Made by a program: the position numbers and the translations under genes
Notes under the pieces: generated by a model
The model's database searches: none
Told to the model about the DNA's origin: nothing
The model's input: the letters and a program-made list of their open reading frames with translations, nothing else
NCBI GenBank assembly: GCA_027065045.1
Contig: JAMOOX010000041.1
Location: forward strand, 1-64,000
Reading direction: 5' to 3'
Length of the DNA stretch: 64,000 nt
Source of the DNA: Campylobacteraceae bacterium
Lineage (GTDB): Bacteria > Campylobacterota > Campylobacteria > Campylobacterales > Sulfurovaceae
In this document: in pieces, positions 1 to 64,000 of the stretch
Layout of the letters: the number at the start of each line of letters is the position of its first letter
Position numbering within the stretch: the stretch's first letter is position 1

Positions 1-274
1 TAGAGTTATCTACATGAGATTCAGCTGCAAAGTGGATAACCCCTCTAATATCATATTCATTAAAGATAAATTCAACCAATTGGCGATTACAAATATCACC
101 TTTGATAAATTTATATTGTGGATTACTCTCTACCTCTGTTAAATTCTCTAAATTACCTGCATAAGTGAGCAAATCTAAATTTATTATATTATATTCTGGA
201 TATTTATCTATAAAATATGGTACAAAATTACTACCTATAAATCCTGCACACCCTGTTACTAAAATTGATTTCAT
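1..274 (-). CDS. rfbB: dTDP-glucose 4,6-dehydratase, N-terminal part (runs off window)
   Basis: The 91 visible residues are the N-terminus of the short-chain dehydrogenase that converts dTDP-glucose to dTDP-4-dehydro-6-deoxyglucose, step 2 of dTDP-rhamnose synthesis. The protein opens with MKSILVTGCAGFIGSNF, the glycine-rich NAD-binding loop, and reaches HFAAESHVDNS, a signature of this family. The ATG overlaps the TAA of the upstream rfbD fusion gene (TAATG), so the two are translationally coupled. The remainder lies beyond base 1. The rfbD/C/A neighbours support the assignment. Confidence 0.93.
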   Translation of the reverse strand, partial: MKSILVTGCAGFIGSNFVPYFIDKYPEYNIINLDLLTYAGNLENLTEVESNPQYKFIKGDICNRQLVEFIFNEYDIRGVIHFAAESHVDNS

Positions 275-1596
275 TATCTTTTTTCTCCTAAAGTTATTAA
301 ACAATTATTTAAACTATCTTTCCAAAATGGTATCTCTATATTAAAATCTCTCTTGATTTTTGCTTTATTTAACAAGCTATAATGAGGACGAGAGGCAGGT
401 GTTGGATAATCTTTGGTCTCTATTGGAGATATTTCACAATTAATCTTTGCCATCTTCATAATCTCTTTGGCAAAATCATACCAACTCAAAACTCCCTCAT
501 TAGAGTAATTATAAGTCTCTACTTTATCACTTTTGATTTGTGGTAAAATATCTAAAATTACTTTGGCTAAATCTCTTGCATAAGTGGGTGTGCCTACTTG
601 GTCATAGATAACAGTTAGCTTATCTCTATCATTGCCTAATTTTAACATAGTTTTTACAAAGTTAGTGCCATAACTGCTATATACCCAACTTGTTCTAATG
701 ATTATAGAGTTTTTTGGATTAATCTGCTTTATAGCATTTTCACCATCAAGTTTTGTTTTGCCATATACACTATTTGGATTTGTTTTATCATCTTCTACAT
801 AAGGTTTATAATTTGTGCCATCAAATACATAATCTGTTGAGATATGAATAAACTTAATAGAGTTATCTTTTGATATTTGAGCTAAATTTTTTACTGCTAG
901 ATGATTGACTTTATCTGCTAACTCCACATCACTTTCTGCTTTATCAACAGCTGTATATGCTGAAGCATTTATAATTATATCTATTTTATGACTATTTATA
1001 AAACTATTAACATCTTTATAATTTGTAATATTAATCTCCTCTTTTGTGGTAAAAAAGAAATTATAATTATAGTTTGATGATAGCTCTTTTAACTCTGAAC
1101 CTAATTGTCCATTTACTCCTGTGATTAAGATATTGACATTATTATATTTTTGTGTTATACTGTTATTACAAATCGCCTTAGTGCGCTCCCCCTCTTTTGG
1201 GAGTGGGGTAACAATTAATTTCAACAGTTTTTCTTGTAATTTATCAAAATAATATCTTGAAATTTTACCATCTCTATATTTAGCCCTTTTTATATCAAAC
1301 AATTTTATTTGACTAAGTATAGCAAAACTTCTTTTATCTTTTTTATACTCAAATTCAAAATGAAACTTATCATTTTTTGGTTGAGAAGTTAAAGGTATTC
1401 CTAAAAAAACTCTATTATTAAACTTTTTATAAACTAAAATAGGTCTTAAAAAATCTTTTCCTTTTCCATTTTGTTCATAACCAATATTCTCTCCAACTTT
1501 CATAAAAATTATCTCATATTGACTAAATCCAATAACTTTTTTATACTTATGAATATTTTTCTTAATAACATTCCACTTATCAAAATTCTTATCCAT
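274..1596 (-). CDS. rfbD: MazF/PemK-like domain fused to dTDP-4-dehydrorhamnose reductase
   Basis: The protein has 440 residues where a normal RmlD has about 290. Residues ~153-440 are RmlD, which reduces dTDP-4-dehydrorhamnose to dTDP-rhamnose: NAD loop ITGVNGQLG (~158-166), STDYVFDGT, and the catalytic YGKTKLDGE. Residues ~20-130 read like the PemK/MazF growth-inhibitor fold: GENIGYEQNGKGKDFLRPIL, GIPLTSQPK, AILSQIKLFDIKRA. The two parts are joined by a Pro/Lys/Glu-rich linker (~128-152) encoded by a palindromic segment. There is no in-frame ATG, GTG or TTG at the natural RmlD start, so the reductase is probably made as a fusion. The gene overlaps rfbC by 8 bp. RmlD identity is secure. The toxin-like domain is recognised by motif only, and whether it still cleaves RNA is unknown. 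Confidence 0.85.
   Translation of the reverse strand: MDKNFDKWNVIKKNIHKYKKVIGFSQYEIIFMKVGENIGYEQNGKGKDFLRPILVYKKFNNRVFLGIPLTSQPKNDKFHFEFEYKKDKRSFAILSQIKLFDIKRAKYRDGKISRYYFDKLQEKLLKLIVTPLPKEGERTKAICNNSITQKYNNVNILITGVNGQLGSELKELSSNYNYNFFFTTKEEINITNYKDVNSFINSHKIDIIINASAYTAVDKAESDVELADKVNHLAVKNLAQISKDNSIKFIHISTDYVFDGTNYKPYVEDDKTNPNSVYGKTKLDGENAIKQINPKNSIIIRTSWVYSSYGTNFVKTMLKLGNDRDKLTVIYDQVGTPTYARDLAKVILDILPQIKSDKVETYNYSNEGVLSWYDFAKEIMKMAKINCEISPIETKDYPTPASRPHYSLLNKAKIKRDFNIEIPFWKDSLNNCLITLGEKR
1161..1213. repeat. Palindromic insert encoding the fusion linker
   Basis: Inside the rfbD fusion gene a GC-rich hairpin (1188-1194 paired with 1201-1208, one bulge) is framed by TGTTA (1161-1165) and TAACA (1209-1213). 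It is far more GC-rich than the surrounding gene and encodes the linker around PLPKEGERTKA. It looks like a small palindromic or MITE-like insertion that stayed in frame. No second copy was found in this window. Confidence 0.45.
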
Positions 1597-2161
1597 AATA
1601 ATCTACACCATAATCAAATTTATCACTATCTTTAAAACTTGGTTGAGTTGTATCTTTTGGTGAAAGTTGCATTTTTTCTCTCTCTACTATCCAATCAATA
1701 TTAAGTTCAATATCATCAAAAGCCATTCCTCTATCATTATCAGGAGAGTAATAATTATCCACCTTATAAGCAAAAATAGCCTCATCACTTAAAACTACAA
1801 ATCCATGAGCAAAACCTCGTGGGATAAATATTTCTCTTTTATTAGTTTCATTTAGCTCTACTGCTATATGCTTACCATAAGTTAGACTACCCTCTCTAAT
1901 ATCTACTGCCACATCAAGGACTCTACCTTTAATAACTCTTACAAGCTTAGTTTGAGCAAAAGGTGCTAATTGATAATGTAATCCACGAAGAACCCCATAA
2001 GAGCTTTTTGATTCATTATCTTGAACAAAATTTACTCTAAATCCCAAAAACTCCTCTAATTTATCTTGCCTAAAAGTCTCTACAAAATATCCTCTCTCAT
2101 CTCCATGGATTAGGGGTTCAATTATTACTACATCTTCTATATCTGTTCTTATAAACTTCAT
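1589..2161 (-). CDS. rfbC: dTDP-4-dehydrorhamnose 3,5-epimerase
   Basis: This cupin-fold enzyme epimerises C3 and C5 of dTDP-4-dehydro-6-deoxyglucose, step 3 of dTDP-rhamnose synthesis. It is full length at 190 residues. Family motifs are [12 protein letters not shown] (20-31), the catalytic-base region VLRGLHYQ with His62, and the catalytic-acid region [11 protein letters not shown] with Tyr132. It overlaps rfbA by 4 bp and the rfbD fusion by 8 bp, so it sits inside a coupled rfbA-C-D-B operon on the minus strand. Confidence 0.97.
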
Positions 2162-3045
2162 TTAGTAACTACTCCCTCATTTGCTCTTTTAATCAAATAT
2201 TGTCCATATTGATTTTTTTTGAGAGGTTGAGCCAACTCTAATAATCTCTCTTTTGAGATATATCCCATCTCAAATGCAATCTCTTCTATACAAGCTACTT
2301 TTAACCCTTGACGATTTTCTATGGTTTGGATAAAGTTTGATGCCTCTAATAGGCTCTCGTGAGTACCTGTATCAAGCCACGCATACCCTCGCCCCATAAG
2401 TTCTACTTTTAATCTACTCTCATCTAAATAATCTTGATTTAGAGTTGTGATTTCAAGTTCTCCTCTATCACTTGGCTTTACATTTTGAGCCTTTTTAACT
2501 ACATCATTTGGATAGAAGTATAATCCAACTACGGCATAATTACTTTTTGGATTTTGAGGTTTCTCTTCTATTGTGATAACATCTCCATTTTCATTAAACT
2601 CTGCCACCCCATATCTTTGGGGGTCTTTTACATAATATCCAAATACAGTAGCGTGATTACTTTTTAGATTATCAATACTTTTAGCTAATAATCTTTTGAG
2701 TCCATCTCCATAGAATATATTATCTCCTAATACCAAAGATACATCATCATCACCTATAAACTCTTCTCCTAATATAAATGCTTGTGCTAATCCATCAGGT
2801 GATGGTTGGACTTTGTAGCTAAATTTCATTCCAATATCACTTCCATCTCCCAAAAGTTTCTCAAAATTTGGTAAATCATCAGGAGTTGAGATAATTAAAA
2901 TCTCTCTAATACCTGCTAACATTAATACTGATAATGGGTAATAAATCATCGGTTTATCATAGATTGGTGCAAGTTGCTTACTAATTCCTTTTGTAATGGG
3001 ATATAGTCTTGTCCCACTTCCTCCTGCTAAAATTATACCTTTCAT
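2158..3045 (-). CDS. rfbA: Glucose-1-phosphate thymidylyltransferase
   Basis: This enzyme makes dTDP-glucose from dTTP and glucose-1-phosphate, the first step to dTDP-rhamnose for surface polysaccharide. The 295-residue protein is full length. It opens with [16 protein letters not shown], the nucleotide-binding loop, followed by [25 protein letters not shown] and [19 protein letters not shown] are also present. It is the first gene of the rfb group on the minus strand, 10 bp after rsmE, so the whole block from darT onward may be read through. Confidence 0.97.
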
Positions 3046-3055
3046 AACTACTCCT

Positions 3056-3724
3056 TTATAATATTAAAATAGATGATAATGAGATTATAGCTGTTTGACT
3101 TTTGAGTATCATACTACTATCTAATCCTATTATATCTTTATCTTCAAATAAATCTCTCTCACTATCACTAAATCCACCCTCACAACCTACTACAATTGTA
3201 TCTATATTAGAATTTTTTGTGAGTTTATTGGGGCTAAAATTTAACATTTTACTATTTGGATTATCTTGATAAAACTCTTGTAGAGAATTTAGAACATCTA
3301 ATTTCATCATTTTACTTCTACCACATTGAGAAGATGAACTAATCAAAATTTTATTAAGTTTATCAAAATCTATCTTAAAACTCTTTTGACTTCTATCACA
3401 ATATATAAATGTAATTCTTTCTACACCTATCTCATTTAGATATACTATATTTTTCTCTATATTTTTATTATCTATTACACACCAACCAATATGAAGTTTT
3501 TTAGAAGCTTCAACAATTAATAACTCTTTGGATATATATCTTATTTGGGCATCTCGTCTGCTAATATGTGAAATAGAGTATTTATAGATATAATCATCAT
3601 CTAAATTACGAAGATATATACTATCTCCTACCCTATGACGACGAGCTTTTATAATATATCTATAATCATCATTAATCAATAATATCTGCTCGTTTTGTGC
3701 CTCTTTGTGATAGAGATATTGCAT
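3056..3724 (-). CDS. rsmE: 16S rRNA (uracil-1498-N3)-methyltransferase
   Basis: This SPOUT-class SAM-dependent enzyme methylates U1498 of 16S rRNA. Evidence is the N-terminal RNA-binding part followed by the SPOUT knot motifs [16 protein letters not shown] and [19 protein letters not shown] (family form: LG..ILR.ETA). At 222 residues it is somewhat shorter than E. coli RsmE, as is usual in Campylobacterota. It lies 2 bp after a small membrane protein gene and 10 bp before rfbA. Confidence 0.9.
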
Positions 3725-3726
3725 AA

Positions 3727-4128
3727 TTAATGTGAGTAAATTAATAGAAATGAAAAGATAATTAATATCTCAAATGAAGCTACAAATACAAAAACTTTTC
3801 TAAACCTTGCTTCAAAAGTATCTATATTTTGTATATATTTTTTGAGTTCAATAGATTTATAAATCTCTAACATAATAAACACTATAAAGGCTATTATCAT
3901 AAGTATAATATTAATACCCATATCTCTTTTGGCTACAATTAGCATTATCATACCATCAAAGGCAACCATACTAATAAGCCCATAATATACAAATGAGTAT
4001 ATTTTACTCCATTTAACTAAAATATATGCTCTATTATAATAGAGTGTTGGCAAAATTAAACTTATCATTATGGTCAATAAAAATAGGTTAATTGTAGCTG
4101 TGTGATACCATAAAATCTCTTCTAACAT
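3727..4128 (-). CDS. Four-helix integral membrane protein, unknown function
   Basis: The 133-residue protein is almost entirely hydrophobic. About four transmembrane segments are visible (residues ~12-30, 42-62, 72-92, 108-130), with an opening HTATINLFLLTIM. No catalytic motif is recognisable. Similar small membrane proteins next to rsmE and cmoB occur in Campylobacterota (recollection, not checked). It is tightly packed between cmoB (8 bp upstream) and rsmE (2 bp downstream), so it is probably co-transcribed. Confidence 0.75.
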   Translation of the reverse strand: MLEEILWYHTATINLFLLTIMISLILPTLYYNRAYILVKWSKIYSFVYYGLISMVAFDGMIMLIVAKRDMGINIILMIIAFIVFIMLEIYKSIELKKYIQNIDTFEARFRKVFVFVASFEILIIFSFLLIYSH

Positions 4129-4136
4129 AAATATCC

Positions 4137-5039
4137 TTATTTAAATGCTTTAATATAAACTCTTTTTGGTGCAGGATAACCCTCCACCGTTTTACTTCTA
4201 TCATTTGGGTCTAAAAAGTCCTCTAAACTCTGTTCATAAACCCATTTTGTGGCTCTTTGTTCATCAGCAGTTGTAACCATTGTTTCTAATACTTCTACTC
4301 TATTAAACCCTGCTCTTTTACACCAGTTAATAAGTGCTGGGATTGTAGGGATAAAATATATATTTGGTATTTTTGAGTATCTTTTATTTGGAGTGAGTGC
4401 TATCTCATCATCTCCATCTATCATAAAAGTATCCAAAATCAATTCACCATTTTTATTAAGTGAGTTATATAGAGATTTAAGCATAGCGATTGGGTCGCTT
4501 CTATGATAAAGGACTCCAAGACAAAAGAGAATATCAAACTTATGATGATAATACTCAATATGTTCTACCCCTAACATCTCATAAATTATATCACTCTTGA
4601 TAAAATGATTTATAAATTTAAACTGTGTATAAAATATAGCTGATGGGTCAAACCCTACCAACCTTTTGGGGTTCTCTTCTAACATTCTAAAGAGATAATA
4701 TCCATTATTACAACCAATATCTCCAACAATTTTATCATTAATATCAAAATGAGGTCTAAGTAAATCATATTTGATATTACTTCTCCACTCTGTATCAATC
4801 ATTAAATTATTGATAGCAAATGGTCCTTTTCTCCAAGGAATATGAGCCTTTGCCAACTCCTCTATTTTATCAATATCATCTTGCGAAGCATCTTCTATTT
4901 TGATAGTAATTGCATCATTAAACTCTACTTCTATATTATCAAATGAGGGCAAAGCAGAGATGGACTCTACTCGTGGAATAATATTTTTCCAAGTGAGCCA
5001 TTTCTCTCTCTCTGCTTTTATCTTATCAATATCTATCAT
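4137..5039 (-). CDS. cmoB: tRNA U34 carboxymethyltransferase
   Basis: CmoB transfers the carboxymethyl group of carboxy-SAM to 5-hydroxyuridine-34, giving cmo5U in tRNA wobble positions. The 300-residue protein has the family block WRKGPFAINNLMIDTEWRSN, SAM-site motifs VGDIGCNNGYYLFRML and LVGFDPS, then FDILFCLGVLYHRSDP. E. coli CmoB is 323 residues, so this form is slightly shorter at the N-terminus. The carboxy-SAM synthase CmoA is not in the window. The gene is 2 bp downstream of the cyclophilin gene. Confidence 0.95.
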   Translation of the reverse strand: MIDIDKIKAEREKWLTWKNIIPRVESISALPSFDNIEVEFNDAITIKIEDASQDDIDKIEELAKAHIPWRKGPFAINNLMIDTEWRSNIKYDLLRPHFDINDKIVGDIGCNNGYYLFRMLEENPKRLVGFDPSAIFYTQFKFINHFIKSDIIYEMLGVEHIEYYHHKFDILFCLGVLYHRSDPIAMLKSLYNSLNKNGELILDTFMIDGDDEIALTPNKRYSKIPNIYFIPTIPALINWCKRAGFNRVEVLETMVTTADEQRATKWVYEQSLEDFLDPNDRSKTVEGYPAPKRVYIKAFK

Positions 5040-5041
5040 AA

Positions 5042-5581
5042 CTACTTAATAGATGCTTTTATGATTTTTTGCTCAAAAAGTGGTTTATTACCACCTCTAC
5101 TTCCATTTGTTGTAACTATTCCTATTTTATTTACAATATCTTTACCCTTGATAACCTCTCCAAAAATAGTGTGCATACCATTTAGATGTGGAGTTGGTGC
5201 AAGAGTGATAAAGAATTGACTACCATTTGTATTTCTACCTCTATTTGCCATAGCTAATAGATAAGGTCTATCAAATACAACATTTGGTTTAAACTCATCT
5301 TTGAAATCTTTTTTCCAAATAGACTCTCCACCTCTACCTGTACCTGTTGGGTCTCCACCTTGAATCATAAAACCCTCAATTACTCTATGAAAAATCAACC
5401 CATCATAATATCCATTTTTAATATGAGTAGTAAAGTTCTCTACTGCTTTTGGTGCAACCTCTGGAAATAGTTTAATCTCTATTGTTCCAATATTTGTTTT
5501 AAGAACTGCTACCACATCACCTGCAACTACCATTGAATTTAATACCATAAAAGATATAAATGTTAATAATACTCTTTTCAT
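5042..5581 (-). CDS. Exported cyclophilin-type peptidyl-prolyl isomerase
   Basis: The protein accelerates cis-trans isomerisation of prolyl bonds, probably in the periplasm. The ATG at 5581 is preferred because it has a GGAG ribosome site 5589-5593 and begins a clean signal peptide ([21 protein letters not shown]); an ATG 27 bp upstream would overlap the preceding gene and spoil that peptide. Cyclophilin motifs are [39 protein letters not shown], and [20 protein letters not shown] with the active-site Arg and Phe. A 1-bp gap separates it from the preceding gene. Confidence 0.93.
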
Positions 5582-5582
5582 T

Positions 5583-5888
5583 TTATACTCCACACGCTTC
5601 ATCTTCACACTTATCTATCTCTAATTTTCTCAATACTTTTTCAAAAAAATCACCACCAGTTCTATGTACATCATCATGAAACTCTATATAAATAGCTTGA
5701 ATATCTTTTCTATCATTTGATATTTTTTCAAAAATAAATGGAGTTAAACCAGTATCTTTTTTAACCTCTTCTACTACATCTATTACAAACTCTTTTGTCT
5801 CATCACTTGGTTCAAAGAGTATATTTAACCCCTCATATCTCTCTTCCATTCTTACATAGGCTTTCATACCACTAAATTTTTTGTCCAT
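5583..5888 (-). CDS. Conserved small acidic protein, unknown function
   Basis: The 101-residue soluble protein is rich in Glu/Asp and Lys, with no signal peptide or membrane segment. It begins [20 protein letters not shown] and ends in a Cys-containing tail (KCEDEACGV). I do not recognise a named domain. An AAGGAG site lies 6 bp before the ATG. It is coupled to the cyclophilin gene by a 1-bp gap. Upstream, the darTG cassette separates it from rny, and both sides of that cassette carry the same ribosome-site sequence. Confidence 0.7.
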
Positions 5889-5899
5889 TTTTTCTCCTT
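5885..5899. repeat. 15-bp direct repeat, left copy, flanking darTG
   Basis: CCATTTTTTCTCCTT occurs here and again at 7250-7264. On the coding strand it is AAGGAGAAAAAATGG, a Shine-Dalgarno site plus start codon. The two copies bracket the darTG cassette exactly. Confidence 0.7.
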
Positions 5900-5901
5900 T
5901 T

Positions 5902-6603
5902 TTAAATTGTGAATAAGTTTTTATCTTGATTATAACTATTTATAAATTGATATGATTTTTCAAGTGCTGTATCTCCAACCCCTTGTACTCTTTTTAATTG
6001 TCCTATTGAGTGTATATCATCTCTAGTGAGTAATGCACTTTTTATTTTTTCAATTAAATCTATTCTAAGTTTTAATAACTGTTTAATAGAATTACTATCT
6101 AAATTTAAAAACTTATTTTTAAACTCTTTATATATATTATCTTCAGCCTCTTCATCAAAGTACCATATTTCAATATCAATATCACACTTACTTAAATATC
6201 TTTGCATAATATCTAGTGAATGTTCTGAAGGTATTCCACCTTTACCTGCACCTAATAATGGAAAAGCTATAGATTTAATACTTTTTTCATTATATGTATC
6301 TACAAATTTTTTTAGTCCATTTTCTAAATATTCTATTTTTGATGGATATTTCCAACTCTTTTTGGTTGGAAAATTTAATATTTTTTGATAAGTACTATTA
6401 CTATTATCTACTTGATAAATTGATAATTTTCCAATATCAATTAAATTATTATCACATAATTTTTTATATTTTTTAAACATATCAGGATGACGCAATTTAA
6501 ATTCATAGGCGATACCTGCACCCATTACACCCATACAATTTACTGTATTAACAATAGTTTCACATTTACTTGAAAAGATATTTCCTCTTTTTATTTTAAT
6601 CAT
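5902..6603 (-). CDS. darG: DarG-like macrodomain antitoxin (ADP-ribosylglycohydrolase)
   Basis: Residues 1-~155 form a macrodomain: IKRGNIFSSKCETIVNTVNC, then GVMGAGIAYEFKLRHPDMF, and AFPLLGAGKGGIPSEHSLD, which build the ADP-ribose pocket. Known DarG proteins strip ADP-ribose from thymidine in DNA and so reverse DarT. The C-terminal ~70 residues contain a helix-hairpin-helix-like stretch (LKRVQGVGDTALEKS), a plausible DNA- or toxin-binding part. It overlaps darT by 4 bp (ATGA), toxin first. No catalytic test is possible here; the call rests on macrodomain motifs plus the adjacent DarT. Confidence 0.88.
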   Translation of the reverse strand: MIKIKRGNIFSSKCETIVNTVNCMGVMGAGIAYEFKLRHPDMFKKYKKLCDNNLIDIGKLSIYQVDNSNSTYQKILNFPTKKSWKYPSKIEYLENGLKKFVDTYNEKSIKSIAFPLLGAGKGGIPSEHSLDIMQRYLSKCDIDIEIWYFDEEAEDNIYKEFKNKFLNLDSNSIKQLLKLRIDLIEKIKSALLTRDDIHSIGQLKRVQGVGDTALEKSYQFINSYNQDKNLFTI

Positions 6604-7253
6604 ATATAATCTTTAAAAAATAGTGATTGATTAACAACTACTTTTATATTATCTAGTTTAAAATTAGAAACTATAAATCTAGCTGTTTTACTATCTTGTG
6701 TAAATATAATATTTAAATTTTTATGTTTAACTCTATTTGCTATTAAAATTTCTGCCATCATCTCTTGTTTTATAGAATTATTAGATATAAATTTATAACT
6801 ACCATCTTCAAATTCAAGTTTTTTAGTCCATCTTCTAGAAAAAATATTTTTCCATTTAAATTTAGATAAACTAGAAATATTTCCAGTAAATCTTGCTTTA
6901 TCGCTAGATGCATTACATGTTGTAAAAACTGTACCATTTTTACAAGCAATAATATTATTATATCCTAAAATAATAATATTATTACGAAAATATCGTTGAT
7001 TTCTATATAACATAGCATTTCTAGGATTAAAATAAAATGGTACATATTTATGAATACTTCTATTATAAACACTCTCTTTTTTTAATCTTCTATTATTAAC
7101 TTCATTATTGCTAATATCTTTTATTTGATATTTATTACCATGTGGATATAATCCATATTCTAAAATACTATTTAAATTATCAAGATGTGTCATATGATAT
7201 AAATAATCTATATTTAATATTTTTAAAACTTTTGATTTCTCTTTTATATCCAT
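6600..7253 (-). CDS. darT: DarT-like DNA ADP-ribosyltransferase toxin
   Basis: The 217-residue protein fits the DUF4433/DarT family, which uses NAD to ADP-ribosylate thymidines in single-stranded DNA and acts as a toxin or anti-phage effector. Visible motifs are YLYHMTHLDNLNSILEYGL (NAD site, His20), YVPFYFNPRNAMLYRNQ (~70-87), and QEMMAEILI (~163-171) holding the expected catalytic glutamate. It precedes its macrodomain antitoxin with a 4-bp overlap. The AAGGAG site and ATG are identical to those of the gene downstream of the cassette. The pair interrupts an otherwise housekeeping gene row. Confidence 0.88.
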   Translation of the reverse strand: MDIKEKSKVLKILNIDYLYHMTHLDNLNSILEYGLYPHGNKYQIKDISNNEVNNRRLKKESVYNRSIHKYVPFYFNPRNAMLYRNQRYFRNNIIILGYNNIIACKNGTVFTTCNASSDKARFTGNISSLSKFKWKNIFSRRWTKKLEFEDGSYKFISNNSIKQEMMAEILIANRVKHKNLNIIFTQDSKTARFIVSNFKLDNIKVVVNQSLFFKDYI

Positions 7254-7264
7254 TTTTTCTCCTT
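7250..7264. repeat. 15-bp direct repeat, right copy, flanking darTG
   Basis: Exact second copy of the 15 bp at 5885-5899. It contains the darT ribosome site and start codon. The distance between copies is 1365 bp, the size of the cassette. Confidence 0.7.
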
Positions 7265-7272
7265 AATTAAAT

Positions 7273-8796
7273 TTATTTAGCAAAACTTGTAGCTCGTAAC
7301 TCTCTAATTACATTTACTTTAATATCGCCTGGGTAGCTTACTCTCTCTTCTATATCTTTGGCTATCTCACGGCTCAACATTACAGCTTCATTATCACTTA
7401 CCTTATGAGCATTTAAAAATACTCTTATCTCTCGTCCTGCATTTATAGCATAAGCACTAATCACACCTTTTTTACTCATAGCTATCTCTTCTATCTCTTT
7501 GACTCGTTTAGTAAAGTTCTCTAATACCTCTCGTCTTGCCCCTGGTCGTGCAGCACTAATTACATCAGCAGCACAAACAGCCGATGACTCTACACTATCT
7601 GGTTCTTGATGTCCATGATGAGCATATATCGCATTAATTACAGTTGGGTGTTCATTATATTTCTTACATAATGATGCTCCAATCTCTACATGTGAACCAC
7701 CCTGTTCTTGGGTAAGGGCTTTTCCAATATCGTGTAGTATTCCTGCTCTCATAGCAAGTTTTTCATCTCCACCCATCTCTACCGCCATAGTACCTGCTAA
7801 TTTGGCTACCTCTAAAGTATGCCCTAAAGCATTTTGTCCATAACTTGCACGATATTTTAACTTACCCAAAAGCTTAATCAACTCTTTGTGCATTGGGAAT
7901 AGTCCTAAATCAATTAAAATATTTTCACCCTCTTCATAAATCTTGGTTTCAAACTCTTTTTGGATATTCTCATATACCTCTTCAATTCGTCCAGGGTGTA
8001 TTCGTCCATCATTTACAAGTGTCTCTACAACTCTTGTAGCAATAGCTCTACGATATAGATTAAAGCTACTTATAATAATCACCCCTGGGGTCTCATCTAC
8101 AATAATATCAACTCCCAAAATAGTCTCTAACGAACGGATATTTCTACCCTCTTTACCAATAATTCTACCTTTATGTTCATCACTAGGAAGAGTTACAATA
8201 TTAATCAACCTCTCACCTGCAAACTCACCTGCATATCTAGTAGTAGCTTGGGCTAATATATAGTTGGCCTTTCTCTCTCCATCTTCTTTTGCAATTTTTT
8301 CATATTTTCTTACAATTGAGGCTATTTGAGATTTTGATTGTTCTTCTACTTTTTCTAAAATATAATCTCTTGCTTCTGTTTTGGTCAAAGATGCAATTGA
8401 TTCCATCTTAGAGAGTATATTATCAATCTCCTCTTTCTCTTGAATTATAAGTTTATCAAGTTTATCCTCTTTATGGATTAACTTTCTTTTTTGATTTTGG
8501 ATATATAACTCTTTAGACTCCAAAGCCTCTTTTCTATTTGCTATATCTTGTGAGCGTTTATCTAATTGATTTAGTTTTTGTTGGAATTTCTTCTCTAATT
8601 TTAATTCATCTCCTTGAATTCTAACTCTTGCATTTTGAAGCATCTTATTTGCCTCAAACTCTATTGCCGTTGCTTTAGCTTTGCCCTCTAAAACAAACAC
8701 GCCTATATTCTTTTTATTCTCATTTCTTATTAGTATATAAGATACTCCTGCACCCAATATTGAACACAATGCACCTACACTAATTAATTCTAACAT
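7273..8796 (-). CDS. rny: Ribonuclease Y
   Basis: RNase Y is a membrane-anchored endoribonuclease that starts mRNA decay. Order of parts: N-terminal transmembrane helix (ISVGALCSILGAGVSYILI), long coiled coil (~25-200), KH domain (GRIIGKEGRNIRSLETILGV), then HD domain with AGILHDIGKAL and IYAHHGHQEP as metal ligands. The ATG at 8796 is chosen because GGAG lies 5 bp before it; a GTG 6 bp upstream overlaps that site. Length (507 residues) is normal. It overlaps the 5-formyl-THF cyclo-ligase gene by 17 bp. Confidence 0.96.
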   Translation of the reverse strand: MLELISVGALCSILGAGVSYILIRNENKKNIGVFVLEGKAKATAIEFEANKMLQNARVRIQGDELKLEKKFQQKLNQLDKRSQDIANRKEALESKELYIQNQKRKLIHKEDKLDKLIIQEKEEIDNILSKMESIASLTKTEARDYILEKVEEQSKSQIASIVRKYEKIAKEDGERKANYILAQATTRYAGEFAGERLINIVTLPSDEHKGRIIGKEGRNIRSLETILGVDIIVDETPGVIIISSFNLYRRAIATRVVETLVNDGRIHPGRIEEVYENIQKEFETKIYEEGENILIDLGLFPMHKELIKLLGKLKYRASYGQNALGHTLEVAKLAGTMAVEMGGDEKLAMRAGILHDIGKALTQEQGGSHVEIGASLCKKYNEHPTVINAIYAHHGHQEPDSVESSAVCAADVISAARPGARREVLENFTKRVKEIEEIAMSKKGVISAYAINAGREIRVFLNAHKVSDNEAVMLSREIAKDIEERVSYPGDIKVNVIRELRATSFAK

Positions 8797-9352
8797 TAGC
8801 ACTCCAGTTTAATAAAACTGTTTTTGATATAAGGAGTTCACCTTTTACATCATAATTATCTGTAATTATCTCTCTACTATAAGACAATATTCTCATAACA
8901 AAAACTGTTTTTTTTATATTTTTACTCTTTTTTTCAAAAAATCTATCATACATTCCCTTGCCAAAACCGACTCTTCTCATACTCTTATCAGTCCCAACAA
9001 TAGGTACAATAGCTAAATCTATCTTTTTATTATACTCCCTAGAAATTCTAGGTTCTTTTACTTTAAATTTCTTTACCTCTAAAGGCAACCTATATTTTAC
9101 CAATCTAAAACTTTTACCTTCCATAAATGGGACATAAATAGCTTTTTTTTCTCTTTTTAATCTTACAATAAGTGGCATTATATCCACTTCTATATCCAAA
9201 GGTATATAAAGCATAATATTTTTGGCATTAATTTGTTTTATATAATCATATAGTTTTTGAATAACTGTTTTGTCAATTTTATATCTATTAGGTGCTTTTG
9301 ATACCTTTTTTAACTTGACCAAAGCCTCTTTTCTAAACTCTGCTTTATCCAT
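8780..9352 (-). CDS. 5-formyltetrahydrofolate cyclo-ligase family protein
   Basis: The enzyme converts 5-formyl-THF to 5,10-methenyl-THF using ATP. Evidence is the 190-residue length and the motif GTDKSMRRVGFGKGMYDRFF, corresponding to the family G.R.G.GKG.YDR loop, plus the central NIMLYIPLDIEVDIMPLI. Overlap with rny downstream (17 bp) and with the glycosyltransferase gene upstream (8 bp) indicates one transcript. Confidence 0.9.
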   Translation of the reverse strand: MDKAEFRKEALVKLKKVSKAPNRYKIDKTVIQKLYDYIKQINAKNIMLYIPLDIEVDIMPLIVRLKREKKAIYVPFMEGKSFRLVKYRLPLEVKKFKVKEPRISREYNKKIDLAIVPIVGTDKSMRRVGFGKGMYDRFFEKKSKNIKKTVFVMRILSYSREIITDNYDVKGELLISKTVLLNWSANVRIN

Positions 9353-10457
9353 CTATCAACTTAATATAACCCAAAGCTATATCACTCCAACTATAATTAT
9401 CTCTAATACTCTTATATGCCTCTTTTGAGACTCTATCTCTATCAATATTTTTAGAGAAAAATAGCTCTATCTTATCTGATAAATCTTTGGCATTTTCACT
9501 CTCAAAAAGTAATCCATTCTTACCACTCTTTATTACATCTCTATTACTCTCTAAATCAGATGCTATTACAGATAATGAGTGGCTCATTGACATTAATATT
9601 ACAGCACTTTGATATATCTTTTTATAAGGTAATACATTTACATCACTAGCAAAAAATAGTAATTCTCGCTCTTCATTGCTAATAAATCTTATCATTTTAG
9701 TTACTCTACTCTCTAATCCCAACTCTTTGATAAGCATATTATAGTTATGAAAATCATCTCCAAAGACTTTCCCTGCGATAATTAATTCTATATCATCACT
9801 AACAAAGCTTAATGCCTCTATTAAAATATCTAATCCCTTAACCTTTTTAATCTGCCCAAAGAATAGTATATATTTTTTATTTTTATCAAGTCCTAATCTC
9901 TCTCTTGCTATATCTTTTGATATATTTTTATCTATAAAATCTAAATATCCACCCTGCTTGAATATAGATACCTTATGAATATTCTCTTTTTCAATATATG
10001 GAATTAACTCATTATAAGAAAATCTATTATGGACTATAATATAATTAGCTAAATAGTTATAAATCTCATTTTGAATAAACTTATTATCACCATTAATAAA
10101 ACTTGATATATCATGAGCAATTACACCTACTTTAAGCCTAAATAGTTTTGCTATCAATATAGTTAGAAGTGTTTGAAAGTTGGCATTAAATAGATGGACT
10201 ATTACAAGCTTACTCTTCTCTCTTTTGGCATCTATTGATGATTTAATTGTAGAGTGTATATGTGAAAATAGCTTATATAAACTACCTCTATCATCTACTA
10301 TCTTATAAAACTTTTTACTATACTCACTATCAAAGTTACTATAAATTAGACATTTACAACCATTATTATCCAAGCCCTTAGCAAGAGCTTTATCATAATA
10401 ATCCATTCCTGCTTTTATACCTACTCTATCAAATATTGTTATAACTTTTTGATTCAT
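9345..10457 (-). CDS. Glycosyltransferase family 4-type
   Basis: The two-domain GT-B enzyme has about 370 residues. The C-terminal half has KKYILFFGQIKKVKGLDILI, LIIAGKVFGD, and FFASDVNVLPYKKIYQSAVI, the usual nucleotide-sugar binding region; SLSVIASDLESNRDVIKSGK follows. The acceptor is unknown; surface polysaccharide is likely, given the rfb genes and sugar transferase nearby. Two ATGs are possible (10463 and 10457); the second sits better behind AGAG. A TATAAT box lies about 30 bp upstream. It is the first gene of a long minus-strand row. Confidence 0.85.
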   Translation of the reverse strand: MNQKVITIFDRVGIKAGMDYYDKALAKGLDNNGCKCLIYSNFDSEYSKKFYKIVDDRGSLYKLFSHIHSTIKSSIDAKREKSKLVIVHLFNANFQTLLTILIAKLFRLKVGVIAHDISSFINGDNKFIQNEIYNYLANYIIVHNRFSYNELIPYIEKENIHKVSIFKQGGYLDFIDKNISKDIARERLGLDKNKKYILFFGQIKKVKGLDILIEALSFVSDDIELIIAGKVFGDDFHNYNMLIKELGLESRVTKMIRFISNEERELLFFASDVNVLPYKKIYQSAVILMSMSHSLSVIASDLESNRDVIKSGKNGLLFESENAKDLSDKIELFFSKNIDRDRVSKEAYKSIRDNYSWSDIALGYIKLIDG

Positions 10458-10484
10458 TTTCATCTCTTTATATATATTGATATT

Positions 10485-10490
10485 ATTATA
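10485..10490 (-). promoter_or_regulatory. Probable -10 box for the glycosyltransferase-rny row
   Basis: TATAAT on the minus strand, about 28 bp before the start codon in a divergent gap. No good -35 is evident, as is common in Campylobacterota. Confidence 0.5.
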
Positions 10491-10536
10491 TCAGATTTCA
10501 CTAAAATTACCTACAAACAATTTTAAATATTTATGA

Positions 10537-10542
10537 TATAAT
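10537..10542 (+). promoter_or_regulatory. Probable -10 box for rpe-trpF
   Basis: GATATAATACC on the plus strand, 21 bp before the GTG of rpe and back to back with the minus-strand -10 at 10485-10490. Confidence 0.5.
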
Positions 10543-10563
10543 ACCACCAAAAAAGTAGATAAA

Positions 10564-11208
10564 GTGTTAATAGCCCCAAGTATATTATCAGCCGATTTTG
10601 GCAATTTAGCTCGTGATGTAAGAGCCATCTGTGATGGTGGTTGTGATTTGGTTCATGTAGATGTAATGGACGGTCATTTCGTACCCAACCTTACAATAGG
10701 TCCAGTAGTGGTATCTTCTGTGGCAAAAATAGCCTCAAAACCTCTTGATATTCATCTAATGGTAGAGAATAACTCATTTTTTGTAGATTTATTCGCCCCA
10801 CTTAAACCTAAATATATATCATTTCATATAGAAGAGGAGAAACACCCTCATAGATTAATCCAAAAGATTAGAGGTTTAGATATTTCTCCTGCGATTGTAT
10901 TAAACCCTCATACCCCACCAGAAGCGATAGAGTTTCTATTAGAAGATGTAGATATGGTTCTACTTATGAGCGTAAATCCAGGTTTTGGTGGTCAAAAATT
11001 TATCCCATCTGTATTAGAAAAAATCAAACGATTAAAAGCATTAATAGAGATTAAAAATCCAAACTGTTTGATAGAAATTGATGGTGGTATAAGTGATAAA
11101 AATATAGAGTCGCTTAAAGAAGCAGGTGCTGATGTGGTAGTAGCAGGTTCATTTGTATATAATAATCCAAATGGAATTAATAGTGCTATAGAGTCTTTGA
11201 AAATATAA
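10564..11208 (+). CDS. rpe: Ribulose-phosphate 3-epimerase
   Basis: This TIM-barrel, metal-dependent enzyme interconverts ribulose-5-P and xylulose-5-P. It starts with GTG at 10564 and reads LIAPSILSADFGNLARD, followed by DLVHVDVMDGHFVPNLTIGP (metal ligands), MSVNPGFGGQKFIPS and IEIDGGISDKN. The 214 residues are full length. Its TAA overlaps the ATG of trpF by one base, so the two are coupled. Confidence 0.97.
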   Translation: MLIAPSILSADFGNLARDVRAICDGGCDLVHVDVMDGHFVPNLTIGPVVVSSVAKIASKPLDIHLMVENNSFFVDLFAPLKPKYISFHIEEEKHPHRLIQKIRGLDISPAIVLNPHTPPEAIEFLLEDVDMVLLMSVNPGFGGQKFIPSVLEKIKRLKALIEIKNPNCLIEIDGGISDKNIESLKEAGADVVVAGSFVYNNPNGINSAIESLKI

Positions 11209-11801
11209 TGAATAGAGTTAAAATATGTGGCATTACAAATCTTGAAGATGCCCTATTAGCTATTAATAGTGGAGCTGATGCTTTGGGATTTATATTCTAT
11301 GAAAAATCTCCAAGATATATATCTCCATCAATCGCTAAAAAAATTATAGATAAACTTCCACCATTTGTAGAGAAAGTGGGGCTTTTTGTAAATAGTGATG
11401 CACAAGTTATCAACTCATTTATACAAGAGTCAGGTTGTACTCTAGCACAAATTCATTTTGAAGCACCACAAGAGCTATATCAACAACTCTTTGTCCCATA
11501 TATCAAAGTAATAAGAGCCAAAACAAGAGAGGATATTCTAAAATATAGTGATGAGTATAGATTAGTTGATGCCTATTGTGAGAGTTATGGTGGTAGTGGT
11601 AAGAGATTAAATTTAGAGTGGTTTAGAGATATAGATTGTTCTAAGATTATATTAGCTGGTGGGCTTGATATGGATAATGTATCATCTACCATAGAGTATG
11701 GATTTTATGGTGTAGATGTAAGTAGTGGCACAGAAGCATCAAAGGGTAAAAAAGATAAAGCGAAGGTAATCAACTTTATAAAAAATGCAAAAAATATTTA
11801 A
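11208..11801 (+). CDS. trpF: Phosphoribosylanthranilate isomerase
   Basis: TrpF catalyses the Amadori step of tryptophan synthesis. Motifs: MNRVKICGITNLEDALLA with the catalytic Cys7, GADALGFIFYEKSPRYIS, and the phosphate-binding LAGGLDMDNV plus GVDVSSGTEASKGKKD. Full length at 197 residues. No other trp gene is nearby. It overlaps the exonuclease gene by 17 bp. Confidence 0.96.
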   Translation: MNRVKICGITNLEDALLAINSGADALGFIFYEKSPRYISPSIAKKIIDKLPPFVEKVGLFVNSDAQVINSFIQESGCTLAQIHFEAPQELYQQLFVPYIKVIRAKTREDILKYSDEYRLVDAYCESYGGSGKRLNLEWFRDIDCSKIILAGGLDMDNVSSTIEYGFYGVDVSSGTEASKGKKDKAKVINFIKNAKNI

Positions 11802-12564
11802 TGAATTAACCAGAAGATTTAAAAAAAACAGAGGTAAATTATCTACTGCTCAACTTGAAGAGTTTATATCACAAAAAGTAGATTTATATACAGATATAGA
11901 GCAATTTATGATGATACTTCAAGCATCAGGATACCCTATATCTCAAAATAAAAATGGATTTAAACTTGATACATACTTTAGGTCATATAAAAATCAAAAA
12001 TTTTGTATAATTGATATAGAGACTAATGGAAGCAAGCCAAGCACATCTCAAGTGATAGAGATAGGTGCGATTATGGTACAAAATGGTAAAATTATAGATA
12101 AGTTTGAAACATTTGTAAATGCCTCTTTTATCCCAGAATATATCACAAAAATCACATCAATTACATTAAAAGATTTAGAAAATGCTCCATCTCTCAAAGA
12201 GGCACTAACAGCCCTAAGAGAGTTTTTAGAAGATACAATATTTGTAGCACATAATGTAAAATTTGATTTTTCATATTTAGATTTCTCATTTGAGAGATGT
12301 GGATTAGGAAATATCGCCAATCCCAAATTTTGTACCATAGATTTAGCAAGACGAACTTTCCAAAGCCCAAGATATGGATTAGCATATCTAAATGAAGCCC
12401 TAAATATTGATGTAGCCAACCACCACCGAGCATATAGCGATGCCTACTCTGCATATATTGTAATGGGGAAGAGCTTTGAGAATATTCCAAAAAGTATTAG
12501 AAGTACAGAGGAGTTGATAGAGTTTTCTGTATCTAATATTAAGAGCAGAAAAGAGCATTCTTAA
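11785..12564 (+). CDS. DnaQ-like 3'-5' exonuclease
   Basis: DEDD-family exonuclease. Exo I is FCIIDIETNGSKPS (~73-86); Exo II is FVAHNVKFDFSYLDFSFE; Exo III is NHHRAYSDAYSAYIVM with the DEDDh histidine. The first ~70 residues are a basic, helical extension (MQKIFNELTRRFKKNRGKLS) outside the catalytic core. It could be the proofreading epsilon subunit or a related repair nuclease; the epsilon role is inferred. It ends just before a palindromic repeat and a convergent gene. Confidence 0.9.
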   Translation: MQKIFNELTRRFKKNRGKLSTAQLEEFISQKVDLYTDIEQFMMILQASGYPISQNKNGFKLDTYFRSYKNQKFCIIDIETNGSKPSTSQVIEIGAIMVQNGKIIDKFETFVNASFIPEYITKITSITLKDLENAPSLKEALTALREFLEDTIFVAHNVKFDFSYLDFSFERCGLGNIANPKFCTIDLARRTFQSPRYGLAYLNEALNIDVANHHRAYSDAYSAYIVMGKSFENIPKSIRSTEELIEFSVSNIKSRKEHS

Positions 12565-12567
12565 ATA

Positions 12568-12603
12568 GTGCTTTAACTCTAGCTTTTTGTGAGGCTAAAG
12601 CCC
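12568..12603. repeat. Interspersed palindromic repeat, copy 1
   Basis: GTGCTTTAACTC then 11 bp then GAGGCTAAAGCCC. GCTTTA (12570-12575) pairs with TAAAGC (12596-12601), and TAGC (12580-12583) with GCTA inside. A second copy with a perfect 8-bp stem lies at 59323-59355. It falls between convergent genes and may also act as a terminator. Confidence 0.6.
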
Positions 12604-12622
12604 GATGAGTTTTACAAGAAGT

Positions 12623-13981
12623 TTAATAACTCCCTTTTTTAAATATAACAGCCACAAAAGTCTTGATTAATATACCTAAATCCAATCCTACACTCCAATT
12701 TCTTACATACCAAACATCAAGTTGCACTCTCTCACTATACTCTATATCATTTCTACCACTTACTTGCCACAATCCTGTAATACCAGGTTTAACTGCTTTA
12801 AAATATTCAAAATACTCTCCATATTTTGCTATCTCATCATTTATAATTGGACGAGGTCCTACTAATGACATCTTTCCTTGAAGTACATTTATAATTTGAG
12901 GTAGTTCATCAAGGCTAGTTTTTCGTAAAAAACCACCTATTTTTGTAATTCGTGGGTCATTTTTGAGTTTAAATTCTGCTTCCCACTCTTTTTTGATACT
13001 CTCATCACTCTCTAAAAGCTCTTTTAATCTTATATCAGCATCAAGATACATTGTCCTAAACTTATATATATTAAAATCTTTACCATTAGCACCTATTCTA
13101 CGATGTTTAAATACAGGGTGTCCTAATGTAGATATATATACCATAATATACAATAATATTAAAAATGGTGAAGATATTATAATTAAGAATAATGATACCA
13201 CATAATCAAATATTTTTTTGACACTTCTATCAACTGGATTTAAAAGATTATTTTTGATAAAAAATGCCAAACCTTTGTGATTGATTGATGATATGATTTC
13301 AGCATTAAATAGTGGCATTGATGATATTTTAGGAAGCATAATAACACGATATATTCTCTCTTGAATATAATCTATATAATCTAATATATCACTATCTAAT
13401 ACACCATCAATTGCTATTACGGCACAATAGTAGTCTCTATTTGACATTGCATAATCAATACTCTCTTTTATCTCATCTTTAGAGTACCCATCTACAATAA
13501 TCATCTGATGAATATCAAATCCAAAAGCATTATCTTTTACCAACCAACTATCAACATTAGACATACTTCTTTTATCAGATACTACTAATATATCCTCTCT
13601 CAAATAACTATATTTAAAAAAATATTTTTTGGATAAAAATACAAATATAGGTATAGTCATACTAAGTATCATAAATAGAAGTATTATTGCCCGTGAGTGT
13701 CCATCAGACTCTTTGGTAACAAATAAAATAGAAAATAGTAAAATAGAGGCTATTATATTAGATTTAAATATTGCTACACTTTCACTACTTGTTACCATTC
13801 GTTTAGTCATTAACTTATGATATAGATATGATAAGAAGTATATAATAATAAGCCATAGATATTTACTATAAGTATGTTCTTTTGGATTTAGTATAAATTG
13901 ATGTGATATATCTATATCAATCAACAATATAGTAGCTAATAACAGTAAAAAAAGTACGGATTTAAAGATAAAATATTTCAT
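12623..13981 (-). CDS. Polyprenyl-phosphate sugar-phosphate transferase (WbaP/bacterial sugar transferase type)
   Basis: This membrane enzyme transfers a sugar-1-phosphate to undecaprenyl phosphate, starting a surface polysaccharide. About four N-terminal transmembrane helices (residues ~1-115) are followed by a soluble middle part, another transmembrane segment (~250-280), and the catalytic domain: RRIGANGKDFNIYKFRTM, KLKNDPRITKIGGFLRKTS, DELPQIINVLQGKMSLVGPR, and KPGITGLWQVSGRND. It is 452 residues, normal for the family. It is transcribed divergently from the OmpA-like gene and probably acts with the rfb and glycosyltransferase genes. Confidence 0.93.
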   Translation of the reverse strand: MKYFIFKSVLFLLLLATILLIDIDISHQFILNPKEHTYSKYLWLIIIYFLSYLYHKLMTKRMVTSSESVAIFKSNIIASILLFSILFVTKESDGHSRAIILLFMILSMTIPIFVFLSKKYFFKYSYLREDILVVSDKRSMSNVDSWLVKDNAFGFDIHQMIIVDGYSKDEIKESIDYAMSNRDYYCAVIAIDGVLDSDILDYIDYIQERIYRVIMLPKISSMPLFNAEIISSINHKGLAFFIKNNLLNPVDRSVKKIFDYVVSLFLIIISSPFLILLYIMVYISTLGHPVFKHRRIGANGKDFNIYKFRTMYLDADIRLKELLESDESIKKEWEAEFKLKNDPRITKIGGFLRKTSLDELPQIINVLQGKMSLVGPRPIINDEIAKYGEYFEYFKAVKPGITGLWQVSGRNDIEYSERVQLDVWYVRNWSVGLDLGILIKTFVAVIFKKGSY

Positions 13982-14057
13982 AATGCAATTATATCAAATT
14001 CAGGTTAAAAGCTAATATATCTATTTTAATATAAAAAAATATCACTTTATATCATCT

Positions 14058-14089
14058 AATATCAAAAAATATTAATATTTTTTGATATT
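14058..14089. repeat. Perfect 32-bp palindrome in divergent gap
   Basis: AATATCAAAAAATATT is followed directly by its exact reverse complement, giving 16-bp arms and no spacer. It lies between the divergent sugar transferase and OmpA-like genes. It could be a dimeric regulator site or a cruciform; a terminator is less likely because no gene ends here. Confidence 0.7.
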
Positions 14090-14152
14090 TAAAGTTCTTT
14101 TCAGGAGAAATATCATATTATTACATATTAAGTGAATGAGAAAATTAAAAAT

Positions 14153-14180
14153 AGATACTTTGCGTGAGAACAGAGTATCT
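14153..14180 (+). promoter_or_regulatory. 5'-leader hairpin upstream of the OmpA-like gene
   Basis: AGATACT (14153-14159) pairs with AGTATCT (14174-14180) around a 14-nt loop. The hairpin ends 20 bp before the start codon, just ahead of the AAGGAG ribosome site. It could modulate translation or stabilise the mRNA. Confidence 0.4.
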
Positions 14181-14199
14181 TAAAATCTAAGGAGACGAG

Positions 14200-15237
14200 A
14201 TGAGAACTGTGCTAATTTATTCATTAATAACAGCTAGTTTGCTCCATTCTGCTAACAAAGATGAGAGTAAGTTTGAGTTTGGTATTAATGGAGGAGCTAC
14301 TTCTATTATAAATGAAGGTGGTAATAACTTTGTAAATGGACAAGTTGGATTGACCATTCAATCAAAAAATGATGGAGAGGTTGAACCTAGAGTTGATTTT
14401 AATTATATTAAAATTGATGGAGATGAGGATAAAACTGTTACATCTATGACACAAATATCAGTAAATGGTGTATATAACTTTAAAAAAGATGAAAAAGTAT
14501 CACCCTATGTAGTAGCTGGAGCAGGTTATGAGTGGGTAGAGGGTGAAAGAGCTGGTTATGAATCAAATGCTTTTATCCAAGCAGGTGGTGGTATTGATTA
14601 TAAAGTTAATGATAATGGAGTGAAGCTTAAAGTAGAGACAAAAGCACTACAAATTGTTGGAAGTGAATATGATGAGGGTAATGAGTTTAGTGTAACAGCT
14701 GGAATTTCAATGCCATTTGGTATAGGTGGAGTACAAAAAGATTTTGATGAAAATGAGTGTCCTATCAAAATAGAAGGACCAGACCAAGATAGAGATGGTG
14801 TATTAGACTCTATTGACCAATGTCCAAATACTCCTTGTGATTTTGAAGTAGATGATAAAGGTTGTCCAATCAAAGCAGAACTTGATATTCACTTTAAGAC
14901 AGATTCAGCAGAGATTAGTCAATACTCTATGAATATGATAACAAATTTTGCAAAATTCTTGATGAAAAATAGAGGTAGTCTAATTAAACTTACAGGTCAT
15001 ACAGACTTTAGAGCAAGTGAGCAGTACAATATGGCTCTATCTCTAAGAAGAGCAAACTCTGTAAAAGATGCTTTAGTAAAATTAGGAGTAAGTATTAATA
15101 GACTTACAACAGATGGTAAGGGTGAAAGTATGCCAATAGCAACTAATCACACAGCAGAAGGTATGGCAAAAAATAGAAGAACAGAAGTAAGATTAACATA
15201 CCCAGCATCAATAACAAATAATGTAGCTAGTAAATAA
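14200..15237 (+). CDS. OmpA-family outer-membrane protein with thrombospondin type-3 repeat
   Basis: The order of parts is a signal peptide (MRTVLIYSLITASLLHSAN), a beta-barrel-like region (~20-185) with alternating hydrophobic strands, one calcium-binding TSP3-type repeat (DQDRDGVLDSIDQCPNTP), then an OmpA peptidoglycan-binding domain (~222-335) with LTGHTDFRASEQYNMALSLR and RRTEVRL. It probably anchors the outer membrane to peptidoglycan. AAGGAG lies 6 bp before the ATG. The next gene, 10 bp on, also carries calcium-type repeats, and the two are likely co-expressed. Confidence 0.92.
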   Translation: MRTVLIYSLITASLLHSANKDESKFEFGINGGATSIINEGGNNFVNGQVGLTIQSKNDGEVEPRVDFNYIKIDGDEDKTVTSMTQISVNGVYNFKKDEKVSPYVVAGAGYEWVEGERAGYESNAFIQAGGGIDYKVNDNGVKLKVETKALQIVGSEYDEGNEFSVTAGISMPFGIGGVQKDFDENECPIKIEGPDQDRDGVLDSIDQCPNTPCDFEVDDKGCPIKAELDIHFKTDSAEISQYSMNMITNFAKFLMKNRGSLIKLTGHTDFRASEQYNMALSLRRANSVKDALVKLGVSINRLTTDGKGESMPIATNHTAEGMAKNRRTEVRLTYPASITNNVASK

Positions 15238-15247
15238 GGAGCACAAA

Positions 15248-16624
15248 ATGAAATTAACAAGTAAACTTTCGGTAGTAGCAGTATTAGCAATTTTTGCTCT
15301 TACTAGTTGTGGTAGTAACAGAGCAGGTGATATAAATGATAATGCAGCAGTAGCACAAGATACAAAATCAGACCCAAATGCTGATAATGATGGCGATGGC
15401 TTGACTAATGGCGAAGAGGATGCAAATGGTAATGGTAAAGTAGATGCAGGTGAAACTGACCCAAATAACCGTGATAGTGATGGTGATGGACTTTGGGACG
15501 GAAATGAAATTATTAGATATATGACAGACCCTCTTAATCCTGATAGTGATAATGATGGAATTACTGATGGTAGAGAGGTATATAGCTGTGATGAGACTAT
15601 ATTTGATACCGAAAAATTATCAACTCACCGTCCAGCAAATGTAAATCAAGAAGATGTACCAAATACAATTGATGCACTTGACCCATATAATGATAGTGAT
15701 GGTGATGGTAGAACAAATATGGGTGAAAAACTAAAAGGTACAAACGGATGTGACCCAGATGATAGTTATCCATGGGCAACTGAAAGTTGTGAGGGAATGA
15801 GTCTCGCTGGTGCTGTATATATTCCTGGTGGATTTGATGTAGATGGTGATGGTAAAATTGAAGCAGGTTTTTGGTTTACTCCATATCCAGCTAGTGCAAC
15901 AGAACCTATATTAGAACATGCAGATTATGCCAATTTTAATGAATCTATGGAAGAGAAATTTAATATATTAAATGGTACTTCATTAAACTATTCAACAGGA
16001 AGAGTATATCATAGTAATGATATATATTCACCAATGTTTAAAGACCAAGGTGGAGTTTCATCTAATTATCACTCTAACTTATATGGAATGGATATACCTA
16101 TTGTTATAGACTCTTTGAATATTCCTGCTTGTGCAGATGCCGTAGGTGATATAGGACCTTCAGTACCAACTAACAAACAGTATATTCATGTAATGAAACT
16201 AATTGAAGCTTCAGGTGGTGAGGCAGATGGATTAATTAAAAATAATGTTTTGGGTAATGACCTTAATGCACCAAAAGATTATAAGACAAATGTATATTAC
16301 TTAAATAAAGCTGTTCCAGGTGAGTTGTTTAGAGAATACACAAAAGATATAGCTGTTTTAGATGGATTTACTCCTCCTAGTTATTGGGATGCTTTTGGTA
16401 CTCGTATAGAAAAAGATGATAGTGGCAAAGCTTGGACTGATATTGATGCTGGAGACTTTAATTTCCCTGCATTTGCTGATCCTCATGCTATTGTTGTAAG
16501 ACAAGGTTGGAGTATTGACCTTACATTTGGTGTAGCTAGTGGTGATGCTACAAAAGGTAGTGAAGTGTTATTTAGAATGGCAACACCATATTTAGCACCT
16601 AGTGTTATTCAAAATACAAATTAA
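15248..16624 (+). CDS. Lipoprotein with calcium-binding (TSP3/EF-hand-like) repeats
   Basis: A lipoprotein signal with lipobox LTSC is visible in AVLAIFALTSCGSNRAG. Residues ~40-175 hold several Asp-rich repeats (DNDGDGLTNGEEDANGNG, NRDSDGDGLWDGNE, PDSDNDGITDGRE, YNDSDGDGRTNMGEKLKG). The remaining ~280 residues contain three or four Cys and no domain I recognise. It is likely a rigid, calcium-dependent surface or periplasmic protein working with the adjacent OmpA-like protein. AGGAG lies 5 bp before the ATG. Confidence 0.85.
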   Translation: MKLTSKLSVVAVLAIFALTSCGSNRAGDINDNAAVAQDTKSDPNADNDGDGLTNGEEDANGNGKVDAGETDPNNRDSDGDGLWDGNEIIRYMTDPLNPDSDNDGITDGREVYSCDETIFDTEKLSTHRPANVNQEDVPNTIDALDPYNDSDGDGRTNMGEKLKGTNGCDPDDSYPWATESCEGMSLAGAVYIPGGFDVDGDGKIEAGFWFTPYPASATEPILEHADYANFNESMEEKFNILNGTSLNYSTGRVYHSNDIYSPMFKDQGGVSSNYHSNLYGMDIPIVIDSLNIPACADAVGDIGPSVPTNKQYIHVMKLIEASGGEADGLIKNNVLGNDLNAPKDYKTNVYYLNKAVPGELFREYTKDIAVLDGFTPPSYWDAFGTRIEKDDSGKAWTDIDAGDFNFPAFADPHAIVVRQGWSIDLTFGVASGDATKGSEVLFRMATPYLAPSVIQNTN

Positions 16625-16635
16625 CCAATATTAAA

Positions 16636-16663
16636 ATATAGAGTTTGAGTGAGAACTCTATAT
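16636..16663. terminator. Hairpin after the OmpA/lipoprotein pair
   Basis: A perfect 10-bp stem (16636-16645 with 16654-16663) with loop TGAGTGAG, 12 bp after the stop codon. No clear T-run follows on the plus strand, so it could be a processing or stability hairpin rather than a strong terminator. Confidence 0.5.
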
Positions 16664-16709
16664 AAAAAAACAGATAATTATAAAGCATGGCATTAGGAAG
16701 GGAATAAAT

Positions 16710-17222
16710 ATGGTAGAAAATTTAATTAACTCAAATTCACAATTAGCACGAAATTCTCACTCCCTCTATCATATCTCTTTATCTAATGCCATAAAAGTTA
16801 GTTTTATGGGATTGATATTTTTTATGTTTAATAGTTTTTCAATGAATGCTATTACAGATAAAAAACTTTTTGAAAATGGTTCTGTAGAATCCAAAGTATC
16901 ATTAGATAATAATGGTAGCAAAGATGGAATAGAGAGAAAATATAATAAAAATGGCACTATTAAATATATTGCCCACTATAAAAATGGCAAAAAGAATGGT
17001 GTAGAAGAGTGGTTTGATAGAGATGGTAAAATCTTATCACAAACACATTATAAAGATGATTTACTTGATGGTGTAGAGAGAATTTATCATGATAATGGTG
17101 TAATTATGTTAGAGAGAAGACATATTAATGGTAAAAAGCATGGACTTGAAATAAAATTTAATAGAAATGCTATGATGTGTGGTATATTAATATATGACCA
17201 TGGAATCCTCCAAGAAGTCTAA
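16710..17222 (+). CDS. Exported MORN-variant (YwqK-like) repeat protein
   Basis: After a ~35-residue N-terminal extension comes a hydrophobic segment (VSFMGLIFFMFNSFSMNA), acting as signal or anchor, then MORN-like repeats of about 23 residues: GIERKYNKNGTIKYIAHYKN, GVEEWFDRDGKILSQTHYKD, GVERIYHDNGVIMLERRHIN, GLEIKFNRN. These repeats match the YwqK family, often labelled antitoxin without proof. The function is unknown. The extension before the hydrophobic segment is odd; an internal ATG at residue 33 would leave a more typical signal. AGGAAGGG precedes the ATG. Confidence 0.75.
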   Translation: MVENLINSNSQLARNSHSLYHISLSNAIKVSFMGLIFFMFNSFSMNAITDKKLFENGSVESKVSLDNNGSKDGIERKYNKNGTIKYIAHYKNGKKNGVEEWFDRDGKILSQTHYKDDLLDGVERIYHDNGVIMLERRHINGKKHGLEIKFNRNAMMCGILIYDHGILQEV

Positions 17223-17225
17223 ATA

Positions 17226-17480
17226 GTGGATATTTATGTTTTAATACTTATGATAATAGTCTTTATTGGTTCTATACTATCTTATGTATATTATCTCAAA
17301 GATAAAGCAAATCAATTTAATATGATTAATAGTGGAATATGCCCATTTTGTAAAGAAGAGGGTATAGAACTAACTGATACAAGAGGTGGAAGTTGTTGTA
17401 GTCCTAAATTAGTATCTTTTAAATGTAATAAATGTGGATATGAAAATAGCTTTAGTATAGATGGGAATTGTAAGATATAG
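17226..17480 (+). CDS. Small membrane-anchored zinc-ribbon-like protein
   Basis: Starts with GTG 3 bp after the previous stop. One N-terminal transmembrane helix (YVLILMIIVFIGSILSYVYY) is followed by a cytoplasmic or periplasmic tail with CPFC and CNKC pairs and an extra CC, a probable four-Cys zinc site. 84 residues. Coupling with the MORN-repeat gene suggests a shared process, but none can be named. Confidence 0.7.
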   Translation: MDIYVLILMIIVFIGSILSYVYYLKDKANQFNMINSGICPFCKEEGIELTDTRGGSCCSPKLVSFKCNKCGYENSFSIDGNCKI

Positions 17481-17496
17481 GTAATAGTCCTATATC
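17474..17496. terminator. Bidirectional terminator between convergent genes
   Basis: GATATAGG (17474-17481) and CCTATATC (17489-17496) form a perfect 8-bp stem with a 7-nt loop overlapping both stop codons. Confidence 0.6.
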
Positions 17497-19655
17497 AATA
17501 TTTCCCTATGTCCTTTTACATTAGCAGGGCTTAGTATTCCCATAGTTTCTAACTGTTCTACAATTCTTGCTGAACGGTTGTATCCTATTTGTAGTTTTCT
17601 TTGTAGGTATGATATTGAGCTTTTTTTATCTTCTAATACTATTTTTTTTGCATCTTCGTATAGTGGGTCAAGGTCATCAATACTGTTTCCTTTTGTTATA
17701 ATATTTCCATCTTCGCTAGAGGCTAGAAATTTGGTATCATAGTTTGGTTCTCTTTGGGCTTTTAGAAACTCTACTATTTTTTCTATCTCCTCTTCGCTAT
17801 TCCATGGGGCGTGAATTCTCACTAGATTTGATGTGCCAGGTGGGGTGAATAATCCATCTCCTCTACCTAGTAGAGACTCTGCGCCATGATTATCTAGGAT
17901 TACTTTACTATCAATTTTTTGTCCTACTTTATAGCTAAGTCTTGTGGGTAGGTTTGCTTTGATAAGTCCTGTTACTACATCTACACTTGGTCGTTGTGTG
18001 GCTATTATTAGGTGTATTCCACTTGCCCTTGCCATTTGAGCAAGTCTTGCGATAGAGAACTCTACCTCTTTACCACCTGTCATCATCAAATCTGCCAACT
18101 CATCAATTACTATTACTATATATGGAAATACTTCTAGTTGCTCTTTTTTGGCTTTTATATTGTGGTTTTCTATATTTTTGGTACGGCTATTTGCCATAAT
18201 TTTATATCGTCTCTCCATCTCTATCACCATATTACCCAAAACAGCTATTGCTTTTTTGGCTTCTGTGATAACTGGTGTAAGTAGATGAGGAATTTCATTA
18301 TATATAGAAAACTCTAGCATTTTGGGGTCAATTAGGATAAATTTAAGGTCATCAGGGGAGTTTTTAAATAGTAGTGATAATATCATAGCATTAATTCCTA
18401 CTGATTTACCACTTCCTGTTGTACCTGCTATTAATATATGAGGAAGTTTTTTGAGGTCTGTGATAAATGCTCTTCCTACAATATCTTTTCCTAATGCTAG
18501 TGTAAGTGGGGATTTTGAGTTTTTGAATATTTCACTATCTAAAATATCTCTTAGATAAATTGTCTCAAAGGCACTATTTGGTATCTCTATACCAATTACA
18601 TCTCTACCAGGGATTGGGGCTTGTATTCGTATGGTTTCTGCACTTAATGCCATAGCCAAGTCATCTTGAAGATTTAGAATTTTTGATACTTTTACATTTG
18701 CAACTGGCTTAAACTCAAATGTTGTTACCACAGGGCCTGTATAGTGATGAAGTACATCACCATCAATTTTAAACTCTTTTAATTTAGATAATAGCTCTTC
18801 AATTTTTTTATCAATTTGAGCCTCGTTCATTCGTTTATTAGTTTTTTTGGGTTTTTCTAAAAAGTCTAAGCTAGGTAATTGAAAATTTTCTGGTCTATCC
18901 ATTTTACCTTTTTCAATATCATCTAAAAGTTTTTTATTCTCTGCTAACTCCTCTAAGACAATTGAACTATTTTTTATTTTAGTCTCTTTTTTGGATTTTT
19001 CTATTTTTATATCTTTTGGTTTTTTCTTATTCTCTACTGGTTTAATTTTGGCAATATCATTAATATCTCTATCAATTAATGCCTCTTTCTCTTTTTTCTC
19101 ATCTACTATTTTGATTTTTGGCATTCTTTTTTTGGATTTTTTGAGTTCTACTATATCATTACTAGATGCAAAAGGGTTTTTAAACTCAAACTTTATCATC
19201 TCAAAAATATTTAGGGCTTTATCTATCCATAAATTATGAGTTTTATTCATATTATCGCCTAATATCATCACATAAGAGAGCATCAAAGTCATTAAAAAAA
19301 ATAGAAATAGTCCAAGTTTACCAATATATGGGAGTAAAAAGCTAGAAAATTCTCTAGCAATAAATCCACTATGATATGCCCCAACTAATAAAAATTGAGC
19401 AACTAATATAGATATAACCAAAAGTACCCAACCCAAAGAGTATTCAAGTTTGTTTATAGAACCTTTATTATAAATTATTTTTAAAAAAGGATAAATCATA
19501 ATAAAAAGTATAATATATGCTAAATATCCAAAAAGGAATATATTTGTATCTCCAATAGAAGCACCTATATTTCCTATAAGTTTAGTTTTGTGAAAAATAG
19601 TTGAAATTGTGGCATAAGTAAATAGTATAGAAACAATTATGATAGTAATTTTCAA
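17490..19655 (-). CDS. ftsK: DNA translocase FtsK
   Basis: This septal, hexameric ATP-driven DNA pump coordinates chromosome segregation with division. Four transmembrane helices are visible in the first ~135 residues, followed by a short Lys/Glu linker, the alpha/beta motor with Walker A AGTTGSGKSVGINAMI and Walker B VIVIDELADLMM, and the C-terminal winged-helix gamma domain (SSISYLQRKLQIGYNRSARI) that reads KOPS. At 721 residues it is a short-linker FtsK as in other Campylobacterota. It is convergent with the zinc-ribbon gene. Confidence 0.96.
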   Translation of the reverse strand: MKITIIIVSILFTYATISTIFHKTKLIGNIGASIGDTNIFLFGYLAYIILFIMIYPFLKIIYNKGSINKLEYSLGWVLLVISILVAQFLLVGAYHSGFIAREFSSFLLPYIGKLGLFLFFLMTLMLSYVMILGDNMNKTHNLWIDKALNIFEMIKFEFKNPFASSNDIVELKKSKKRMPKIKIVDEKKEKEALIDRDINDIAKIKPVENKKKPKDIKIEKSKKETKIKNSSIVLEELAENKKLLDDIEKGKMDRPENFQLPSLDFLEKPKKTNKRMNEAQIDKKIEELLSKLKEFKIDGDVLHHYTGPVVTTFEFKPVANVKVSKILNLQDDLAMALSAETIRIQAPIPGRDVIGIEIPNSAFETIYLRDILDSEIFKNSKSPLTLALGKDIVGRAFITDLKKLPHILIAGTTGSGKSVGINAMILSLLFKNSPDDLKFILIDPKMLEFSIYNEIPHLLTPVITEAKKAIAVLGNMVIEMERRYKIMANSRTKNIENHNIKAKKEQLEVFPYIVIVIDELADLMMTGGKEVEFSIARLAQMARASGIHLIIATQRPSVDVVTGLIKANLPTRLSYKVGQKIDSKVILDNHGAESLLGRGDGLFTPPGTSNLVRIHAPWNSEEEIEKIVEFLKAQREPNYDTKFLASSEDGNIITKGNSIDDLDPLYEDAKKIVLEDKKSSISYLQRKLQIGYNRSARIVEQLETMGILSPANVKGHREILI

Positions 19656-19743
19656 ATCTTCTCCTAGATATTTTTAGTAATCTTATTATACTAAAGAGTT
19701 CAATAACATTAGATAAAAATTCAAGTAGTTAAGTGTATTGATT

Positions 19744-19764
19744 TTAAAAGGGGTTAAGACCCCT
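19744..19764 (-). terminator. Terminator of the SRP RNA gene
   Basis: On the minus strand AGGGG-TCTTAA-CCCCT is followed by TTTAAAA: a 5-bp GC-rich stem and a T-run, right after the SRP RNA 3' side. Confidence 0.7.
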
Positions 19765-19862
19765 CTTCAGATACCTACGGCACACAGTGAATGAAGATGT
19801 GCTGCTATGTTCCCATCCTGACACGATGTCTTCAAACAATGTTGCATAGGTCTAAAAAGAGG
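19762..19862 (-). ncRNA. ffs: Signal recognition particle RNA (4.5S type)
   Basis: On the minus strand the core GTGTCAGGATGGGAACATAG, closely followed by CAGCAC, fits the SRP domain IV consensus (GUCAGG, a GGAA-type tetraloop, AGCAGC). The ends pair: ACCTATGC with the 3' TAGGT region, and CCTCTT (19862-19857) with AAGAGG (19767-19762), giving a long hairpin of about 100 nt. It binds Ffh to target membrane proteins. The exact 5' end is uncertain, because TATAAT boxes at 19905-19916 would start a transcript slightly further upstream, including another hairpin. It lies between ftsK and tpx. Confidence 0.85.
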
Positions 19863-19897
19863 CACTCAAACTACTAAATAATAGTCTCAGTGTCTCT
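19858..19897 (-). promoter_or_regulatory. Hairpin just upstream of ffs
   Basis: AGAGACACT pairs with AGTGCCTCT (one G-U) and is followed by a run of T on the minus strand. It is either a terminator for upstream read-through from tpx or part of the SRP precursor. The TATAAT boxes at 19905-19916 sit directly before it, which favours a precursor leader. Confidence 0.4.
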
Positions 19898-19934
19898 TTT
19901 GAAGATTATAATTATACTCTATTAATCTTAAATA

Positions 19935-19981
19935 AACCTTAGCCCCTATAAAAGGAGGAGTAGAAAAAAGGGGCTAAGGTT
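19935..19981 (-). terminator. Terminator-like hairpin after tpx
   Basis: AACCTTAGCCCC (19935-19946) and its perfect complement at 19970-19981 form a 12-bp stem with a 23-nt loop, 18 bp after the tpx stop codon. The T-run is weak (TTTATTT). Confidence 0.65.
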
Positions 19982-19999
19982 ATATAGGGGGGATAAATA

Positions 20000-20515
20000 T
20001 TATAGAGCTGCTTTTGCTGCTTCTAATGCTTCTTCATAATTTGGTTCTGTTGTAATTTCTGGAACAGTTTGTTTATAAGTTACTTTTCCATCTTTACCAA
20101 TTACAAAGATAACTCTTGCTGTAATTCCTGCTAAAGGACCATCTGCTAATAAAACACCATAAGCGTTAGCAAAATCTTTGTTTCTAAAGTCAGAACATAC
20201 TTTTAAGTTTTCAATTCCAGCTGCTCCACACCATCTAGCTGCTGCAAATGGTAAATCCATAGATACTGTAATTACCTCTACACCATCAAGATTAGCTGCT
20301 TCTGTATTAAATCTTCTAGTCTCTGCATCACATACACCAGTATCTAGTGAAGGTACTGCAACTACAAGTTGAACTTTACCCTCTCCACCAATTTGCTCAT
20401 TTTGAAGCATTGGGTCACAGTTTACTACTGTTACTACTGGTGCTGTATCACCTACATTAATTTCATTTCCTGCTAAATTACATACTATATCATTTTTAAA
20501 TGTTACTGTTGCCAT
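20000..20515 (-). CDS. tpx: Thiol peroxidase (atypical 2-Cys peroxiredoxin)
   Basis: Reduces hydrogen and organic peroxides using thioredoxin. 171 residues with the peroxidatic motif VPSLDTGVCDAETRRFN (Cys62) and the resolving Cys96 in ARWCGAAG, the spacing of E. coli Tpx. GC content is higher than its neighbours, consistent with a highly expressed gene. It has its own promoter (TATAAT 20548-20553) and terminator, so it is probably a single-gene unit. Confidence 0.97.
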   Translation of the reverse strand: MATVTFKNDIVCNLAGNEINVGDTAPVVTVVNCDPMLQNEQIGGEGKVQLVVAVPSLDTGVCDAETRRFNTEAANLDGVEVITVSMDLPFAAARWCGAAGIENLKVCSDFRNKDFANAYGVLLADGPLAGITARVIFVIGKDGKVTYKQTVPEITTEPNYEEALEAAKAAL

Positions 20516-20547
20516 TTTTAATTCCTTATATTTTATTATATAATCGT

Positions 20548-20553
20548 ATTATA
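20548..20553 (-). promoter_or_regulatory. Probable -10 box of tpx
   Basis: AGATATAATACG on the minus strand, 33 bp before the start codon; AAGGAA serves as the ribosome site. Confidence 0.55.
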
Positions 20554-20625
20554 TCTTAAATAGGATAAAATTAGTCTTAAATCAAGAAAAATATATTTAA
20601 TTTAGTAAATTTAACAATTTAATGG

Positions 20626-20631
20626 TATAAT
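20626..20631 (+). promoter_or_regulatory. Probable -10 box of the hemerythrin-like gene
   Basis: GGTATAATTT on the plus strand, 32 bp before the ATG at 20663; AAAAGGA is the ribosome site. Confidence 0.5.
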
Positions 20632-20662
20632 TTATATAATAAAACAGTAAAAAGGATATTTT

Positions 20663-21157
20663 ATGGGATTTATCAAAAACCTTTTAAATAAGTTTAAAAA
20701 AGATAGTGAAAGTGCAAAAGAGATTAAAGTTGAAACTACATATAACAAACAGCTTATAGAAAATTTCAAACATGACCATCAAGAGTTATTAAAGATATTT
20801 GGTGAGATTCAAGAGAGTTTCAAAAGTGATAATAATGCTCATAAAAAGGTAGTAAATCTATTAAATGATTTTAAAATTGCTTTAGAGATTCACTTGATGA
20901 TAGAGGATAATAAATTATATAGTTATCTTGGAGAAAAATATGGTTCAGATGATATACATAAAGCATTTGTAGAAGATATTCAAGCAGAGATGACAAATAT
21001 TGCAAAAGAGGTAATGTTTTTTATTAGAAAATATACAAATAGACAATCTTATGATAATAATATAGATAATTTTTTAAGTGACCTTGATAATATTGGTGAA
21101 GTATTAGTAAGAAGAATTAAAATGGAAGAGGAAAAACTATACGCTTTATATGTATAA
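20663..21157 (+). CDS. Hemerythrin-like helical domain protein
   Basis: The 164-residue protein is mostly helical. NFKHDHQELLKIFGEIQE, IHLMIEDNKLYSYLGE and a final RRIKMEEEKLYALYV resemble the HHE/hemerythrin metal-binding helices, with His and Glu at expected places, although one His is replaced. It may bind a di-iron centre for oxygen or NO sensing, which is uncertain. It is cytoplasmic (no signal). Its 3' end overlaps the predicted start of the cytochrome c gene by 19 bp. Confidence 0.75.
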   Translation: MGFIKNLLNKFKKDSESAKEIKVETTYNKQLIENFKHDHQELLKIFGEIQESFKSDNNAHKKVVNLLNDFKIALEIHLMIEDNKLYSYLGEKYGSDDIHKAFVEDIQAEMTNIAKEVMFFIRKYTNRQSYDNNIDNFLSDLDNIGEVLVRRIKMEEEKLYALYV

Positions 21158-21543
21158 TTAGTATATGGATATTAATATCTCCTCTTAATGCACATATTAC
21201 TGAAAAAGTTTTATATGATTTTGAGGCAAAATGTATGCTATGCCATAATACCTATAAGCGAAATAAGAAAGCTCCACCATTAGTGGCTATTAATCAAGTA
21301 TATTTGAGAATTTATGATAATAATTGGACAGTAGCACAAGAACAGATTAAATTCTTTTTAGAAAATCCAACAGAAGAAAATGTAGTTATGAAACCTGCAT
21401 TAAAGAAATTTGGATTGATGCCTAAATTAGTTTTTGATGCAAATAATACAAATGATTTTGCACAAGTGTTAGTTGAAACAGAATTTGAAATACCTGATTG
21501 GTTTAATGCTCATTATATAGAACATAATTTGAGTAAGAGATAG
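21139..21543 (+). CDS. Small exported c-type cytochrome-like protein, probable ATA start
   Basis: The CxxCH heme site is CMLCH (codons 21232-21246). The first standard start codon in frame, ATG 21235, would cut off the first heme Cys and any signal peptide. Reading upstream, the frame is open to 21121. From ATA at 21139 it gives a textbook signal peptide, RFICIISIWILISPLNA. AGAGG (21127-21131) lies exactly 7 nt before that ATA. ATT at 21157, overlapping the upstream TAA, is an alternative. No ATG, GTG or TTG exists in the open part. The protein would have about 134 residues with one heme. The partner is unknown; the hemerythrin-like gene just upstream suggests oxygen or redox chemistry. Confidence 0.7.
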   Translation: MRFICIISIWILISPLNAHITEKVLYDFEAKCMLCHNTYKRNKKAPPLVAINQVYLRIYDNNWTVAQEQIKFFLENPTEENVVMKPALKKFGLMPKLVFDANNTNDFAQVLVETEFEIPDWFNAHYIEHNLSKR

Positions 21544-21566
21544 AGTATCTTAAAAAAGATACTCTA
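21541..21566. terminator. Bidirectional terminator between cytochrome and rplT
   Basis: TAGAGTATCTT (21541-21551) and its exact complement (21556-21566) form an 11-bp stem with loop AAAA between convergent stop codons. Confidence 0.7.
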
Positions 21567-21570
21567 TAGA

Positions 21571-21927
21571 TTATTTTGCTAAAGCCTCTTTTGAAGCATC
21601 TGCTACTTTTGTAAAGTTTGCAGGTGCATTCATAGCCATATCTGCTAATATTTTTCTATCTAGTTCAATATTTGCAAGTTTAAGACCATGCATAAATCTT
21701 GAGTAATTTAAATCATTTAGTCTTGCTGCTGCATTAATTCTAGTAATCCAAAGTCTTCTAAAATCTCTCTTTTTTTGTCTTCTATCTCTATAAGCATATA
21801 CTAATGAACGCTCTAATTGCTCTTTAGCTTTTCTAAAGTGTTTTCTTCTACCACTGTAGAATCCTCTTGCTTGTTTTAATAGTTTTCTGTGTCTTCTACT
21901 TCTTACGACACCAGTTTTTACTCTCAT
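21571..21927 (-). CDS. rplT: 50S ribosomal protein L20
   Basis: Binds 23S rRNA early in large-subunit assembly. It is 118 residues, very basic, with [20 protein letters not shown] near the start and [20 protein letters not shown] in the globular part. Second gene of an rpmI-rplT unit; a 78-bp gap with two hairpins separates them, a possible site of L20 autoregulation. Confidence 0.98.
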
Positions 21928-21950
21928 AGTTTTCCTTTACTTTTGAGGTG

Positions 21951-21991
21951 TCAAATAATTTTATTATTTGAACTTGCCCATTTTTTATGGG
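21951..21991 (-). promoter_or_regulatory. Two hairpins between rpmI and rplT
   Basis: TCAAATAAT/ATTATTTGA (9 bp, 3-nt loop, 21951-21971) and CCCAT/ATGGG (21977-21991). They sit just before the rplT ribosome site and may tune L20 translation. L20 feedback in this operon is known in other bacteria; for these hairpins it is inference. Confidence 0.4.
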
Positions 21992-22005
21992 AACTTTAAA
22001 TTAAT

Positions 22006-22197
22006 TTAATTAATCATCTCTTTGATATTCTTTGCATCAACACTATCAACATACTTAGCACTTCTCATACCTCTATGGTGTTTACCATCAACTTTTGATA
22101 GAATATGACTTCTAAAAGCAGTTCCTCTTTTTACAAGACCACTTTTTTTAACTTTAAAACGCTTAACAGCGCCTTTTTTACTTTTCATTTTAGGCAT
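22006..22197 (-). CDS. rpmI: 50S ribosomal protein L35
   Basis: 63 residues, basic, MPKMKSKKGAVKRFKVKKSG then HILSKVDGKHHRGMR, the family signature. AAGGAG precedes the ATG. The usual upstream partner infC is absent; a TATAAT (22248-22253) suggests rpmI-rplT has its own promoter. Confidence 0.97.
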   Translation of the reverse strand: MPKMKSKKGAVKRFKVKKSGLVKRGTAFRSHILSKVDGKHHRGMRSAKYVDSVDAKNIKEMIN

Positions 22198-22247
22198 TTA
22201 TTACTCCTTTTACAAATTTTCCATATTTTAGCAGAAATGGAAATAGA

Positions 22248-22253
22248 ATTATA
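22248..22253 (-). promoter_or_regulatory. Probable -10 box of rpmI-rplT
   Basis: AGATATAATTC on the minus strand, about 50 bp before the rpmI start, in the gap divergent from the secretion operon. Confidence 0.5.
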
Positions 22254-22310
22254 TCTAAATAATATTTAAATAGTAGTTAATAATATATATGCTTTTTATA
22301 AAGAATTGAG

Positions 22311-22316
22311 TATAAT
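22311..22316 (+). promoter_or_regulatory. Probable -10 box of the type II secretion operon
   Basis: GAGTATAATACGG on the plus strand, about 110 bp upstream of the first gene, which would leave a long leader. Confidence 0.4.
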
Positions 22317-22427
22317 ACGGATATTAAATATATTATTATATATATTATTAATCTAACAATTCAATCACAATAAATGGTTTTTAAATATTAGATAACTTGA
22401 AGATAAAAAATAGAAAGGTTAAATATT

Positions 22428-23327
22428 TTGAATTTTATGAGAAATAATAGTAGGGAGTTAATTCTCTTACATCATGATACTAAGCCAAGATATACTGATA
22501 AAACAGTAGATATTATGCTATCCCCATCTCTATATACTCTCACAAAAAAGCCATTAGAGATAAAATATAAAAGACAAGCAAAAGCATTAGCACCATCTGT
22601 ACTAGATGAACTTTTAGATGAGGGTGAATATAGTTATGATGTTTTTAAAGATATTGATGGAGTATGGGTATTTATAGCTTATGATAAATCTAAGATTATT
22701 AAACTTTTAGATAAATTTGATGTAAATAGAGTATATTTTGCACAACAATCATTTGAACTCTTTAAACATCCTATATCTCTAAATTCTAATCAAGCATTAG
22801 GATTAGTAGATAATATAGTTACAACTATTCCTAAAATTGCTTTTGGTGAGGGGCAGAGATTTTTATCTTTTGATAACTCATTTACTCCTAATAGTGGTGG
22901 GTTTAAACTAAGTAAAAGTTCTAATGATTTTATAGATATAAAAAGTTCTATAATCTTATCTATTATATTTATGATATTTGCTATATCTTTTGGAGTAGAG
23001 GGATATGGATACTCTTCTACTATTTCTAATCAATCAATCAATGAACTTTTAGAAGATTACCCATCTCTTCAAAGTAAATATAGTAGAGATAGTATCCTCT
23101 CTAAATATAATAAAATTGATAAAATAGAGAGAAAGAAGAGAGAGTTTTTAAAGTCTATCTCATCTATTGTAAAATATGGGGCTAAACTTCAAACTCTAAT
23201 TATTACAGATAAAGCTATGATAGTTACTATGAGTATAAAAGATAAATCAATTTATAGTGATTTAGCTAAAAGTATCAAGATTAAAGATATTGGAAATGGT
23301 ATAGTAGAATTTAGGGAGAGTATATGA
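22428..23327 (+). CDS. GspL-like type II secretion inner-membrane protein
   Basis: The 299-residue protein has a cytoplasmic N-terminal ~170 residues, a single transmembrane helix (SIILSIIFMIFAISFGVEGY, ~173-192), and a periplasmic C-terminal part. That is the GspL plan (cytoplasmic ATPase-binding domain, TM, ferredoxin-like domain). Sequence is too diverged for motif proof; position in front of GspM, C, D and E supports it. TTG at 22428 is preferred because AAAGG lies 9 bp upstream; an ATG 9 bp later is possible. It overlaps the next gene by 4 bp. Confidence 0.65.
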   Translation: MNFMRNNSRELILLHHDTKPRYTDKTVDIMLSPSLYTLTKKPLEIKYKRQAKALAPSVLDELLDEGEYSYDVFKDIDGVWVFIAYDKSKIIKLLDKFDVNRVYFAQQSFELFKHPISLNSNQALGLVDNIVTTIPKIAFGEGQRFLSFDNSFTPNSGGFKLSKSSNDFIDIKSSIILSIIFMIFAISFGVEGYGYSSTISNQSINELLEDYPSLQSKYSRDSILSKYNKIDKIERKKREFLKSISSIVKYGAKLQTLIITDKAMIVTMSIKDKSIYSDLAKSIKIKDIGNGIVEFRESI

Positions 23328-23728
23328 ATATAGAACAGTATAAATTTGAGATAGTATTAATATCATCATTTCTCTTGATGATTATGACATTTATATATAA
23401 AAGCACAAGTTACTCAACAATGAAAAGCGATACAATAGAGAACAAAATAGAGAACCAAGAGATTAATAGAGTAATTGCACTAAAAGAGCTTTGGGGAGAT
23501 AAAAAACTTACTAAAAAAGTAAATAGTATAAAACAAGGGGTATCACAAGCTAAGATAAAAGAGTTTAAAAATAGAAACAAAAAGCTCAAAGCATCATTTC
23601 AAGATTTATCTATCAATGAACTCAATACTATAATCAAAAAAGTTACAAATTTAGCAATTAGTGTGATAAAACTTGATATTAAATATAAAAATGAAAAATA
23701 TAGATTAGAACTCAAATGTAAATGGTAG
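23324..23728 (+). CDS. GspM-like type II secretion protein
   Basis: 134 residues with one N-terminal transmembrane helix (FEIVLISSFLLMIMTFIY) and a periplasmic helix-plus-alpha/beta tail (NELNTIIKKVTNLAISVIKL). This fits GspM, the GspL partner. It overlaps the GspL-like gene by 4 bp (ATGA). Assignment is by topology and order rather than by conserved residues. Confidence 0.6.
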   Translation: MNIEQYKFEIVLISSFLLMIMTFIYKSTSYSTMKSDTIENKIENQEINRVIALKELWGDKKLTKKVNSIKQGVSQAKIKEFKNRNKKLKASFQDLSINELNTIIKKVTNLAISVIKLDIKYKNEKYRLELKCKW

Positions 23729-23740
23729 AGGGATTAAATT

Positions 23741-24293
23741 ATGAGTGATTTTGAAGATGAGATAGAGAGGTTAAAAAGAGAAATAGCCATATTAGAGGGT
23801 AAAAAAAATCAGATACCTACCTATTCATTTAGTAAAATTAGATTTGATGATTTAGAGAGTATAGTAGATATTAGGCAAAATTTTAATGATATTGATATAT
23901 TTACAAATTGGTTTAGTTATAATTATGATATATCAAATAGTGATATAGAGTTTTTGGAAAATTTAATTAAAAAACATATAAAAGTTATGAATATATATTT
24001 TGAAGAGGATTTAAAAGTTAAGTTTATATCACCTATATTAAATAGAGTTGATTTTTCTATGATAGATAAGAATATTAGAGATTTTTATGATGAGAAACTT
24101 ATATATAAGAGTGAAAAATTTATTTTGAGTGGAGAGACTGATTTTGTGGTATCAAAAGGGATTAGAAAAGCTAGAGAGCCATACTTTTTTATTCAAGAGT
24201 TTAAAAAAGGATTTGAAAATAGATGATTTAAAAGATATTTATAAAAACTTGATGTTTATTAGAGATGAAGTGTTAGAAAAATTAAAAAGGTAA
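23741..24293 (+). pseudogene. PD-(D/E)XK nuclease-like gene with internal deletion
   Basis: The intact frame (23741-24226) starts with a coiled coil and runs to LSGETDFVVSKG...EPYFFIQEFKKG, a D...ExK nuclease-like core, then stops at ENR. Directly after, a second frame (about 24213-24293) reads LKIDDLKDIYKNLMFIRDEV, which I recognise as the normal C-terminal end of the same family. The stretch usually between these parts (roughly 70-80 residues) is missing and the frame has shifted. So this is a deletion derivative of a mobile-type nuclease gene inside the secretion operon. Full-length family members are recalled from memory, not searched. Confidence 0.65.
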
Positions 24294-24300
24294 AAATTAA

Positions 24301-24816
24301 ATGATAAAAAAAATATTGATTATTATATTAGCTACTATTCTATCTATTATAATATTTGCACCCAAAGATAGATTATATTTTATGTTAGAAGAGCAGTTAA
24401 AGGCTCAAAATGGTGTGGTTATATCTAATGAGAAATTAAATAGTGGAATGTTTGGGCTTGAAATTACTAAAGGAGATATATCTATAAATGATATTGAGTT
24501 AATTAAATTTGATTTGATAGATATAAGCTCTTTTCTTGCAAGTTCAACTATTAAGATAGATAATATCAAGTTAGATAAAAGTATTAGTAGTATGTTGCCA
24601 ATTAGTGAGCTAAATGCCTCTATAAATCATAATATTATCTCACCAATGGAGATAACTATTGATATTAGTTCAGGCAATATTACTCAAAATGCTACTCTTA
24701 AAGTAGTAGAAGATGGATTAATTCAGATTAGAATTGATGATATTAACTCTACACAATGGCTAAAAGCATTTATGCAAAAAGATGAAAATGGGTGGTATTA
24801 TGAAACAAATATTTAG
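24301..24816 (+). CDS. GspN-like type II secretion protein
   Basis: 171 residues: N-terminal hydrophobic anchor (KKILIIILATILSIIIFAP) and a beta-rich periplasmic part with repeated amphipathic strands (KGDISINDIELIKFDLIDIS). This matches the GspN/AsmA-like plan, and the place between GspM and GspC supports it. No diagnostic residue is seen. It overlaps the GspC-like gene by 17 bp. Confidence 0.5.
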   Translation: MIKKILIIILATILSIIIFAPKDRLYFMLEEQLKAQNGVVISNEKLNSGMFGLEITKGDISINDIELIKFDLIDISSFLASSTIKIDNIKLDKSISSMLPISELNASINHNIISPMEITIDISSGNITQNATLKVVEDGLIQIRIDDINSTQWLKAFMQKDENGWYYETNI

Positions 24817-25657
24817 TTCTAATATATTTAATTATGCAATATTAATACTATCACCTATGGCAATAATTAAGCTTATTTGGGTGATAATAGCCTCATTTAC
24901 ACTACCATCAAATACTATTGAGATAGACTCTCTTGATGAAGTAAAGCCACTATATTATAGAGTATCATTAGCCAAAAAAAGTAATAAAATTATAAATAAA
25001 CCAAAAACAGTTATCACTAAACCTATTCAAAAGCAATCATCTATGAGAGGTATTAGATTAATTGGTATCTATATTGATGATGATATTATAGTTGTAACTA
25101 TTGAAAAATTATCTAAAAGAACAGTTTTATCTAAAGGTGAAGAGTTTCAGGGGTTCAAGCTTATTGGTGCTACAAAACACCATGCTATATTTTCTAAAAG
25201 AGACAAAGAGTATAAATTAGAGTTTATCAAAAAGAAAAAATCAATGAGTACAAAATCAAAATCTATTATCAAAGAGATAGAAGATACTCCAATAGCCAAA
25301 CCAATAACTCAAAAAAAAGATGAGATTATAGATGATGGATATACCAAAACTATCAGAAGAGATTTTTTAAATAGCTATATGAAAAGTCCAAAAAATATTT
25401 GGAAAGATATAGGTATTAATGAGATTAAGAGTGGAAAGTCTATCATAGGATTTAGAGTAAGATTTGTGAGAAAAGATAGTGGATTTGATAAATTAGGAAT
25501 AAAAAAGGGTGATATAATATTAGCAATTAATGGAGAGAGATTAACATCTCATAAAAGTGCCTTTAATGCTTATAAAGATATTAGTACGATAGAAAATTTA
25601 ACACTTACAGTTAAGAGAAATAATCAAGAAATGGAGTTAGAATATGAGATTAAGTAG
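24800..25657 (+). CDS. GspC-like protein with PDZ domain
   Basis: GspC links the inner-membrane platform to the secretin. It has an N-terminal transmembrane helix (AILILSPMAIIKLIWVIIAS), a homology region (RGIRLIGIYIDDDIIVVTIE to KEYKLEF), a Lys-rich linker, and a C-terminal PDZ domain (SGFDKLGIKKGDIILAINGE). ATG at 24800 is preferred over one 18 bp upstream because GGTGG precedes it and the extra residues add nothing. 285 residues. It overlaps gspD by 14 bp. Confidence 0.8.
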   Translation: MKQIFSSNIFNYAILILSPMAIIKLIWVIIASFTLPSNTIEIDSLDEVKPLYYRVSLAKKSNKIINKPKTVITKPIQKQSSMRGIRLIGIYIDDDIIVVTIEKLSKRTVLSKGEEFQGFKLIGATKHHAIFSKRDKEYKLEFIKKKKSMSTKSKSIIKEIEDTPIAKPITQKKDEIIDDGYTKTIRRDFLNSYMKSPKNIWKDIGINEIKSGKSIIGFRVRFVRKDSGFDKLGIKKGDIILAINGERLTSHKSAFNAYKDISTIENLTLTVKRNNQEMELEYEIK

Positions 25658-27674
25658 AGTTTTATTGGCAATTGTTATATCTATGACTATTATGCTAAAT
25701 GCTAATGATAAAAAGGTAGATATTAATTTTAAAGATTTGGATATGCAAAGCTTTATAGAGACTATTAGTAAAATAACACATAAAAATATTTTGGTAGATA
25801 CAAAGTTGCGAGGTAAAGTAAATTTTGTAACAAACCAACCAATTAAAAAAAGCTCACTTATCCCATTAGCTAATTCCATTTTATCCACTCATGGATTAAC
25901 GCTAATTGATTTGGGTGATTTTTATAAGGTAGTCAAATCCAATGATGCCGCAGGAGCAGGATTAAATGTAAGCCATGAGATTTCAGGAGATACTATGACA
26001 ACAGTTATCTTTACTCTCAAAACTGCAAATGCTTCAATTTTAAGAGCCAAAATCCGTCCACTACTACATAAAGATGCAAAGGTTGTATCATTTAAAAATA
26101 ATAATATGTTATCAATAACAGCATATCCCAAAACACTTCGTTCTATTAAAAAGCTTATTGATAGTGTAGAAGAGAGTAGCAAAAAGGGTTCTGTATTTAT
26201 CAAGCTCAAAAATGCCTCTGCAAAAAGTGTATATACAAGTGCTAATGCTATGAGTAAGAAGCTTTTCCCACAGGCTATCATTAGTGAAAAAGTAGATGTG
26301 ATGAAAGATGAGGCTACAAATACTATTATATTAGTGGGTAAGAGAGATAATGTAAATAGAATGGTAAATTATGTAAAAAAGCTTGATATTGAGGGAGAGG
26401 GTACAGAACAAAAAATGTATGTTATACCTCTTAAAAATTCAAATGTTGAAGAGTTAGAGAAGATATTATCAAAGCTTATTGCTCAAATGAATGGAGCAGA
26501 AGTTGCAAAATCCAAAATCAAAGGTAAAGCTATCAAGCCTCAAAAAGCTATGGTAGTGAGTGATTTAGAGAGAAATGCACTAATTATTCTAGCTACTCCT
26601 GAACAAATCCAAAATATAAAGCTTACAATTGCCAAAATTGATATAGAGAAACCACAAGTATTTGTAAAAGCAAAAATTGTAGAGATTAATAATAATATAG
26701 CCAAATCTATAGGTGTAAGATATGGATTTGAGGGTGGTAAGATTACATCACAAGGACTATTTTCTATAGCAGGTGGAATGTTAGGTGGAAATTCTATGAT
26801 GGTATCTCAAAATTTAATGAGCTTTTTAAATACTCAAACTACAAGTTATGATACTAATGGTAATGCAATTACAAATACAGAGACACCATTTAAATTCTCT
26901 TCTGATATTTCAGAGATATTTGCATTGGGTGCAAAACTTGACCTATTAAGCCAAAATGGTGGAGCTCAAATATTGAGTGAACCATCAATTTTATGTACAA
27001 ATAATAAAGAGGCATCTATATATGTAGGACAGACACAATCAATACTTACAAGTACAGCAAAAGGTAATAATGCACAAGACCTTACTAGAAATAGTTATAG
27101 TAGAGAGGATATTGGTATCACTCTAAAGGTTAAACCAAGACTATCAAGTAATAATAAAGTATCATTGAGTGTAGAGGCTATTATAGAAGATGTATTGGGT
27201 GGTTCTGGTTCTACTGCTGATAGACCAACGACTACCAAAAGAAAAGTTTTGACTAATGCTATTGTAAATAATGGAGAGACAATTATTGTAGGTGGGCTTA
27301 TCAAAAAATCTAATGGTAAAACTACTACAAAAGTACCACTATTAGGAGATATACCAATTATTGGCGAACTATTTAAATCTCGTTCAAATGCTACAAGTAG
27401 TGTAAATGTAGTAATTTATCTTACTCCATATATTGTACCAAGAAGTGGAGATTTAAAGAAACTTAGAAAACTATTAGTAGAGTTAGATGGATTACAGACT
27501 AAATATAACTCTGTTGTATATAATACTTTAGAAAACAGAGCAAATAGTAGAGGTGCAAGTAGTAGAATTACAACAACTACTACTACAAGTAATACCTATA
27601 AACACCTAGCAAGTAATAGAATATTATCACATGATGAAGAAGAAGAAAATGGCATCTTTATCCCAGGGAAATAA
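25644..27674 (+). CDS. gspD: Type II secretion secretin (GspD)
   Basis: This forms the outer-membrane channel. Signal peptide MRLSRVLLAIVISMTIMLNA; an N0 domain (VDINFKDLDMQSFIETISKI), N1-N3 domains (~100-330), then the secretin core with KPQVFVKAKIVEINNNIAKS, GAQILSEPSILCTNNKEASI, EDIGITLKVKPRL, and VPLLGDIPIIGELFKS. 676 residues with a Thr/Ser-rich tail. Family similarity to T4P PilQ exists, but the neighbouring GspC and GspE favour a T2SS. Confidence 0.93.
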   Translation: MRLSRVLLAIVISMTIMLNANDKKVDINFKDLDMQSFIETISKITHKNILVDTKLRGKVNFVTNQPIKKSSLIPLANSILSTHGLTLIDLGDFYKVVKSNDAAGAGLNVSHEISGDTMTTVIFTLKTANASILRAKIRPLLHKDAKVVSFKNNNMLSITAYPKTLRSIKKLIDSVEESSKKGSVFIKLKNASAKSVYTSANAMSKKLFPQAIISEKVDVMKDEATNTIILVGKRDNVNRMVNYVKKLDIEGEGTEQKMYVIPLKNSNVEELEKILSKLIAQMNGAEVAKSKIKGKAIKPQKAMVVSDLERNALIILATPEQIQNIKLTIAKIDIEKPQVFVKAKIVEINNNIAKSIGVRYGFEGGKITSQGLFSIAGGMLGGNSMMVSQNLMSFLNTQTTSYDTNGNAITNTETPFKFSSDISEIFALGAKLDLLSQNGGAQILSEPSILCTNNKEASIYVGQTQSILTSTAKGNNAQDLTRNSYSREDIGITLKVKPRLSSNNKVSLSVEAIIEDVLGGSGSTADRPTTTKRKVLTNAIVNNGETIIVGGLIKKSNGKTTTKVPLLGDIPIIGELFKSRSNATSSVNVVIYLTPYIVPRSGDLKKLRKLLVELDGLQTKYNSVVYNTLENRANSRGASSRITTTTTTSNTYKHLASNRILSHDEEEENGIFIPGK

Positions 27675-27675
27675 T

Positions 27676-29190
27676 ATGAAATTTTTAAGATTAAAAGATG
27701 TTAATTTAGAGCCATTTGTTGATGAAAATATTAATGCAAAAGTATCGCTAAAACATAATTTACTTTTTGGAAAATATGAAGATAAAATTATATCTGTAGC
27801 AAAAGAGGATACTCTCTCATCTGCATTAAACTATATATCAAGATTAAATGTAGATTATCCAATATATATTTTAGATGATAGTAGCTATGAGAGGCTACTT
27901 AATAAATTCCAAGAGATACAGACAAGTAGTGATTTTGAAAATATCTCATCAGATACCACAGAAGAGCTAATAGAGGTAGAATCAGACCTTTTAGCATTTA
28001 TCCAAAACTCACAAGATTTACTATCAAGTGAGGGTTCAGCACCAATTGTAAAGCTTGTTAATTCACTATTCTTTCAAGCTATTAAACGGGGTGCTAGTGA
28101 TATTCATATTGAAAATGGAGAGAACAAAGGAGAGGTAAGATTACGAATTGATGGTGCATTAAAAAAGCATCTTGACCTTGAAAAAAAGATTATAGCTTTA
28201 GTAATTAACCGTATCAAAGTTATCTCAAATCTTGATATTTCAGAAAAAAGAGTACCACAAGATGGTAGAACACAAGTCAAAATTTCAGGTAAAACTCTTG
28301 ATATTAGGGTATCAATTTTGCCTACTTATTATGGTGAGAGAATTGTAATGAGGATATTAATGCAAAGTGAACATATCCCAACTCTAAGAGATTTAGGATT
28401 TAATGAGAAGATGACAGATGAGTTCTATTCATTACTCAAACACTCTCATGGAATGATACTTGTAACAGGACCTACAGGAAGTGGTAAATCAACCACTCTT
28501 CACGCATTCTTACAACATATTGCCACACCTGATAAAAATATTATTACAGTAGAAGACCCAGTTGAGTATAATGCAGATAATATTAGTCAAATTCAAGTAA
28601 ATGCAAAAGTAGGACTTACATTCTCAGCAGGACTTAGAAGTATCCTAAGACAAGACCCAGATGTAATTATGATAGGTGAGATTAGAGATAGTGAAACAGG
28701 TGAAATAGCCTTGCAATCAGCCCTTACAGGACATCTACTATTATCTACACTTCATACAAATGATGCCACTTCATCACTTACAAGACTTATGGATATGGGA
28801 ATAGCAGATTATCTTATATCCTCTACACTCTTAGGAGTATTAGCCCAACGATTAGTAAGAGAACTTTGTATTAATTGTAAAGAAGATACAACTCTAGCAC
28901 CAGTAGTGATAAAAGATTTAGATATTGCAATTGATGCCAAACCCAAAAGAGCAGTAGGGTGTAGTAGATGTGATTTTACAGGATACAAAGGAAGAGTAGC
29001 AGTAGGTGAACTGTTTGTAATAAATGATAGTGTAAAAGAGATGATTAAAGAGAAATATACCGACCATGAAATAAGAATAGCTATGAAATCCAAAGGAATG
29101 GTAACAATAGCAGACCAACTAAAAGAGCTTATAGAAAATGGAACTACTAGCTATGAAGAGGGGCTAAGAGTTGGAATAATGGATGGGTAA
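27676..29190 (+). CDS. gspE: Type II secretion ATPase (GspE)
   Basis: Hexameric traffic ATPase that drives pseudopilus assembly. Walker A GPTGSGKSTT (~265-274), Walker B IMIGEIRDSETGEIALQSA, His box LLLSTLHTNDATSSLTRLMD, and a C-terminal zinc site (CINCK and CSRCDF). The ATG at 27676 directly follows the secretin stop, with AGGGA in front; a longer start inside gspD would add a Lys-rich 15-residue tail without support. The operon stops here: gspF and gspG do not follow. Confidence 0.94.
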   Translation: MKFLRLKDVNLEPFVDENINAKVSLKHNLLFGKYEDKIISVAKEDTLSSALNYISRLNVDYPIYILDDSSYERLLNKFQEIQTSSDFENISSDTTEELIEVESDLLAFIQNSQDLLSSEGSAPIVKLVNSLFFQAIKRGASDIHIENGENKGEVRLRIDGALKKHLDLEKKIIALVINRIKVISNLDISEKRVPQDGRTQVKISGKTLDIRVSILPTYYGERIVMRILMQSEHIPTLRDLGFNEKMTDEFYSLLKHSHGMILVTGPTGSGKSTTLHAFLQHIATPDKNIITVEDPVEYNADNISQIQVNAKVGLTFSAGLRSILRQDPDVIMIGEIRDSETGEIALQSALTGHLLLSTLHTNDATSSLTRLMDMGIADYLISSTLLGVLAQRLVRELCINCKEDTTLAPVVIKDLDIAIDAKPKRAVGCSRCDFTGYKGRVAVGELFVINDSVKEMIKEKYTDHEIRIAMKSKGMVTIADQLKELIENGTTSYEEGLRVGIMDG

Positions 29191-29217
29191 TAGTAGGAAA
29201 ATTTATCCCCACTATTA
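29188..29217. terminator. Hairpin between convergent gspE and thiG
   Basis: TAATAGT (29188-29194) and ACTATTA (29211-29217) pair around a 16-nt loop between the two stop codons. A short, AT-rich, weak terminator. Confidence 0.35.
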
Positions 29218-29223
29218 TTAAGC

Positions 29224-30000
29224 CTAAAATATCATACCATCAACTGGTGATGATGCCGTTGCAAATGGTCTTTTTGCAATTCTACCTGCTTCATAACTCA
29301 TTCTTCCTGCTATTACAGCATGTTTCATGGCCTCTGCCATCATCATAGGATTTTGAGCTTGTGCAATAGCTGTATTTGTAAGTACCCCATCAGCACCAAG
29401 TTCCATAGCTATACTTGCATCACTTGCACACCCAATCCCTGCATCTACAATTACAGGCACACTTACAGCCTCTTTTATAAAGTGAACATTAAATCTATTT
29501 TGTACCCCTAATCCACTACCGATAGGAGAGGCCAAAGGCATAATCGCATGAGCCCCTGCATCTTCTAATCTCTTGGCAATAATAGGGTCATCATTTGTAT
29601 ATGCCATAATCGTAAATCCATCTTTTGCCAATACCTCACAAGCTTTAATTGTCTCTATTACATCAGGATATAGAGTCTTAGCAGTATCCCCAATCACTTC
29701 AAGTTTAATCAAATCAATACCAGTAGCCTCACGAGTAAGTCTAAAAAGTGTAATAGCATCTTCTGCCGTTGTACAACCTGCTGAATTTGGTAAAAACTTT
29801 ACATTAGTATTTTCAAAATAACTCATCAAATTCTCTTGTGCTGGGTCTGTTATATTTACTCTTCTTACTGCTACTGTGATTAATTCACTCCCACTTGCTA
29901 AAGTAGCATCTAGCGTTGTTTGAAAGCTATCATATTTCCCACTTCCCACTATTAATCTACTATTTAATTCATACTTACCAATTTTTAAAATATTACTCAT
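29224..30000 (-). CDS. thiG: Thiazole synthase
   Basis: Makes the thiazole phosphate of thiamine from DXP, ThiS-thiocarboxylate and dehydroglycine. Motifs: [56 protein letters not shown] with the Schiff-base Lys, and [20 protein letters not shown]. Full length at 258 residues. No thiS, thiH or thiF lies next to it in the window. Confidence 0.97.
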
Positions 30001-30085
30001 ATTATCTCCAATTTTTTTAGATGTTTTATATCACAAAATTGCTTAATCTTAATAATATTTTGAAGATTTAAAACTTCTATCTCAC

Positions 30086-30616
30086 TTATCTTTTAACCCT
30101 CTTACTCATATACTCACTCAACCTACCCATAGCCTCTTGATGATTAGCCATAAAATCTGTATGAGCATTTTTATTACAATAATTTGTAACTATAAATATA
30201 CCCCCTACTGGAATATCAAATTTTTGGGCTACTTTGATAATAGAGAAAAACTCCATATTTTCAATACCTATATCATGAGATAGGTATCTACTTGCTAACT
30301 TTTCATCTGTTGTGATATAGTTAGATGAATTTACTATTATCTCTTTTGATACATCAATAGCACTTGATACTACATTATCTATTGGAGAGTAAGCAGAGGC
30401 ATTAAAAAATGAATTTTCTATATTAGAGGCACTTTTAGACTCTATTATATCAAATATTCTTTTCTCTCCATAACTCCCTGCACTACCTACAAAGAGTATA
30501 AATTCAGGAGGGTTCATAATACATATACGAGTTAGATTAATAGCACTATCTACCATTCCAATACCAACAGGAGTAGCAAACTCAAAGCTCTCCTTGTCTC
30601 CTGCACAAATTATCAT
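30086..30616 (-). CDS. Purine nucleoside phosphorylase/MTA-SAH nucleosidase-like protein
   Basis: 176 residues with FILFVGSAGSYGEKRIFDII, a phosphorylase-type glycine loop, and GIENMEFFSIIKVAQKFDIP, the ribose-binding Met-Glu region; NYCNKNAHTDFMANHQEAM carries the late Asn/Asp region. It is shorter than typical MtnN/DeoD enzymes (about 230), lacking part of the N-terminus, so substrate cannot be given. It lies 13 bp after sppA. Confidence 0.75.
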   Translation of the reverse strand: MIICAGDKESFEFATPVGIGMVDSAINLTRICIMNPPEFILFVGSAGSYGEKRIFDIIESKSASNIENSFFNASAYSPIDNVVSSAIDVSKEIIVNSSNYITTDEKLASRYLSHDIGIENMEFFSIIKVAQKFDIPVGGIFIVTNYCNKNAHTDFMANHQEAMGRLSEYMSKRVKR

Positions 30617-30629
30617 ATCAATCCTTTTG

Positions 30630-31559
30630 TTAAAAAACTATTTTACTTTTTAATTCGCCTAAATCAAAATTGACTTTTGAATTGATTAAACTAAATGATT
30701 TTTTCTCTTTTGTAATAGTTATAAACTTTACATCTTTTCCAAATCTTTTTTTATAGTCTGCTCTTATTTTATATAGAGATGTTATCTCATCTACTAAAAT
30801 ACCTTTGATTTTAGGTGAGTTTGCTACAAATACCATACCCTCAGCATATTTCAAAGTAGTATTATAATCAAGACCTCTATTAGTAGCTACGGCTTCTACA
30901 AAGTTATGATATGTTGGTTGAAGCATATTATCATTGATATATTTTGTCTGATTTTCATCAGTCTTTTTAAATATTGATAGAGGTTGTTTAAATTTACCTT
31001 TGGTAATTGTACTCTCTTCTATTCCAATTGTTTGAGCCAATTTTGAGATATTATAGTGTTGTAAAATCACACCAATAGAACCTACTAAAGCATTTTTATT
31101 TGCTTTTAATGGCTTGATAGCAGAAGCAATATAATATCCACCTGATAAGGCATATCCACCTACATACATTGTAATTTTTTTAACCTTATTAATCTCTCTA
31201 AGATAATTTGACATCTCTTCACTCGCTGTTGGCGAACCACCTGGGGAGTTCATAATAAAGAGAATCTCTTTGTACTCATCTTTTTCTACTACTTTATCTA
31301 TCTTATCAATAGTTTTGAGAATATAATCAGATGTAATAACTTTATCCATATTAACTACGGCTATCTTATTTTTACCTTTTTTATCATCTATATCTATCAG
31401 ACCATTTTTATTTAAAAATACTCCAATAATAAAAAATTCAAATATTAAAAATATTATTAACATTGAGATTTTAATATTTTCAGAGATTGCTTTTCTCTTA
31501 AATACCTTTATCTCTTTTTCAAATTTTTCTCGTTCTAAATTAAAATTATTCTCATGCAT
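30630..31559 (-). CDS. sppA: Signal peptide peptidase SppA (S49 protease)
   Basis: Cleaves leftover signal peptides in the membrane. One N-terminal transmembrane helix (ISMLIIFLIFEFFIIGVFL), then EILFIMNSPGGSPTASEEMS, and GGYALSGGYYIASAI with the catalytic Ser, plus NKNALVGSIGVIL with the Lys region upstream. 309 residues, the short form with one catalytic domain. It is coupled to the DUF493 gene by a one-base overlap. Confidence 0.93.
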   Translation of the reverse strand: MHENNFNLEREKFEKEIKVFKRKAISENIKISMLIIFLIFEFFIIGVFLNKNGLIDIDDKKGKNKIAVVNMDKVITSDYILKTIDKIDKVVEKDEYKEILFIMNSPGGSPTASEEMSNYLREINKVKKITMYVGGYALSGGYYIASAIKPLKANKNALVGSIGVILQHYNISKLAQTIGIEESTITKGKFKQPLSIFKKTDENQTKYINDNMLQPTYHNFVEAVATNRGLDYNTTLKYAEGMVFVANSPKIKGILVDEITSLYKIRADYKKRFGKDVKFITITKEKKSFSLINSKVNFDLGELKSKIVF

Positions 31560-31828
31560 TAAAGTACCATCTTTATATCATTATGCTCTTCAAAGGCCTT
31601 GAAGATTTTATCTCTATCATCTTGATTTTCTACTTCACAATAGGCATTAAAACTATGAAATTTACCATTTTTAGATACATTTCCTACTTTACATTTATAC
31701 TCTTTATGAGATAAAATATCTTTTACAGACTCCTCTAACTTATCTCTATCTCTTCCAATAATCTTAAATCCCCACTCACAAGGATAATCAATTTTTGGTT
31801 TATCTTGGGTTTTATCGTCTAAAATCAC
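31559..31828 (-). CDS. DUF493 family protein (HP0495 type)
   Basis: A small ferredoxin-like-fold protein known from Helicobacter HP0495 and E. coli YbeD; function unknown. [20 protein letters not shown] and [20 protein letters not shown] are the conserved strands. The GTG at 31828 is preferred because GGAGG lies 8 bp before it; an earlier GTG at 31843 starts inside that ribosome site. It overlaps moaC by 17 bp. Confidence 0.85.
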
Positions 31829-32282
31829 CGTTTTTACCTCCACTTTTTGCTTCTAATTGTACATCTCTTATAACCATAGATTTATCAATCGCTTTTAACA
31901 TATCATAAATTGTAAGTAATCCTACACTCACACCTGTTAATGCCTCCATCTCTACACCTGTTTTACCATCAAGTCGTACTTTAATAGTAAGCTTAAACCC
32001 TGGTAACTCTGGTAACTCTTCTAAATCTGTTTTGATAGAGTTTAGCATTAATGGGTGACACATTGGAATAAGATTACTTGTCTGTTTTGCTCCCATTATC
32101 CCTGCAATAATAGCTGTCTGTATTACAGAACCCTTTTTATTATCATTACTCATAGCCATATCATAAGCCTCTTGAGATACCTCAATTACTCCACTTGCTA
32201 CGGCCTCTCGTGTAGTAATATCTTTATCTCCTACATCTACCATTTTGGGTCTATTATTCTCATCTAAGTGAGTTAAATTCAT
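31812..32282 (-). CDS. moaC: Cyclic pyranopterin monophosphate synthase
   Basis: Second step of molybdenum cofactor synthesis, with MoaA. Motifs: [58 protein letters not shown] and [20 protein letters not shown]. 156 residues, full length. AAGGAAA precedes the ATG. It overlaps the 3' end of the HEPN remnant by 4 bp, which suggests a once-coupled order. Confidence 0.97.
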
Positions 32283-32448
32283 TTTTTTCCTTTATTTATT
32301 AAATTATCTATCTCACAATAAAACTTAAAAGCTATATTATAAAATTCTTTTGCATCATCAAGTGTTGGTTGTCCATAAGGCAAAAGCCCCATATCTCTCT
32401 AATAACATCTAAATCAGATTTTGAAGCTTTTAGCCACTCTTTTGCCAT
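32279..32448 (-). pseudogene. HEPN-domain toxin remnant with internal deletion
   Basis: From ATG 32448 the frame reads AKEWLKASKSDLDVIREI, the usual HEPN N-terminus, then loses frame. In the shifted frame from about 32395 it reads GLLPYGQPTLDDAKEFYNIA to the TGA overlapping moaC, the usual HEPN C-terminus (family form: GLLP.GKPTLEDAKEFY). The middle (~60-70 residues with the RNase RX4-6H motif) is missing. The gene is therefore non-functional. The start lies inside the MNT gene's end. Confidence 0.75.
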
Positions 32449-32725
32449 TTGTAAATTTTTCATTCATCTTTTTAGTATGGACAATTATATCCATAGCAAT
32501 TTTATCACTTAATTCATCTAAAGCTTTTATTACTTTTAATTTAATATTCATATTTTCTTGAAAACTTTTTGGTAAAAAATTATCATTAGTAACCAAATAT
32601 AAATCAATATCACTATCTTCTCTTTGTGTTCCATTTACATAACTACCAAATAGTATAATTCTATTTAACTCTAAAGGCTCTAATTTCTCTAAAAGCTCTA
32701 TTTTAACTTTTTCTATATCCACCAT
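32414..32725 (-). CDS. MNT-type minimal nucleotidyltransferase, C-terminus altered
   Basis: The antitoxin half of an MNT/HEPN pair. NRIILFGSYVNGTQREDSDI holds the GSxxxG...DxD signature; IAMDIIVHTKKMNEKF follows. After MNEKF the family ending is replaced by TNGKRVAKSFKI, which is the HEPN start read in another frame, so a deletion has joined the two genes. The ATG at 32725 is supported by AGAGGA 10 bp upstream inside the end of proA. With the HEPN partner broken, any remaining role is doubtful. Confidence 0.8.
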   Translation of the reverse strand: MVDIEKVKIELLEKLEPLELNRIILFGSYVNGTQREDSDIDLYLVTNDNFLPKSFQENMNIKLKVIKALDELSDKIAMDIIVHTKKMNEKFTNGKRVAKSFKI

Positions 32726-32732
32726 AATATTA

Positions 32733-33968
32733 CTATCCTCTAACTTGCCCACTACCTACAATAGTAAATTTATAGGTAGTTAGCCCCTCTATCCCCATAG
32801 GTCCTCTTGCATGAAGTTTATTTGTACTAATTCCTACCTCAGCACCAAATCCAAATGCCCCACCATCTGTAAATCTTGTACTAGCATTTACATATACAGC
32901 TGCTGCATCAATAGAGTTTAAAAAGTGATTAGCAGTTGTAATATTCTCTGTAATAATAGCCTCTGAGTGTCCTGATGTAAATTTAGTAATATGTGCTATT
33001 GCTCCATTTACTCCATCAACTACTTTGATATTTAATATATTTGCCAAATACTCTGTATCATAATCCTCATCAGTGGCATTTTCAACCTCAATTATACTTT
33101 GAGTATCAACACACCCTTTAAGTTGGGTATTTTCTCTATCAAATGCCTCTTTGAGTTTTGGTAATATATAATCTGCTATCTTATTATCTACAAGTAGTGT
33201 CTCCATAGCATTACAAACTCCTGGTCTTTGACATTTGGCATTTATAGCTATATCAATAGCATTTTGGATATTAGCATCTTCATCTATATATGTATGACAC
33301 TGCCCTTTATCATGTTTTACTACACTTACAGTAGCATTCTTACTGACATGATTAATCAGCCCTGCCCCACCTCTTGGGATAATTAAATCCACATATTTAT
33401 CCATCTTGATAAGCTTATCAACACCTGCTCTTGAAGAATCTGGAATAAGTGATATTAGAGATGTTGGAAGAGAGTTTTTAGCCAATACGCCTTGAAGTAT
33501 TTTAGCTATTGCTCCATTTGAGTTTTCAGCCTCTTTACCACCTTTTAATACACATACATTAGAACTCTTAAAGCATAACCCTGCTGTATCACTTGTAACA
33601 TTTGGACGAGATTCATATATAATACCAATTACTCCAATAGGAATAGATATTTTTTCTATCTTTAACCCATCATCTGTAATCCAACCATCTAAAACTCTAC
33701 CCACTGGGTCTTTAAGCGATGCTATCTCCTCTAATGACTTAGCCATACCATCAACTCTACCCTCATCTAAAAAGAGTCTATCCATCAAAGCAGATGATAA
33801 ATCACTCTCCTCTCCTGCTCTCATATCAACAGCATTAGCCTCTAATAAATTAGCAGTTTCATCTCTTAAAGCTTGTGCCATCTCTTTTAAAATAGCTACC
33901 TTTTTTGCCCCATCAAGAGTAGCAAATACTCTACTTGAACTTTTTGCCTCTTCTAAAAATGCTTCCAT
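32733..33968 (-). CDS. proA: Glutamate-5-semialdehyde dehydrogenase (gamma-glutamyl phosphate reductase)
   Basis: Second step of proline synthesis. It opens MEAFLEEAKSSSRVFATLDG; IGVIGIIYESRPNVTSDTAG is the cofactor region; KCQRPGVCNAMETLLVD holds the catalytic Cys; ITKFTSGHSEAII and RFTDGGAFGFGAEVGISTNK close the domain. 411 residues, full length. It is 3 bp from ppnP upstream. Confidence 0.97.
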   Translation of the reverse strand: MEAFLEEAKSSSRVFATLDGAKKVAILKEMAQALRDETANLLEANAVDMRAGEESDLSSALMDRLFLDEGRVDGMAKSLEEIASLKDPVGRVLDGWITDDGLKIEKISIPIGVIGIIYESRPNVTSDTAGLCFKSSNVCVLKGGKEAENSNGAIAKILQGVLAKNSLPTSLISLIPDSSRAGVDKLIKMDKYVDLIIPRGGAGLINHVSKNATVSVVKHDKGQCHTYIDEDANIQNAIDIAINAKCQRPGVCNAMETLLVDNKIADYILPKLKEAFDRENTQLKGCVDTQSIIEVENATDEDYDTEYLANILNIKVVDGVNGAIAHITKFTSGHSEAIITENITTANHFLNSIDAAAVYVNASTRFTDGGAFGFGAEVGISTNKLHARGPMGIEGLTTYKFTIVGSGQVRG

Positions 33969-33971
33969 ATA

Positions 33972-34286
33972 TTAATCCTCTATATATGTACAACAGTAAT
34001 CTGTTACACTCTTAATCTTAATATCAAAAGATGAGTTAGCAGGTACTTCAAAAGTCTCTGGTGTATGTAGAGTTTTCCACTCTTCATTAGGTAATTTTAT
34101 ATCAAGTTCCCCACTCATAATCTCCATAATCTCAGCCTCATTTGTACCAAAAGTATATTCACCTATTTGCATAACGCCTAAAGTCTGTTTAGTACCATCT
34201 GCCAAAGTAATAGCTCTACTTACCACCTTACCATCATAATATACATTTGCCTCTTTTATAATTGAAACATTATTTAATTTTGTCAT
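33972..34286 (-). CDS. ppnP: Pyrimidine/purine nucleoside phosphorylase (PpnP/YaiE)
   Basis: A small cupin that phosphorolyses several nucleosides. NNVSIIKEANVYYDGKVVSR and LGVMQIGEYTFGTNEAEIME are the family opening; FEVPANSSFDIKIKSVTDYC is the barrel closing strand. 104 residues, AAAGGG before the ATG. It is the last chromosomal gene before the integrated element. Confidence 0.93.
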   Translation of the reverse strand: MTKLNNVSIIKEANVYYDGKVVSRAITLADGTKQTLGVMQIGEYTFGTNEAEIMEIMSGELDIKLPNEEWKTLHTPETFEVPANSSFDIKIKSVTDYCCTYIED

Positions 34287-34321
34287 TTATCACCCTTTAA
34301 AATGCTTTTATCTTTTAGGTA

Positions 34322-34327
34322 ATTATA
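34322..34327 (-). promoter_or_regulatory. Probable -10 box of ppnP-proA
   Basis: TGTATAATTAC on the minus strand, about 35 bp before the ppnP start codon. Confidence 0.45.
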
Positions 34328-34402
34328 CATTTAAATTAATTAAAGTAGCTTTTTTGAGTTAATATATAAATCAAAAGGAATACTATGGTCTCAATAAGTT
34401 TT

Positions 34403-34434
34403 GGCAAGAGGATACAAATAATTTATTTTAGATA
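34403..34434 (+). pseudogene. Scar of a second integrase gene (3' tip)
   Basis: These 32 bp match the 3' end of the element's integrase gene (35757-35788) at 31 positions and encode WQEDTNNLF-stop, against GQEDINNLF-stop. They lie just outside the left attachment repeat, in the same orientation. This suggests an earlier related element at the same site that has since been lost. The 380-bp gap (34287-34669) otherwise holds only the ppnP promoter, attL and arm-type repeats. Confidence 0.65.
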
Positions 34435-34438
34435 AACA

Positions 34439-34477
34439 GTATTTAATATTTATATTGGTGGAGATGAGGGGAATTGA
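34439..34477. repeat. attL (39-bp direct repeat)
   Basis: Exact copy of 42399-42437. It carries a 22-bp tmRNA 3'-end fragment (GGTGGAGATGAGG region), then diverges to element sequence. Confidence 0.9.
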
Positions 34478-34626
34478 TATACCACTTTTACACACTAACC
34501 TTAAACAATAGTTATCAATAGCTAACATTAATCTACAATAGCCACAACATAGGGTATAATAGCAGTATTAGTAATCATTAGTATTAATCAACATTAGATA
34601 TTAAGAATATACAATAAGTATCAAAG

Positions 34627-34648
34627 TTGGTTACATATAGGTTACACT
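34627..34648. repeat. Integrase arm-type repeat, left copy
   Basis: A 22-bp sequence containing GGTTACATATAGGTTACACT, found again at 42316-42337 in the same orientation. Both lie inside the element, about 60-190 bp from its ends, and each has an inner GGTTACA/GGTTACA direct repeat, as expected for arm binding sites. Confidence 0.65.
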
Positions 34649-34669
34649 ATTTTATTATCAAGGATATTT

Positions 34670-35785
34670 ATGTGTAGTGGCAAAGATATTAAATCTAAAA
34701 AGTATGTTGGGGTTGTGTATAGAGTGCTTAGGGATAAATCAAAGACTTTTTACATCATCTATAAGCACCCAATAGAGAAACGAACCATAAGGACTAAGAT
34801 AGGCAGTTCTAAAGAGGGAATGAATGAGGCTTATTGTAATAATATAAGATTGGAAGAGATAGCCAAGGCACGGTTAGGAGAAGATAGTAATTTACCAATA
34901 GTAAGAGCCAAGCAAAACAAGACTAATCTTGATGATTTAGCAAATAATTATATTGAGTATCTATCAACTAAAGGTAATAATAAAACTACTACACAAGCTA
35001 AGAGTAGGTATGAGAGATATTTAAAATCAACAGTTGGAGAGTTACAATTATCACAGCTTAATAAAACACATCATAAAAAAATGCAAGATAATCTTGTAGC
35101 TACAAACTTATCACCAACAACAATTAATCACATTTTGACTTTATTGAGTACAATCATAAATTATAATATCAAAAATGATTTAATAAAAGGGGTTAATCCT
35201 TTGATTGGAGTGAAGTGTCTAAAAACAAATGATAAAAGAGATAGGTATTTAGAAGTAGAAGAGCTTAACAAACTATTTAAGCATACTAAAAAAGATGATA
35301 CTCTACATCTATTTACACTATTAGCACTTAGCACAGGGGCAAGGCTTAATGGGTTATTGAGTATCAAGGTTAAAGATGTGGATTTACTAAAGAAGAAAAT
35401 AACAATCAATGACTTTAAGAGTGGTGGAACTTATCAAGGATTTATCAAAGATGATATGATAGAGCTTCTTATTAGAGCTATGGAGGGGTTTAATAGTGAT
35501 GATTATGTGATAAGCTATGATAATGGGTCAAAGTGTAATGATAAGATGATACAGAGGAGGCTACAACCAATATTAAATAAGCTTTTTAATCAAGAGGTAG
35601 AGAATGGATTGAGTAAGGTTGTAATACATACTCTAAGGCATACATTCGCTTCACTTCTTGCTATCAATGATGTATCAATCTATAAGATAATGAAGCTTAT
35701 GAACCACAAGGATATAACTATGACAATGAGATACGCAAAGCTTAGTCCAAGTAGTGGGCAAGAGGATATAAATAATTTATTTTAG
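34670..35785 (+). CDS. Tyrosine recombinase (site-specific integrase)
   Basis: Catalyses integration and excision at ssrA. The N-terminal arm-binding part (~10-70) is followed by a SAM-like core-binding domain (LANNYIEYLSTKGNNKTTTQ) and a catalytic domain with the Arg in LSTGARLNGLLSI, HTLRHTFASLLA (His-x-x-Arg), and MNHKDITMTMRYAKL (His/Trp position and nucleophile Tyr). 371 residues. It lies beside attL and points into the element, the normal arrangement. Confidence 0.95.
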   Translation: MCSGKDIKSKKYVGVVYRVLRDKSKTFYIIYKHPIEKRTIRTKIGSSKEGMNEAYCNNIRLEEIAKARLGEDSNLPIVRAKQNKTNLDDLANNYIEYLSTKGNNKTTTQAKSRYERYLKSTVGELQLSQLNKTHHKKMQDNLVATNLSPTTINHILTLLSTIINYNIKNDLIKGVNPLIGVKCLKTNDKRDRYLEVEELNKLFKHTKKDDTLHLFTLLALSTGARLNGLLSIKVKDVDLLKKKITINDFKSGGTYQGFIKDDMIELLIRAMEGFNSDDYVISYDNGSKCNDKMIQRRLQPILNKLFNQEVENGLSKVVIHTLRHTFASLLAINDVSIYKIMKLMNHKDITMTMRYAKLSPSSGQEDINNLF

Positions 35786-35811
35786 ATATAATTTTAAAAA
35801 AGGAGTTTACT

Positions 35812-36207
35812 ATGGTAGCAATACAACAACCAAACTATCTTAATATTGAGTTACCAACTCTAAAGGTTGGTTCAATATTTAAAGTTATTAGTGCATATAT
35901 TACAATGGCTAGAACATTAAATAGTATGAGAAAAATACTCAAATTTCAATTTAATAACTTTGAGGCTTTTATCAAAATATATAATCTTGATACACCTGAT
36001 AAAGTTGATAATATATTAATTAAATTAGAAAATATGTCAGAGCAACACAATATAAGTTTAAATAATGCACTATTAAATAAATGGTATGCTTATCCATTAT
36101 ATTATTTAGTTGATAGAATAGAGGATTGGAATATGGCATTACAAGGGCTTTTAATGTCTTTAGATGTTGAGTTGGTACATCAGGAGAAACAACTTAATGA
36201 TAATTGA
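35812..36207 (+). CDS. Putative antitoxin-like partner of RelE-type toxin, unknown family
   Basis: 131 residues, AAGGAG before the ATG. It begins MVAIQQPNYLNIELPTLKVG and is otherwise helical (FNNFEAFIKIYNLDTPDKVD). I recognise no DNA-binding or antitoxin domain. Its stop overlaps the RelE-type toxin start by 11 bp, and AGGAG inside its 3' end serves the toxin, so the pair is translationally coupled in antitoxin-toxin order. The role is inferred from this arrangement only. Confidence 0.6.
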   Translation: MVAIQQPNYLNIELPTLKVGSIFKVISAYITMARTLNSMRKILKFQFNNFEAFIKIYNLDTPDKVDNILIKLENMSEQHNISLNNALLNKWYAYPLYYLVDRIEDWNMALQGLLMSLDVELVHQEKQLNDN

Positions 36208-36484
36208 AAAAAGAACAAGATACCAAAGAGATTTAAAGAAACTTATCAAATCAAATACTTTGACTTTAGAGAAAATAGAAGAGTGTGAGAGATTATTTAA
36301 AGATGATTATAAACACAACTCTTTGAGGTATCATAGTATCAAATGTAAAAAAGATAAAAATAGATATTCTATTACTGTACCAAATACACAATATAGAATA
36401 TTAATGTCTGTAAAAGATAATATAGCATATTTTAAAAGTTTATTAAATCATAATGAATATGATAGAATAAATAAAAATTGTTAG
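36197..36484 (+). CDS. RelE/ParE-family toxin
   Basis: 95 residues, very basic. MIIEKRTRYQRDLKKLIKSN is the usual first strand and helix; LRYHSIKCKKDKNRYSITVP and TQYRILMSVKDN resemble the RelE/ParE beta-sheet with basic residues. RelE toxins cut mRNA at the ribosome and ParE toxins poison gyrase; which applies is not clear. ATG 36197 is preferred: AGGAG lies 10 bp upstream, while the longer frame from 36164 lacks one. It probably stabilises the element. Confidence 0.75.
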   Translation: MIIEKRTRYQRDLKKLIKSNTLTLEKIEECERLFKDDYKHNSLRYHSIKCKKDKNRYSITVPNTQYRILMSVKDNIAYFKSLLNHNEYDRINKNC

Positions 36485-36718
36485 TTCTACTACAACCTTA
36501 TTTTATATCAAAACTAGAAATTAACTAATTCAAAAAAGTTCACTAAGTCAAATTTTCGCTTGTTTTTTCTTTACATACACCATAACCTATAATATGCTTT
36601 AAAGTGCCGTATAATGGGCTTTAAATGGCTTTTAAATAGTGTTTAAAATTTTACATATACCTATAAGTTTTATACAAAGTGTAAAAGTTTTGTTGATTGA
36701 GTGTCAAATAATGTAAAG

Positions 36719-36831
36719 GGCAAAGTAGGGCAGGAGTTGAACCTGCAATAGTAGGTAATTTTTTACCGTTTCACCTGATAAACGGTATAGTTTTACCCTT
36801 TTGTTACCACATTCCTACATCATACTTTGCC
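36719..36831 (-). ncRNA. tRNA-like RNA with long variable-type arm
   Basis: On the minus strand the ends pair over 9 bp (GGCAAAGTA with TACTTTGCC). A perfect T-arm is present: GCAGG-TTCAACT-CCTGC, a canonical TTCRANY loop. A D-loop-like stretch AGGAATGTGGTA lies between TGT and ACA. A 7-bp hairpin, ACCGTTT/AAACGGT, sits where a class II variable arm would be. A TATACT box about 7 bp upstream would start transcription at the first G. It is not a regular tRNA: no encoded CCA, an over-long acceptor with one mismatch, and no clean 7-nt anticodon loop. The rest of the 383-bp gap is AT-rich with no gene seen. Confidence 0.45.
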
Positions 36832-36867
36832 TATAAAAGTATATCAAATCTTTTGACATTCTTTACA

Positions 36868-37083
36868 CTATTTTACACTTTTTAATATTTTTCTCACATT
36901 GGTTACAGTTGTATTATATTTATATGCTAATTGAGAATAGTTATATCCATTGAACTCTTTTATTATTTTCTCTTTATAGTTGGGTGATTTTTTGGGAATG
37001 TATATCTCTATGCCACCATAGGAATTATACATATCTTCAAGAGTAGCACCGTTTTTAATATCTTCAAAAATATATTCTATCAC
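36868..37083 (-). CDS. Mor-like transcription activator
   Basis: 71 residues starting with GTG. GGIEIYIPKKSPNYKEKIIK and the C-terminal helix-turn-helix FNGYNYSQLAYKYNTTVTNV RKIL resemble the C-terminal half of Mor, the middle-gene activator of Mu-like phages. It is shorter than Mor (about 130), lacking most of the dimerisation domain. It could activate the tRNA-like RNA just downstream or element late genes; that is inference. Confidence 0.65.
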   Translation of the reverse strand: MIEYIFEDIKNGATLEDMYNSYGGIEIYIPKKSPNYKEKIIKEFNGYNYSQLAYKYNTTVTNVRKILKSVK

Positions 37084-37130
37084 TTTATAATTACCTTTTT
37101 AATATTTGATATATCTAATATTATATCACA

Positions 37131-37255
37131 CCTAAACTATTAGCTAAGGTGGAATATTTGATTATGGTTCTAAGTTCTTTTTTATTATTAATTCTCTTTA
37201 GATATATAGAGCAGATAATAATATTTAGTATCAAGTTTAAACAGTAAAAATAGAA
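37131..37255. repeat. Tandem 124-bp direct repeat, unit 1
   Basis: Begins CCTAAACTATTAGCTAAGGTGGA. The next unit follows at an offset of 124 bp with high identity, including GTTCTAAGTTCTTTTTTATT and AATATTTAGTATCAAG. Non-coding. Possible replication or partition site. Confidence 0.75.
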
Positions 37256-37378
37256 CCTAACTATTAGCTAAGGTGGAGCATTTGATTATAGTTCTAAGTT
37301 CTTTTTTATTATTAATTCTCTTTGAATATATAGAGCATATAATATAATATTTAGTATCAAGTAGAGAGTAGTAAAAAT
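37256..37378. repeat. Tandem 124-bp direct repeat, unit 2
   Basis: Second, slightly diverged unit (CCTAACTATTAGCTAAGGTG at the start). The 481-bp gap 37084-37564 contains these repeats and the iterons, with no gene. Confidence 0.75.
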
Positions 37379-37481
37379 ACTACAACTAAGCAAATGATAA
37401 AAGAGGGTATAGAATAGGATATATCAAAAATCTTAAAAGTGCCTCTATATCGTGGGGTGTAGAGAGTAGTTTATTGGTGTG

Positions 37482-37553
37482 AAAAAAGGTCGGAATTACA
37501 ATCTATATCAACCTTGAAAAAGGTCGGATTTGGTAGATTGTAAAAATGTCGGA
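37482..37553. other. GTCGGA iterons with inverted repeat: possible replication origin
   Basis: AAAAAGGTCGGA at 37483-37494 and 37517-37528 and AAAAATGTCGGA at 37542-37553 form three direct iterons. Between them ACAATCTA (37498-37505) and TAGATTGT (37534-37541) make an 8-bp inverted repeat. Iterons around a hairpin are typical of initiator binding sites; the element encodes a rolling-circle-type initiator. Confidence 0.45.
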
Positions 37554-37564
37554 GTTTAAAAAAG

Positions 37565-38254
37565 CTAAATAACCGTAAAATACAAATCTAAAATTTCAGC
37601 GTTATCTTTTATAAAAGAACAATGCTCTATAAAAATAAAATCACTTTGAGGAATTATTTTATTAAAATGTGCATCGTCATTAACCTTGATAATACTTCTT
37701 ATAAAAAGTCCTTGCTCTTTTTTAGCTATTTTAGAATTAGATATATTTTGAATAATATATATTTTATTAGTATTATAAAATATATCTTTTAAATCTCTTA
37801 TATTAGTAAAAAACTCTTTATATATTTGGTTTTTTGTTTTATTTGAGGCATTTATTATTTGATAATTTTTCCCTATCTCATTTAAATAATGTGTAATTAT
37901 ATCTGTTTGAAATTCTAATCTTCTTTGAGTTAGAGCAGGTAAAAAAGCCACTTGCCTAGTATGTAATCTTTTATTATCTTGCAATATCTCCGTTATCCTT
38001 TGTTCTAAAAAACAAATATAATCACACGAACTATCAATATCATTTTCATACATATCACCAACACCACTTATAAGCCAATTCAAATTAATATCAAACTCTT
38101 TTTTTAATAAATTTGATAATTCACCATTAATATTTTTACCTTTTAAAAGAGTAGCATAATTACTATTTTGCATATTTAATAAGTTTGCAAAACTCTTTTT
38201 ATTAAGTTTTTTATCTTCTCTTATCTCTTCAACTCTACTATAAAAATCTATCAT
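37565..38254 (-). CDS. Phage-type repressor (HTH N-terminus)
   Basis: 229 residues. The N-terminal ~70 residues form an XRE-like helix-turn-helix (KKSFANLLNMQNSNYATLLK) ending in INLNWLISGVGDMYEND, the usual phage repressor phrase. The C-terminal ~130 residues have no S24 Ser/Lys peptidase motif I can see, so induction may not go through RecA cleavage. It is divergent from the early operon, with a 10-bp inverted repeat between, as in a lysogeny switch. AAGGA lies 8 bp before the ATG. Confidence 0.8.
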   Translation of the reverse strand: MIDFYSRVEEIREDKKLNKKSFANLLNMQNSNYATLLKGKNINGELSNLLKKEFDINLNWLISGVGDMYENDIDSSCDYICFLEQRITEILQDNKRLHTRQVAFLPALTQRRLEFQTDIITHYLNEIGKNYQIINASNKTKNQIYKEFFTNIRDLKDIFYNTNKIYIIQNISNSKIAKKEQGLFIRSIIKVNDDAHFNKIIPQSDFIFIEHCSFIKDNAEILDLYFTVI

Positions 38255-38320
38255 TTGTCTTAATCCTTTATAAAAAGTTATCTACTTTTAAGTTTAAATA
38301 GTTTATCATTCTAAAGTTAT

Positions 38321-38356
38321 AAGTTATTAATGCTAACTATTAAGGGTTAATAACTT
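38321..38356. promoter_or_regulatory. Operator-like inverted repeat in the switch region
   Basis: AAGTTATTAA (38321-38330) and TTAATAACTT (38347-38356) are exact inverted 10-mers with a 16-bp spacer. Another AAGTTAT lies at 38314-38320. The site sits between the divergent repressor and early operon, next to TATTATAC (-10-like). Confidence 0.55.
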
Positions 38357-38398
38357 TATTATACATATTATACCAAAAAACAACAAAAAGGGGTAAAA

Positions 38399-38638
38399 AT
38401 GAGTAACTATGAGCAGTTAGTTAAGGATTTAAAAAAGACTTACGGTAAAAGCACTATAAACTTATCAGAGTTGGCTAATGAGTTAGGGCAAAGCATAGCC
38501 ACGATTAGAAGAGGTATTAAAAACGGTAAAGGTATTCCAAAGTATCGCCGTGTAGGTGGTGGAGTAACTAGACAAGCCGTGGTATTTCCTATTCTTGAAG
38601 TTGCTAGGTTTTTATCACAAACAGAAGAGGTTTATTAA
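38399..38638 (+). CDS. Small helix-turn-helix protein (excisionase/Cro-like)
   Basis: 79 residues. STINLSELANELGQSIATIR followed by RRGIKNGKGIPKYRRV is a winged-helix/HTH pattern as in AlpA/Xis-type proteins. It is the first gene of the early operon (TAATG overlap with the next) under the operator region, so it may be excisionase, Cro-like, or a replication regulator. Confidence 0.65.
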   Translation: MSNYEQLVKDLKKTYGKSTINLSELANELGQSIATIRRGIKNGKGIPKYRRVGGGVTRQAVVFPILEVARFLSQTEEVY

Positions 38639-39201
38639 TGAGAGCTACGATTGGAGAGTTACAAGCATTGCATACTATTGGGCTAGATGAGTTGTTGAAA
38701 AATGATGAGTTGGTATCAATAGCACCAATACGAGGTTATGTGATAGAAGAGTTTAAGAGTGATATTATAAGAGATATACCAAATATTGATATTGATGAGT
38801 ATATGGAGAAGCTAGAGAGAGATTATCAAATATTTCATAGTTTAAAGTTTAATATTATTGATAGAGTTTATAGTTGGAATGAAGACAGGGGCTTATTAAA
38901 TGGTGGATATAACAAGAGTTTAGAGGCTAGTTTTATAGCAGAAGAGCTAAGCGAATTATTGAGAAATGATGAGAGCATAGAAGAGGTAGATAGTCATATT
39001 GATAGTATTATATTTCAATTAGGAGCATTGAGTAAAATATTAAAATCACCTCACCGAGTGAAAAGAGCTTTTGAAATTGTATTGAGTGCAAACGAACAAA
39101 AGAGCAGTCAAAAAGATATTAACGGTAAAATTATCAAAGATAAATCAAACTTTATAGAGCCACAAGAGGCACTAAAAGAGTTATTAGAAGAGGTGGTATA
39201 G
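38638..39201 (+). CDS. MazG-like/PRA-PH-like nucleotide pyrophosphohydrolase
   Basis: 187 residues. The central part, SFIAEELSELLRNDESIEEV then DSHIDSIIFQLGALSKI, follows the all-alpha NTP-pyrophosphatase pattern (EExxE...ExxD), with HisE-like phage versions as the closest form. These enzymes remove NTP or (d)NTP variants; the phage roles include changing nucleotide or alarmone pools. The last acidic motif is DxxxD rather than ExxD. It is coupled by one-base overlaps to genes on both sides. Confidence 0.6.
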   Translation: MRATIGELQALHTIGLDELLKNDELVSIAPIRGYVIEEFKSDIIRDIPNIDIDEYMEKLERDYQIFHSLKFNIIDRVYSWNEDRGLLNGGYNKSLEASFIAEELSELLRNDESIEEVDSHIDSIIFQLGALSKILKSPHRVKRAFEIVLSANEQKSSQKDINGKIIKDKSNFIEPQEALKELLEEVV

Positions 39202-39446
39202 TGGAATTAGAGGTTATTGATATTCACGATGAACTATTTAACTTGATTAATCAACTTGATTATATACTTGTGGCACACCATAATTATATTATGGAATTAG
39301 CAGATAATAACAGCGAACAAATGCAAAATGAGTTAAGTGGTTTTTATAATTTACAAGTACGATTATTAAAGGATTTTAGAGCCTATTTATTAGCATTAGA
39401 CCCTCATATAGATATACTATCTTCATTGAGAGTGGAGAATAACTGA
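39201..39446 (+). CDS. Small element-borne protein, unknown function
   Basis: 81 residues starting with GTG that overlaps the previous stop. Acidic and helical, MELEVIDIHDELFNLINQLD onward, with no recognised domain. It lies between the MazG-like gene and the initiator gene in the early operon, 3 bp before the latter. Confidence 0.6.
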   Translation: MELEVIDIHDELFNLINQLDYILVAHHNYIMELADNNSEQMQNELSGFYNLQVRLLKDFRAYLLALDPHIDILSSLRVENN

Positions 39447-39449
39447 TAA

Positions 39450-40442
39450 ATGTCAGCTACTAAAACTATTATAGATATACCGTTAGATATGGCTTCTAAT
39501 GTCAATAATGGGTTAATGTATAAACAGATAGGTATTGATACAATTCATATAGTAGCAAGATATACAACAGTACAAAAGATGATAGATAAACAAGGGCTAA
39601 CAATAGATAAAGCCAAAAAAAATACACCTTATTCAAGAGTAATAAATAAAGCTCTAAGAGAGGTTAAGAGTGATGAGAAGAGAAGATATAAAAAAGATGA
39701 GTTTAGACCAACTGTTGAAGTAGTACAGATGAGCAAGGGCAAAATATTATCTAATTATATGATGATAGTGAGATATACACCTCTTTTGATGGATTATGCA
39801 AGAGAGCAAAAAAAGGCAAAAGGTGAGTATTGTATGGTGATTTTTAGTGGGCTACATCAACCTACCAAAGATACAAAAAGCCAATCAATCAAGATAATAA
39901 GTAAGTTTTTAAAAAGAAAAACTTTTAAAATGATTAGTTTAGATATAGCTATTGATACGATAGATAATCAGGTGATAAACTATAAATCAAAAGATAGATT
40001 TCAAGAGAGATTAAAGCCATATTCAAACAATGGTGTAATTTCAAATGGTAGTAGTCTATATATTAATAATATATCAGATAATAGAGTAAGTAGAGTTATA
40101 TACTATGATAAATATAAGAAGCAAATGCAACAAGGTCAAGAGTTGGATAGTAGTCTATTAGGTTGGAATAGACTTGAACTAACTTTTAGTAGTAGCATTA
40201 GAAGTAGTGTAAGCTTTATAGAGTATGTGGAGAGTATGGGGCTTATTGATGATTTGGCACGATTACAAGAGTTAGCAGGTAAATTAAATATAGAACCTAG
40301 CACATCATATTTAAACTACCAAATTAATTCTATTATGGATAATAGATATATTAATAATAATATGAGTAAGAAGAGGTTTAATAGTTTTGAAGTGATTAAG
40401 AGGTTTATCCAAAAGGATTTTAGAAATTATGCTTTATTTTAA
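39450..40442 (+). CDS. Rolling-circle-type replication initiator (filamentous-phage type)
   Basis: 330 residues, basic. GEYCMVIFSGLHQPTKD, MISLDIAIDTIDN, SRVIYYDKYKKQMQQ and SLLGWNRLELTFSSSI follow the order of the Rep_trans/inovirus initiator family (RxDxxxD strand, YDK, WxRxEL). Such proteins nick the plus origin and start rolling-circle replication. The nucleophilic Tyr cannot be picked with confidence. The element's iterons at 37482-37553 are the candidate origin. Confidence 0.7.
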   Translation: MSATKTIIDIPLDMASNVNNGLMYKQIGIDTIHIVARYTTVQKMIDKQGLTIDKAKKNTPYSRVINKALREVKSDEKRRYKKDEFRPTVEVVQMSKGKILSNYMMIVRYTPLLMDYAREQKKAKGEYCMVIFSGLHQPTKDTKSQSIKIISKFLKRKTFKMISLDIAIDTIDNQVINYKSKDRFQERLKPYSNNGVISNGSSLYINNISDNRVSRVIYYDKYKKQMQQGQELDSSLLGWNRLELTFSSSIRSSVSFIEYVESMGLIDDLARLQELAGKLNIEPSTSYLNYQINSIMDNRYINNNMSKKRFNSFEVIKRFIQKDFRNYALF

Positions 40443-40506
40443 AAGCATTTAGAAGAGATAAATAGTTGAAGCTATATCTCTCCTATTAACCTACGAGGTC
40501 AATGAA

Positions 40507-41898
40507 ATGATACAAAAAAAAACATTAGATACAGATTACAACATAAGAGAGCAAATGAACAAAGATAACTCAATGAATGAGATTGAGGTAAGTCGTGGCA
40601 TAGGGTCTTATTTCCCTATCTTTATATCATTAGGAATAACTTTATACGGTATGTATTTATTTATATCTACAATCACAAAAAATGAGAATATTATATATGG
40701 TACATTAGGATTTATGGCTATATTGATACTATTTATAGAGGCTCATAGAACTGATTTACTAAAAGACTTTTTATCTAGCAAACTTACCAGGGAAATACAC
40801 ACTGATTTTAAAATATCAAATTTTGCTCTATTTATGAGTGGTGTTATTACTGCTTTGTTTATTAGTCTTGACCTATGGGGTGCATTACAATCAAGTGATA
40901 AGATTGAAAGATTATTGGTTGTTGGTATAGTAGAGAATTCCAAAGAGTATCAGATACTAGATAATAAAGCTAAGTCAGGAGCAGAAGCTAATAAAATATA
41001 TTCTGATAGATTAAATTTATACAATCAAGCTAAACAATCGCATTATAAGAGTTGTAATGATAGTTGGCAAATAAGAAGATATAGAACCAAAAATACAGAA
41101 TGTAAGAATAGCTTCAAACAGATACCACCAAAACAGAGCAGTATCAAAGTAGGCGATACAGTATCATCTGATGATTATGAAAGATTAAGCTCTAAAGCTA
41201 AAGAAACTATACAAGGATATAGAGATATTTTCTTTTATGTGTTTTTTGGTTTCAGCTTGTTACTTAATTATTTTGCAGTATCAACTCTTGTAAATCAATA
41301 TAGAAACAAACTAAGAGAGCTATCAGATGAAGCGACTAAAAGTGAGCTATTAAATAGATATGAGATACTAGAGAATGAGAAGCTTAATAAACTAAAAGAG
41401 AGTACAAAAATACAACATATCAAGACTAATGAAAAGAATGTAATTGATGTTGCGATGGAGGGTCTAACCTATGATATATTACTAGCGAAAAGTTATAAAT
41501 CTTTGGAGGGTATGAAGAGAGTACCAATAGCTATATCTAATAATCAATCTATCAATCAAGGTAATAGAGGTGGCTTTATGGATTTAGGTAAAACCGTAAA
41601 TACTAAACAGTATATACCGAATGAAGAGACTATCGGTAATACCGAACGGTATATACCGAATGGTAACAATACAATTGATTACTCTTTGTTTGATATACAA
41701 GAGCAGGAGCTTATTAGCTTATTGTTTGATAACGGTAATATACCGATTGGTGGTCAATTAGTAAAAAGGGATATTATATTAGATATAGTTGGTCATAATA
41801 AACCTAATGCTAACAGGCTAAGAGACCTATATTCAAAGTTAATGGAACTAGATTATATATATAAAAAAGTTGCTTATTTTTCAAAGGCAACGATATAA
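40507..41898 (+). CDS. Four-TM membrane protein with C-terminal winged helix, unknown function
   Basis: 463 residues. Transmembrane helices at ~36-53, 60-79, 107-128 and 242-263; a Cys-containing loop (~130-240) between the third and fourth; a coiled-coil stretch (~265-300); then a linker with YIPNE/YIPNG repeats; the last ~70 residues (LISLLFDNGNIPIGGQLVKR onward) resemble a winged helix. No Walker A, so it is not a Zot-type ATPase. It may couple membrane state to DNA binding. GAGG precedes the ATG. Confidence 0.65.
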   Translation: MIQKKTLDTDYNIREQMNKDNSMNEIEVSRGIGSYFPIFISLGITLYGMYLFISTITKNENIIYGTLGFMAILILFIEAHRTDLLKDFLSSKLTREIHTDFKISNFALFMSGVITALFISLDLWGALQSSDKIERLLVVGIVENSKEYQILDNKAKSGAEANKIYSDRLNLYNQAKQSHYKSCNDSWQIRRYRTKNTECKNSFKQIPPKQSSIKVGDTVSSDDYERLSSKAKETIQGYRDIFFYVFFGFSLLLNYFAVSTLVNQYRNKLRELSDEATKSELLNRYEILENEKLNKLKESTKIQHIKTNEKNVIDVAMEGLTYDILLAKSYKSLEGMKRVPIAISNNQSINQGNRGGFMDLGKTVNTKQYIPNEETIGNTERYIPNGNNTIDYSLFDIQEQELISLLFDNGNIPIGGQLVKRDIILDIVGHNKPNANRLRDLYSKLMELDYIYKKVAYFSKATI

Positions 41899-42146
41899 AA
41901 AAATTTATATTAAAAAGTGTATTGTGTGGTATAGTTTTATTTATTGGAGTTGTTGCAGATACTAAGCTAGATATGTCTAGCCCTAATGGGTTTTGTAAAT
42001 CTGTTACCAAAGATGATGTAGAGCTTAAGAAGTGCATTAAACAATATAGTAAATCTTGCTATTGTGATAATGATATTTTAATAGTTAAAGAGATAATTAG
42101 ATTAGCAGAAGATTTTAAAAAAATATCACTTAAACAATTATATTAA
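41895..42146 (+). CDS. Small exported four-Cys protein, probable ATA start
   Basis: From ATA at 41895 the frame reads KKFILKSVLCGIVLFIGVVA, an ideal signal peptide, then DTKLDMSSPNGFCKS and a mature part with four Cys (C-x-C pairs, CYCDN). The first standard start, TTG at 41922, would cut off the basic end of the signal and has no ribosome site. AAAGG (41883-41887) lies exactly 7 nt before the ATA, which overlaps the previous stop (ATATAA). 83 residues; function unknown. It is the last gene before the right end. Confidence 0.65.
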   Translation: MKKFILKSVLCGIVLFIGVVADTKLDMSSPNGFCKSVTKDDVELKKCIKQYSKSCYCDNDILIVKEIIRLAEDFKKISLKQLY

Positions 42147-42229
42147 ATATACTATAGGTATTGTCAATCCTGAACGGACAAAGTTGAAATTTAAATAAAA
42201 TCAGTATAATATCAATCACTACATATAAA

Positions 42230-42254
42230 AGCTATAAGATTTTTTCTTATGGCT
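42230..42254 (-). terminator. Probable ssrA transcription terminator inside the element
   Basis: On the minus strand AGCCATAAG-AAAAAAT-CTTATAGCT (one G-U) is followed by TTTATAT, downstream of the tmRNA 3' end. The element would thus supply the terminator for ssrA after insertion. The rest of 42147-42398 is AT-rich and carries the second arm-type repeat. Confidence 0.5.
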
Positions 42255-42315
42255 AATCAAAAAACAATCATATAAAATATTTTAAATTTACTCAAAAATA
42301 GCCAAAAATAGGTAT

Positions 42316-42337
42316 TTGGTTACATATAGGTTACACT
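42316..42337. repeat. Integrase arm-type repeat, right copy
   Basis: Exact 22-bp match to 34627-34648, same orientation, 62 bp inside attR. Confidence 0.65.
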
Positions 42338-42398
42338 TTTGTTAAATATGCTAACCTTAAAGTATGCCTTTTGATACGGTATAGTAGGGTTAAAATAG

Positions 42399-42437
42399 GT
42401 ATTTAATATTTATATTGGTGGAGATGAGGGGAATTGA
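42399..42437. repeat. attR (39-bp direct repeat at the ssrA 3' end)
   Basis: Exact copy of attL; its right 22 bp are the tmRNA 3' end including the CCA. Confidence 0.9.
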
Positions 42438-42813
42438 ACCCCTGTCCTAAAATAGATAGAACTATGACTCTACATGCTTAGATGATGTTGTTAAATTTAA
42501 TCTTGCTTTGTACTACACCCAAAACTTTACAAGACGAGTCTAAAGATTCATTTAAAAGCTAGACAACAATTAAATATAGTCATCAGATGTGATACCTCAA
42601 GTGCAAAGCACCTCCAACTTAATGAAATCTAGTTAAGATGACACTCCCTAGCGAGGCAGTCCTCCGACGAATCGGGGTTAAAACTTACGCTACTGCGTAA
42701 GCTGGACGGTAATCTGTATTGTTTGCGTTTAAATGCGTTGAGCCGTATAACGGAATTGCTCAGTCCGACATGCACATAGCCCCGACTACTCCAGTCGAAA
42801 CCAAGTCATCCCC
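42416..42813 (-). ncRNA. ssrA: tmRNA
   Basis: Rescues stalled ribosomes. The 5' end GGGGATGACTTGG pairs with the 3' CATCTCC before ACCA; GGTTCAATTCC is the T-arm. The tag frame (42726-42685) encodes ANNTDYRPAYAVA then TAA. It is one-piece, about 398 nt. Its 3' end is the attachment site of the element on its left. Pseudoknot regions are GC-richer than the surroundings. Confidence 0.96.
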
Positions 42814-42856
42814 AAATGATTGAAGATACATATTATATCATTAAAAATCATATAAG

Positions 42857-45328
42857 TCAAGGTAATAGTTTTGGTTGTCCTTTTCCAAGGTAAAATCCTT
42901 GTGCATAATCTACACCTATACCTTTAACAATATCAAGTATCTCTTTGGAATGGACATACTCTGCTACTGTTTTTATATTTAGTTTTTTGGCAAATATCAC
43001 GATAGTTTCTACTATGATTTTGGAGTTTATATCATTATTTATATTTTTGATAAGTGAACCATCAATTTTTAGAATATCTGCTTTGATTTTGGCAAGATAT
43101 TCAAAATTTGCAAATCCACTTCCAAAATCATCTATGGCTATTTTTACTCCTAATGACCTTACTCTATTGATAAAATGTATAATTTCTCTTGATTCTACAA
43201 TCTCTATAGTCTCTAATATCTCAATAGTAAGTTGATTATATAGGTTATACTCTTTGAGTTTAACACATAAAAAATCATTTATATCTTGGTTTATAATATC
43301 ATCTATTGTCATATTTATAGAAAATCTTATTCCATTATTTGCAAATTTTTTAAAGGTGGTATCTATTACCATTTTTACAAAACTATTAGATAGATAAATA
43401 TGAGGTAGTATTGGTAAAAATTTATCTGGTGTTAATATCTCGTTATCTGATATTTTAAATCTTGCTAGTGATTCATAATTATATACTTTATTAGCTTTGA
43501 TATCATATATTGGTTGATAGTACATAAGTAATCTATTATTGATAATAGCCTCTCTTACAAGTAGGGCTAATTGGGTTGTATCTTTGATTTTTTGTCTATT
43601 ATCTTGTGCAATATCTTCATAATAGATATATGGTTTATGTGCAAGTCTAGCATTATTTACAGATATTTCAGCATATCGTATAGATACTCCATCACCCTCT
43701 ATTTTGGATATACCCATAGTTACTGTATATGGAATTAATATTTTTTTATATTTAAATACCATCATTGTAAGTCTTTTACTTATTGTATCAATAAATTCTC
43801 TTATATTGATATTATCATCTACTGTAATTACAGCAAATTCATCAGCAGGTAGTTTATATAAGATACCAATATCTTTTATTACAGATTGTAGATATTTTTT
43901 GAGATTTAGAATGAGTATATCACCTGCTTCAAAGCCATAAAAATAGTTTACTTTGGAAAATCTATCAACATCAAAGAGTATTAGGTATCTATCTTTATGG
44001 TGTTTTACTTTGTCAAAAAGTCTTAGTCTATTGGGTAGGTTTGTACTCTCATCATAATATACTTTACGGTATATATCATTTTTTTGCTCCTCTATTTTTT
44101 GATATTGGAATTGTGAAAACTCTTCTAAATCACTACTTATAGCGTTGGCTAGATTTACAAGGGCTTTAAATGTGGAGTTTTTACTATTTACTATATTACT
44201 ATGGATATTATTATCTATTTTTATCTTTTTTAGTGGTTTTTCTGATAATGCTAAATATCTATTTGATTGATTTAGTAGAGATTTATTATAAAACTCTCCA
44301 AATGTAAAAAATCCAGTTGTTGGGGCAATTTTTTCTAATGCTAATAATTCAATACCAATATCATCTTGTAAGTAGTATTTTCTTGCGATACAAGAGTATA
44401 TAAAAATAGATTCAATATTAGAGTATGGTAGTATATTTTTATAATTATTACTATTTTTTAGAATTGTATCAATATCTCCAATGGCAAACTGAACAATCTC
44501 ACCCTCTTTGACATTTCCTGCAAAGCTTAGAGATTTATCGCTATGTTTTTTCATTACAGCCCTACATATAATATCATTGCCTCTTGTTATAATAAGAGGG
44601 AACTGCATTCCTGTATTTGGTAAGCTAGTAGCTACTTTATCGCCTAAATATTTAGAATAAAAATCCAAAGCACTCATATTATCTATAGTATATACACGAT
44701 TATTAATGGATTTAGTAACTATTTTTGGGCGACCTATTGGTATCCAATCTAGTGCGTAATTATCTATAATATTAAGATTTGGATTTGATAAAGCTACGGC
44801 AACTATTTTATTAGAAGAGATTATGGAGTTATTAAATATAAATGTATTAACAAACTTTTCATCTCTTGAGGCTAATCCACCTGCTATAATACTATTTTTT
44901 AATATAGAGTTTATTCCATCTAATAGTAGTTCTCCGTTGGTATTGAGTCCATCTCCAAATGCTATTATTAGTTTAGGATTAAAATCATTAAAATACTCTC
45001 CGATATTTACACCTGTAGTATATTCATCTCTATTATGTTCTGCAGTGTATGATAGAAGTTGTGTATCATCAAAATATGAGAAGTTGATAGTAGTATAAGG
45101 GTTATTTATCACTTTTGCATTCGCAATAGAACCATTAGTAGTAGAACCAATAATATGCGCTTTTATAAAATATTTTTTTAACTCTTTTTGAAGAGATGAA
45201 ATATACGATTTAGATGGGTTTCCTACAAAAACTTGTATTAAAAGCTTTTGGCAATCTTTTATACTGTTTTTTTTTATAGTATCTTGTAAATCTATAGGAT
45301 TTTTTATTTTAAAGTTAAATGATTTCAT
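42857..45328 (-). CDS. FIST-GGDEF-EAL signalling protein
   Basis: 823 residues, no signal peptide. FIST N and C sensory domains fill ~1-370 (IIGSTTNGSIANAK, FGDGLNTNGELLLDG, GRPKIVTKSINNRVYTIDN). A degenerate GGDEF follows (~415-570: AGDILILNLKKYLQS, LPADEFAVITVDD instead of GGDEF), then EAL (~585-820: YYQPIYDIK, YESLARF, AIDDFGSGFANFEYLAKIKA, VAEYVHSK, YAQGFYLGKGQP). EAL ligands appear kept, so it may be a c-di-GMP phosphodiesterase controlled by a small molecule binding FIST. 10 bp after alr. Confidence 0.88.
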   Translation of the reverse strand: MKSFNFKIKNPIDLQDTIKKNSIKDCQKLLIQVFVGNPSKSYISSLQKELKKYFIKAHIIGSTTNGSIANAKVINNPYTTINFSYFDDTQLLSYTAEHNRDEYTTGVNIGEYFNDFNPKLIIAFGDGLNTNGELLLDGINSILKNSIIAGGLASRDEKFVNTFIFNNSIISSNKIVAVALSNPNLNIIDNYALDWIPIGRPKIVTKSINNRVYTIDNMSALDFYSKYLGDKVATSLPNTGMQFPLIITRGNDIICRAVMKKHSDKSLSFAGNVKEGEIVQFAIGDIDTILKNSNNYKNILPYSNIESIFIYSCIARKYYLQDDIGIELLALEKIAPTTGFFTFGEFYNKSLLNQSNRYLALSEKPLKKIKIDNNIHSNIVNSKNSTFKALVNLANAISSDLEEFSQFQYQKIEEQKNDIYRKVYYDESTNLPNRLRLFDKVKHHKDRYLILFDVDRFSKVNYFYGFEAGDILILNLKKYLQSVIKDIGILYKLPADEFAVITVDDNINIREFIDTISKRLTMMVFKYKKILIPYTVTMGISKIEGDGVSIRYAEISVNNARLAHKPYIYYEDIAQDNRQKIKDTTQLALLVREAIINNRLLMYYQPIYDIKANKVYNYESLARFKISDNEILTPDKFLPILPHIYLSNSFVKMVIDTTFKKFANNGIRFSINMTIDDIINQDINDFLCVKLKEYNLYNQLTIEILETIEIVESREIIHFINRVRSLGVKIAIDDFGSGFANFEYLAKIKADILKIDGSLIKNINNDINSKIIVETIVIFAKKLNIKTVAEYVHSKEILDIVKGIGVDYAQGFYLGKGQPKLLP

Positions 45329-45338
45329 ATTATATAGT

Positions 45339-46322
45339 TTAAATAACCCTTCTATTTATATTTGGATTGAGATTTGTTAATATCTCATAACTAATCGTAT
45401 TACAATATTTTGCTACTTTTTGTGCATTGTCTAAAATACAAAGTTCATCTTTTTGTGAATTTATAGATATAAAATCCATAGATACTCTGCCAATTATTTT
45501 TATATTTTTATATAGATATATATCTTTGGTATCTCGTAACCAACCATCACCATAACCTATATCATAGGTAGATATTACTCCACTATAATTACCATCTCCA
45601 CCATAACCAACTCTACTATTACTACTTAAATATCTAGTAGTAGTCTTTGTTGCATATAGAGAAAGAATAGGTTTTAATTTAATGGGAGTAAATATTGTAG
45701 CTAATTCATTATAACCATAAACACCTATACCTACTCGTATAATATCATATTTAGAGTGCTTATTTCTTAAAATAGCACTAGAGTTATATAAGTGGGTTCT
45801 AATATTATCAAATTCTCTAAACTTCTCTAATACTATATCAAAATTTTTCTCTTGCCAAAATAGCTCACTAGATAACTCATCACTACTTCTAGTATGACTC
45901 ATTATACCCACTAAATTAAGATTTTTATCTTTTATTATCTCAATAGCTTTATTAATTTGAGCCATATCTATACCATTTCTATGCATTCCTGTATCCACTT
46001 TGAGTTCTATTTTTGCTCTATTATTAACTCTCTCTAATGCCTCCATACTATTAATTGCAAAATAAAATTTATCATCTTCAATAGGTTTATCATTTAATAT
46101 TAAAATAGTTTCAAAATAGTTTTTTATTAAATTAGCTTCATAGATAGACTTTACTACACAATGTTTTATTCCATACTCTTGTGATAACTTTGCAATAATC
46201 TCTAATCCATGCCCATAAGCATTATCTTTTAGAACTATTGCTATTTTATCTAATGATACTAATTTGTTTATCTGTTGTAGATTATAATGAAAATCATCTC
46301 TACTTATTGTAATATATGCCAT
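45339..46322 (-). CDS. alr: Alanine racemase
   Basis: PLP enzyme making D-alanine for peptidoglycan. AIVLKDNAYGHGLEII has the PLP Lys32; ELKVDTGMHRNGID, IRVGIGVYGYNE and the catalytic Tyr region SRVGYGGDG are present. At 327 residues it is slightly short. It is upstream of the FIST protein gene and divergent from the pseudopilin gene. Confidence 0.93.
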   Translation of the reverse strand: MAYITISRDDFHYNLQQINKLVSLDKIAIVLKDNAYGHGLEIIAKLSQEYGIKHCVVKSIYEANLIKNYFETILILNDKPIEDDKFYFAINSMEALERVNNRAKIELKVDTGMHRNGIDMAQINKAIEIIKDKNLNLVGIMSHTRSSDELSSELFWQEKNFDIVLEKFREFDNIRTHLYNSSAILRNKHSKYDIIRVGIGVYGYNELATIFTPIKLKPILSLYATKTTTRYLSSNSRVGYGGDGNYSGVISTYDIGYGDGWLRDTKDIYLYKNIKIIGRVSMDFISINSQKDELCILDNAQKVAKYCNTISYEILTNLNPNINRRVI

Positions 46323-46450
46323 AAAGATATTATACTAAAAGATTAGTAAAAAAGGGATATTTTAAGATGATTTGCTATATAATACTTGATATTTTGGATT
46401 ATAAATATCAAATTTATATTTTCCAAATCTCTAAATAAAAAGTTAAAATA

Positions 46451-47065
46451 ATGAAAAAGAACAGTAAAGCCTTTACACTACTAGAGGTATTAATATCAAT
46501 AGCTTTATTAGGATTTGTAATGGCTGTACTATATAAGAGTCTTGATATGGTACGATACTCAAACCAACATCTCTACTCTTACCTACAAAAAAGTACCAAA
46601 TCAATCAAAGGTATCAATACCATATATCTTGATATTCTCAAATCAGATGGAAATCTCACTATTAACCAAGATGATTTTAGTAGGTTATGTATAGAAGATA
46701 CAAGAAACTCATTATATAATCTTCCATCTGCCAAAGTATGTTATCTAGTACTCAAAGATAAAAATAGACTTCTTAGAGTAGAGGGAAATGATTATAAACT
46801 ACCCAAAACCACAGATGATAGAGTAGAGATTGATGAGATAATGCAAGACCTTACTCTATTTAATATCCAAAGAAACAAAGATAAAATATTAGTAATGATA
46901 GATACTAAAAGTTCTCAACCAATATCATTTATGATTCAAGGAATAATCAAGCCAAAACCACTTAAAAAACCAAAGAAAAATATTAAAAAAAGAGATAAAA
47001 TAACTACTAGAAAACAACCGACTAAAAAAAATCTTGAAGATGATAGTAAAAAAGGTATGTTTTAA
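46451..47065 (+). CDS. Type II secretion pseudopilin (GspJ/GspI-like)
   Basis: The prepilin leader is clear: KKNSKAFTLLEVLISIALLG, with cleavage after the Ala before Phe and Glu at +5. About 204 residues, with the hydrophobic helix to ~28 and a C-terminal Lys-rich tail (KPKPLKKPKKNIKKRDKITT). A minor pseudopilin is likely. It stands alone, 17 kb from the gspL-E operon. Confidence 0.8.
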   Translation: MKKNSKAFTLLEVLISIALLGFVMAVLYKSLDMVRYSNQHLYSYLQKSTKSIKGINTIYLDILKSDGNLTINQDDFSRLCIEDTRNSLYNLPSAKVCYLVLKDKNRLLRVEGNDYKLPKTTDDRVEIDEIMQDLTLFNIQRNKDKILVMIDTKSSQPISFMIQGIIKPKPLKKPKKNIKKRDKITTRKQPTKKNLEDDSKKGMF

Positions 47066-47164
47066 ATATTTAGAAATAACTAATATAGTAATAAGCATAA
47101 AATAGTTAAAATAAAATTAAAGATATATATATATAGTTGCAAAAAAGTAATACGAGGATAAACA

Positions 47165-47539
47165 ATGAGTAAAATATATAAAGTCAGTTTAATAGCACTT
47201 CTATTTTTGGTAAGTTGTGATAATAATCCATACTACTCTGAAATACAAAAGAGTGATATAGATGGTATGGGACAAACTTATCTATATGTAGATACTTATC
47301 CTGTATCAAATATTGATTATGAGTGTGGGTATTTAGATATGGCAAAGAGTGGAGAGAATGGGGAGTTTATTTATGAGTTAGGCAGTAGTTGTAGATTTTA
47401 TTTAAATGATAAAGAGCTTTTTAGTATTGATGGTAGCTCTCTTAAAGATGGTACAATCCATACAATTACAAATCAGAGTATCATAGATAAATTATATGAA
47501 TCTGATAAAAATCTAAATCCAAATAAAATAGTTATATAA
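47165..47539 (+). CDS. Small lipoprotein, related to the next gene
   Basis: Lipobox VSCD in VSLIALLFLVSCDNNPYY. 124 residues. The repeated phrase YVDTYPVSNIDYECGYLDMA and GENGEFIYELGSSCRFYLND match the next protein's YVDSSVEGVEYDCGDAP and SGKFTFEKGESCEFSVGGKL, so the two share a domain with a conserved Cys pair. The function is unknown; AGGATA lies before the ATG. Confidence 0.7.
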   Translation: MSKIYKVSLIALLFLVSCDNNPYYSEIQKSDIDGMGQTYLYVDTYPVSNIDYECGYLDMAKSGENGEFIYELGSSCRFYLNDKELFSIDGSSLKDGTIHTITNQSIIDKLYESDKNLNPNKIVI

Positions 47540-47550
47540 AGGAGTATAAA

Positions 47551-48147
47551 ATGAAAAAAGTTAAATTATTATCAATAGCACTATTATCAATATCTATGAT
47601 AGGTTGTGGAAGTTTAAGTGATAGTGAGGTAAATGCAGAGGATTTAGGAGTAGGATACTATGTGGATAGTTCTGTTGAGGGTGTAGAGTATGATTGTGGT
47701 GATGCACCCAAAGGTACAACAGATAGCAGTGGTAAATTTACTTTTGAGAAAGGTGAGAGTTGTGAATTCTCTGTAGGTGGAAAGCTTTTGAGAGAGGTTT
47801 CATCTTCGGCTTTAATTGATGGAATAACTTTAGTTGAACGAAATGATAGAAATATACAGTTTCTTCAAACTCTTGATAATGATGGAGATGCTAGTAACGG
47901 TATCAAAATATTATCAGGTGTAGCAGATTATTTAGAAAAACAAGATATGGTAGAGAGTATATTACCATCATTTTTTACAGACCTTTTTACAGTAAATAAA
48001 GCTACAATGGCTACTCTATCTACAGCATTAGAACTTATTAGTGGATATGATGGTAATTCAGTAGATTTAGATGAAGCAAAAGTCCATGTAGAAGATACAA
48101 TAGCTAAATTAGAAGCTAATAATATCAAGTATAAAGAACTATTCTAA
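47551..48147 (+). CDS. Lipoprotein with conserved Cys-pair domain
   Basis: Lipobox IGCG in LSISMIGCGSLSDS. 198 residues. The Cys-pair domain at ~35-85 resembles the previous protein; then LVERNDRNIQFLQTLDNDGD and a helical tail. This domain combination occurs in many exported gammaproteobacterial and Campylobacterota proteins (recollection). Its TAA overlaps the ATG of nadC by one base. Confidence 0.7.
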   Translation: MKKVKLLSIALLSISMIGCGSLSDSEVNAEDLGVGYYVDSSVEGVEYDCGDAPKGTTDSSGKFTFEKGESCEFSVGGKLLREVSSSALIDGITLVERNDRNIQFLQTLDNDGDASNGIKILSGVADYLEKQDMVESILPSFFTDLFTVNKATMATLSTALELISGYDGNSVDLDEAKVHVEDTIAKLEANNIKYKELF

Positions 48148-48965
48148 TGTCAATCAAAAAATTTTTAGAAGATACAATAGCAGAAGATATTGGAAGAGGT
48201 GATTTATTTGCTAGAGTATCCACACCAACTAATACTAAAGCCAAGATAGTTGCCAAAAGTGATGGAGTATTAGCAGGAGTTAAGTATATTAATGAGCTTG
48301 TTAATATGTATGATATTAATTTCAAATGGTACTTTAATGATGGTGATAAATTTGTAGTTGGAGATAAATTAGTTGATATTATATCTGATAATATCACAGT
48401 TTTATCATTAGAACGAAGTATATTAAATATTATCCATCACGCATCATCTATAGCTACTCTTACGGCTAAATTTGTAGATGCTATTAGTGATAGTGATGTA
48501 AAACTATTAGATACAAGAAAAACAAGACCACTACTTAGAGAACTTGAAAAGTATAGCGTAAGATGTGGAGGAGGGATAAATCACCGTTTTGGACTAGATG
48601 ATTCATTAATGCTCAAAGATACACATCTCAAAACTATTAAAAATTTAGATAAATTTATAGCTAAAGCTAGAAAAAAGATACCATTTACATCTAAAATTGA
48701 GATAGAGTGTGAAAATATAGATATGGTAAAAGAGGCTTGTAGAGTAGGTGCTGATATTATTATGTGTGATAATATGAATATAAAAGAGATTAAAAAAGTA
48801 GTAAAATTTAGAGATAAAAAGTATCCACATATTCTATTAGAAGCAAGTGGAAATGTAACTTTAGATACTATTAGAGATATTGCCAAAACGGGTATAGATG
48901 CTATAAGTACAGGTAGTACAATACATCAATCTAATTGGATAGATTTATCTATGAAAGTTCTATAA
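48147..48965 (+). CDS. nadC: Nicotinate-nucleotide pyrophosphorylase (quinolinate phosphoribosyltransferase)
   Basis: Final step of de novo NAD precursor synthesis. AEDIGRGDLFARVSTPTNTK, ILNIIHHASSIATLTAKFVD, VKLLDTRKTRPLLRELEKYS, GGGINHRFGLDDSLMLKDTH and ISTGSTIHQSNWIDLSMKVL are family blocks with the PRPP and quinolinate Arg/Lys residues. 272 residues. nadA and nadB are not in the window. Confidence 0.96.
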   Translation: MSIKKFLEDTIAEDIGRGDLFARVSTPTNTKAKIVAKSDGVLAGVKYINELVNMYDINFKWYFNDGDKFVVGDKLVDIISDNITVLSLERSILNIIHHASSIATLTAKFVDAISDSDVKLLDTRKTRPLLRELEKYSVRCGGGINHRFGLDDSLMLKDTHLKTIKNLDKFIAKARKKIPFTSKIEIECENIDMVKEACRVGADIIMCDNMNIKEIKKVVKFRDKKYPHILLEASGNVTLDTIRDIAKTGIDAISTGSTIHQSNWIDLSMKVL

Positions 48966-48967
48966 TA

Positions 48968-49921
48968 ATGATAAAAAAGTTTAAAAAATTAATAGATAAT
49001 TATAAATATATTACAATTATCACACATATCAATCCTGATGCTGATACCATTGGTACAGGATTGGGTATTTATCATATTCTTAAAAATCTTGGTAAAAATG
49101 TAGAGATAGTAAATTTTTCATATCAATTTAGTAATAGTGTTAAGTTTTTAAGAGGATTTGATAAGATTAAAAATAGGATTGATTATAAGGATTCTATTAT
49201 TATTGCTTGTGATTGTGGTGATATTGGAAGGATTGGATTTGATATTAGTGGTAGAGATATAATTAATATTGACCATCATTATGGAAATAGCAATTTTGGA
49301 ATTTTAAATATCATTGATGATAAAGCAGTATCAGCTTCACAAGTAGCATATCAGTTTCTAAAAGATGATTTCAAGATTGATAGAGTAGTAGCAGAGTGTT
49401 TTTATACAGCGTTAGTTAGTGATACTCAAAGCTTTAGGACTAATAATTTAAGTGATGAAACTTTTAAAATAGCTAGTGAGCTTATAACTAAAGGTGCTAA
49501 TCCATCAAAAGTGGCTCAAAACCTTACACAAAAAAACTCTCTTGCATCTATTAGGCTTTTGGCAAAGGCATTAGATAAGTTTACTCTATATCTTGATGGA
49601 GAGGTTGGGGTAATAGTTGTAGATATGGATATGATGAGTAGTTGTGGTGCAACGATAAGCGATACAGATGCTTTAGCACCATATACATACTCATTAGCTA
49701 CAACAGAGATTGGAGTATTGATTATAAAGCTTGAGGATAAAATCAAAGTATCATTAAGAGCTAAAAACCGACATCTTGATATGAGTACTATTGCATCATC
49801 TTTTGGTGGTGGTGGGCATAGAAGTGCATCAGGATTTAGAGTAGATATAAATTATATAGATTTGATTGAGATTATTATAGAAAAAATAAAAATAGTATTG
49901 GAAGAGTATGCAAGTAAATAG
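48968..49921 (+). CDS. DHH-family phosphoesterase (NrnA-like)
   Basis: Hydrolyses short RNA (nanoRNA), pAp or cyclic dinucleotide products in the family. Motifs: THINPDADTIGTGLGIY, IACDCGDIGRIG, INIDHHYGNSNFG, ALVSDTQSFRTNNLSDETF; the DHHA1 part closes with SFGGGGHRSASGFRV. ATG 48968 begins just after nadC; a longer frame inside nadC is less likely. 317 residues, coupled to the M23 gene by a 14-bp overlap. Confidence 0.9.
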   Translation: MIKKFKKLIDNYKYITIITHINPDADTIGTGLGIYHILKNLGKNVEIVNFSYQFSNSVKFLRGFDKIKNRIDYKDSIIIACDCGDIGRIGFDISGRDIINIDHHYGNSNFGILNIIDDKAVSASQVAYQFLKDDFKIDRVVAECFYTALVSDTQSFRTNNLSDETFKIASELITKGANPSKVAQNLTQKNSLASIRLLAKALDKFTLYLDGEVGVIVVDMDMMSSCGATISDTDALAPYTYSLATTEIGVLIIKLEDKIKVSLRAKNRHLDMSTIASSFGGGGHRSASGFRVDINYIDLIEIIIEKIKIVLEEYASK

Positions 49922-51305
49922 AAATAAAAATATGTTTGGTAAAAAAAAGAGTAGTGGTATGGGTAAATTTATATTTATTTTGATAATTTTTGCAGGGTTA
50001 TCAGGATATATATATACATCAGATAAGTTTGAAAGAATAGAACCTACAATAACTCTACATAATAGTGGTTATTGGAGTAAAAAAGCAAATATTGAGATAG
50101 ATATATCAGATAATTATCTACTTAAAAATTATCAAGTGATAGTTGAAGATGGGGCAAATAGATTTGAATTAGCAAAAGAGGAATTTATTAATGATGTAAG
50201 AGAGAAAAAAATATATATTAAATATCCATCTAAGCTTCCTATTAGCAAAAATATTAAAAAGTTAAAAATTACTATTATAGTCAATGATAAGAGTTTATGG
50301 AATATGGGAATAGGAAATAATACTACAAAATCAATAATTTTAAAAATTGACCATACTAAACCCAAAATAAAAATTATATCACACTCATATAGTATTAGAA
50401 AAGGTGGGAGTGCTTTAGTAATTTTTGAAGCAACTGATGAGTCAATTGATGAAATATATATTGATACCAAAAAACATAAATTCAAAGCCCAACCATATTA
50501 TAAAAAAGGGTATTATGCTTCATTAATAGCTTGGGAGTTTAATCAAGATAAATTTGTAGCCTCTATTGTGGTCAAAGATAAAGCAGGGAATACAAGAGAA
50601 CGAAAGATACCAATATATCTCAAAGATAAAGAGTATAAAGTATCATATATTCAAGCTAAAGATAAATTTATAGATGGCAAAATTTCTGATCTTATTACAA
50701 CTGATAGTAAATATGATGATATTACAGATAGATTAGAGAAGCTTAAAGCTATTAATGAAGATATGAGAATTAATAATGAAAATCTTATTCATAAGCTTGG
50801 TAAAGGTCTATCTCAAAATCTATTTAAGAGATGGAGAATTAAGAAGTTCCACCCTCTAAGTCGTGCAGCAGTTGTTGCTACATTTGGAGATGAGAGACAC
50901 TACTATTATGAAAATAGAGATAATGAAATATCTCAATCATATCATGTAGGATTGGATTTGGCAAGTACTGCTATGGCACCAATAGTATCATCTAATGCAG
51001 GATTAGTTGTTTTTGCTGATGAGAATGGAATATATGGTAATATGCCAATGATAGACCATGGAATGGGATTATATAGTATATATGGACACTGTTCATCACT
51101 ATTAGTAAGCCAAGGAGATATTATCAAAGCAGGTACTAAAATAGCTCAAACTGGTAAAAGTGGATTAGCACTAGGCGACCATTTACATTTTGGAATATTA
51201 GTCCAAGGTGTTGAGGTAAGAATTGCTGAATGGATGGATAGTAAGTGGATTAAAACAAATATAGATAATATATTTAAAGAGGCTAGTGAGAGAATAGGAA
51301 AATGA
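49908..51305 (+). CDS. Membrane-anchored M23 family peptidase
   Basis: Cuts peptidoglycan cross-links. An N-terminal helix (KFIFILIIFAGLSGYIYTS) anchors it; a ~250-residue beta-rich periplasmic region follows; then the LytM domain: QSYHVGLDLASTAMAPIVSS, MIDHGMGLYSIYGHCSSL, LALGDHLHFGILVQG with the Zn ligands His, Asp, His. 465 residues. It may shape the cell, as Csd-type M23 enzymes do in Helicobacter; this is inference. Confidence 0.9.
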   Translation: MQVNRNKNMFGKKKSSGMGKFIFILIIFAGLSGYIYTSDKFERIEPTITLHNSGYWSKKANIEIDISDNYLLKNYQVIVEDGANRFELAKEEFINDVREKKIYIKYPSKLPISKNIKKLKITIIVNDKSLWNMGIGNNTTKSIILKIDHTKPKIKIISHSYSIRKGGSALVIFEATDESIDEIYIDTKKHKFKAQPYYKKGYYASLIAWEFNQDKFVASIVVKDKAGNTRERKIPIYLKDKEYKVSYIQAKDKFIDGKISDLITTDSKYDDITDRLEKLKAINEDMRINNENLIHKLGKGLSQNLFKRWRIKKFHPLSRAAVVATFGDERHYYYENRDNEISQSYHVGLDLASTAMAPIVSSNAGLVVFADENGIYGNMPMIDHGMGLYSIYGHCSSLLVSQGDIIKAGTKIAQTGKSGLALGDHLHFGILVQGVEVRIAEWMDSKWIKTNIDNIFKEASERIGK

Positions 51306-51306
51306 G

Positions 51307-51666
51307 ATGTCTTCAAATTTAATATTAGCATCATCAGTTGTATTTGTATTGATGATTATTTTACCTGTTGTATTTCATCTTACACGATATTTGGGTGCAA
51401 CTAGTGATAATATTCGCAAACAAGAACCTTATGAGTGTGGAGTTAGGACTACTCATAAAGACCCTTATGATACTTTTAATATTAAGTTTTATATTCTAGG
51501 TATTATATTTTTACTATTTGATGTAGAAGTCTTATTTTTATTTCCTTGGGCTATTAATTTACGAGAGTTAGGATTTTTTGGACTGATTGAGATGTTTGTT
51601 TTTATGGGACTGCTAATTTCAGGACTTATTTATGTATATAAATCAGGAGTACTTAAATGGACTTAA
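51307..51666 (+). CDS. nuoA: NADH-quinone oxidoreductase subunit A
   Basis: Membrane subunit of complex I. 119 residues, three transmembrane helices; [20 protein letters not shown] and [18 protein letters not shown] are the conserved loops. It begins one base after the M23 gene, and overlaps nuoB by 10 bp. Confidence 0.95.
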
Positions 51667-52169
51667 GTGAAAATATTTTAGGTGATGCTATTGTTACTAC
51701 TACACTTGAAGCAGTAGTTGATTGGGGGAGACAATCCTCTCTTTGGCCTTTTGTTTTTGGGACGGCTTGTTGTGCTATTGAGTTTATGGCAACGGCTGCT
51801 AGTAGATATGATATATCAAGATTTGGAGCAGAAGTTCTTAGATTTTCTCCTCGCCATGCTGATTTACTACTTGTTGCAGGGACAGTAAGCTATAAACAAG
51901 CCCCTATCCTAAAACAAATCTATGACCAGATGCCAGAGCCTAAATGGGTGATAAGTATGGGGGCATGTGCTAGTAGTGGGGGATTTTATGATAATTATAC
52001 TACACTTCAAGGAATAGATGAGATAATCCCCGTAGATGTATATATTTCAGGTTGTCCTCCTCGTCCTGAAGCTATGATAGATGCTGTACTCAAAATCCAA
52101 AAACAACTCCACAAAGAACCATCTCTTAAACTACAAGAACATAAAGGGTTTAAAGGTAGATTTGATTAA
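51657..52169 (+). CDS. nuoB: NADH-quinone oxidoreductase subunit B
   Basis: Carries the N2 [4Fe-4S] cluster beside the quinone site. [57 protein letters not shown] and [19 protein letters not shown] give the CC, C and C ligands. 170 residues, full length. nuoC does not follow: the next gene is a lipoprotein hydrolase. Confidence 0.97.
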
Positions 52170-52261
52170 ATATAATTTAATTTGTTATATTTATTATAAA
52201 TTTCAGTTTTTATTATAAATAATAACTATATACTATTAAATTATAAAAAAAAGGGTGGTAT

Positions 52262-53416
52262 ATGGTATTTCAAAAGAAGATTATATTAGTTGTCTTATCC
52301 ATATTTTTTCTATCTAGTTGTGGTGATAGTAATAATGTAGATAGTAAATATTTGGTTAGTTCTCAACTTTTAGTAGATATAAATTCATCAACAATGAATA
52401 CTACATTTGGTTATAAGGCTTATAAAATAATCTATAATACACAATTTAAGGGTATGACACAAGAGGCATCAGGACTTTTAGTACTACCAACTGGTTATGA
52501 AAATATAGATGATTTCTCAATCTCTATGGTTTGTGATGCAAGAGGTACAATTTTTGCTAATAGCCAGACACCAACACTTAATTTTATGCCACAAGTTAAT
52601 CCTATTGGTTCAGGATTTAGTGCCGTAGCAGGGTTTGCTACACTTCAACCTGATTTTCTAGGATTTGGTATTAGTGATGATAAAACTCATCCATACTTAT
52701 TAAAAGACTCTCTAGCACAGCGTTCAATTGATATGATAAAAGCTGTGATTGAGTTTGCACAAGAGAACTCAATTCCTATAAATGGACAACTATTTTTATC
52801 AGGATATAGTGAGGGTGGATATGCAACAATGGCTACTATCAAAAAGATAGAAGAGTGTTATAGTGATACTCTAAGTGTTGTAGCATCTGCACCAATGGCA
52901 GGACCTTATAATTTGGAGATGATGACAAAATCAGTATTAGCAAGTGATGTCTTGCTATACTCTCCATTTATAGGATTTACTGTTTTTGCTTATTCTAACT
53001 CGTATGATGATATAGATTTAAATACTATTATTAATGAACCTTATGCTTCTAGTTTTGCATCTTTGTTTGATGGGAGTAAATTAGGAGATGAGATATATGT
53101 AAGTCTTACTAATTATACACAAGAGTTATTTACACAAAATATTATTACTAATTATGAGGGGAGTTCATTTCAAAAAGCTATTATAGAAAATAGTATTAGT
53201 GATTGGAAACCTATTAATAAAATGAGATTATATAATTGCGATCAAGACCCTGTTGTACCACTAATTTTTGCACAAGATGCTTATAATAATTTTAAATCTA
53301 ATGGTTCAACAAATGTAGAACTTATCACTTTAGAGGGTAGTAACCATAGTGAGTGTGCTACAACTGCTTATCCACAAGTTATGGCTTGGTTTGATAAATT
53401 AAGAAAAGGAGAGTAG
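52262..53416 (+). CDS. Exported alpha/beta-hydrolase lipoprotein (lipase-like)
   Basis: Lipobox SSCG in SIFFLSSCGDSNN. 384 residues; LFLSGYSEGGYATMATIKKI holds the nucleophile Ser (about residue 183, GxSxG), YNCDQDPVVPLIFAQDAY the Asp, and TLEGSNHSECATTA the His. It resembles secreted lipases or cutinase-like esterases (LIP family). The FadL and acyl-CoA ligase genes next door suggest a fatty-acid release and uptake set. Confidence 0.88.
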   Translation: MVFQKKIILVVLSIFFLSSCGDSNNVDSKYLVSSQLLVDINSSTMNTTFGYKAYKIIYNTQFKGMTQEASGLLVLPTGYENIDDFSISMVCDARGTIFANSQTPTLNFMPQVNPIGSGFSAVAGFATLQPDFLGFGISDDKTHPYLLKDSLAQRSIDMIKAVIEFAQENSIPINGQLFLSGYSEGGYATMATIKKIEECYSDTLSVVASAPMAGPYNLEMMTKSVLASDVLLYSPFIGFTVFAYSNSYDDIDLNTIINEPYASSFASLFDGSKLGDEIYVSLTNYTQELFTQNIITNYEGSSFQKAIIENSISDWKPINKMRLYNCDQDPVVPLIFAQDAYNNFKSNGSTNVELITLEGSNHSECATTAYPQVMAWFDKLRKGE

Positions 53417-53418
53417 TT

Positions 53419-54651
53419 TTGAAACATATTTTAACACTAAGTATAGCAACGGCAAGTTTAATAGCAGGAGGATATAAAATCCCTGAACAATCACTAAACT
53501 CAATGGCATTAGGTGGGGCAAGTGTAGCTTATAGCGTTGGTGCTGATAGTGCATACTTTAACCCTGCTAATATGAGTTTTATGAAAAATTCAAACTTTAT
53601 AGAGAGTGGTATCACCCTAGCACATCTTCCTGCTAATGAATTTAGTGGATTTCAAGCATTATCTCCTACTACTATTTTGGCATCTACCAACTCCTCTGAG
53701 GTAGAAAATATCCCTATTCCATTTTTTCATTTTGTATCAAAAGAGTATGATGATTTTAGATTTGGGCTTAGTCTAACAGTCCCTGGGGGGCTTACTAAGA
53801 GATGGGATAATGGAGTCCAAAAACTTTTTGCACAAGAGTTTGGACTTAAAATTGTAGAACTTAATCCATCTTTCTCATATAAAGTAAATGATAAATTTAG
53901 TATTGGTGCAGGTGTTAGATTAGTTTATAGTGAGGGGATAGTCAAGAGTGATGGATTTGCAATAGGTAAGTCAATTGCTAGAGATATGGAGGGTGATACA
54001 GTGGAGTTTGGATATAACCTAGCACTCTCTTATCGTCCTTTAGATGACCTTAATATTGCTCTTACATATCGTTCTAATATAGATTTAAAAGAGGAGGGTT
54101 TAGCTAAATTATCACTAAGTAATCTATCTTCTACTCATAACTCATCTGTAACCATACCTCTTCCTGCATCTCTAAATTTAGCTATTAGTAAAGCTTTAAA
54201 TGAGAACTTTGTAATAGAGTTTAACTATGAAAAAACATTTTGGTCTGAATATAAAAATTTAGATTTTGTATATGATACACCAATATTTGCTATGCTTAAA
54301 TCACCATTTGATGACCCTAAAGCCAAAAATTGGAGAGATACAAATACATATAGAGTAGGAGTATCATGGCAAGTAACAAGTGATATTACTCTTATGGGTG
54401 CTTATGCTTATGATGAGACCCCTGTGCCTGTTGCAAATCTTAGCTATGAGTTACCAGATAGTGATGCTCATATTTTTAGTGGTGGTATAAGAGTCAAATA
54501 TAGTGATAAATTATCTTATGGGTTTGCTATTCTTTATGATAAAAAAGATAGCATCACTCTTAATGCAGGTGAAAATACAAATGGTATTATAGGAGAGTTT
54601 AATGATGGTGGCACAATATTAACTACGATTGGTGTATCGTATGAGTTCTAA
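53419..54651 (+). CDS. FadL/OmpP1-family outer-membrane transporter
   Basis: 14-stranded beta-barrel for long-chain fatty acids or other hydrophobic compounds. TTG start with GGAG 7 nt upstream; signal peptide HILTLSIATASLIAGG; YKIPEQSLNSMALGGASVAY and ADSAYFNPANMSFM are the N-terminal hatch and NPA motif; LSYGFAILYDKKDS closes. 410 residues, 2 bp after the hydrolase. Confidence 0.93.
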   Translation: MKHILTLSIATASLIAGGYKIPEQSLNSMALGGASVAYSVGADSAYFNPANMSFMKNSNFIESGITLAHLPANEFSGFQALSPTTILASTNSSEVENIPIPFFHFVSKEYDDFRFGLSLTVPGGLTKRWDNGVQKLFAQEFGLKIVELNPSFSYKVNDKFSIGAGVRLVYSEGIVKSDGFAIGKSIARDMEGDTVEFGYNLALSYRPLDDLNIALTYRSNIDLKEEGLAKLSLSNLSSTHNSSVTIPLPASLNLAISKALNENFVIEFNYEKTFWSEYKNLDFVYDTPIFAMLKSPFDDPKAKNWRDTNTYRVGVSWQVTSDITLMGAYAYDETPVPVANLSYELPDSDAHIFSGGIRVKYSDKLSYGFAILYDKKDSITLNAGENTNGIIGEFNDGGTILTTIGVSYEF

Positions 54652-56185
54652 GTATCAATATAATGATTTCTATTCATTGATATTACATCAAGGTAAAACG
54701 ATACCAAATGATATAGCTTTAATTTTGGATTCTAAAAAAATTAAATATATAGAGTTATTAGAACAAATAGATGCAATGGCAGGTTATTTAGAATCTATTG
54801 GAATTTCACAAGGAGATAGAGTCTCTCTATTTCTTAGAAATTCAATAGAGTTTATAGTATCTATTTTTGCAATTAATAAAATAGGTGCTATATCTGTACC
54901 TATAAATACATTTTTAAAAGCATCAGAATTAGAGTATATAATCATTAATTGTGATTGTAAAATTTTAATAGCATCTAGTATTTATGAAGATACCATTGAT
55001 AAAATACCAACAAAAGATGATATTTTAAACTTTATAATATGGGAGGGGAAAGTAGAACTAAGTGATGAAAGAAATTGCTCATTTGATATTACTTTGAATA
55101 AAAAGTTATCTACATTCCATATAGAACAGAGTTTAGATGATATATTTACAATCTTATATACATCAGGTACAACAGGTAAGCCAAAAGGTGCAATGTTATC
55201 TAATAAAAATATATTCTCTAATATAATATCAGGTGTAGAGAGATTAGAAATTACAAATAGAGATAGAAGCATACTATTTTTACCAATGTTTCACTCTTTT
55301 ACATTTACAATTGGACTACTACTACCTATTTATAAAGGTGCTTCAAATGTAATTATCCAATCAATTAGACCATTTTCCAATATATTTAAACAAGCATTGA
55401 TACATAAAGTAACTATTTTTATTAGTATTCCTGATATTTATAATGCTTTAGCAAAAACCAAATTACCTTGGTACTTTATGTGGTTTAACTCTATTAGAGT
55501 ATTTATCTCAGGTGCATCACCTCTTCATGGCAAAATAATAAATGAACTTCAAAATAAATTTAAAAATATTCCACTTTTAGAGGGGTATGGTTTGAGTGAG
55601 GCTAGTCCTGCTATATCAATCAATCCACTTCAAAGACAAAAATTATCATCTGTAGGATTACCATTAGATAATTATAAAGTCAAGATTGTAGATGCAAAAA
55701 AAAATGAGTTACCATTAAAATCAATTGGAGAGGTAATTGTTTTTGGTGATAATGTAATGCAAGGTTACTGGAAAGACGAGAGTACAACAGAACTTACAAT
55801 TATCAATGGTTGGCTTCTTACAGGTGATTTGGGATATATTGATGAAGATGGTTATCTATTTATTATTGATAGAAAAAAAGATATTATAATCTCTAAAGGA
55901 ATTAATATCTACCCACGAGAAGTAGAAGATATGATAAATAGTTTTGATGGTGTTTTAGTATCTGCTTTGATTGGAGAGAAAAACAGAGAGTATGGAGAGA
56001 TACCAATAGCTTATATAGAACTAGATGAGGGGGTCAAATCTATAGATAACTCTAAATTAAAAAAATATCTTAGAGAGAATTTAGCAGATTATAAACTACC
56101 CAAAAATATTCATATAATAGATAAAATTCCCAAAAATGCTATGGGTAAAATACTTAAAAGAGCATTAAAAGAGATATTAATATAA
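54641..56185 (+). CDS. Long-chain acyl-CoA synthetase-type AMP-dependent ligase
   Basis: Activates a fatty acid as acyl-CoA via acyl-AMP. ILYTSGTTGKPKGAMLSNKN is the ATP loop; LLEGYGLSEASPAISINPLQ, GWLLTGDLGYIDEDGYLFII, DRKKDIIISKGINIYPREVE and PKNAMGKILKRALK give the catalytic Asp, hinge Arg and Lys. ATG 54641 overlaps fadL by 11 bp. 514 residues. Confidence 0.92.
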   Translation: MSSKYQYNDFYSLILHQGKTIPNDIALILDSKKIKYIELLEQIDAMAGYLESIGISQGDRVSLFLRNSIEFIVSIFAINKIGAISVPINTFLKASELEYIIINCDCKILIASSIYEDTIDKIPTKDDILNFIIWEGKVELSDERNCSFDITLNKKLSTFHIEQSLDDIFTILYTSGTTGKPKGAMLSNKNIFSNIISGVERLEITNRDRSILFLPMFHSFTFTIGLLLPIYKGASNVIIQSIRPFSNIFKQALIHKVTIFISIPDIYNALAKTKLPWYFMWFNSIRVFISGASPLHGKIINELQNKFKNIPLLEGYGLSEASPAISINPLQRQKLSSVGLPLDNYKVKIVDAKKNELPLKSIGEVIVFGDNVMQGYWKDESTTELTIINGWLLTGDLGYIDEDGYLFIIDRKKDIIISKGINIYPREVEDMINSFDGVLVSALIGEKNREYGEIPIAYIELDEGVKSIDNSKLKKYLRENLADYKLPKNIHIIDKIPKNAMGKILKRALKEILI

Positions 56186-56257
56186 ATTATCCTTTGTAAC
56201 CAAAATGTTATTAAAAAATTGTATAATTTTGACAATAATAAATAAAAGGAAAGTATT

Positions 56258-57754
56258 ATGAAGAGTTATCTTAAAATATCTTTGGGTGCTATTTTTGTCG
56301 TGTTAGTTGCACTCTATGTTAATGTATCATTTAGTAATATTAACAATATTGGTTTTTTAATTTTAGCCGCTATTTTTGGTGCATATATGGCTATGAATAT
56401 TGGTGCAAATGATGTAGCAAATAATGTAGGACCTGCCGTTGGTTCTGGTGCATTGAGTATTGGAGGGGCAATTATTATTGCTGCTATTTTTGAATCTGCT
56501 GGAGCATTAATTGCAGGTGGTGATGTGGTGAAAACTATCAAAAAAGGTATAATTGACCCTACTATGTTTAGTGACCCTATGATATTTGTATATGCTATGA
56601 GTGGAGCTCTTCTCTCTGCTGCGTTGTGGCTAAATCTTGCTACTTGGCTCAAAGCACCAGTATCAACTACTCACTCTATTGTTGGTGGAGTTATGGGTGG
56701 TGGTATAGCTGCTGCTGGGTTTGCTATTGTATCATGGGCTACAATGGGAAAAATTGCAGCTTCATGGGTAATCTCTCCTCTACTTGGTGGATTGATAGCT
56801 GCTGGATTTTTATATCTTATTAAATCCAAAATTATATTTTCAGATAATAAACTAGAATCAGCTAAAAAGTTTGTACCTATATTAATAGCTATTATGGGTT
56901 GGGCATTCTCTACATATATTATTGTAAAAGGTATCAAGAAACTTATTAAAATAGAGTTCCCAATAGCATTATCTATTGGATTAGTTATTGCTATTGCCAT
57001 TTATTTTATAGTTAAACCAATTATAAATAGACAAATTAAAGATTTGAGTGAAGATAGAAAAGATATAAATAAGTTATTTACAATGCCTCTTATCTTTGCA
57101 GCTATACTATTAAGCTTTGCTCATGGTGCAAATGATGTAGCAAATGCAGTTGGTCCATTGGCTGCTGTTTTTGATGCACTTTCAAGTATGCAAGTATCAG
57201 CAAAAGCCTCTATCCCAATTTGGGTAATGCTTGTTGGTGGTATTGGTATATCAATTGGACTAGCTCTATTTGGTCCAAGACTTATCAAAACAGTTGGTTC
57301 AGAAATCACAGAATTAGACCATGTAAGAGCATTTAGTATTATGATGGCTGCTTCTATTACAGTAGTTATTGCTTCTCAATTAGGACTTCCTGTATCATCT
57401 ACTCATATTGCAGTTGGTGCTATATTTGGTGTTGGATTTTTGAGAGAGTGGATTGATAGTAAAGGCTCATCAGAAAAAGTATTGAAACTTAGAGCAGAAA
57501 CAGATAAACATAAAAGTCTCAAAGAGGAGCTAAAATTACTTAAAGGTACACAAGAGTTTGAAACAAAATATAGATTAACACAAGAGATAAAAGAGCAAAA
57601 GAAATTGATAAAAAACCTTAAAGATAAAATTAAAGAAAATTATGTAAAAAGAGGAATGGTCAAAAAAATTATTTTAGCTTGGGTAATTACAGTACCAGTA
57701 GCAGCTACAATCTCTGCTACAATTTTCTTTATAATCCGTGGAGTAGCTAGTTAG
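56258..57754 (+). CDS. Pit-family inorganic phosphate transporter
   Basis: Low-affinity phosphate:cation symporter. Two signature repeats: GANDVANNVGPAVGSGALSI and LSFAHGANDVANAVGPLAAV, followed by APVSTTHSIVGGVMGGGIAA and GLPVSSTHIAVGAIFGVGFL. About 10-11 helices and a charged cytoplasmic loop late in the chain. 498 residues. AAAGGAAA before the ATG. It overlaps ybgC by one base. Confidence 0.95.
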   Translation: MKSYLKISLGAIFVVLVALYVNVSFSNINNIGFLILAAIFGAYMAMNIGANDVANNVGPAVGSGALSIGGAIIIAAIFESAGALIAGGDVVKTIKKGIIDPTMFSDPMIFVYAMSGALLSAALWLNLATWLKAPVSTTHSIVGGVMGGGIAAAGFAIVSWATMGKIAASWVISPLLGGLIAAGFLYLIKSKIIFSDNKLESAKKFVPILIAIMGWAFSTYIIVKGIKKLIKIEFPIALSIGLVIAIAIYFIVKPIINRQIKDLSEDRKDINKLFTMPLIFAAILLSFAHGANDVANAVGPLAAVFDALSSMQVSAKASIPIWVMLVGGIGISIGLALFGPRLIKTVGSEITELDHVRAFSIMMAASITVVIASQLGLPVSSTHIAVGAIFGVGFLREWIDSKGSSEKVLKLRAETDKHKSLKEELKLLKGTQEFETKYRLTQEIKEQKKLIKNLKDKIKENYVKRGMVKKIILAWVITVPVAATISATIFFIIRGVAS

Positions 57755-58128
57755 TGAAAATTCGTATATATTATGAAGATACTGATGTAGGTGGTATCGT
57801 ATATCATACCAACTATATCAAATATTGTGAAAGAGCAAGAAGTGAGCTATTTTTTGCAAATAACCTCTCACCTGTTATAGATGGTTGCCACTTTGCTGTG
57901 AAGTCTTTGACCTCTAACTTTATATCTATTGCCACCCTTGGTGATATAATTGAAGTTACAACTAAAGTAAAAGAGATTAAGGGTGCATCTATAATATTAG
58001 AACAAAATATTTACAAAGATAAGAATTTAATTTTTAATATGAGTATAACTCTAGTATTTTTATCTCCTAGCGAGGGCAAAATCAAAAAAATACCACAAGA
58101 AACCAAAGAGTTTTTTAAACAATTTTAA
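57754..58128 (+). CDS. YbgC-type acyl-CoA thioesterase
   Basis: Hot-dog-fold thioesterase. GTG start sharing a base with the previous TAG. IRIYYEDTDVGGIVYHTNYI KY holds the active-site Asp; CERARSELFF and VTTKVKEIKGASIILEQNI are typical. 124 residues. One-base overlap with the next gene. Confidence 0.93.
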   Translation: MKIRIYYEDTDVGGIVYHTNYIKYCERARSELFFANNLSPVIDGCHFAVKSLTSNFISIATLGDIIEVTTKVKEIKGASIILEQNIYKDKNLIFNMSITLVFLSPSEGKIKKIPQETKEFFKQF

Positions 58129-58538
58129 TGGATTACCTATATCTATTTCTAAGTGCATTAATATCTGCTACCCTATTCCCATTAGGTAGCGAAGCACTTT
58201 TTATCTATGACATCACACAAAATTTCAATATCACAATATTATTAATAGTAGCAACAGTTGGAAACTCTTTGGGTTCAATTATCAACTACTATATGGGATA
58301 TAAAGGTGAGGAGTATTTACTAGAAAAAAAGATGATAAATCTTGATAAAATAGAGAAATATAAAACCTATTTTGATAAATATGGAGTATATACACTACTA
58401 TTTGCATGGCTTCCAATTATAGGAGACCCACTCACTATGATAGCAGGTGTATTAAAATATAATATCAAAATATTTATAGTTGTTGTTACAATATCTAAGT
58501 TTCTACGGTATCTATCTTTGATATTCTTAACTTTTTAA
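58128..58538 (+). CDS. YqaA/DedA-like small membrane protein
   Basis: 136 residues, three or four hydrophobic segments. LSALISATLFPLGSEALF, ATVGNSLGSIINYYMGYKGE and LFAWLPIIGDPLTMIAGVLK match YqaA within the DedA/VTT group, linked to lipid or envelope homeostasis. Coupled to ybgC. Confidence 0.88.
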   Translation: MDYLYLFLSALISATLFPLGSEALFIYDITQNFNITILLIVATVGNSLGSIINYYMGYKGEEYLLEKKMINLDKIEKYKTYFDKYGVYTLLFAWLPIIGDPLTMIAGVLKYNIKIFIVVVTISKFLRYLSLIFLTF

Positions 58539-58550
58539 ATATCTTTTAGT

Positions 58551-58556
58551 ATAATA
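58551..58556 (+). promoter_or_regulatory. Probable -10 box of ubiE
   Basis: TTTAGTATAATACC, 26 bp before the GTG start; AAGG precedes the start. Confidence 0.5.
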
Positions 58557-58582
58557 CCTATTAAAAACTAAGGCATTTAAAA

Positions 58583-59305
58583 GTGAATAAAGATAATCAA
58601 AAACAGGATAAAATTGTAGAGATGTTTGATGATATAGCATCTACTTATGATTTAGCAAATAGAGTATTGAGTTTTGGGATAGATAAGCAGTGGAGAAAAA
58701 AGGGTTGTGATAAGGCTTATGAGATTTTAGGTGTAGATAAGATTTCTCAAATTGTAGATGTAGCTTGTGGGACTGGGGATTTACTACTTTTTTGGAGAGA
58801 TAGAGCCAAAAATAAATCTATTGAGATAGATAAGTTTATTGGGGTTGACCCATCTGTTGGAATGTTAGAGGTAGCCAAAGAGAAAGTAGATTTCGCCTCA
58901 TTTATAGAGGCTAAAGCCCAAGAGTTGCCAATAGAAGATAACTCAACAGATATAATATCAATCTCTTATGGAATTAGAAATGTAGTAGATAGAGTAGAGG
59001 CATTAAATGAGTTTAATCGTGCCTTAAAACCAAATGGAATGGTGGTAATATTAGAATTTACCAAACAAGAAAAGAGTGGATTTATCTCTAAAATCACAGA
59101 TTTTTATATGAAAAAAGTACTTCCAACCATTGGTGGATTGGTATCTAAAAATTATGAAGCATATAGATATTTACCAGATTCAATAGAGGAGTTTTTAACT
59201 ACTGAGATGTTGGAGAATGAGCTAAAAGAGGCAGGATTTGAGATAAAATATGTTAAACCATTCTCTATGGGAATATCAACTCTACTTGTGGCACAAAAAG
59301 TATAA
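58583..59305 (+). CDS. ubiE: Demethylmenaquinone/ubiquinone C-methyltransferase
   Basis: SAM-dependent methylation in menaquinone synthesis (menaquinone being usual in this phylum). MFDDIASTYDLANRVLSFGI, VDVACGTGDLLLFWRDRA and SISYGIRNVVDRVEALNEFN are the UbiE blocks. GTG start; 240 residues. A palindromic repeat separates it from bioA. Confidence 0.94.
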   Translation: MNKDNQKQDKIVEMFDDIASTYDLANRVLSFGIDKQWRKKGCDKAYEILGVDKISQIVDVACGTGDLLLFWRDRAKNKSIEIDKFIGVDPSVGMLEVAKEKVDFASFIEAKAQELPIEDNSTDIISISYGIRNVVDRVEALNEFNRALKPNGMVVILEFTKQEKSGFISKITDFYMKKVLPTIGGLVSKNYEAYRYLPDSIEEFLTTEMLENELKEAGFEIKYVKPFSMGISTLLVAQKV

Positions 59306-59322
59306 TAATAAAATAGGAATTG

Positions 59323-59355
59323 GTGCTTTAGCTCCACAAGATAAGGCTAAAGCCC
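59323..59355. repeat. Interspersed palindromic repeat, copy 2
   Basis: GTGCTTTAGCTCC then 10 bp then AAGGCTAAAGCCC. GCTTTAGC (59325-59332) pairs perfectly with GCTAAAGC (59346-59353). It matches the element at 12568-12603 in both arms and the trailing CCC...GTTTTA. Confidence 0.65.
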
Positions 59356-59377
59356 AAAGTTTTAATAAAGGCAATAT

Positions 59378-60664
59378 ATGAGAAATAACCAACTAATGAA
59401 TGAAGATTTAAAATATATATTTCACCCATGTTCGCAGATGAAAGATTATGAGAAGTTACCACTAATTCCAATTAAAAGAGCAAAAGGTTCTTATATTGAA
59501 GATTTTGAGGGGAATAGATATTTAGATTGTATTAGTTCATGGTGGGTTAATCTATTTGGGCATAGTAATAATTATATTAATAGTGCTATAAAATATCAAG
59601 TAGAAGAGTTAGAACATGTTATTTTTGCAGGATTTACCCATAAACCTGCTATTGATTTAGCTAGAAGATTAGTTGAAATTACACCCAAGCCATTACAAAA
59701 AATATTTTTTGCTGATAATGGTTCTAGTGCTATTGAGATAGCACTCAAGATGAGTTTTCAATATTTCAAAAATAAGGGAGAAGATAGGAGACTATTTGTT
59801 TCACTTAAAAACTCTTATCATGGTGAGACAATGGGTGCATTAGCCGTAAGTGATACAGGGCTTTACAAAGATATTTATAATGATATTTTAATCAAAACTA
59901 TTCAAGCACAATCACCTGCATTAGTAGATGAAGATATAGCGATAGAAGATATGAAAAGAGTATTGAGCAAATATCAAGGAGAGGTATCTTCGGTAGTGAT
60001 TGAGCCATTAATTCAGTGTGCAGGGTCTATGTCTATGTATAATCCATCATATATTACAAGGCTTAGAAAAATATGTGATGAGATGGGAGTATTTTTGATA
60101 GCCGATGAGATAGCTGTTGGTTTTGGACGAACGGGGAGTATGTTTGCGATAGAACAAGCCAATATCTCACCTGATTTTTTATGCCTATCCAAAGGACTAA
60201 CAGGAGGTTATATGCCTCTATCTGTTGTAATGCTCACAGATGATATATATAATGCCTTTTATTGTGATTATAATGAGGGTAAATCTTTTTTGGATTCTCA
60301 CTCATATACAGGAAATACTATCGCTTGTGCTGTGGCAAATGCTGTGTTAGATATTTTCCAAAATGATAATATTATAGAGAATAATAAGGCAAAAATAGAG
60401 TTTATTAGAGAACATACTCAAAAGTTTAAATCATTAGAGAATGTAAAAGAGGTTCGTCAAAGAGGTATGGTTTGTGCTATTGAGTTACAAGGTTATGATA
60501 CTACCCAAAGAGTAGGATTAAAGATATTTCAAAAGGCTCTAAAACAAGGTGTATATATTCGTCCATTAGGGCATATTATATATTTTATGCCACCTTATTG
60601 CTTTAGTTTTGAAGAGCTTTCTAAAATGATAGATGTTACTTATGATGTGGTGAATGGTTTATAA
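59378..60664 (+). CDS. bioA: Adenosylmethionine-8-amino-7-oxononanoate aminotransferase
   Basis: PLP enzyme of biotin synthesis using SAM as amino donor. ISSWWVNLFGHSNNYINSAI, FFADNGSSAIEIALKMSFQY, KNSYHGETMGALAVSDTGLY, IADEIAVGFGRTGSMFAIEQ, and CLSKGLTGGYMPLSVVMLTD with the PLP Lys at about residue 271. 428 residues. No other bio gene is adjacent. Confidence 0.95.
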   Translation: MRNNQLMNEDLKYIFHPCSQMKDYEKLPLIPIKRAKGSYIEDFEGNRYLDCISSWWVNLFGHSNNYINSAIKYQVEELEHVIFAGFTHKPAIDLARRLVEITPKPLQKIFFADNGSSAIEIALKMSFQYFKNKGEDRRLFVSLKNSYHGETMGALAVSDTGLYKDIYNDILIKTIQAQSPALVDEDIAIEDMKRVLSKYQGEVSSVVIEPLIQCAGSMSMYNPSYITRLRKICDEMGVFLIADEIAVGFGRTGSMFAIEQANISPDFLCLSKGLTGGYMPLSVVMLTDDIYNAFYCDYNEGKSFLDSHSYTGNTIACAVANAVLDIFQNDNIIENNKAKIEFIREHTQKFKSLENVKEVRQRGMVCAIELQGYDTTQRVGLKIFQKALKQGVYIRPLGHIIYFMPPYCFSFEELSKMIDVTYDVVNGL

Positions 60665-60679
60665 TAATGACTTTATTAA

Positions 60680-62140
60680 TTAAACCTCTCTACACTCCCA
60701 CTCTGGGAAATTCTCTCTAATATATCTATTTAGTTCTACCTCTGCTTTGCTATAATCTCTATGATTTTGGACTATCTCATTTGATGGGGATATTATCATT
60801 CCTGCACCTACTGTTGAGTTGGAATATCTATCTATTACTATAAAGCTTCCACTATATCTATTATCTCTATAGCTATCTATTGTTATAGCTTCATCTAATG
60901 ATAGACTACATTTAGCAATATCATTTAACTCTAAGCTATCTGTTGGTATCTCATCAAAGTTATTAATATCTTTTTTGTAATCTATGGATTGGAATTTGGC
61001 ATCTATTACACTTGTTGCTCTTTTGATGATATATCTCTCATTTAATTTAAGAGGTTTCTCATCCATCCATACTATCATTGTATCAATATTTTTGCTAATT
61101 GTTGGTTGTGGTTCGTTGGCTTTGACTATCATATCTCCACGGCTTATATCTATCTCATCTTCAAGAGTAATTGTGATTGACATTGGAGAGAATGCTTGGT
61201 TTGTACTCTCTACGCTTTCATTATATGCTTTTGGACGAAGCTCTTTTATATCTGGTGATATTATTGATTTGACTCTGCTTTTTCTATTTGATGGTAGAGC
61301 GATAACCTCATCTCCTACTTCTATGCTTCCACTTGCTATTGTCCCCATAAATCCTCTAAAGTTTAGATGAGGACGATTAACATATTGAACTGGCAATCTA
61401 AAGTTGGCATCTAATTGTTGGTAGATATTTTTAAGAGGCGTATTATCTAGCATACTCATTAGAGGTTTACCCTTATACCAATTACATCTATTAGATGGAT
61501 TTACAATATTATCTCCATCAAGGGCTGATATTGGGATATATTGAAATTCAATATTACTGCTATTTGGTAGAGATGGTATTATATTTTCATACTCTGCTTT
61601 AATCTCTTGAAATCTCTCTTGTGAGAAATCTACCAAATCCATCTTGTTAATAGCTATAATTACATTTTTAATCCCTAGTAGTGAAACTATATATGAGTGT
61701 CTTTTGGTTTGGGTAAGTACTCCTTGCCTTGCATCTATCAATATAATAGCAAGATTTGCATTACTAGCCCCTGTTACCATATTTCTAGTATATTGTTCAT
61801 GCCCAGGGGTATCTGCAATTATAAACTTTCTCTTATCCGTAGAGAAAAATCTATAAGCAACATCTATTGTAATGCCTTGTTCTCTCTCACTTGCTAATCC
61901 ATCTACAAGTAGAGCCAAATCTATATTATCCCCTGTTGTCCCACTCTTTTTGCTATCTTTTTCAATAGATGCCAACTGGTCTTCAAATATCATTTTACTA
62001 TCATATAATAGCCGTCCAATAAGGGTACTTTTACCATCATCTACACTTCCACAAGTTATAAATCTAAGTATCTCTTTGTTCTCATGCTGTTTTAGATAAC
62101 TCTCAATATCTTCTGCTATTAAATTTGATTGATGTGCCAT
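60680..62140 (-). CDS. cysN: Sulfate adenylyltransferase subunit 1 (CysN-like GTPase)
   Basis: GTPase subunit driving APS formation by CysD. FITCGSVDDGKSTLIGRLLY (G1), GITIDVAYRFFSTDKRKFII, ADTPGHEQYTRNMVTGASNA (G3), AINKMDLVDFSQERFQEIKA (G4), and PVQYVNRPHLNFRGFMGTIA in domain 2. 486 residues. No APS-kinase (CysC) domain. The partner cysD is not upstream as usual; a HAD gene lies 32 bp upstream on the same strand. Confidence 0.92.
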   Translation of the reverse strand: MAHQSNLIAEDIESYLKQHENKEILRFITCGSVDDGKSTLIGRLLYDSKMIFEDQLASIEKDSKKSGTTGDNIDLALLVDGLASEREQGITIDVAYRFFSTDKRKFIIADTPGHEQYTRNMVTGASNANLAIILIDARQGVLTQTKRHSYIVSLLGIKNVIIAINKMDLVDFSQERFQEIKAEYENIIPSLPNSSNIEFQYIPISALDGDNIVNPSNRCNWYKGKPLMSMLDNTPLKNIYQQLDANFRLPVQYVNRPHLNFRGFMGTIASGSIEVGDEVIALPSNRKSRVKSIISPDIKELRPKAYNESVESTNQAFSPMSITITLEDEIDISRGDMIVKANEPQPTISKNIDTMIVWMDEKPLKLNERYIIKRATSVIDAKFQSIDYKKDINNFDEIPTDSLELNDIAKCSLSLDEAITIDSYRDNRYSGSFIVIDRYSNSTVGAGMIISPSNEIVQNHRDYSKAEVELNRYIRENFPEWECREV

Positions 62141-62172
62141 TTGTAATCCTAAATAGTTTATAGTTTAGTATT

Positions 62173-62937
62173 TTATCTATTTTGAGATAAAATCTTGGCA
62201 TTATATGAGCCGTTTGGTATTAATAAAAAATCTGTTTCAAACATAAAGTCTAAATCATTTTGATTATCTCCTGCTCCAATGGTTAATATTGGATTTTCTT
62301 TTTTTATTATATGTTCTACTGCAAACTTTTTATTTAAAAAGTTTGGTAGAATAGCAAAAGATGAGCCATTTGTATATATATAATACTCATCATTTATATA
62401 CTCTTTGATAGTTTGATATATTTCACTACTTAATTTATCATTATCTCTATGATATTTATTTAAAATATCTACATAAAAATTCTCTAATAGTCTAATTTTT
62501 AGATTATAGTTACTAAATTTTTGATTTAGAGTAGTGTTTATATCTTTAAATACTCTATTTAGTGGTAGATTTAGGCTTTGATATTTAGTTTCTATAATAC
62601 CTTCCCAATTTTTATCTATTTGATTATTTACTAAGATTACTCCACCAAAATTTAATATTACAAACTCTATATTATCTCTAAGAGAGGTATCACTATATAG
62701 TGCCGTTCTTTGATATGATTCTATTGTTCTTGCTGTTGTGGGGATAATAGATATATCTTGGCTTTTCATTGTAGTACGAACTAATTTTTCTACTCCCTCG
62801 TATATATGTGATATTGGTTTTTTATCTACTCCTACTACCCAAACATTAGTTTTTTTATCTAAATTAGTTTTTCTTGTGGTTTGAATTAGAGTATCATCTA
62901 TATCGCTAAATATAAATATCTTATTCTCTTGTGCCAT
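62173..62937 (-). CDS. HAD-family hydrolase (Ter-cluster type)
   Basis: 254 residues. FIFSDIDDTLIQTTRKTNLD has the HAD nucleophile Asp and acid Asp; SIIPTTARTIESYQRTALYS the Thr of motif II; ILTIGAGDNQNDLDFMFETD motif IV. It fits HAD-IIB phosphatases. It overlaps the HpcH-like gene by 17 bp and follows it, as in the Ter-associated operons predicted to make a nucleoside-like metabolite. The substrate is unknown. Confidence 0.85.
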   Translation of the reverse strand: MAQENKIFIFSDIDDTLIQTTRKTNLDKKTNVWVVGVDKKPISHIYEGVEKLVRTTMKSQDISIIPTTARTIESYQRTALYSDTSLRDNIEFVILNFGGVILVNNQIDKNWEGIIETKYQSLNLPLNRVFKDINTTLNQKFSNYNLKIRLLENFYVDILNKYHRDNDKLSSEIYQTIKEYINDEYYIYTNGSSFAILPNFLNKKFAVEHIIKKENPILTIGAGDNQNDLDFMFETDFLLIPNGSYNAKILSQNR

Positions 62938-63802
62938 AAATTTTCTCTCTTTTAATTATTATTTTTGCCCAGTTTAGATGGGTGCTTTTTTCATACATAG
63001 CTCCATCATAAGATATTATGGCATTTTCTGTATCTATTAGTTCTTTTGCTATCTTGGCATCTTTTTTATCTACTTTATAAGCATTATGAACTATATCAAT
63101 TTGTGATGGATGGATAATGGTTTTGTTTAATAATCCCATAGATATATCAATATTTAACTCATTTTTCAATCTCTCTATCTCGCTAAAGCTATGAAATACA
63201 GGTGATGAGATATTATATTTAAATGGTTTAAATATATTAATAATATTTGTGATAATATTAGAAAAAAGCATATAATCATATATACTTTTATCATTATCTT
63301 TTCGTATATCTAATATATTTAATATATCTTCACTCCCTACTCTAATAGTAAGAATATTAGATGTATAGGTATCTAATATATCTCTAGTCTCTATAAGTTT
63401 ATTATTATTAAATACATCAATAGATTCTAATATAGGCATCATCCAAAAATCTCTATCTTTTAATAAGTTTATATAAAAAGATAGATTTAGAGTTGAAATT
63501 TTAGGGATACTAAATCCATCTATTTTATCAATATTATCAAGTTTTAATATATCTATTAAATTATTAATATGACGAGGTCTAATAAATATATAAAAGTTAT
63601 CTTTGATAGATATTTGATTTAATATATTTTTCAATGATACCATAGCATACTCTACATCTCTATCAGAGATAGAGTCTTCTAGGCATATTACAATAGATTT
63701 TAGATTTGGATATTTATTATCTATTATTACATGATAAAGCTCTTTATGGTTGGCATGGATATATAGAGTTGCACCAAGTTCTAAATAATCAATATCTCTC
63801 AT
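62921..63802 (-). CDS. HpcH/HpaI aldolase (citrate lyase beta-like) protein, Ter-cluster type
   Basis: 293 residues, TIM-barrel. LGATLYIHANHKELYHVIID, LKSIVICLEDSISDRDVEYA and IFIRPRHINNLIDIL resemble the citrate-lyase beta/HpcH group with an acidic metal site; FWMMPILESIDVFN and ILTIRVGSEDILN hold the later Glu and Asp. It couples by ATGA to the PELOTA-type gene upstream and by overlap to the HAD gene. Substrate unknown. Confidence 0.8.
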   Translation of the reverse strand: MRDIDYLELGATLYIHANHKELYHVIIDNKYPNLKSIVICLEDSISDRDVEYAMVSLKNILNQISIKDNFYIFIRPRHINNLIDILKLDNIDKIDGFSIPKISTLNLSFYINLLKDRDFWMMPILESIDVFNNNKLIETRDILDTYTSNILTIRVGSEDILNILDIRKDNDKSIYDYMLFSNIITNIINIFKPFKYNISSPVFHSFSEIERLKNELNIDISMGLLNKTIIHPSQIDIVHNAYKVDKKDAKIAKELIDTENAIISYDGAMYEKSTHLNWAKIIIKREKIYGTRE

Positions 63803-64000
63803 TCTTTTATAATTCCTACTGTTTTATATGGTAAATTCTTCTCTTCTATTAATCTAATTGATTTTTCATGGGCTAACTTTATAATATGAGATATAGAAAT
63901 ATCTTCAATATCTTGGAGTAATATTAGATATGGGTCTCGTCTTAGTAGCACTCTTGTGGTCTCTCCAATACCTGGTTTGATATAGTTGATATTTGAGATA
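63799..64000 (-). CDS. C-terminus of a PELOTA/StiP-type protein (runs off window)
   Basis: The frame is open from 64000 to TGA at 63799 and reads NYIKPGIGETTRVLLRRDPY then HIIKLAHEKSIRLIEEKNLP YKTVGIIKE. This resembles the PELOTA-type RNA-binding tail found in StiP-like proteins of Ter operons (recognition from memory of the family). Only about 67 residues are visible. The stop overlaps the ATG of the HpcH-like gene (ATGA). Confidence 0.6.
   Translation of the reverse strand, partial: ISNINYIKPGIGETTRVLLRRDPYLILLQDIEDISISHIIKLAHEKSIRLIEEKNLPYKTVGIIKE

Follow-up and report, generated by a model that had tools for sequence, protein, structure and literature searches.

The window, the 64,000-nucleotide stretch of Campylobacteraceae DNA analysed here, belongs to a draft genome of 164 contigs (G000). 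Its forward strand carries a gene for a hemerythrin-domain protein whose end is overlapped by a gene for a cytochrome c-like protein, and the latter appears to begin at AUA. In what follows, G001 is a second genome of the same genus, a draft metagenome assembly, and the other G numbers are further genomes. The features of the locus are these:

20611-20640 (+): promoter-like site 5' of the hemerythrin gene, 11 of 12 positions matching; a consensus match only
20663-21157 (+): preceding gene, hemerythrin-domain protein of 164 aa, ATG start, stop TAA at 21155-21157 (PF01814, E 2.3e-12)
21127-21131 (+): Shine-Dalgarno (SD)-like AGAGG, 7 nt before ATA, anti-SD duplex of -6.0 kcal/mol
21139-21141 (+): proposed AUA start codon, aligned to ATG or GTG of five orthologues and to ATA of G001
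21139-21157 (+): stretch shared by the start of the cytochrome gene and the end of the hemerythrin gene, seen in the sequence, with ATAA at 21154-21157
21139-21543 (+): cytochrome c-like gene, 134 codons plus stop, from sequence and alignment
21139-21192 (+): signal peptide, probable cut after Ala18 and before His19, placed by the conserved Ala-His of the alignment
21180-21186 (+): TCCTCTT, complementary to AAGAGGA at 21126-21132; predicted pairing, a possible hairpin burying the SD
21232-21246 (+): haem motif CMLCH, from sequence and alignment; its Met codon, 21235, is the first standard start codon
21418-21420 (+): Met94 within FGLMPKL, an invariant alignment column and likely distal haem ligand
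21540-21567 (+): predicted terminator-like hairpin after the cytochrome gene

The cytochrome frame (21121-21543, +) opens after an in-frame stop, TAA 21118-21120. It reads AAT GGA AGA GGA AAA ACT up to ATA 21139, CGC TTT ATA TGT ATA up to ATT 21157, and then AGT ATA TGG ATA TTA ATA and, further on, GCA CAT. No in-frame ATG, GTG or TTG lies 5' of ATG 21235, and no standard start is available that would preserve the conserved N-terminus of the protein. The sequence thus bears out two claims of an earlier note, that the haem site and a signal peptide lie upstream of every standard start and that AGAGG stands exactly 7 nt before ATA 21139. The same note named ATA 21139 and ATT 21157 as the only candidate starts. 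Both are candidates, but they are not the only ones, as further in-frame ATA codons occur at 21148, 21154, 21163, 21169 and 21175. ATA 21154, which shares bases with the stop codon of the hemerythrin gene, is the only serious alternative to ATA 21139.

Read from 21139, the product has 134 residues and comprises the signal peptide, CMLCH, APPL, FGLMPKL and a C-terminal EFEIPDWF block. A signal peptide, one CxxCH and a distal Met ligand, recognised in sequence and alignment, are the marks of a class I-like monohaem cytochrome, and by these features the product is a secreted monohaem cytochrome c-like protein. Of the Pfam cytochrome c models, PF00034 and PF13442 are matched by members of the orthologue alignment (best 3.5e-6 and 3e-5, respectively); at a cut-off of 0.1, neither picks up the protein from the window. 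Its AlphaFold model is weak (mean pLDDT 63), and a fold search with it gave no meaningful PDB match. A second match of the hemerythrin-domain protein, to Rsd/AlgQ (PF04353, 1.3e-6), falls under the curated cut-off.

Placement of the start by comparison with orthologues

Six further genomes of the family have orthologues 50-64% identical to the cytochrome, and G011 has one that is more distant. The earlier note had proposed looking for ATG at this codon in orthologues, and the alignment places it there in four (G170, G175, G098 and G076), with GTG in a fifth (G103). In all five relatives this codon is followed by Lys or Arg, a hydrophobic stretch and Ala-His. The orthologues have 14-17 residues before Ala-His, and the window protein has 17 if counted from ATA 21139 and 12 from ATA 21154. 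ATA 21139 is therefore assigned as the start position, because the ATG or GTG of the orthologues, with matching signal-peptide length, aligns there.

The orthologue from the same genus (G001, contig JAMOOQ010000040.1 of a Campylobacteraceae metagenome assembly) is 61% identical, and there too no standard start precedes the Met of the CMICH motif. ATA, in AAATTAAAATAAAAAATCTT, stands at the corresponding codon and shares bases with the TAA that ends hisH. From codon counts of 162/2227 and 157/2316, the chance of ATA at one given column in both genomes is ~0.07 x 0.07 = 0.5%, and ATA stands at the start position in the two species despite near-saturated synonymous sites (dS 1.3). An assembly error, a doubt raised with the original observation, is unlikely given that ATA is kept in a second species. 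The gene thus probably does start at AUA 21139, as a weak start codon.

Other placements of a non-standard start are improbable. The likeliest would be ATA 21154, where ATAA overlaps the upstream stop in G000 as it does in G001, or ATT 21157, and reinitiation after termination needs no SD. Starts at these codons, however, would leave just 12 or 11 residues before Ala-His, against 14-17 in the orthologues, and would deprive the signal peptide of the positive charge of a basic N-region; the spacing of AGAGG is also best for 21139.

Somewhat more doubtful still is the view that the cytochrome is a young pseudogene without a start codon, or that ATA is an error in a 164-contig draft. Pseudogene and truncated copies do occur in other genomes, and the G000 protein has changed at about double the rate of its G001 counterpart (branch dN ~0.19 and ~0.10), a difference compatible with some relaxation. 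Against decay, the missing start is common to two species, and dN/dS is 0.225 between G000 and G001 and ~0.2 against other genera wherever dS could be computed, indicating purifying selection. CxxCH and Met94 are among the 30 invariant columns of the alignment. With the frame open, all haem residues retained and dN/dS at ~0.22, simple decay is therefore unlikely, and an error would have had to strike the same codon twice.

Broken or truncated cytochrome copies were seen at G103:C18:7251-7571 (L038), G076:C207 (L033) and G167:C43 (L034), with internal stops or with the C-terminal third only, behind an ATG. The G076 cytochrome copy is interrupted by an internal TAG.

Least probable of all, and rejected on the orthologue starts and the unrelated upstream genes, is a hemerythrin-membrane segment-cytochrome fusion with a normal start, made by -1 frameshifting near GAG GAA AAA CTA or hidden by a base missing from the A run before 21139. 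That run is a possible site of base loss, and in G000 as in G001 the cytochrome is read in the -1 frame relative to its upstream neighbour, but this relation is expected of any ATGA-type overlap, a classical slippery heptamer is absent, the Arg or Lys at the start position opens a signal peptide, and fusing a secreted cytochrome to the cytosolic enzyme HisH would be senseless.

Overlap with the preceding gene

Hemerythrin and cytochrome genes form an apparent two-gene transcript, judging from the promoter-like site and the terminator-like hairpin that bracket them. Counting from AUA 21139, the cytochrome gene overlaps its neighbour by 19 nt, and its start lies 16 nt ahead of that neighbour's stop codon. 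In G001 the overlap is ATAA, and three further genomes (G170, G103 and G098) have 4-nt start/stop overlaps of the ATGA or GTGA kind. These five genomes thus share a same-strand start at or before the upstream stop, an arrangement of the coupling type; G175 and G076 show no overlap with the upstream gene. As read from translations, and by profile for hemerythrin, the upstream genes appear to differ between genomes and to be unrelated: hemerythrin in G000, hisH in G001 and an AddA/UvrD-like helicase in G170. Translations elsewhere suggest another helicase-like ATPase (G103 and G098) and a ribBA-type gene (G076).

The start in G001 is nearly without an SD (-2.9 kcal/mol), so that coupling would there have to supply initiation unaided. 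The likeliest reading is that AUA serves as a genuine but weak start, coupled to the upstream gene that it overlaps. The two consequences foreseen when the start was first noticed, weak expression and a tie to the gene before it, would fit the 19-nt overlap, the ATAA of G001 and the three 4-nt overlaps. The usual initiator tRNA (CAU) would read AUA 21139 with a mismatch at the third base, and the codon would hold cytochrome output low, with initiation supplied by ribosomes completing the overlapping hemerythrin gene and aided by AGAGG. The passage of ribosomes through the end of the hemerythrin gene might also open the hairpin that could bury the cytochrome SD. Opening of this hairpin by upstream ribosomes is an idea, not a result; compared with shuffled sequences, the hairpin region has no extra stability (z 0.11). 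The ATAA of G001 is the G-to-A counterpart of the ATGA of orthologues: a single mutation converts the start from ATG to ATA and, at once, the stop from TGA to TAA. Such a change would offer a coupled gene a one-step path to an AUA start.

Start codons and initiation factors in the genus

Genes without a standard start were sought by homology between stop-to-stop frames in ~0.90 Mb of G000 and 1.14 Mb of G001, about half of each genome. The two directions of comparison gave 458 and 486 conserved frames, some antisense shadows included. A coding-potential scan for start-less genes had returned chiefly antisense shadows and missed the cytochrome, and homology was used in its place. Besides the cytochrome, two genes lack a standard start in both genomes, and three candidates are single cases, all of them outside the window:

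L143:4005-5027 (G000, +) and L195:2768-1734 (G001, -): histidine kinase, ATA start, standard start absent in both genomes
L161:18129-15487 (G000, -) and L081:1177-3837 (G001, +): large signal-peptide protein, AUH start
L205 (G000, -): response regulator, ATT 17907, weak SD-like sequence; single case
L134 (G001, -): response regulator, ATT 1900, AGGAG; single case
L133 (G001, +): DEAD helicase, ATT 5714, AAGGA; single case

The kinase ATA (4005 in L143, 2768 in L195) lies within the end of a response-regulator gene, and is forced upon the kinase frame by the Gly-Tyr-Lys codons of the regulator (TAT AAA). The large signal-peptide protein would start at ATT 18129 with GAAGGA in L161, and at ATT 1177 or ATC 1180 in L081; relatives 61-62% identical to it occur in G002-G004. 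For the three single cases, the first standard start would remove an acidic pocket or N-terminal motif. With these, G000 has four AUH-start genes and G001 five, or ~1% of the frames in the comparison, which suggests an enrichment in the genus; the lineage as a whole probably tolerates starts of this kind. They are few, since a scan of SD sequences in G000 gave no general enrichment of ATA (rate 0.056 vs a mean of 0.053). An excess of ATT in the same scan of G001 is partly ATT directly before ATG.

Two genes first taken as AUH cases, trpA (L169/L184) and acpS (L203), have a TTG start, and most further matches in both genomes proved to be either ORFs in antisense shadow or SD regions conserved ahead of an ATG. 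Two G000 genes, L146:8029-8574 (+) and L207:8684-9063 (-), are split by frameshifts or stops and have longer counterparts in G001; split genes of this kind form a broken-gene background for start surveys.

A changed initiator tRNA was considered and set aside, as the initiator tRNA genes found in the five genomes of the genus all carry the anticodon CAT. In the same five genomes (5/5; L075:1-136 and L076-L079), the C-domain of IF3 is longer by a single Arg or Lys, inserted behind the residue equivalent to E. coli L145 and adjoining R147. This insertion is absent, by match length, from the ~140 other family genomes listed, and from all 29 aligned relatives outside the genus (0/29). R147 has been implicated, along with other C-domain residues of IF3, in binding to the 30S subunit; a search of the available literature on IF3 R147 or R131 found nothing. 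The infC gene of the genus itself appears to start at TTG. The isolated IF3 C-domain can reject non-canonical starts (PMC4611024). It is conceivable, if rather doubtful, that the insertion relaxes start discrimination in the genus, making AUA, AUU and AUC ordinary weak starts in ~1% of genes, with N-termini misplaced or dropped in annotation. Insertion and AUH starts are correlated within one lineage, and this could be chance.

From these comparisons, the odd start seems to be a weak-start feature of the lineage and not a sequencing error. Gene finders restricted to ATG, GTG and TTG will either truncate the cytochrome within its haem motif or miss the gene altogether. Natural AUA starts kept between species have rarely been documented, and several AUH-start genes together with an IF3 insertion confined, within the family, to the genus provide a test case for natural drift of start-codon discrimination by IF3.

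Comparison with known systems

E. coli has two well-known cases of an AUU start, infC and pcnB, the first of which was checked here in sequence (ATT). The cytochrome gene resembles both in a start outside AUG, GUG and UUG and in the weak initiation expected of it. The likeness to infC ends at function: E. coli infC is autoregulated by IF3, whereas the gene here encodes a secreted cytochrome.

Bacteria are known to initiate at AUU, AUC and AUA (PMC4611024). In S. aureus, infC, ccpN and citZ start at AUA and cvfC1 at AUU, these starts have roughly 10-30% of AUG activity, and those of ccpN and cvfC1 are conserved between species (PMC13009471). The cytochrome gene shares with this set an AUH start and an expected reduction in output, and with ccpN and cvfC1 conservation between species. 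The S. aureus genes differ in having extended SD sequences and proof by ribosome profiling; the cytochrome start, predicted from sequence, has a moderate SD in G000, almost none in G001 and a gene overlap. In its position within the end of the upstream gene, it is like the starts of ATGA and GTGA translational coupling, and three orthologues have exactly these overlaps. Unlike them, the overlap in the genus carries AUA, as ATAA in G001 and within 19 nt in G000. The AUH start is thus already known in bacteria, and the gene overlap is the particular feature of the cytochrome case.

What the first reader, a model, noticed from the sequence alone, without database searches (positions are those of the whole stretch)
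34439..42437. 8-kb ssrA-integrated element with a filamentous-phage-type initiator but no coat or Zot gene
It combines a tyrosine integrase, a lysogeny-like repressor switch, a rolling-circle initiator, a MazG-like enzyme, a RelE-type pair, a tRNA-like RNA and a four-TM/winged-helix protein. No morphogenesis or conjugation gene is recognisable. It could be a phage satellite, a minimal integrative plasmid, or an inovirus whose structural genes are not recognisable. This is my best candidate for an undescribed system in the window.
Basis: partly seen in the sequence, partly recalled or inferred. Interest (0 to 1): 0.75.

Follow-up and report, generated by a model that had tools for sequence, protein, structure and literature searches.

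The report
Integrating rolling-circle element, new family
An 8-kb DNA parasite inserted in a bacterial RNA gene carries its own integration and rolling-circle copying genes but no recognisable particle or conjugation genes; it belongs to an apparently undescribed family in Sulfurovum-related bacteria and carries an odd tRNA-like RNA that also occurs in unrelated phage gene clusters.

Summary
34439-42437 is an integrated mobile element with a perfect 39-bp att duplication at the 3' end of ssrA, an integrase, a repressor/excisionase pair, a replication initiator and accessory genes. No coat, Zot, terminase or conjugation gene is recognisable.

It is not an orphan. A sister element (~9 kb, tRNA-Leu, another family) shares int, xis, MazG-like gene, initiator, arm-type sites and an origin-like array of three 15-bp iterons at identical 34/25-bp spacing. 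Eleven further loci in Sulfurovum-related genomes hold related elements or fragments, at tRNA genes or ssrA where a site is visible. The initiator has the Rep_trans fold and most of its motifs (pT181 plasmids, MOBT relaxases, CTXphi). Zot is found in 0 of 8 carrier genomes, so an inovirus is unlikely. Best reading: a helper-dependent integrative element that excises, replicates by rolling circle, and is passed on by conjugation (IME-like) or transduction (satellite-like). Which one is open.

Unexpectedly, the tRNA-like RNA is real. Nineteen distinct copies with strongly covarying acceptor and T stems and no common anticodon loop occur in these elements, in Mu-type head gene clusters and beside a CRISPR array. 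Rfam found none of the 18 copies scanned; ARAGORN names one of 20.

The parts
34439..34477 (.). attL, 39-bp direct repeat
   Evidence: exact repeat of 42399-42437
42399..42437 (.). attR, 39-bp direct repeat overlapping the 3' end of ssrA
42416..42813 (-). ssrA (tmRNA), the host target gene
   Evidence: ARAGORN; Rfam RF00023 E 2e-55
34627..34651 (+). arm-type repeat, left (TTGGTTACATATAGGTTACACT...)
   Evidence: 96% identical to the right copy; the 20-bp core occurs exactly near one att end of the sister element
42316..42340 (+). arm-type repeat, right
34670..35785 (+). tyrosine integrase, 371 aa
   Evidence: 47% identical over 369 aa to the sister element's int
35812..36207 (+). o131, likely antitoxin partner of the RelE-type gene
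   Evidence: overlaps relE; pair conserved in L076/L089 (39%)
36164..36484 (+). RelE/HigB-type toxin, 106 aa
   Evidence: phrog_3066 E 0.0013; 58% homologue in L076/L089
36719..36831 (-). tRNA-like RNA without a regular anticodon loop
   Evidence: -10-like TATACT 12 bases upstream
36868..37083 (-). o71m, small protein of unknown function
   Evidence: 53% homologue in L053/L083, 32% in L076/L089
37135..37344 (.). two 86-bp direct repeats (37135-37220, 37259-37344), 93% identical, in non-coding DNA
37483..37556 (+). three iterons AAAAAkGTCGGAdTT at 37483, 37517, 37542 (spacing 34 and 25): candidate replication origin
   Evidence: same repeat and same 34/25 spacing in L011, L054, L078; 37440-37560 folds better than shuffles, z -4.51
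37565..38254 (-). CI-like repressor, 229 aa
   Evidence: phrog_8 E 1.9e-8, phrog_4 E 8.4e-8
38399..38638 (+). excisionase/AlpA-like HTH protein, 79 aa
   Evidence: phrog_66 E 4.4e-5; 41% homologue in L011
38638..39201 (+). MazG-like nucleotide pyrophosphohydrolase, 187 aa
   Evidence: phrog_671 E 9.1e-7; 60% homologue in L011
39201..39446 (+). o81, small protein just upstream of rep
   Evidence: 38% homologue just upstream of a rep in L053/L083
39450..40442 (+). Rep_trans-type rolling-circle initiator (Rep), 330 aa
   Evidence: AlphaFold pLDDT 80.9; initiators 4cwe, 4cwc, 4cij at Z 9.5, 9.4, 8.5; invariant D30, D165, Y219, W239-x-R-x-E243 in 18 of 18 rows of A6
40507..41898 (+). 463-aa four-TM protein with C-terminal wHTH-like domain
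   Evidence: 71% copy on contig C164 of the same genome
41922..42146 (+). short ORF with hydrophobic N-terminus and cysteines (true start uncertain)

Best explanation
An integrative rolling-circle element. Shown by sequence: a site-specific element in ssrA with int, repressor/xis switch, Rep_trans-type initiator, origin-like iterons and cargo. Inferred: when the CI-like repressor is lifted, Xis and Int excise a 7,960-bp circle; Rep nicks at an origin near the three iterons and replicates it by rolling circle (MazG-like and RelE-type proteins help or stabilise it); the circle leaves by borrowing another element's machinery, then reintegrates into ssrA. The borrowed machinery is either a conjugation channel (Rep doubling as a MOBT-like relaxase) or a phage particle filled with concatemers; the first two rivals below are these two sub-readings. 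It is not an inovirus.
For: Exact att duplication. Sister element with the same core gene order cI<- ->xis-mazG-x-rep and int at the other end, bounded by tRNA-Leu and a copy of its 3' end (the repeat read by eye). Shared arm site and identical iteron spacing in four elements from four genomes: window, L011, L054, L078. Relatives whose integrase lies beside tRNA-Leu (L053, L077, L081), tRNA-Met (L078), tRNA-Ala (L076) and an ssrA end (L080). Element absent beside ssrA in 4 of 4 genus mates fetched. Rep fold: Foldseek E 1.4e-6, prob 1.0, Z 9.5; motif IV exact and motif III YxK kept in 18 of 18 rows (motif list from passages of PMC5714925). Zot in 0 of 8 carrier genomes. No VirB4 and no phrog_2 terminase in the own genome, completeness 99.94.
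Against: No excision or replication data; no reads. Pfam PF02486 matches 0 of 18 Rep proteins. Motif I (RxD) appears as xxD and motif III's E as K in the window copy. No clean two-flank empty site: in G403 only the ssrA/GGDEF side is conserved. Att repeats of the other relatives were not worked out. No transfer gene was recognised, so the mode of transfer is a guess.
Confidence: 0.72

Rival explanations
1. Sub-reading 1, integrative and mobilizable element: Rep is (also) a MOBT-like relaxase and the element is mobilised by a conjugative helper.
For: IMEs with MobT/Rep_Trans proteins are described in streptococci (45 of 118 IMEs with RCR-initiator-related relaxases; some listed with TA genes; PMC5704250 passages). 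Same fold and mostly the same motifs here. VirB4 in 3 of 8 carrier genomes and in 0 of 3 genus mates searched. A small plasmid-like contig in the same genome carries the same 463-aa cargo family and a Mob-like gene (Mob reading from a recalled HxH motif, no relevant Pfam hit).
Against: Own genome and G021 have no VirB4. No coupling protein recognised. MOBT is described as a Firmicutes family and typically has an N-terminal HTH (PMC6499999 passages), not evident in Rep here (residues 1-18 below pLDDT 50).
Confidence: 0.35
2. Sub-reading 2, small phage satellite (PICI/PICMI-like) packaged as rolling-circle concatemers in a tailed helper phage.
For: Layout int / divergent repressor-excisionase / replication gene / accessory genes resembles PICIs (recalled) and the minimalist PICMIs (int, alpA, primase; plasmid-like rolling-circle replication, packaged as concatemers; PMC10803314 passages). 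Rep relatives are in 11 of 50,697 phage records, all of Campylobacter or Helicobacter, at 30-36% identity, and in 3 IMG/VR contigs. The tRNA-like RNA is shared with Mu-type head gene clusters.
Against: No terminase small subunit, capsid-redirecting or packaging gene recognised. No phrog_2 terminase in the own genome (one family only). Initiator type differs from the primase of PICMIs. The RNA was not found in the Rep-bearing phage loci searched (L009, L010, L012-L014, L016, L096-L098 among 26 sources).
Confidence: 0.35
3. Inovirus or inovirus satellite (RS1-like) with unrecognised structural genes.
For: CTXphi's initiator is in the Rep_trans family (PMC5714925 passages); BFVD fold hits include two proteins named as Inoviridae replication proteins (E 1.4e-5 and 4.6e-4).
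Against: Zot found in 0 of 8 carrier genomes, own included. No IMG/VR hit for the 463-aa family or for Rep alone. The 463-aa family also occurs on a contig with a Rep_3 initiator, so it is not tied to this replicon as a coat or assembly protein would be.
Confidence: 0.06
4. Degenerate, immobile remnant.
For: Some relatives are broken: a 463-aa homologue is split by a stop in L086, and L095 keeps only a 48-residue rep fragment.
Against: The window's int, xis, rep and 463-aa genes are open over the length of their relatives, att repeats are perfect, arm sites 96% identical.
Confidence: 0.15

Closest known systems
IMEs with MobT/Rep_Trans proteins (streptococci)
   Same: tyrosine integrase at one end, 3'-end target gene, Rep_trans-type initiator, TA genes in some, no own conjugation channel
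   Different: Campylobacterota; Rep below Pfam detection; tmRNA site here; repressor-xis switch; conserved 34/25 iteron array; tRNA-like RNA
PICIs / PICMIs (phage satellites)
   Same: int, repressor/AlpA-like regulator, own replication gene, accessory genes, no capsid genes
   Different: rolling-circle Rep_trans-type initiator instead of a primase; no terminase or packaging gene recognised; no helper known
CTXphi/RS1 and other inoviruses
   Same: Rep_trans-family initiator, repressor
   Different: no Zot/pI, no recognisable coat; own tyrosine integrase; ssrA/tRNA sites
pT181-type rolling-circle plasmids
   Same: Rep_trans fold and most catalytic motifs
   Different: chromosomally integrated with int/xis and a lysogeny-like switch
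CJIE4-type and Helicobacter prophages
   Same: ~30-36% identical Rep gene among early genes; int 44% identical over 226 aa in L096, an IMG/VR contig of the same length as Helicobacter prophage BK070149
   Different: 30-39 kb phages; the CJIE4-1 record is classed Caudoviricetes, BK070130 has a terminase gene

Membership tests
Rep_trans initiators (for the Rep protein) | Rep_trans fold | tested here: met
   Foldseek E 1.4e-6, prob 1.0 to 4cij (Geobacillus initiator); Z 9.5/9.4/8.5 to 4cwe, 4cwc, 4cij against 6.1 for the next, unrelated chain
Rep_trans initiators (for the Rep protein) | motifs N' D, I RxD, II T/SxY/ExG, III YxKxxE, IV W/LxRxE | tested here: inconclusive
   A6: D30, D165, Y204, Y219, K221, W239, R241 and E243 invariant in 18 of 18 rows; motif IV exact, III YxK kept without E, II SxYxN in the window copy, I without R; motif list; register set by eye
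Rep_trans initiators (for the Rep protein) | match to Pfam PF02486 | tested here: not met
   0 of 18 members match at E<=0.1
Inovirus | Zot/pI ATPase in the element or genome | tested here: not met
   PF05707 in 0 of 8 carrier genomes; the control rings in 5 of 14 genomes; no Zot among the Pfam hits of the 10 element proteins scanned
IME | encodes its own excision/integration | tested here: met
   int, xis-like gene and att repeats; activity not tested
IME | relaxase or oriT and mobilisation by a conjugative helper | not testable with these tools
   Rep is relaxase-like by fold only; VirB4 in 3 of 11 genomes searched, not in own
PICI/PICMI satellite | int plus regulator plus replication gene, no capsid genes | tested here: met
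   replication gene of another type
PICI/PICMI satellite | phage-dependent induction and packaging (abstract of PMC6092414) | not testable with these tools
   no helper known; needs infection experiments
tRNA (for the tRNA-like RNA) | 7-bp acceptor, 7-nt anticodon loop, recognised by tRNA models | tested here: not met
   acceptor-like stem longer than 7 bp in most copies (L053:7309 has 7 with a mismatch), middle arm without a common anticodon loop; ARAGORN finds 1 of 20 copies, L053:7309 as Lys; Rfam 0 of 18 copies scanned, the two of L053 not scanned

The most novel reading that the evidence does not exclude
The element is the founding member of a satellite-like family that parasitises phages of Campylobacterota and shares with Mu-type phages a previously undescribed tRNA-mimicking RNA (tRNA elbow and acceptor, no anticodon) that acts against a host defence or the host translation/tRNA-processing machinery.
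Probability: 0.2. Interest if true: 0.85.

Novelty: new variant of a known kind. Interest (0 to 1): 0.58.

Why it matters
It defines a family of very small integrative rolling-circle elements in a phylum where none turned up in the searches made here, with a testable origin (three iterons at fixed spacing). The tRNA-like RNA is the more surprising part: one RNA architecture with strong covariation and no common anticodon loop is carried by these elements, by Mu-type phage gene clusters and by a CRISPR-side cluster, yet the tRNA and RNA-family tools used here miss nearly all copies. That makes the question 'what do mobile elements gain from anticodon-less tRNA mimics?' directly testable.

Tried and rejected
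Inovirus: set aside because Zot is found in 0 of 8 carriers. A match of Rep to G056:C102 (E 5.1e-4) lies inside a 464-aa ORF of another kind and is taken as chance. The Rep profile against PDB sequences gave 5 PAN2 chains at E 0.16-0.27, dropped. First scans of genome and viral contigs with Rep alone found nothing; profiles gave 14 and 3 loci. A fixed-gap DNA pattern for the RNA gave 0 of 298 genomes, the own genome included, because the window copy's spacer exceeds the pattern's limit of 41; covariance models replaced it. A similar pattern scan of IMG/VR gave 0, with a like limit on the spacer. Blastn of one Mu-type copy against phages and of the window copy against plasmids gave 0 each. The 463-aa structure model is too poor to search with (pLDDT 50.9) and was not searched. 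PADLOC at E<=0.1: of 7 window proteins only RelE matched (PD-Lambda-2_A, E 0.0035); the sister element's IrrE-type protein matched capP (E 3.7e-5). G+C does not set the element apart (0.279; 82 overlapping windows elsewhere span 0.271-0.317). Alignment A13 was made but its pairs were not counted. The -10 boxes were not tested against a chance control. Literature: 10 searches, top listings only, plus passages or one section of five papers; none seen describes this family or the RNA. The library holds open PMC papers and no preprints.
Full report
What was checked. The 39-bp repeats at 34439-34477 and 42399-42437 are identical, and the right one overlaps the 3' end of ssrA (42416-42813, minus strand). 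A second pair of repeats, TTGGTTACATATAGGTTACACT-type, lies inside each end (34627-34651 and 42316-42340, 96%). Their 20-bp core occurs exactly near one att end of another element, as expected of integrase arm sites. In four of four genus mates fetched, no int- or rep-like ORF lies beside ssrA. A clean two-flank empty site was not found: in G403 only the ssrA/GGDEF side is conserved (82% over 1,194 bp).

Genes. Int, the CI-like repressor with a divergent excisionase-like gene and the MazG-like gene (phrog_671 E 9.1e-7) are as stated. The MazG-like family is rare: 4 of 398 order genomes match at E <= 0.001, only own and G021 strongly, and no phage record. The RelE-type toxin is weak alone, but the o131/relE pair recurs side by side in L076/L089. 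The initiator has no relevant Pfam match in 18 homologues. Its AlphaFold model (pLDDT 80.9) matches rolling-circle initiators of the Rep_trans kind: 4cij, Foldseek E 1.4e-6, prob 1.0; 4cwe, 4cwc and 4cij at Z 9.5, 9.4, 8.5 against 6.1 for the next, unrelated chain. In alignment A6, D30, D165, Y204, Y219, K221, W239, R241 and E243 are invariant in 18 of 18 rows. By eye they fit the Rep_trans motifs listed in PMC5714925 (passages read): N' D; motif II SxYx-; motif III YxK, whose tyrosine would be the catalytic one and lies in a strand of the model (213-220); motif IV WxRxE. Motif I's arginine and motif III's glutamate are not kept. So the fold is met, the motifs mostly, the Pfam model not.

Relatives of the initiator. 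In an order-wide sample 7 of 298 genomes match at E <= 0.001 (one, G056, looks spurious). In the family 7 of 175 match with the profile. Among annotated phages 11 of 50,697 records match at 30-36% identity, 7 of Campylobacter and 4 of Helicobacter. Of three neighbourhoods read, one has a terminase gene, one record is classed Caudoviricetes, and the third shows no structural gene in the stretch read. Of 72,556 plasmids none matches. A profile scan of GTDB contigs gave 14 loci: 12 with most of rep and 2 with 65- and 48-residue pieces. Titles name uncultured Sulfurovum, 'Campylobacteraceae' and unclassified MAGs, a MAG labelled Helicobacter cetorum isolate SulCav (the sister element), and Sulfurospirillum (one remnant). 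IMG/VR gave 3 loci at 29-31%.

The family. The sister element in G021 (L011/L092) runs from tRNA-Leu (L011:7150-7233) to a copy of its 3' end near L011:16208-16226 (read by eye; a run of N lies inside). It carries int (47%), a cI-like gene, xis (41%), MazG-like (60%) and rep (44%) in the same layout, with IrrE-type (Pfam M78), YafQ- and RelE-type accessory genes where the window has o131/relE and the 463-aa gene. In other relatives the integrase lies beside tRNA-Leu (L053, L077, L081), tRNA-Met (L078), tRNA-Ala (L076) or an ssrA end (L080, 82% over 45 nt); their att repeats were not worked out. L053, L078 and L081 hold two rep genes each, as if elements were paired. The three 15-bp iterons beside cI in the window (37483, 37517, 37542) recur with exactly the same 34- and 25-bp spacing in L011, L054 and L078, and two of them at 34 in L051; of 14 loci scanned the others show single, looser or differently spaced matches, or none. 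A fixed-spacing array in otherwise diverged DNA is the best candidate for the Rep-dependent origin. That Rep binds it is inference. Similar letters also turn up near the 3' end of several rep genes, where they encode a conserved SDFR-type stretch, so single copies mean little.

The 463-aa protein. Homologues are found in 14 of 175 family genomes; many of the weaker hits cover only the C-terminal domain. None in phages or IMG/VR. A 71% identical copy lies in the window's own genome on contig C164, 5,139 bp, whose first 124 bases recur at position 4610, with a Rep_3 initiator and a Mob-like gene (motif recalled). In Sulfurovum-related genomes it lies downstream of rep, with a short TM or exported-type protein between them in L047, L051 and L053. 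Four hydrophobic segments, two cysteines kept in 9 of 9 rows before the last segment and a C-terminal wHTH-like domain suggest a membrane protein with a cytoplasmic DNA-binding tail. Look-alikes with a similar C-terminal domain sit in chromosomal places (L055, L056, L057) and beside a ParA-like gene (L059). My guess, unproven, is membrane anchoring/segregation or exclusion of the replicon; it is cargo shared between replicons.

Helpers. Zot: 0 of 8 carrier genomes. VirB4: 3 of 11 genomes searched, all three carriers, not own or G021. phrog_2 terminase: 3 of 11, not own, present in G021 (one terminase family only). These do not decide between conjugation and transduction, but they argue against an inovirus and show no resident helper of these three kinds in the own genome.

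The tRNA-like RNA. Comparison of the window copy with other loci found two more copies in L053 with unrelated acceptor-like stems but shared D-loop-like (AATGTGGTAAC) and T-arm (GGTTCAACTCC) sequence. A covariance model from these three found matches in 7 of 175 family genomes. A second, from ten copies, found them in 11 of 398 order genomes at E <= 1e-4. Over 20 copies, 19 distinct, the acceptor and T stems are 99.1% paired with 71 double-changed cells; 0 of 500 shuffles reach this, and slid controls pair at 46-60% (first ten copies). The alignments were fitted to this structure, so the counts lean towards it. The middle arm varies from a tetraloop to a long hairpin; no common anticodon loop is seen. 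A hexamer within one mismatch of TATAAT starts 11-15 bases upstream of the stem in 14 of the 17 copies examined; the exceptions are two inner members of a tandem cluster and L124, whose coordinates were misplaced in that script; three copies were not examined and no chance control was run. Contexts: this element family (3 copies: window, two in L053); between a Mu-type minor head gene and a neck/tail gene in L117, L119 and L126 (PHROG-tested), with the same arrangement by sequence look in L118, L121 and L125; beside a neck gene in L109; three in tandem next to a CRISPR array of at least 15 repeats in L108; the remaining seven in DNA I did not assign. In the seven phage-side loci named the RNA runs against the neighbouring phage genes. 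It was not found in the Rep-bearing phage loci searched. Rfam matched none of 18 copies scanned; ARAGORN names one a tRNA-Lys. Function unknown; my preferred guess (about 0.3) is a tRNA decoy carried as an extra gene.

Verdict. A real mobile element, member of a small and apparently undescribed family, working like an integrative rolling-circle plasmid/IME or a minimal satellite. IMEs with Rep_Trans/MobT proteins are known in streptococci (PMC5704250, passages; PMC6499999, passages). Minimalist satellites packaged as concatemers after rolling-circle-like replication are known in Vibrionaceae (PMC10803314, passages). PICI features are from the abstract of PMC6092414. Hence 'new variant of a known kind', with an RNA that may deserve more.

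Noticed in passing
window 34403-34434: Just outside attL lies a 32-bp stretch 97% identical to the 3' end of int (35757-35788): probably a scar of an earlier or tandem element at the same site.
   Followed up: partly
L108:1-1456 (G419:C20): CRISPR array of at least 15 repeats followed by three tandem tRNA-like RNAs with three different acceptor-like stems.
   Followed up: partly
L109:3949-4893 (G432:C327): 31-nt repeats, three of them at 66-bp period, flank a stretch with a phage neck-gene piece and a tRNA-like RNA, as if a phage fragment sat inside a CRISPR-like array; could be an assembly artefact.
   Followed up: no
L044 (G000:C164): A 5.1-kb contig with a 124-bp terminal recurrence, a Rep_3 initiator, a Mob-like gene and a 71% copy of the 463-aa protein; the far end diverges from the start (81% over 80 bp), so two related small plasmids may be present.
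   Followed up: partly
L059:6650-9820 (G521:C80): A 585-aa membrane protein with a similar C-terminal domain lies upstream of a ParA-like gene (ParA name from sequence look).
   Followed up: no
L055:9284-10612, L056:2659-3732, L057:3769-5097: Chromosomal look-alikes of the 463-aa protein's C-terminal domain in the same gene neighbourhood, near trigger-factor-like and clpP-like genes (names recalled from sequence).
   Followed up: no
L124:1377-1466 (G021:C55): The genome with the sister element also has a tRNA-like RNA, on another contig.
   Followed up: no
L053:7451-8038, L077:3209-3796, L081:10425-11012: A 195-aa protein that looks like the catalytic half of a tyrosine recombinase follows the integrase in several relatives (L053 copy tested).
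   Followed up: no
window 37135-37344: Two 86-bp direct repeats in non-coding DNA, 93% identical, near the iterons; one copy folded alone is weaker than shuffles.
   Followed up: partly
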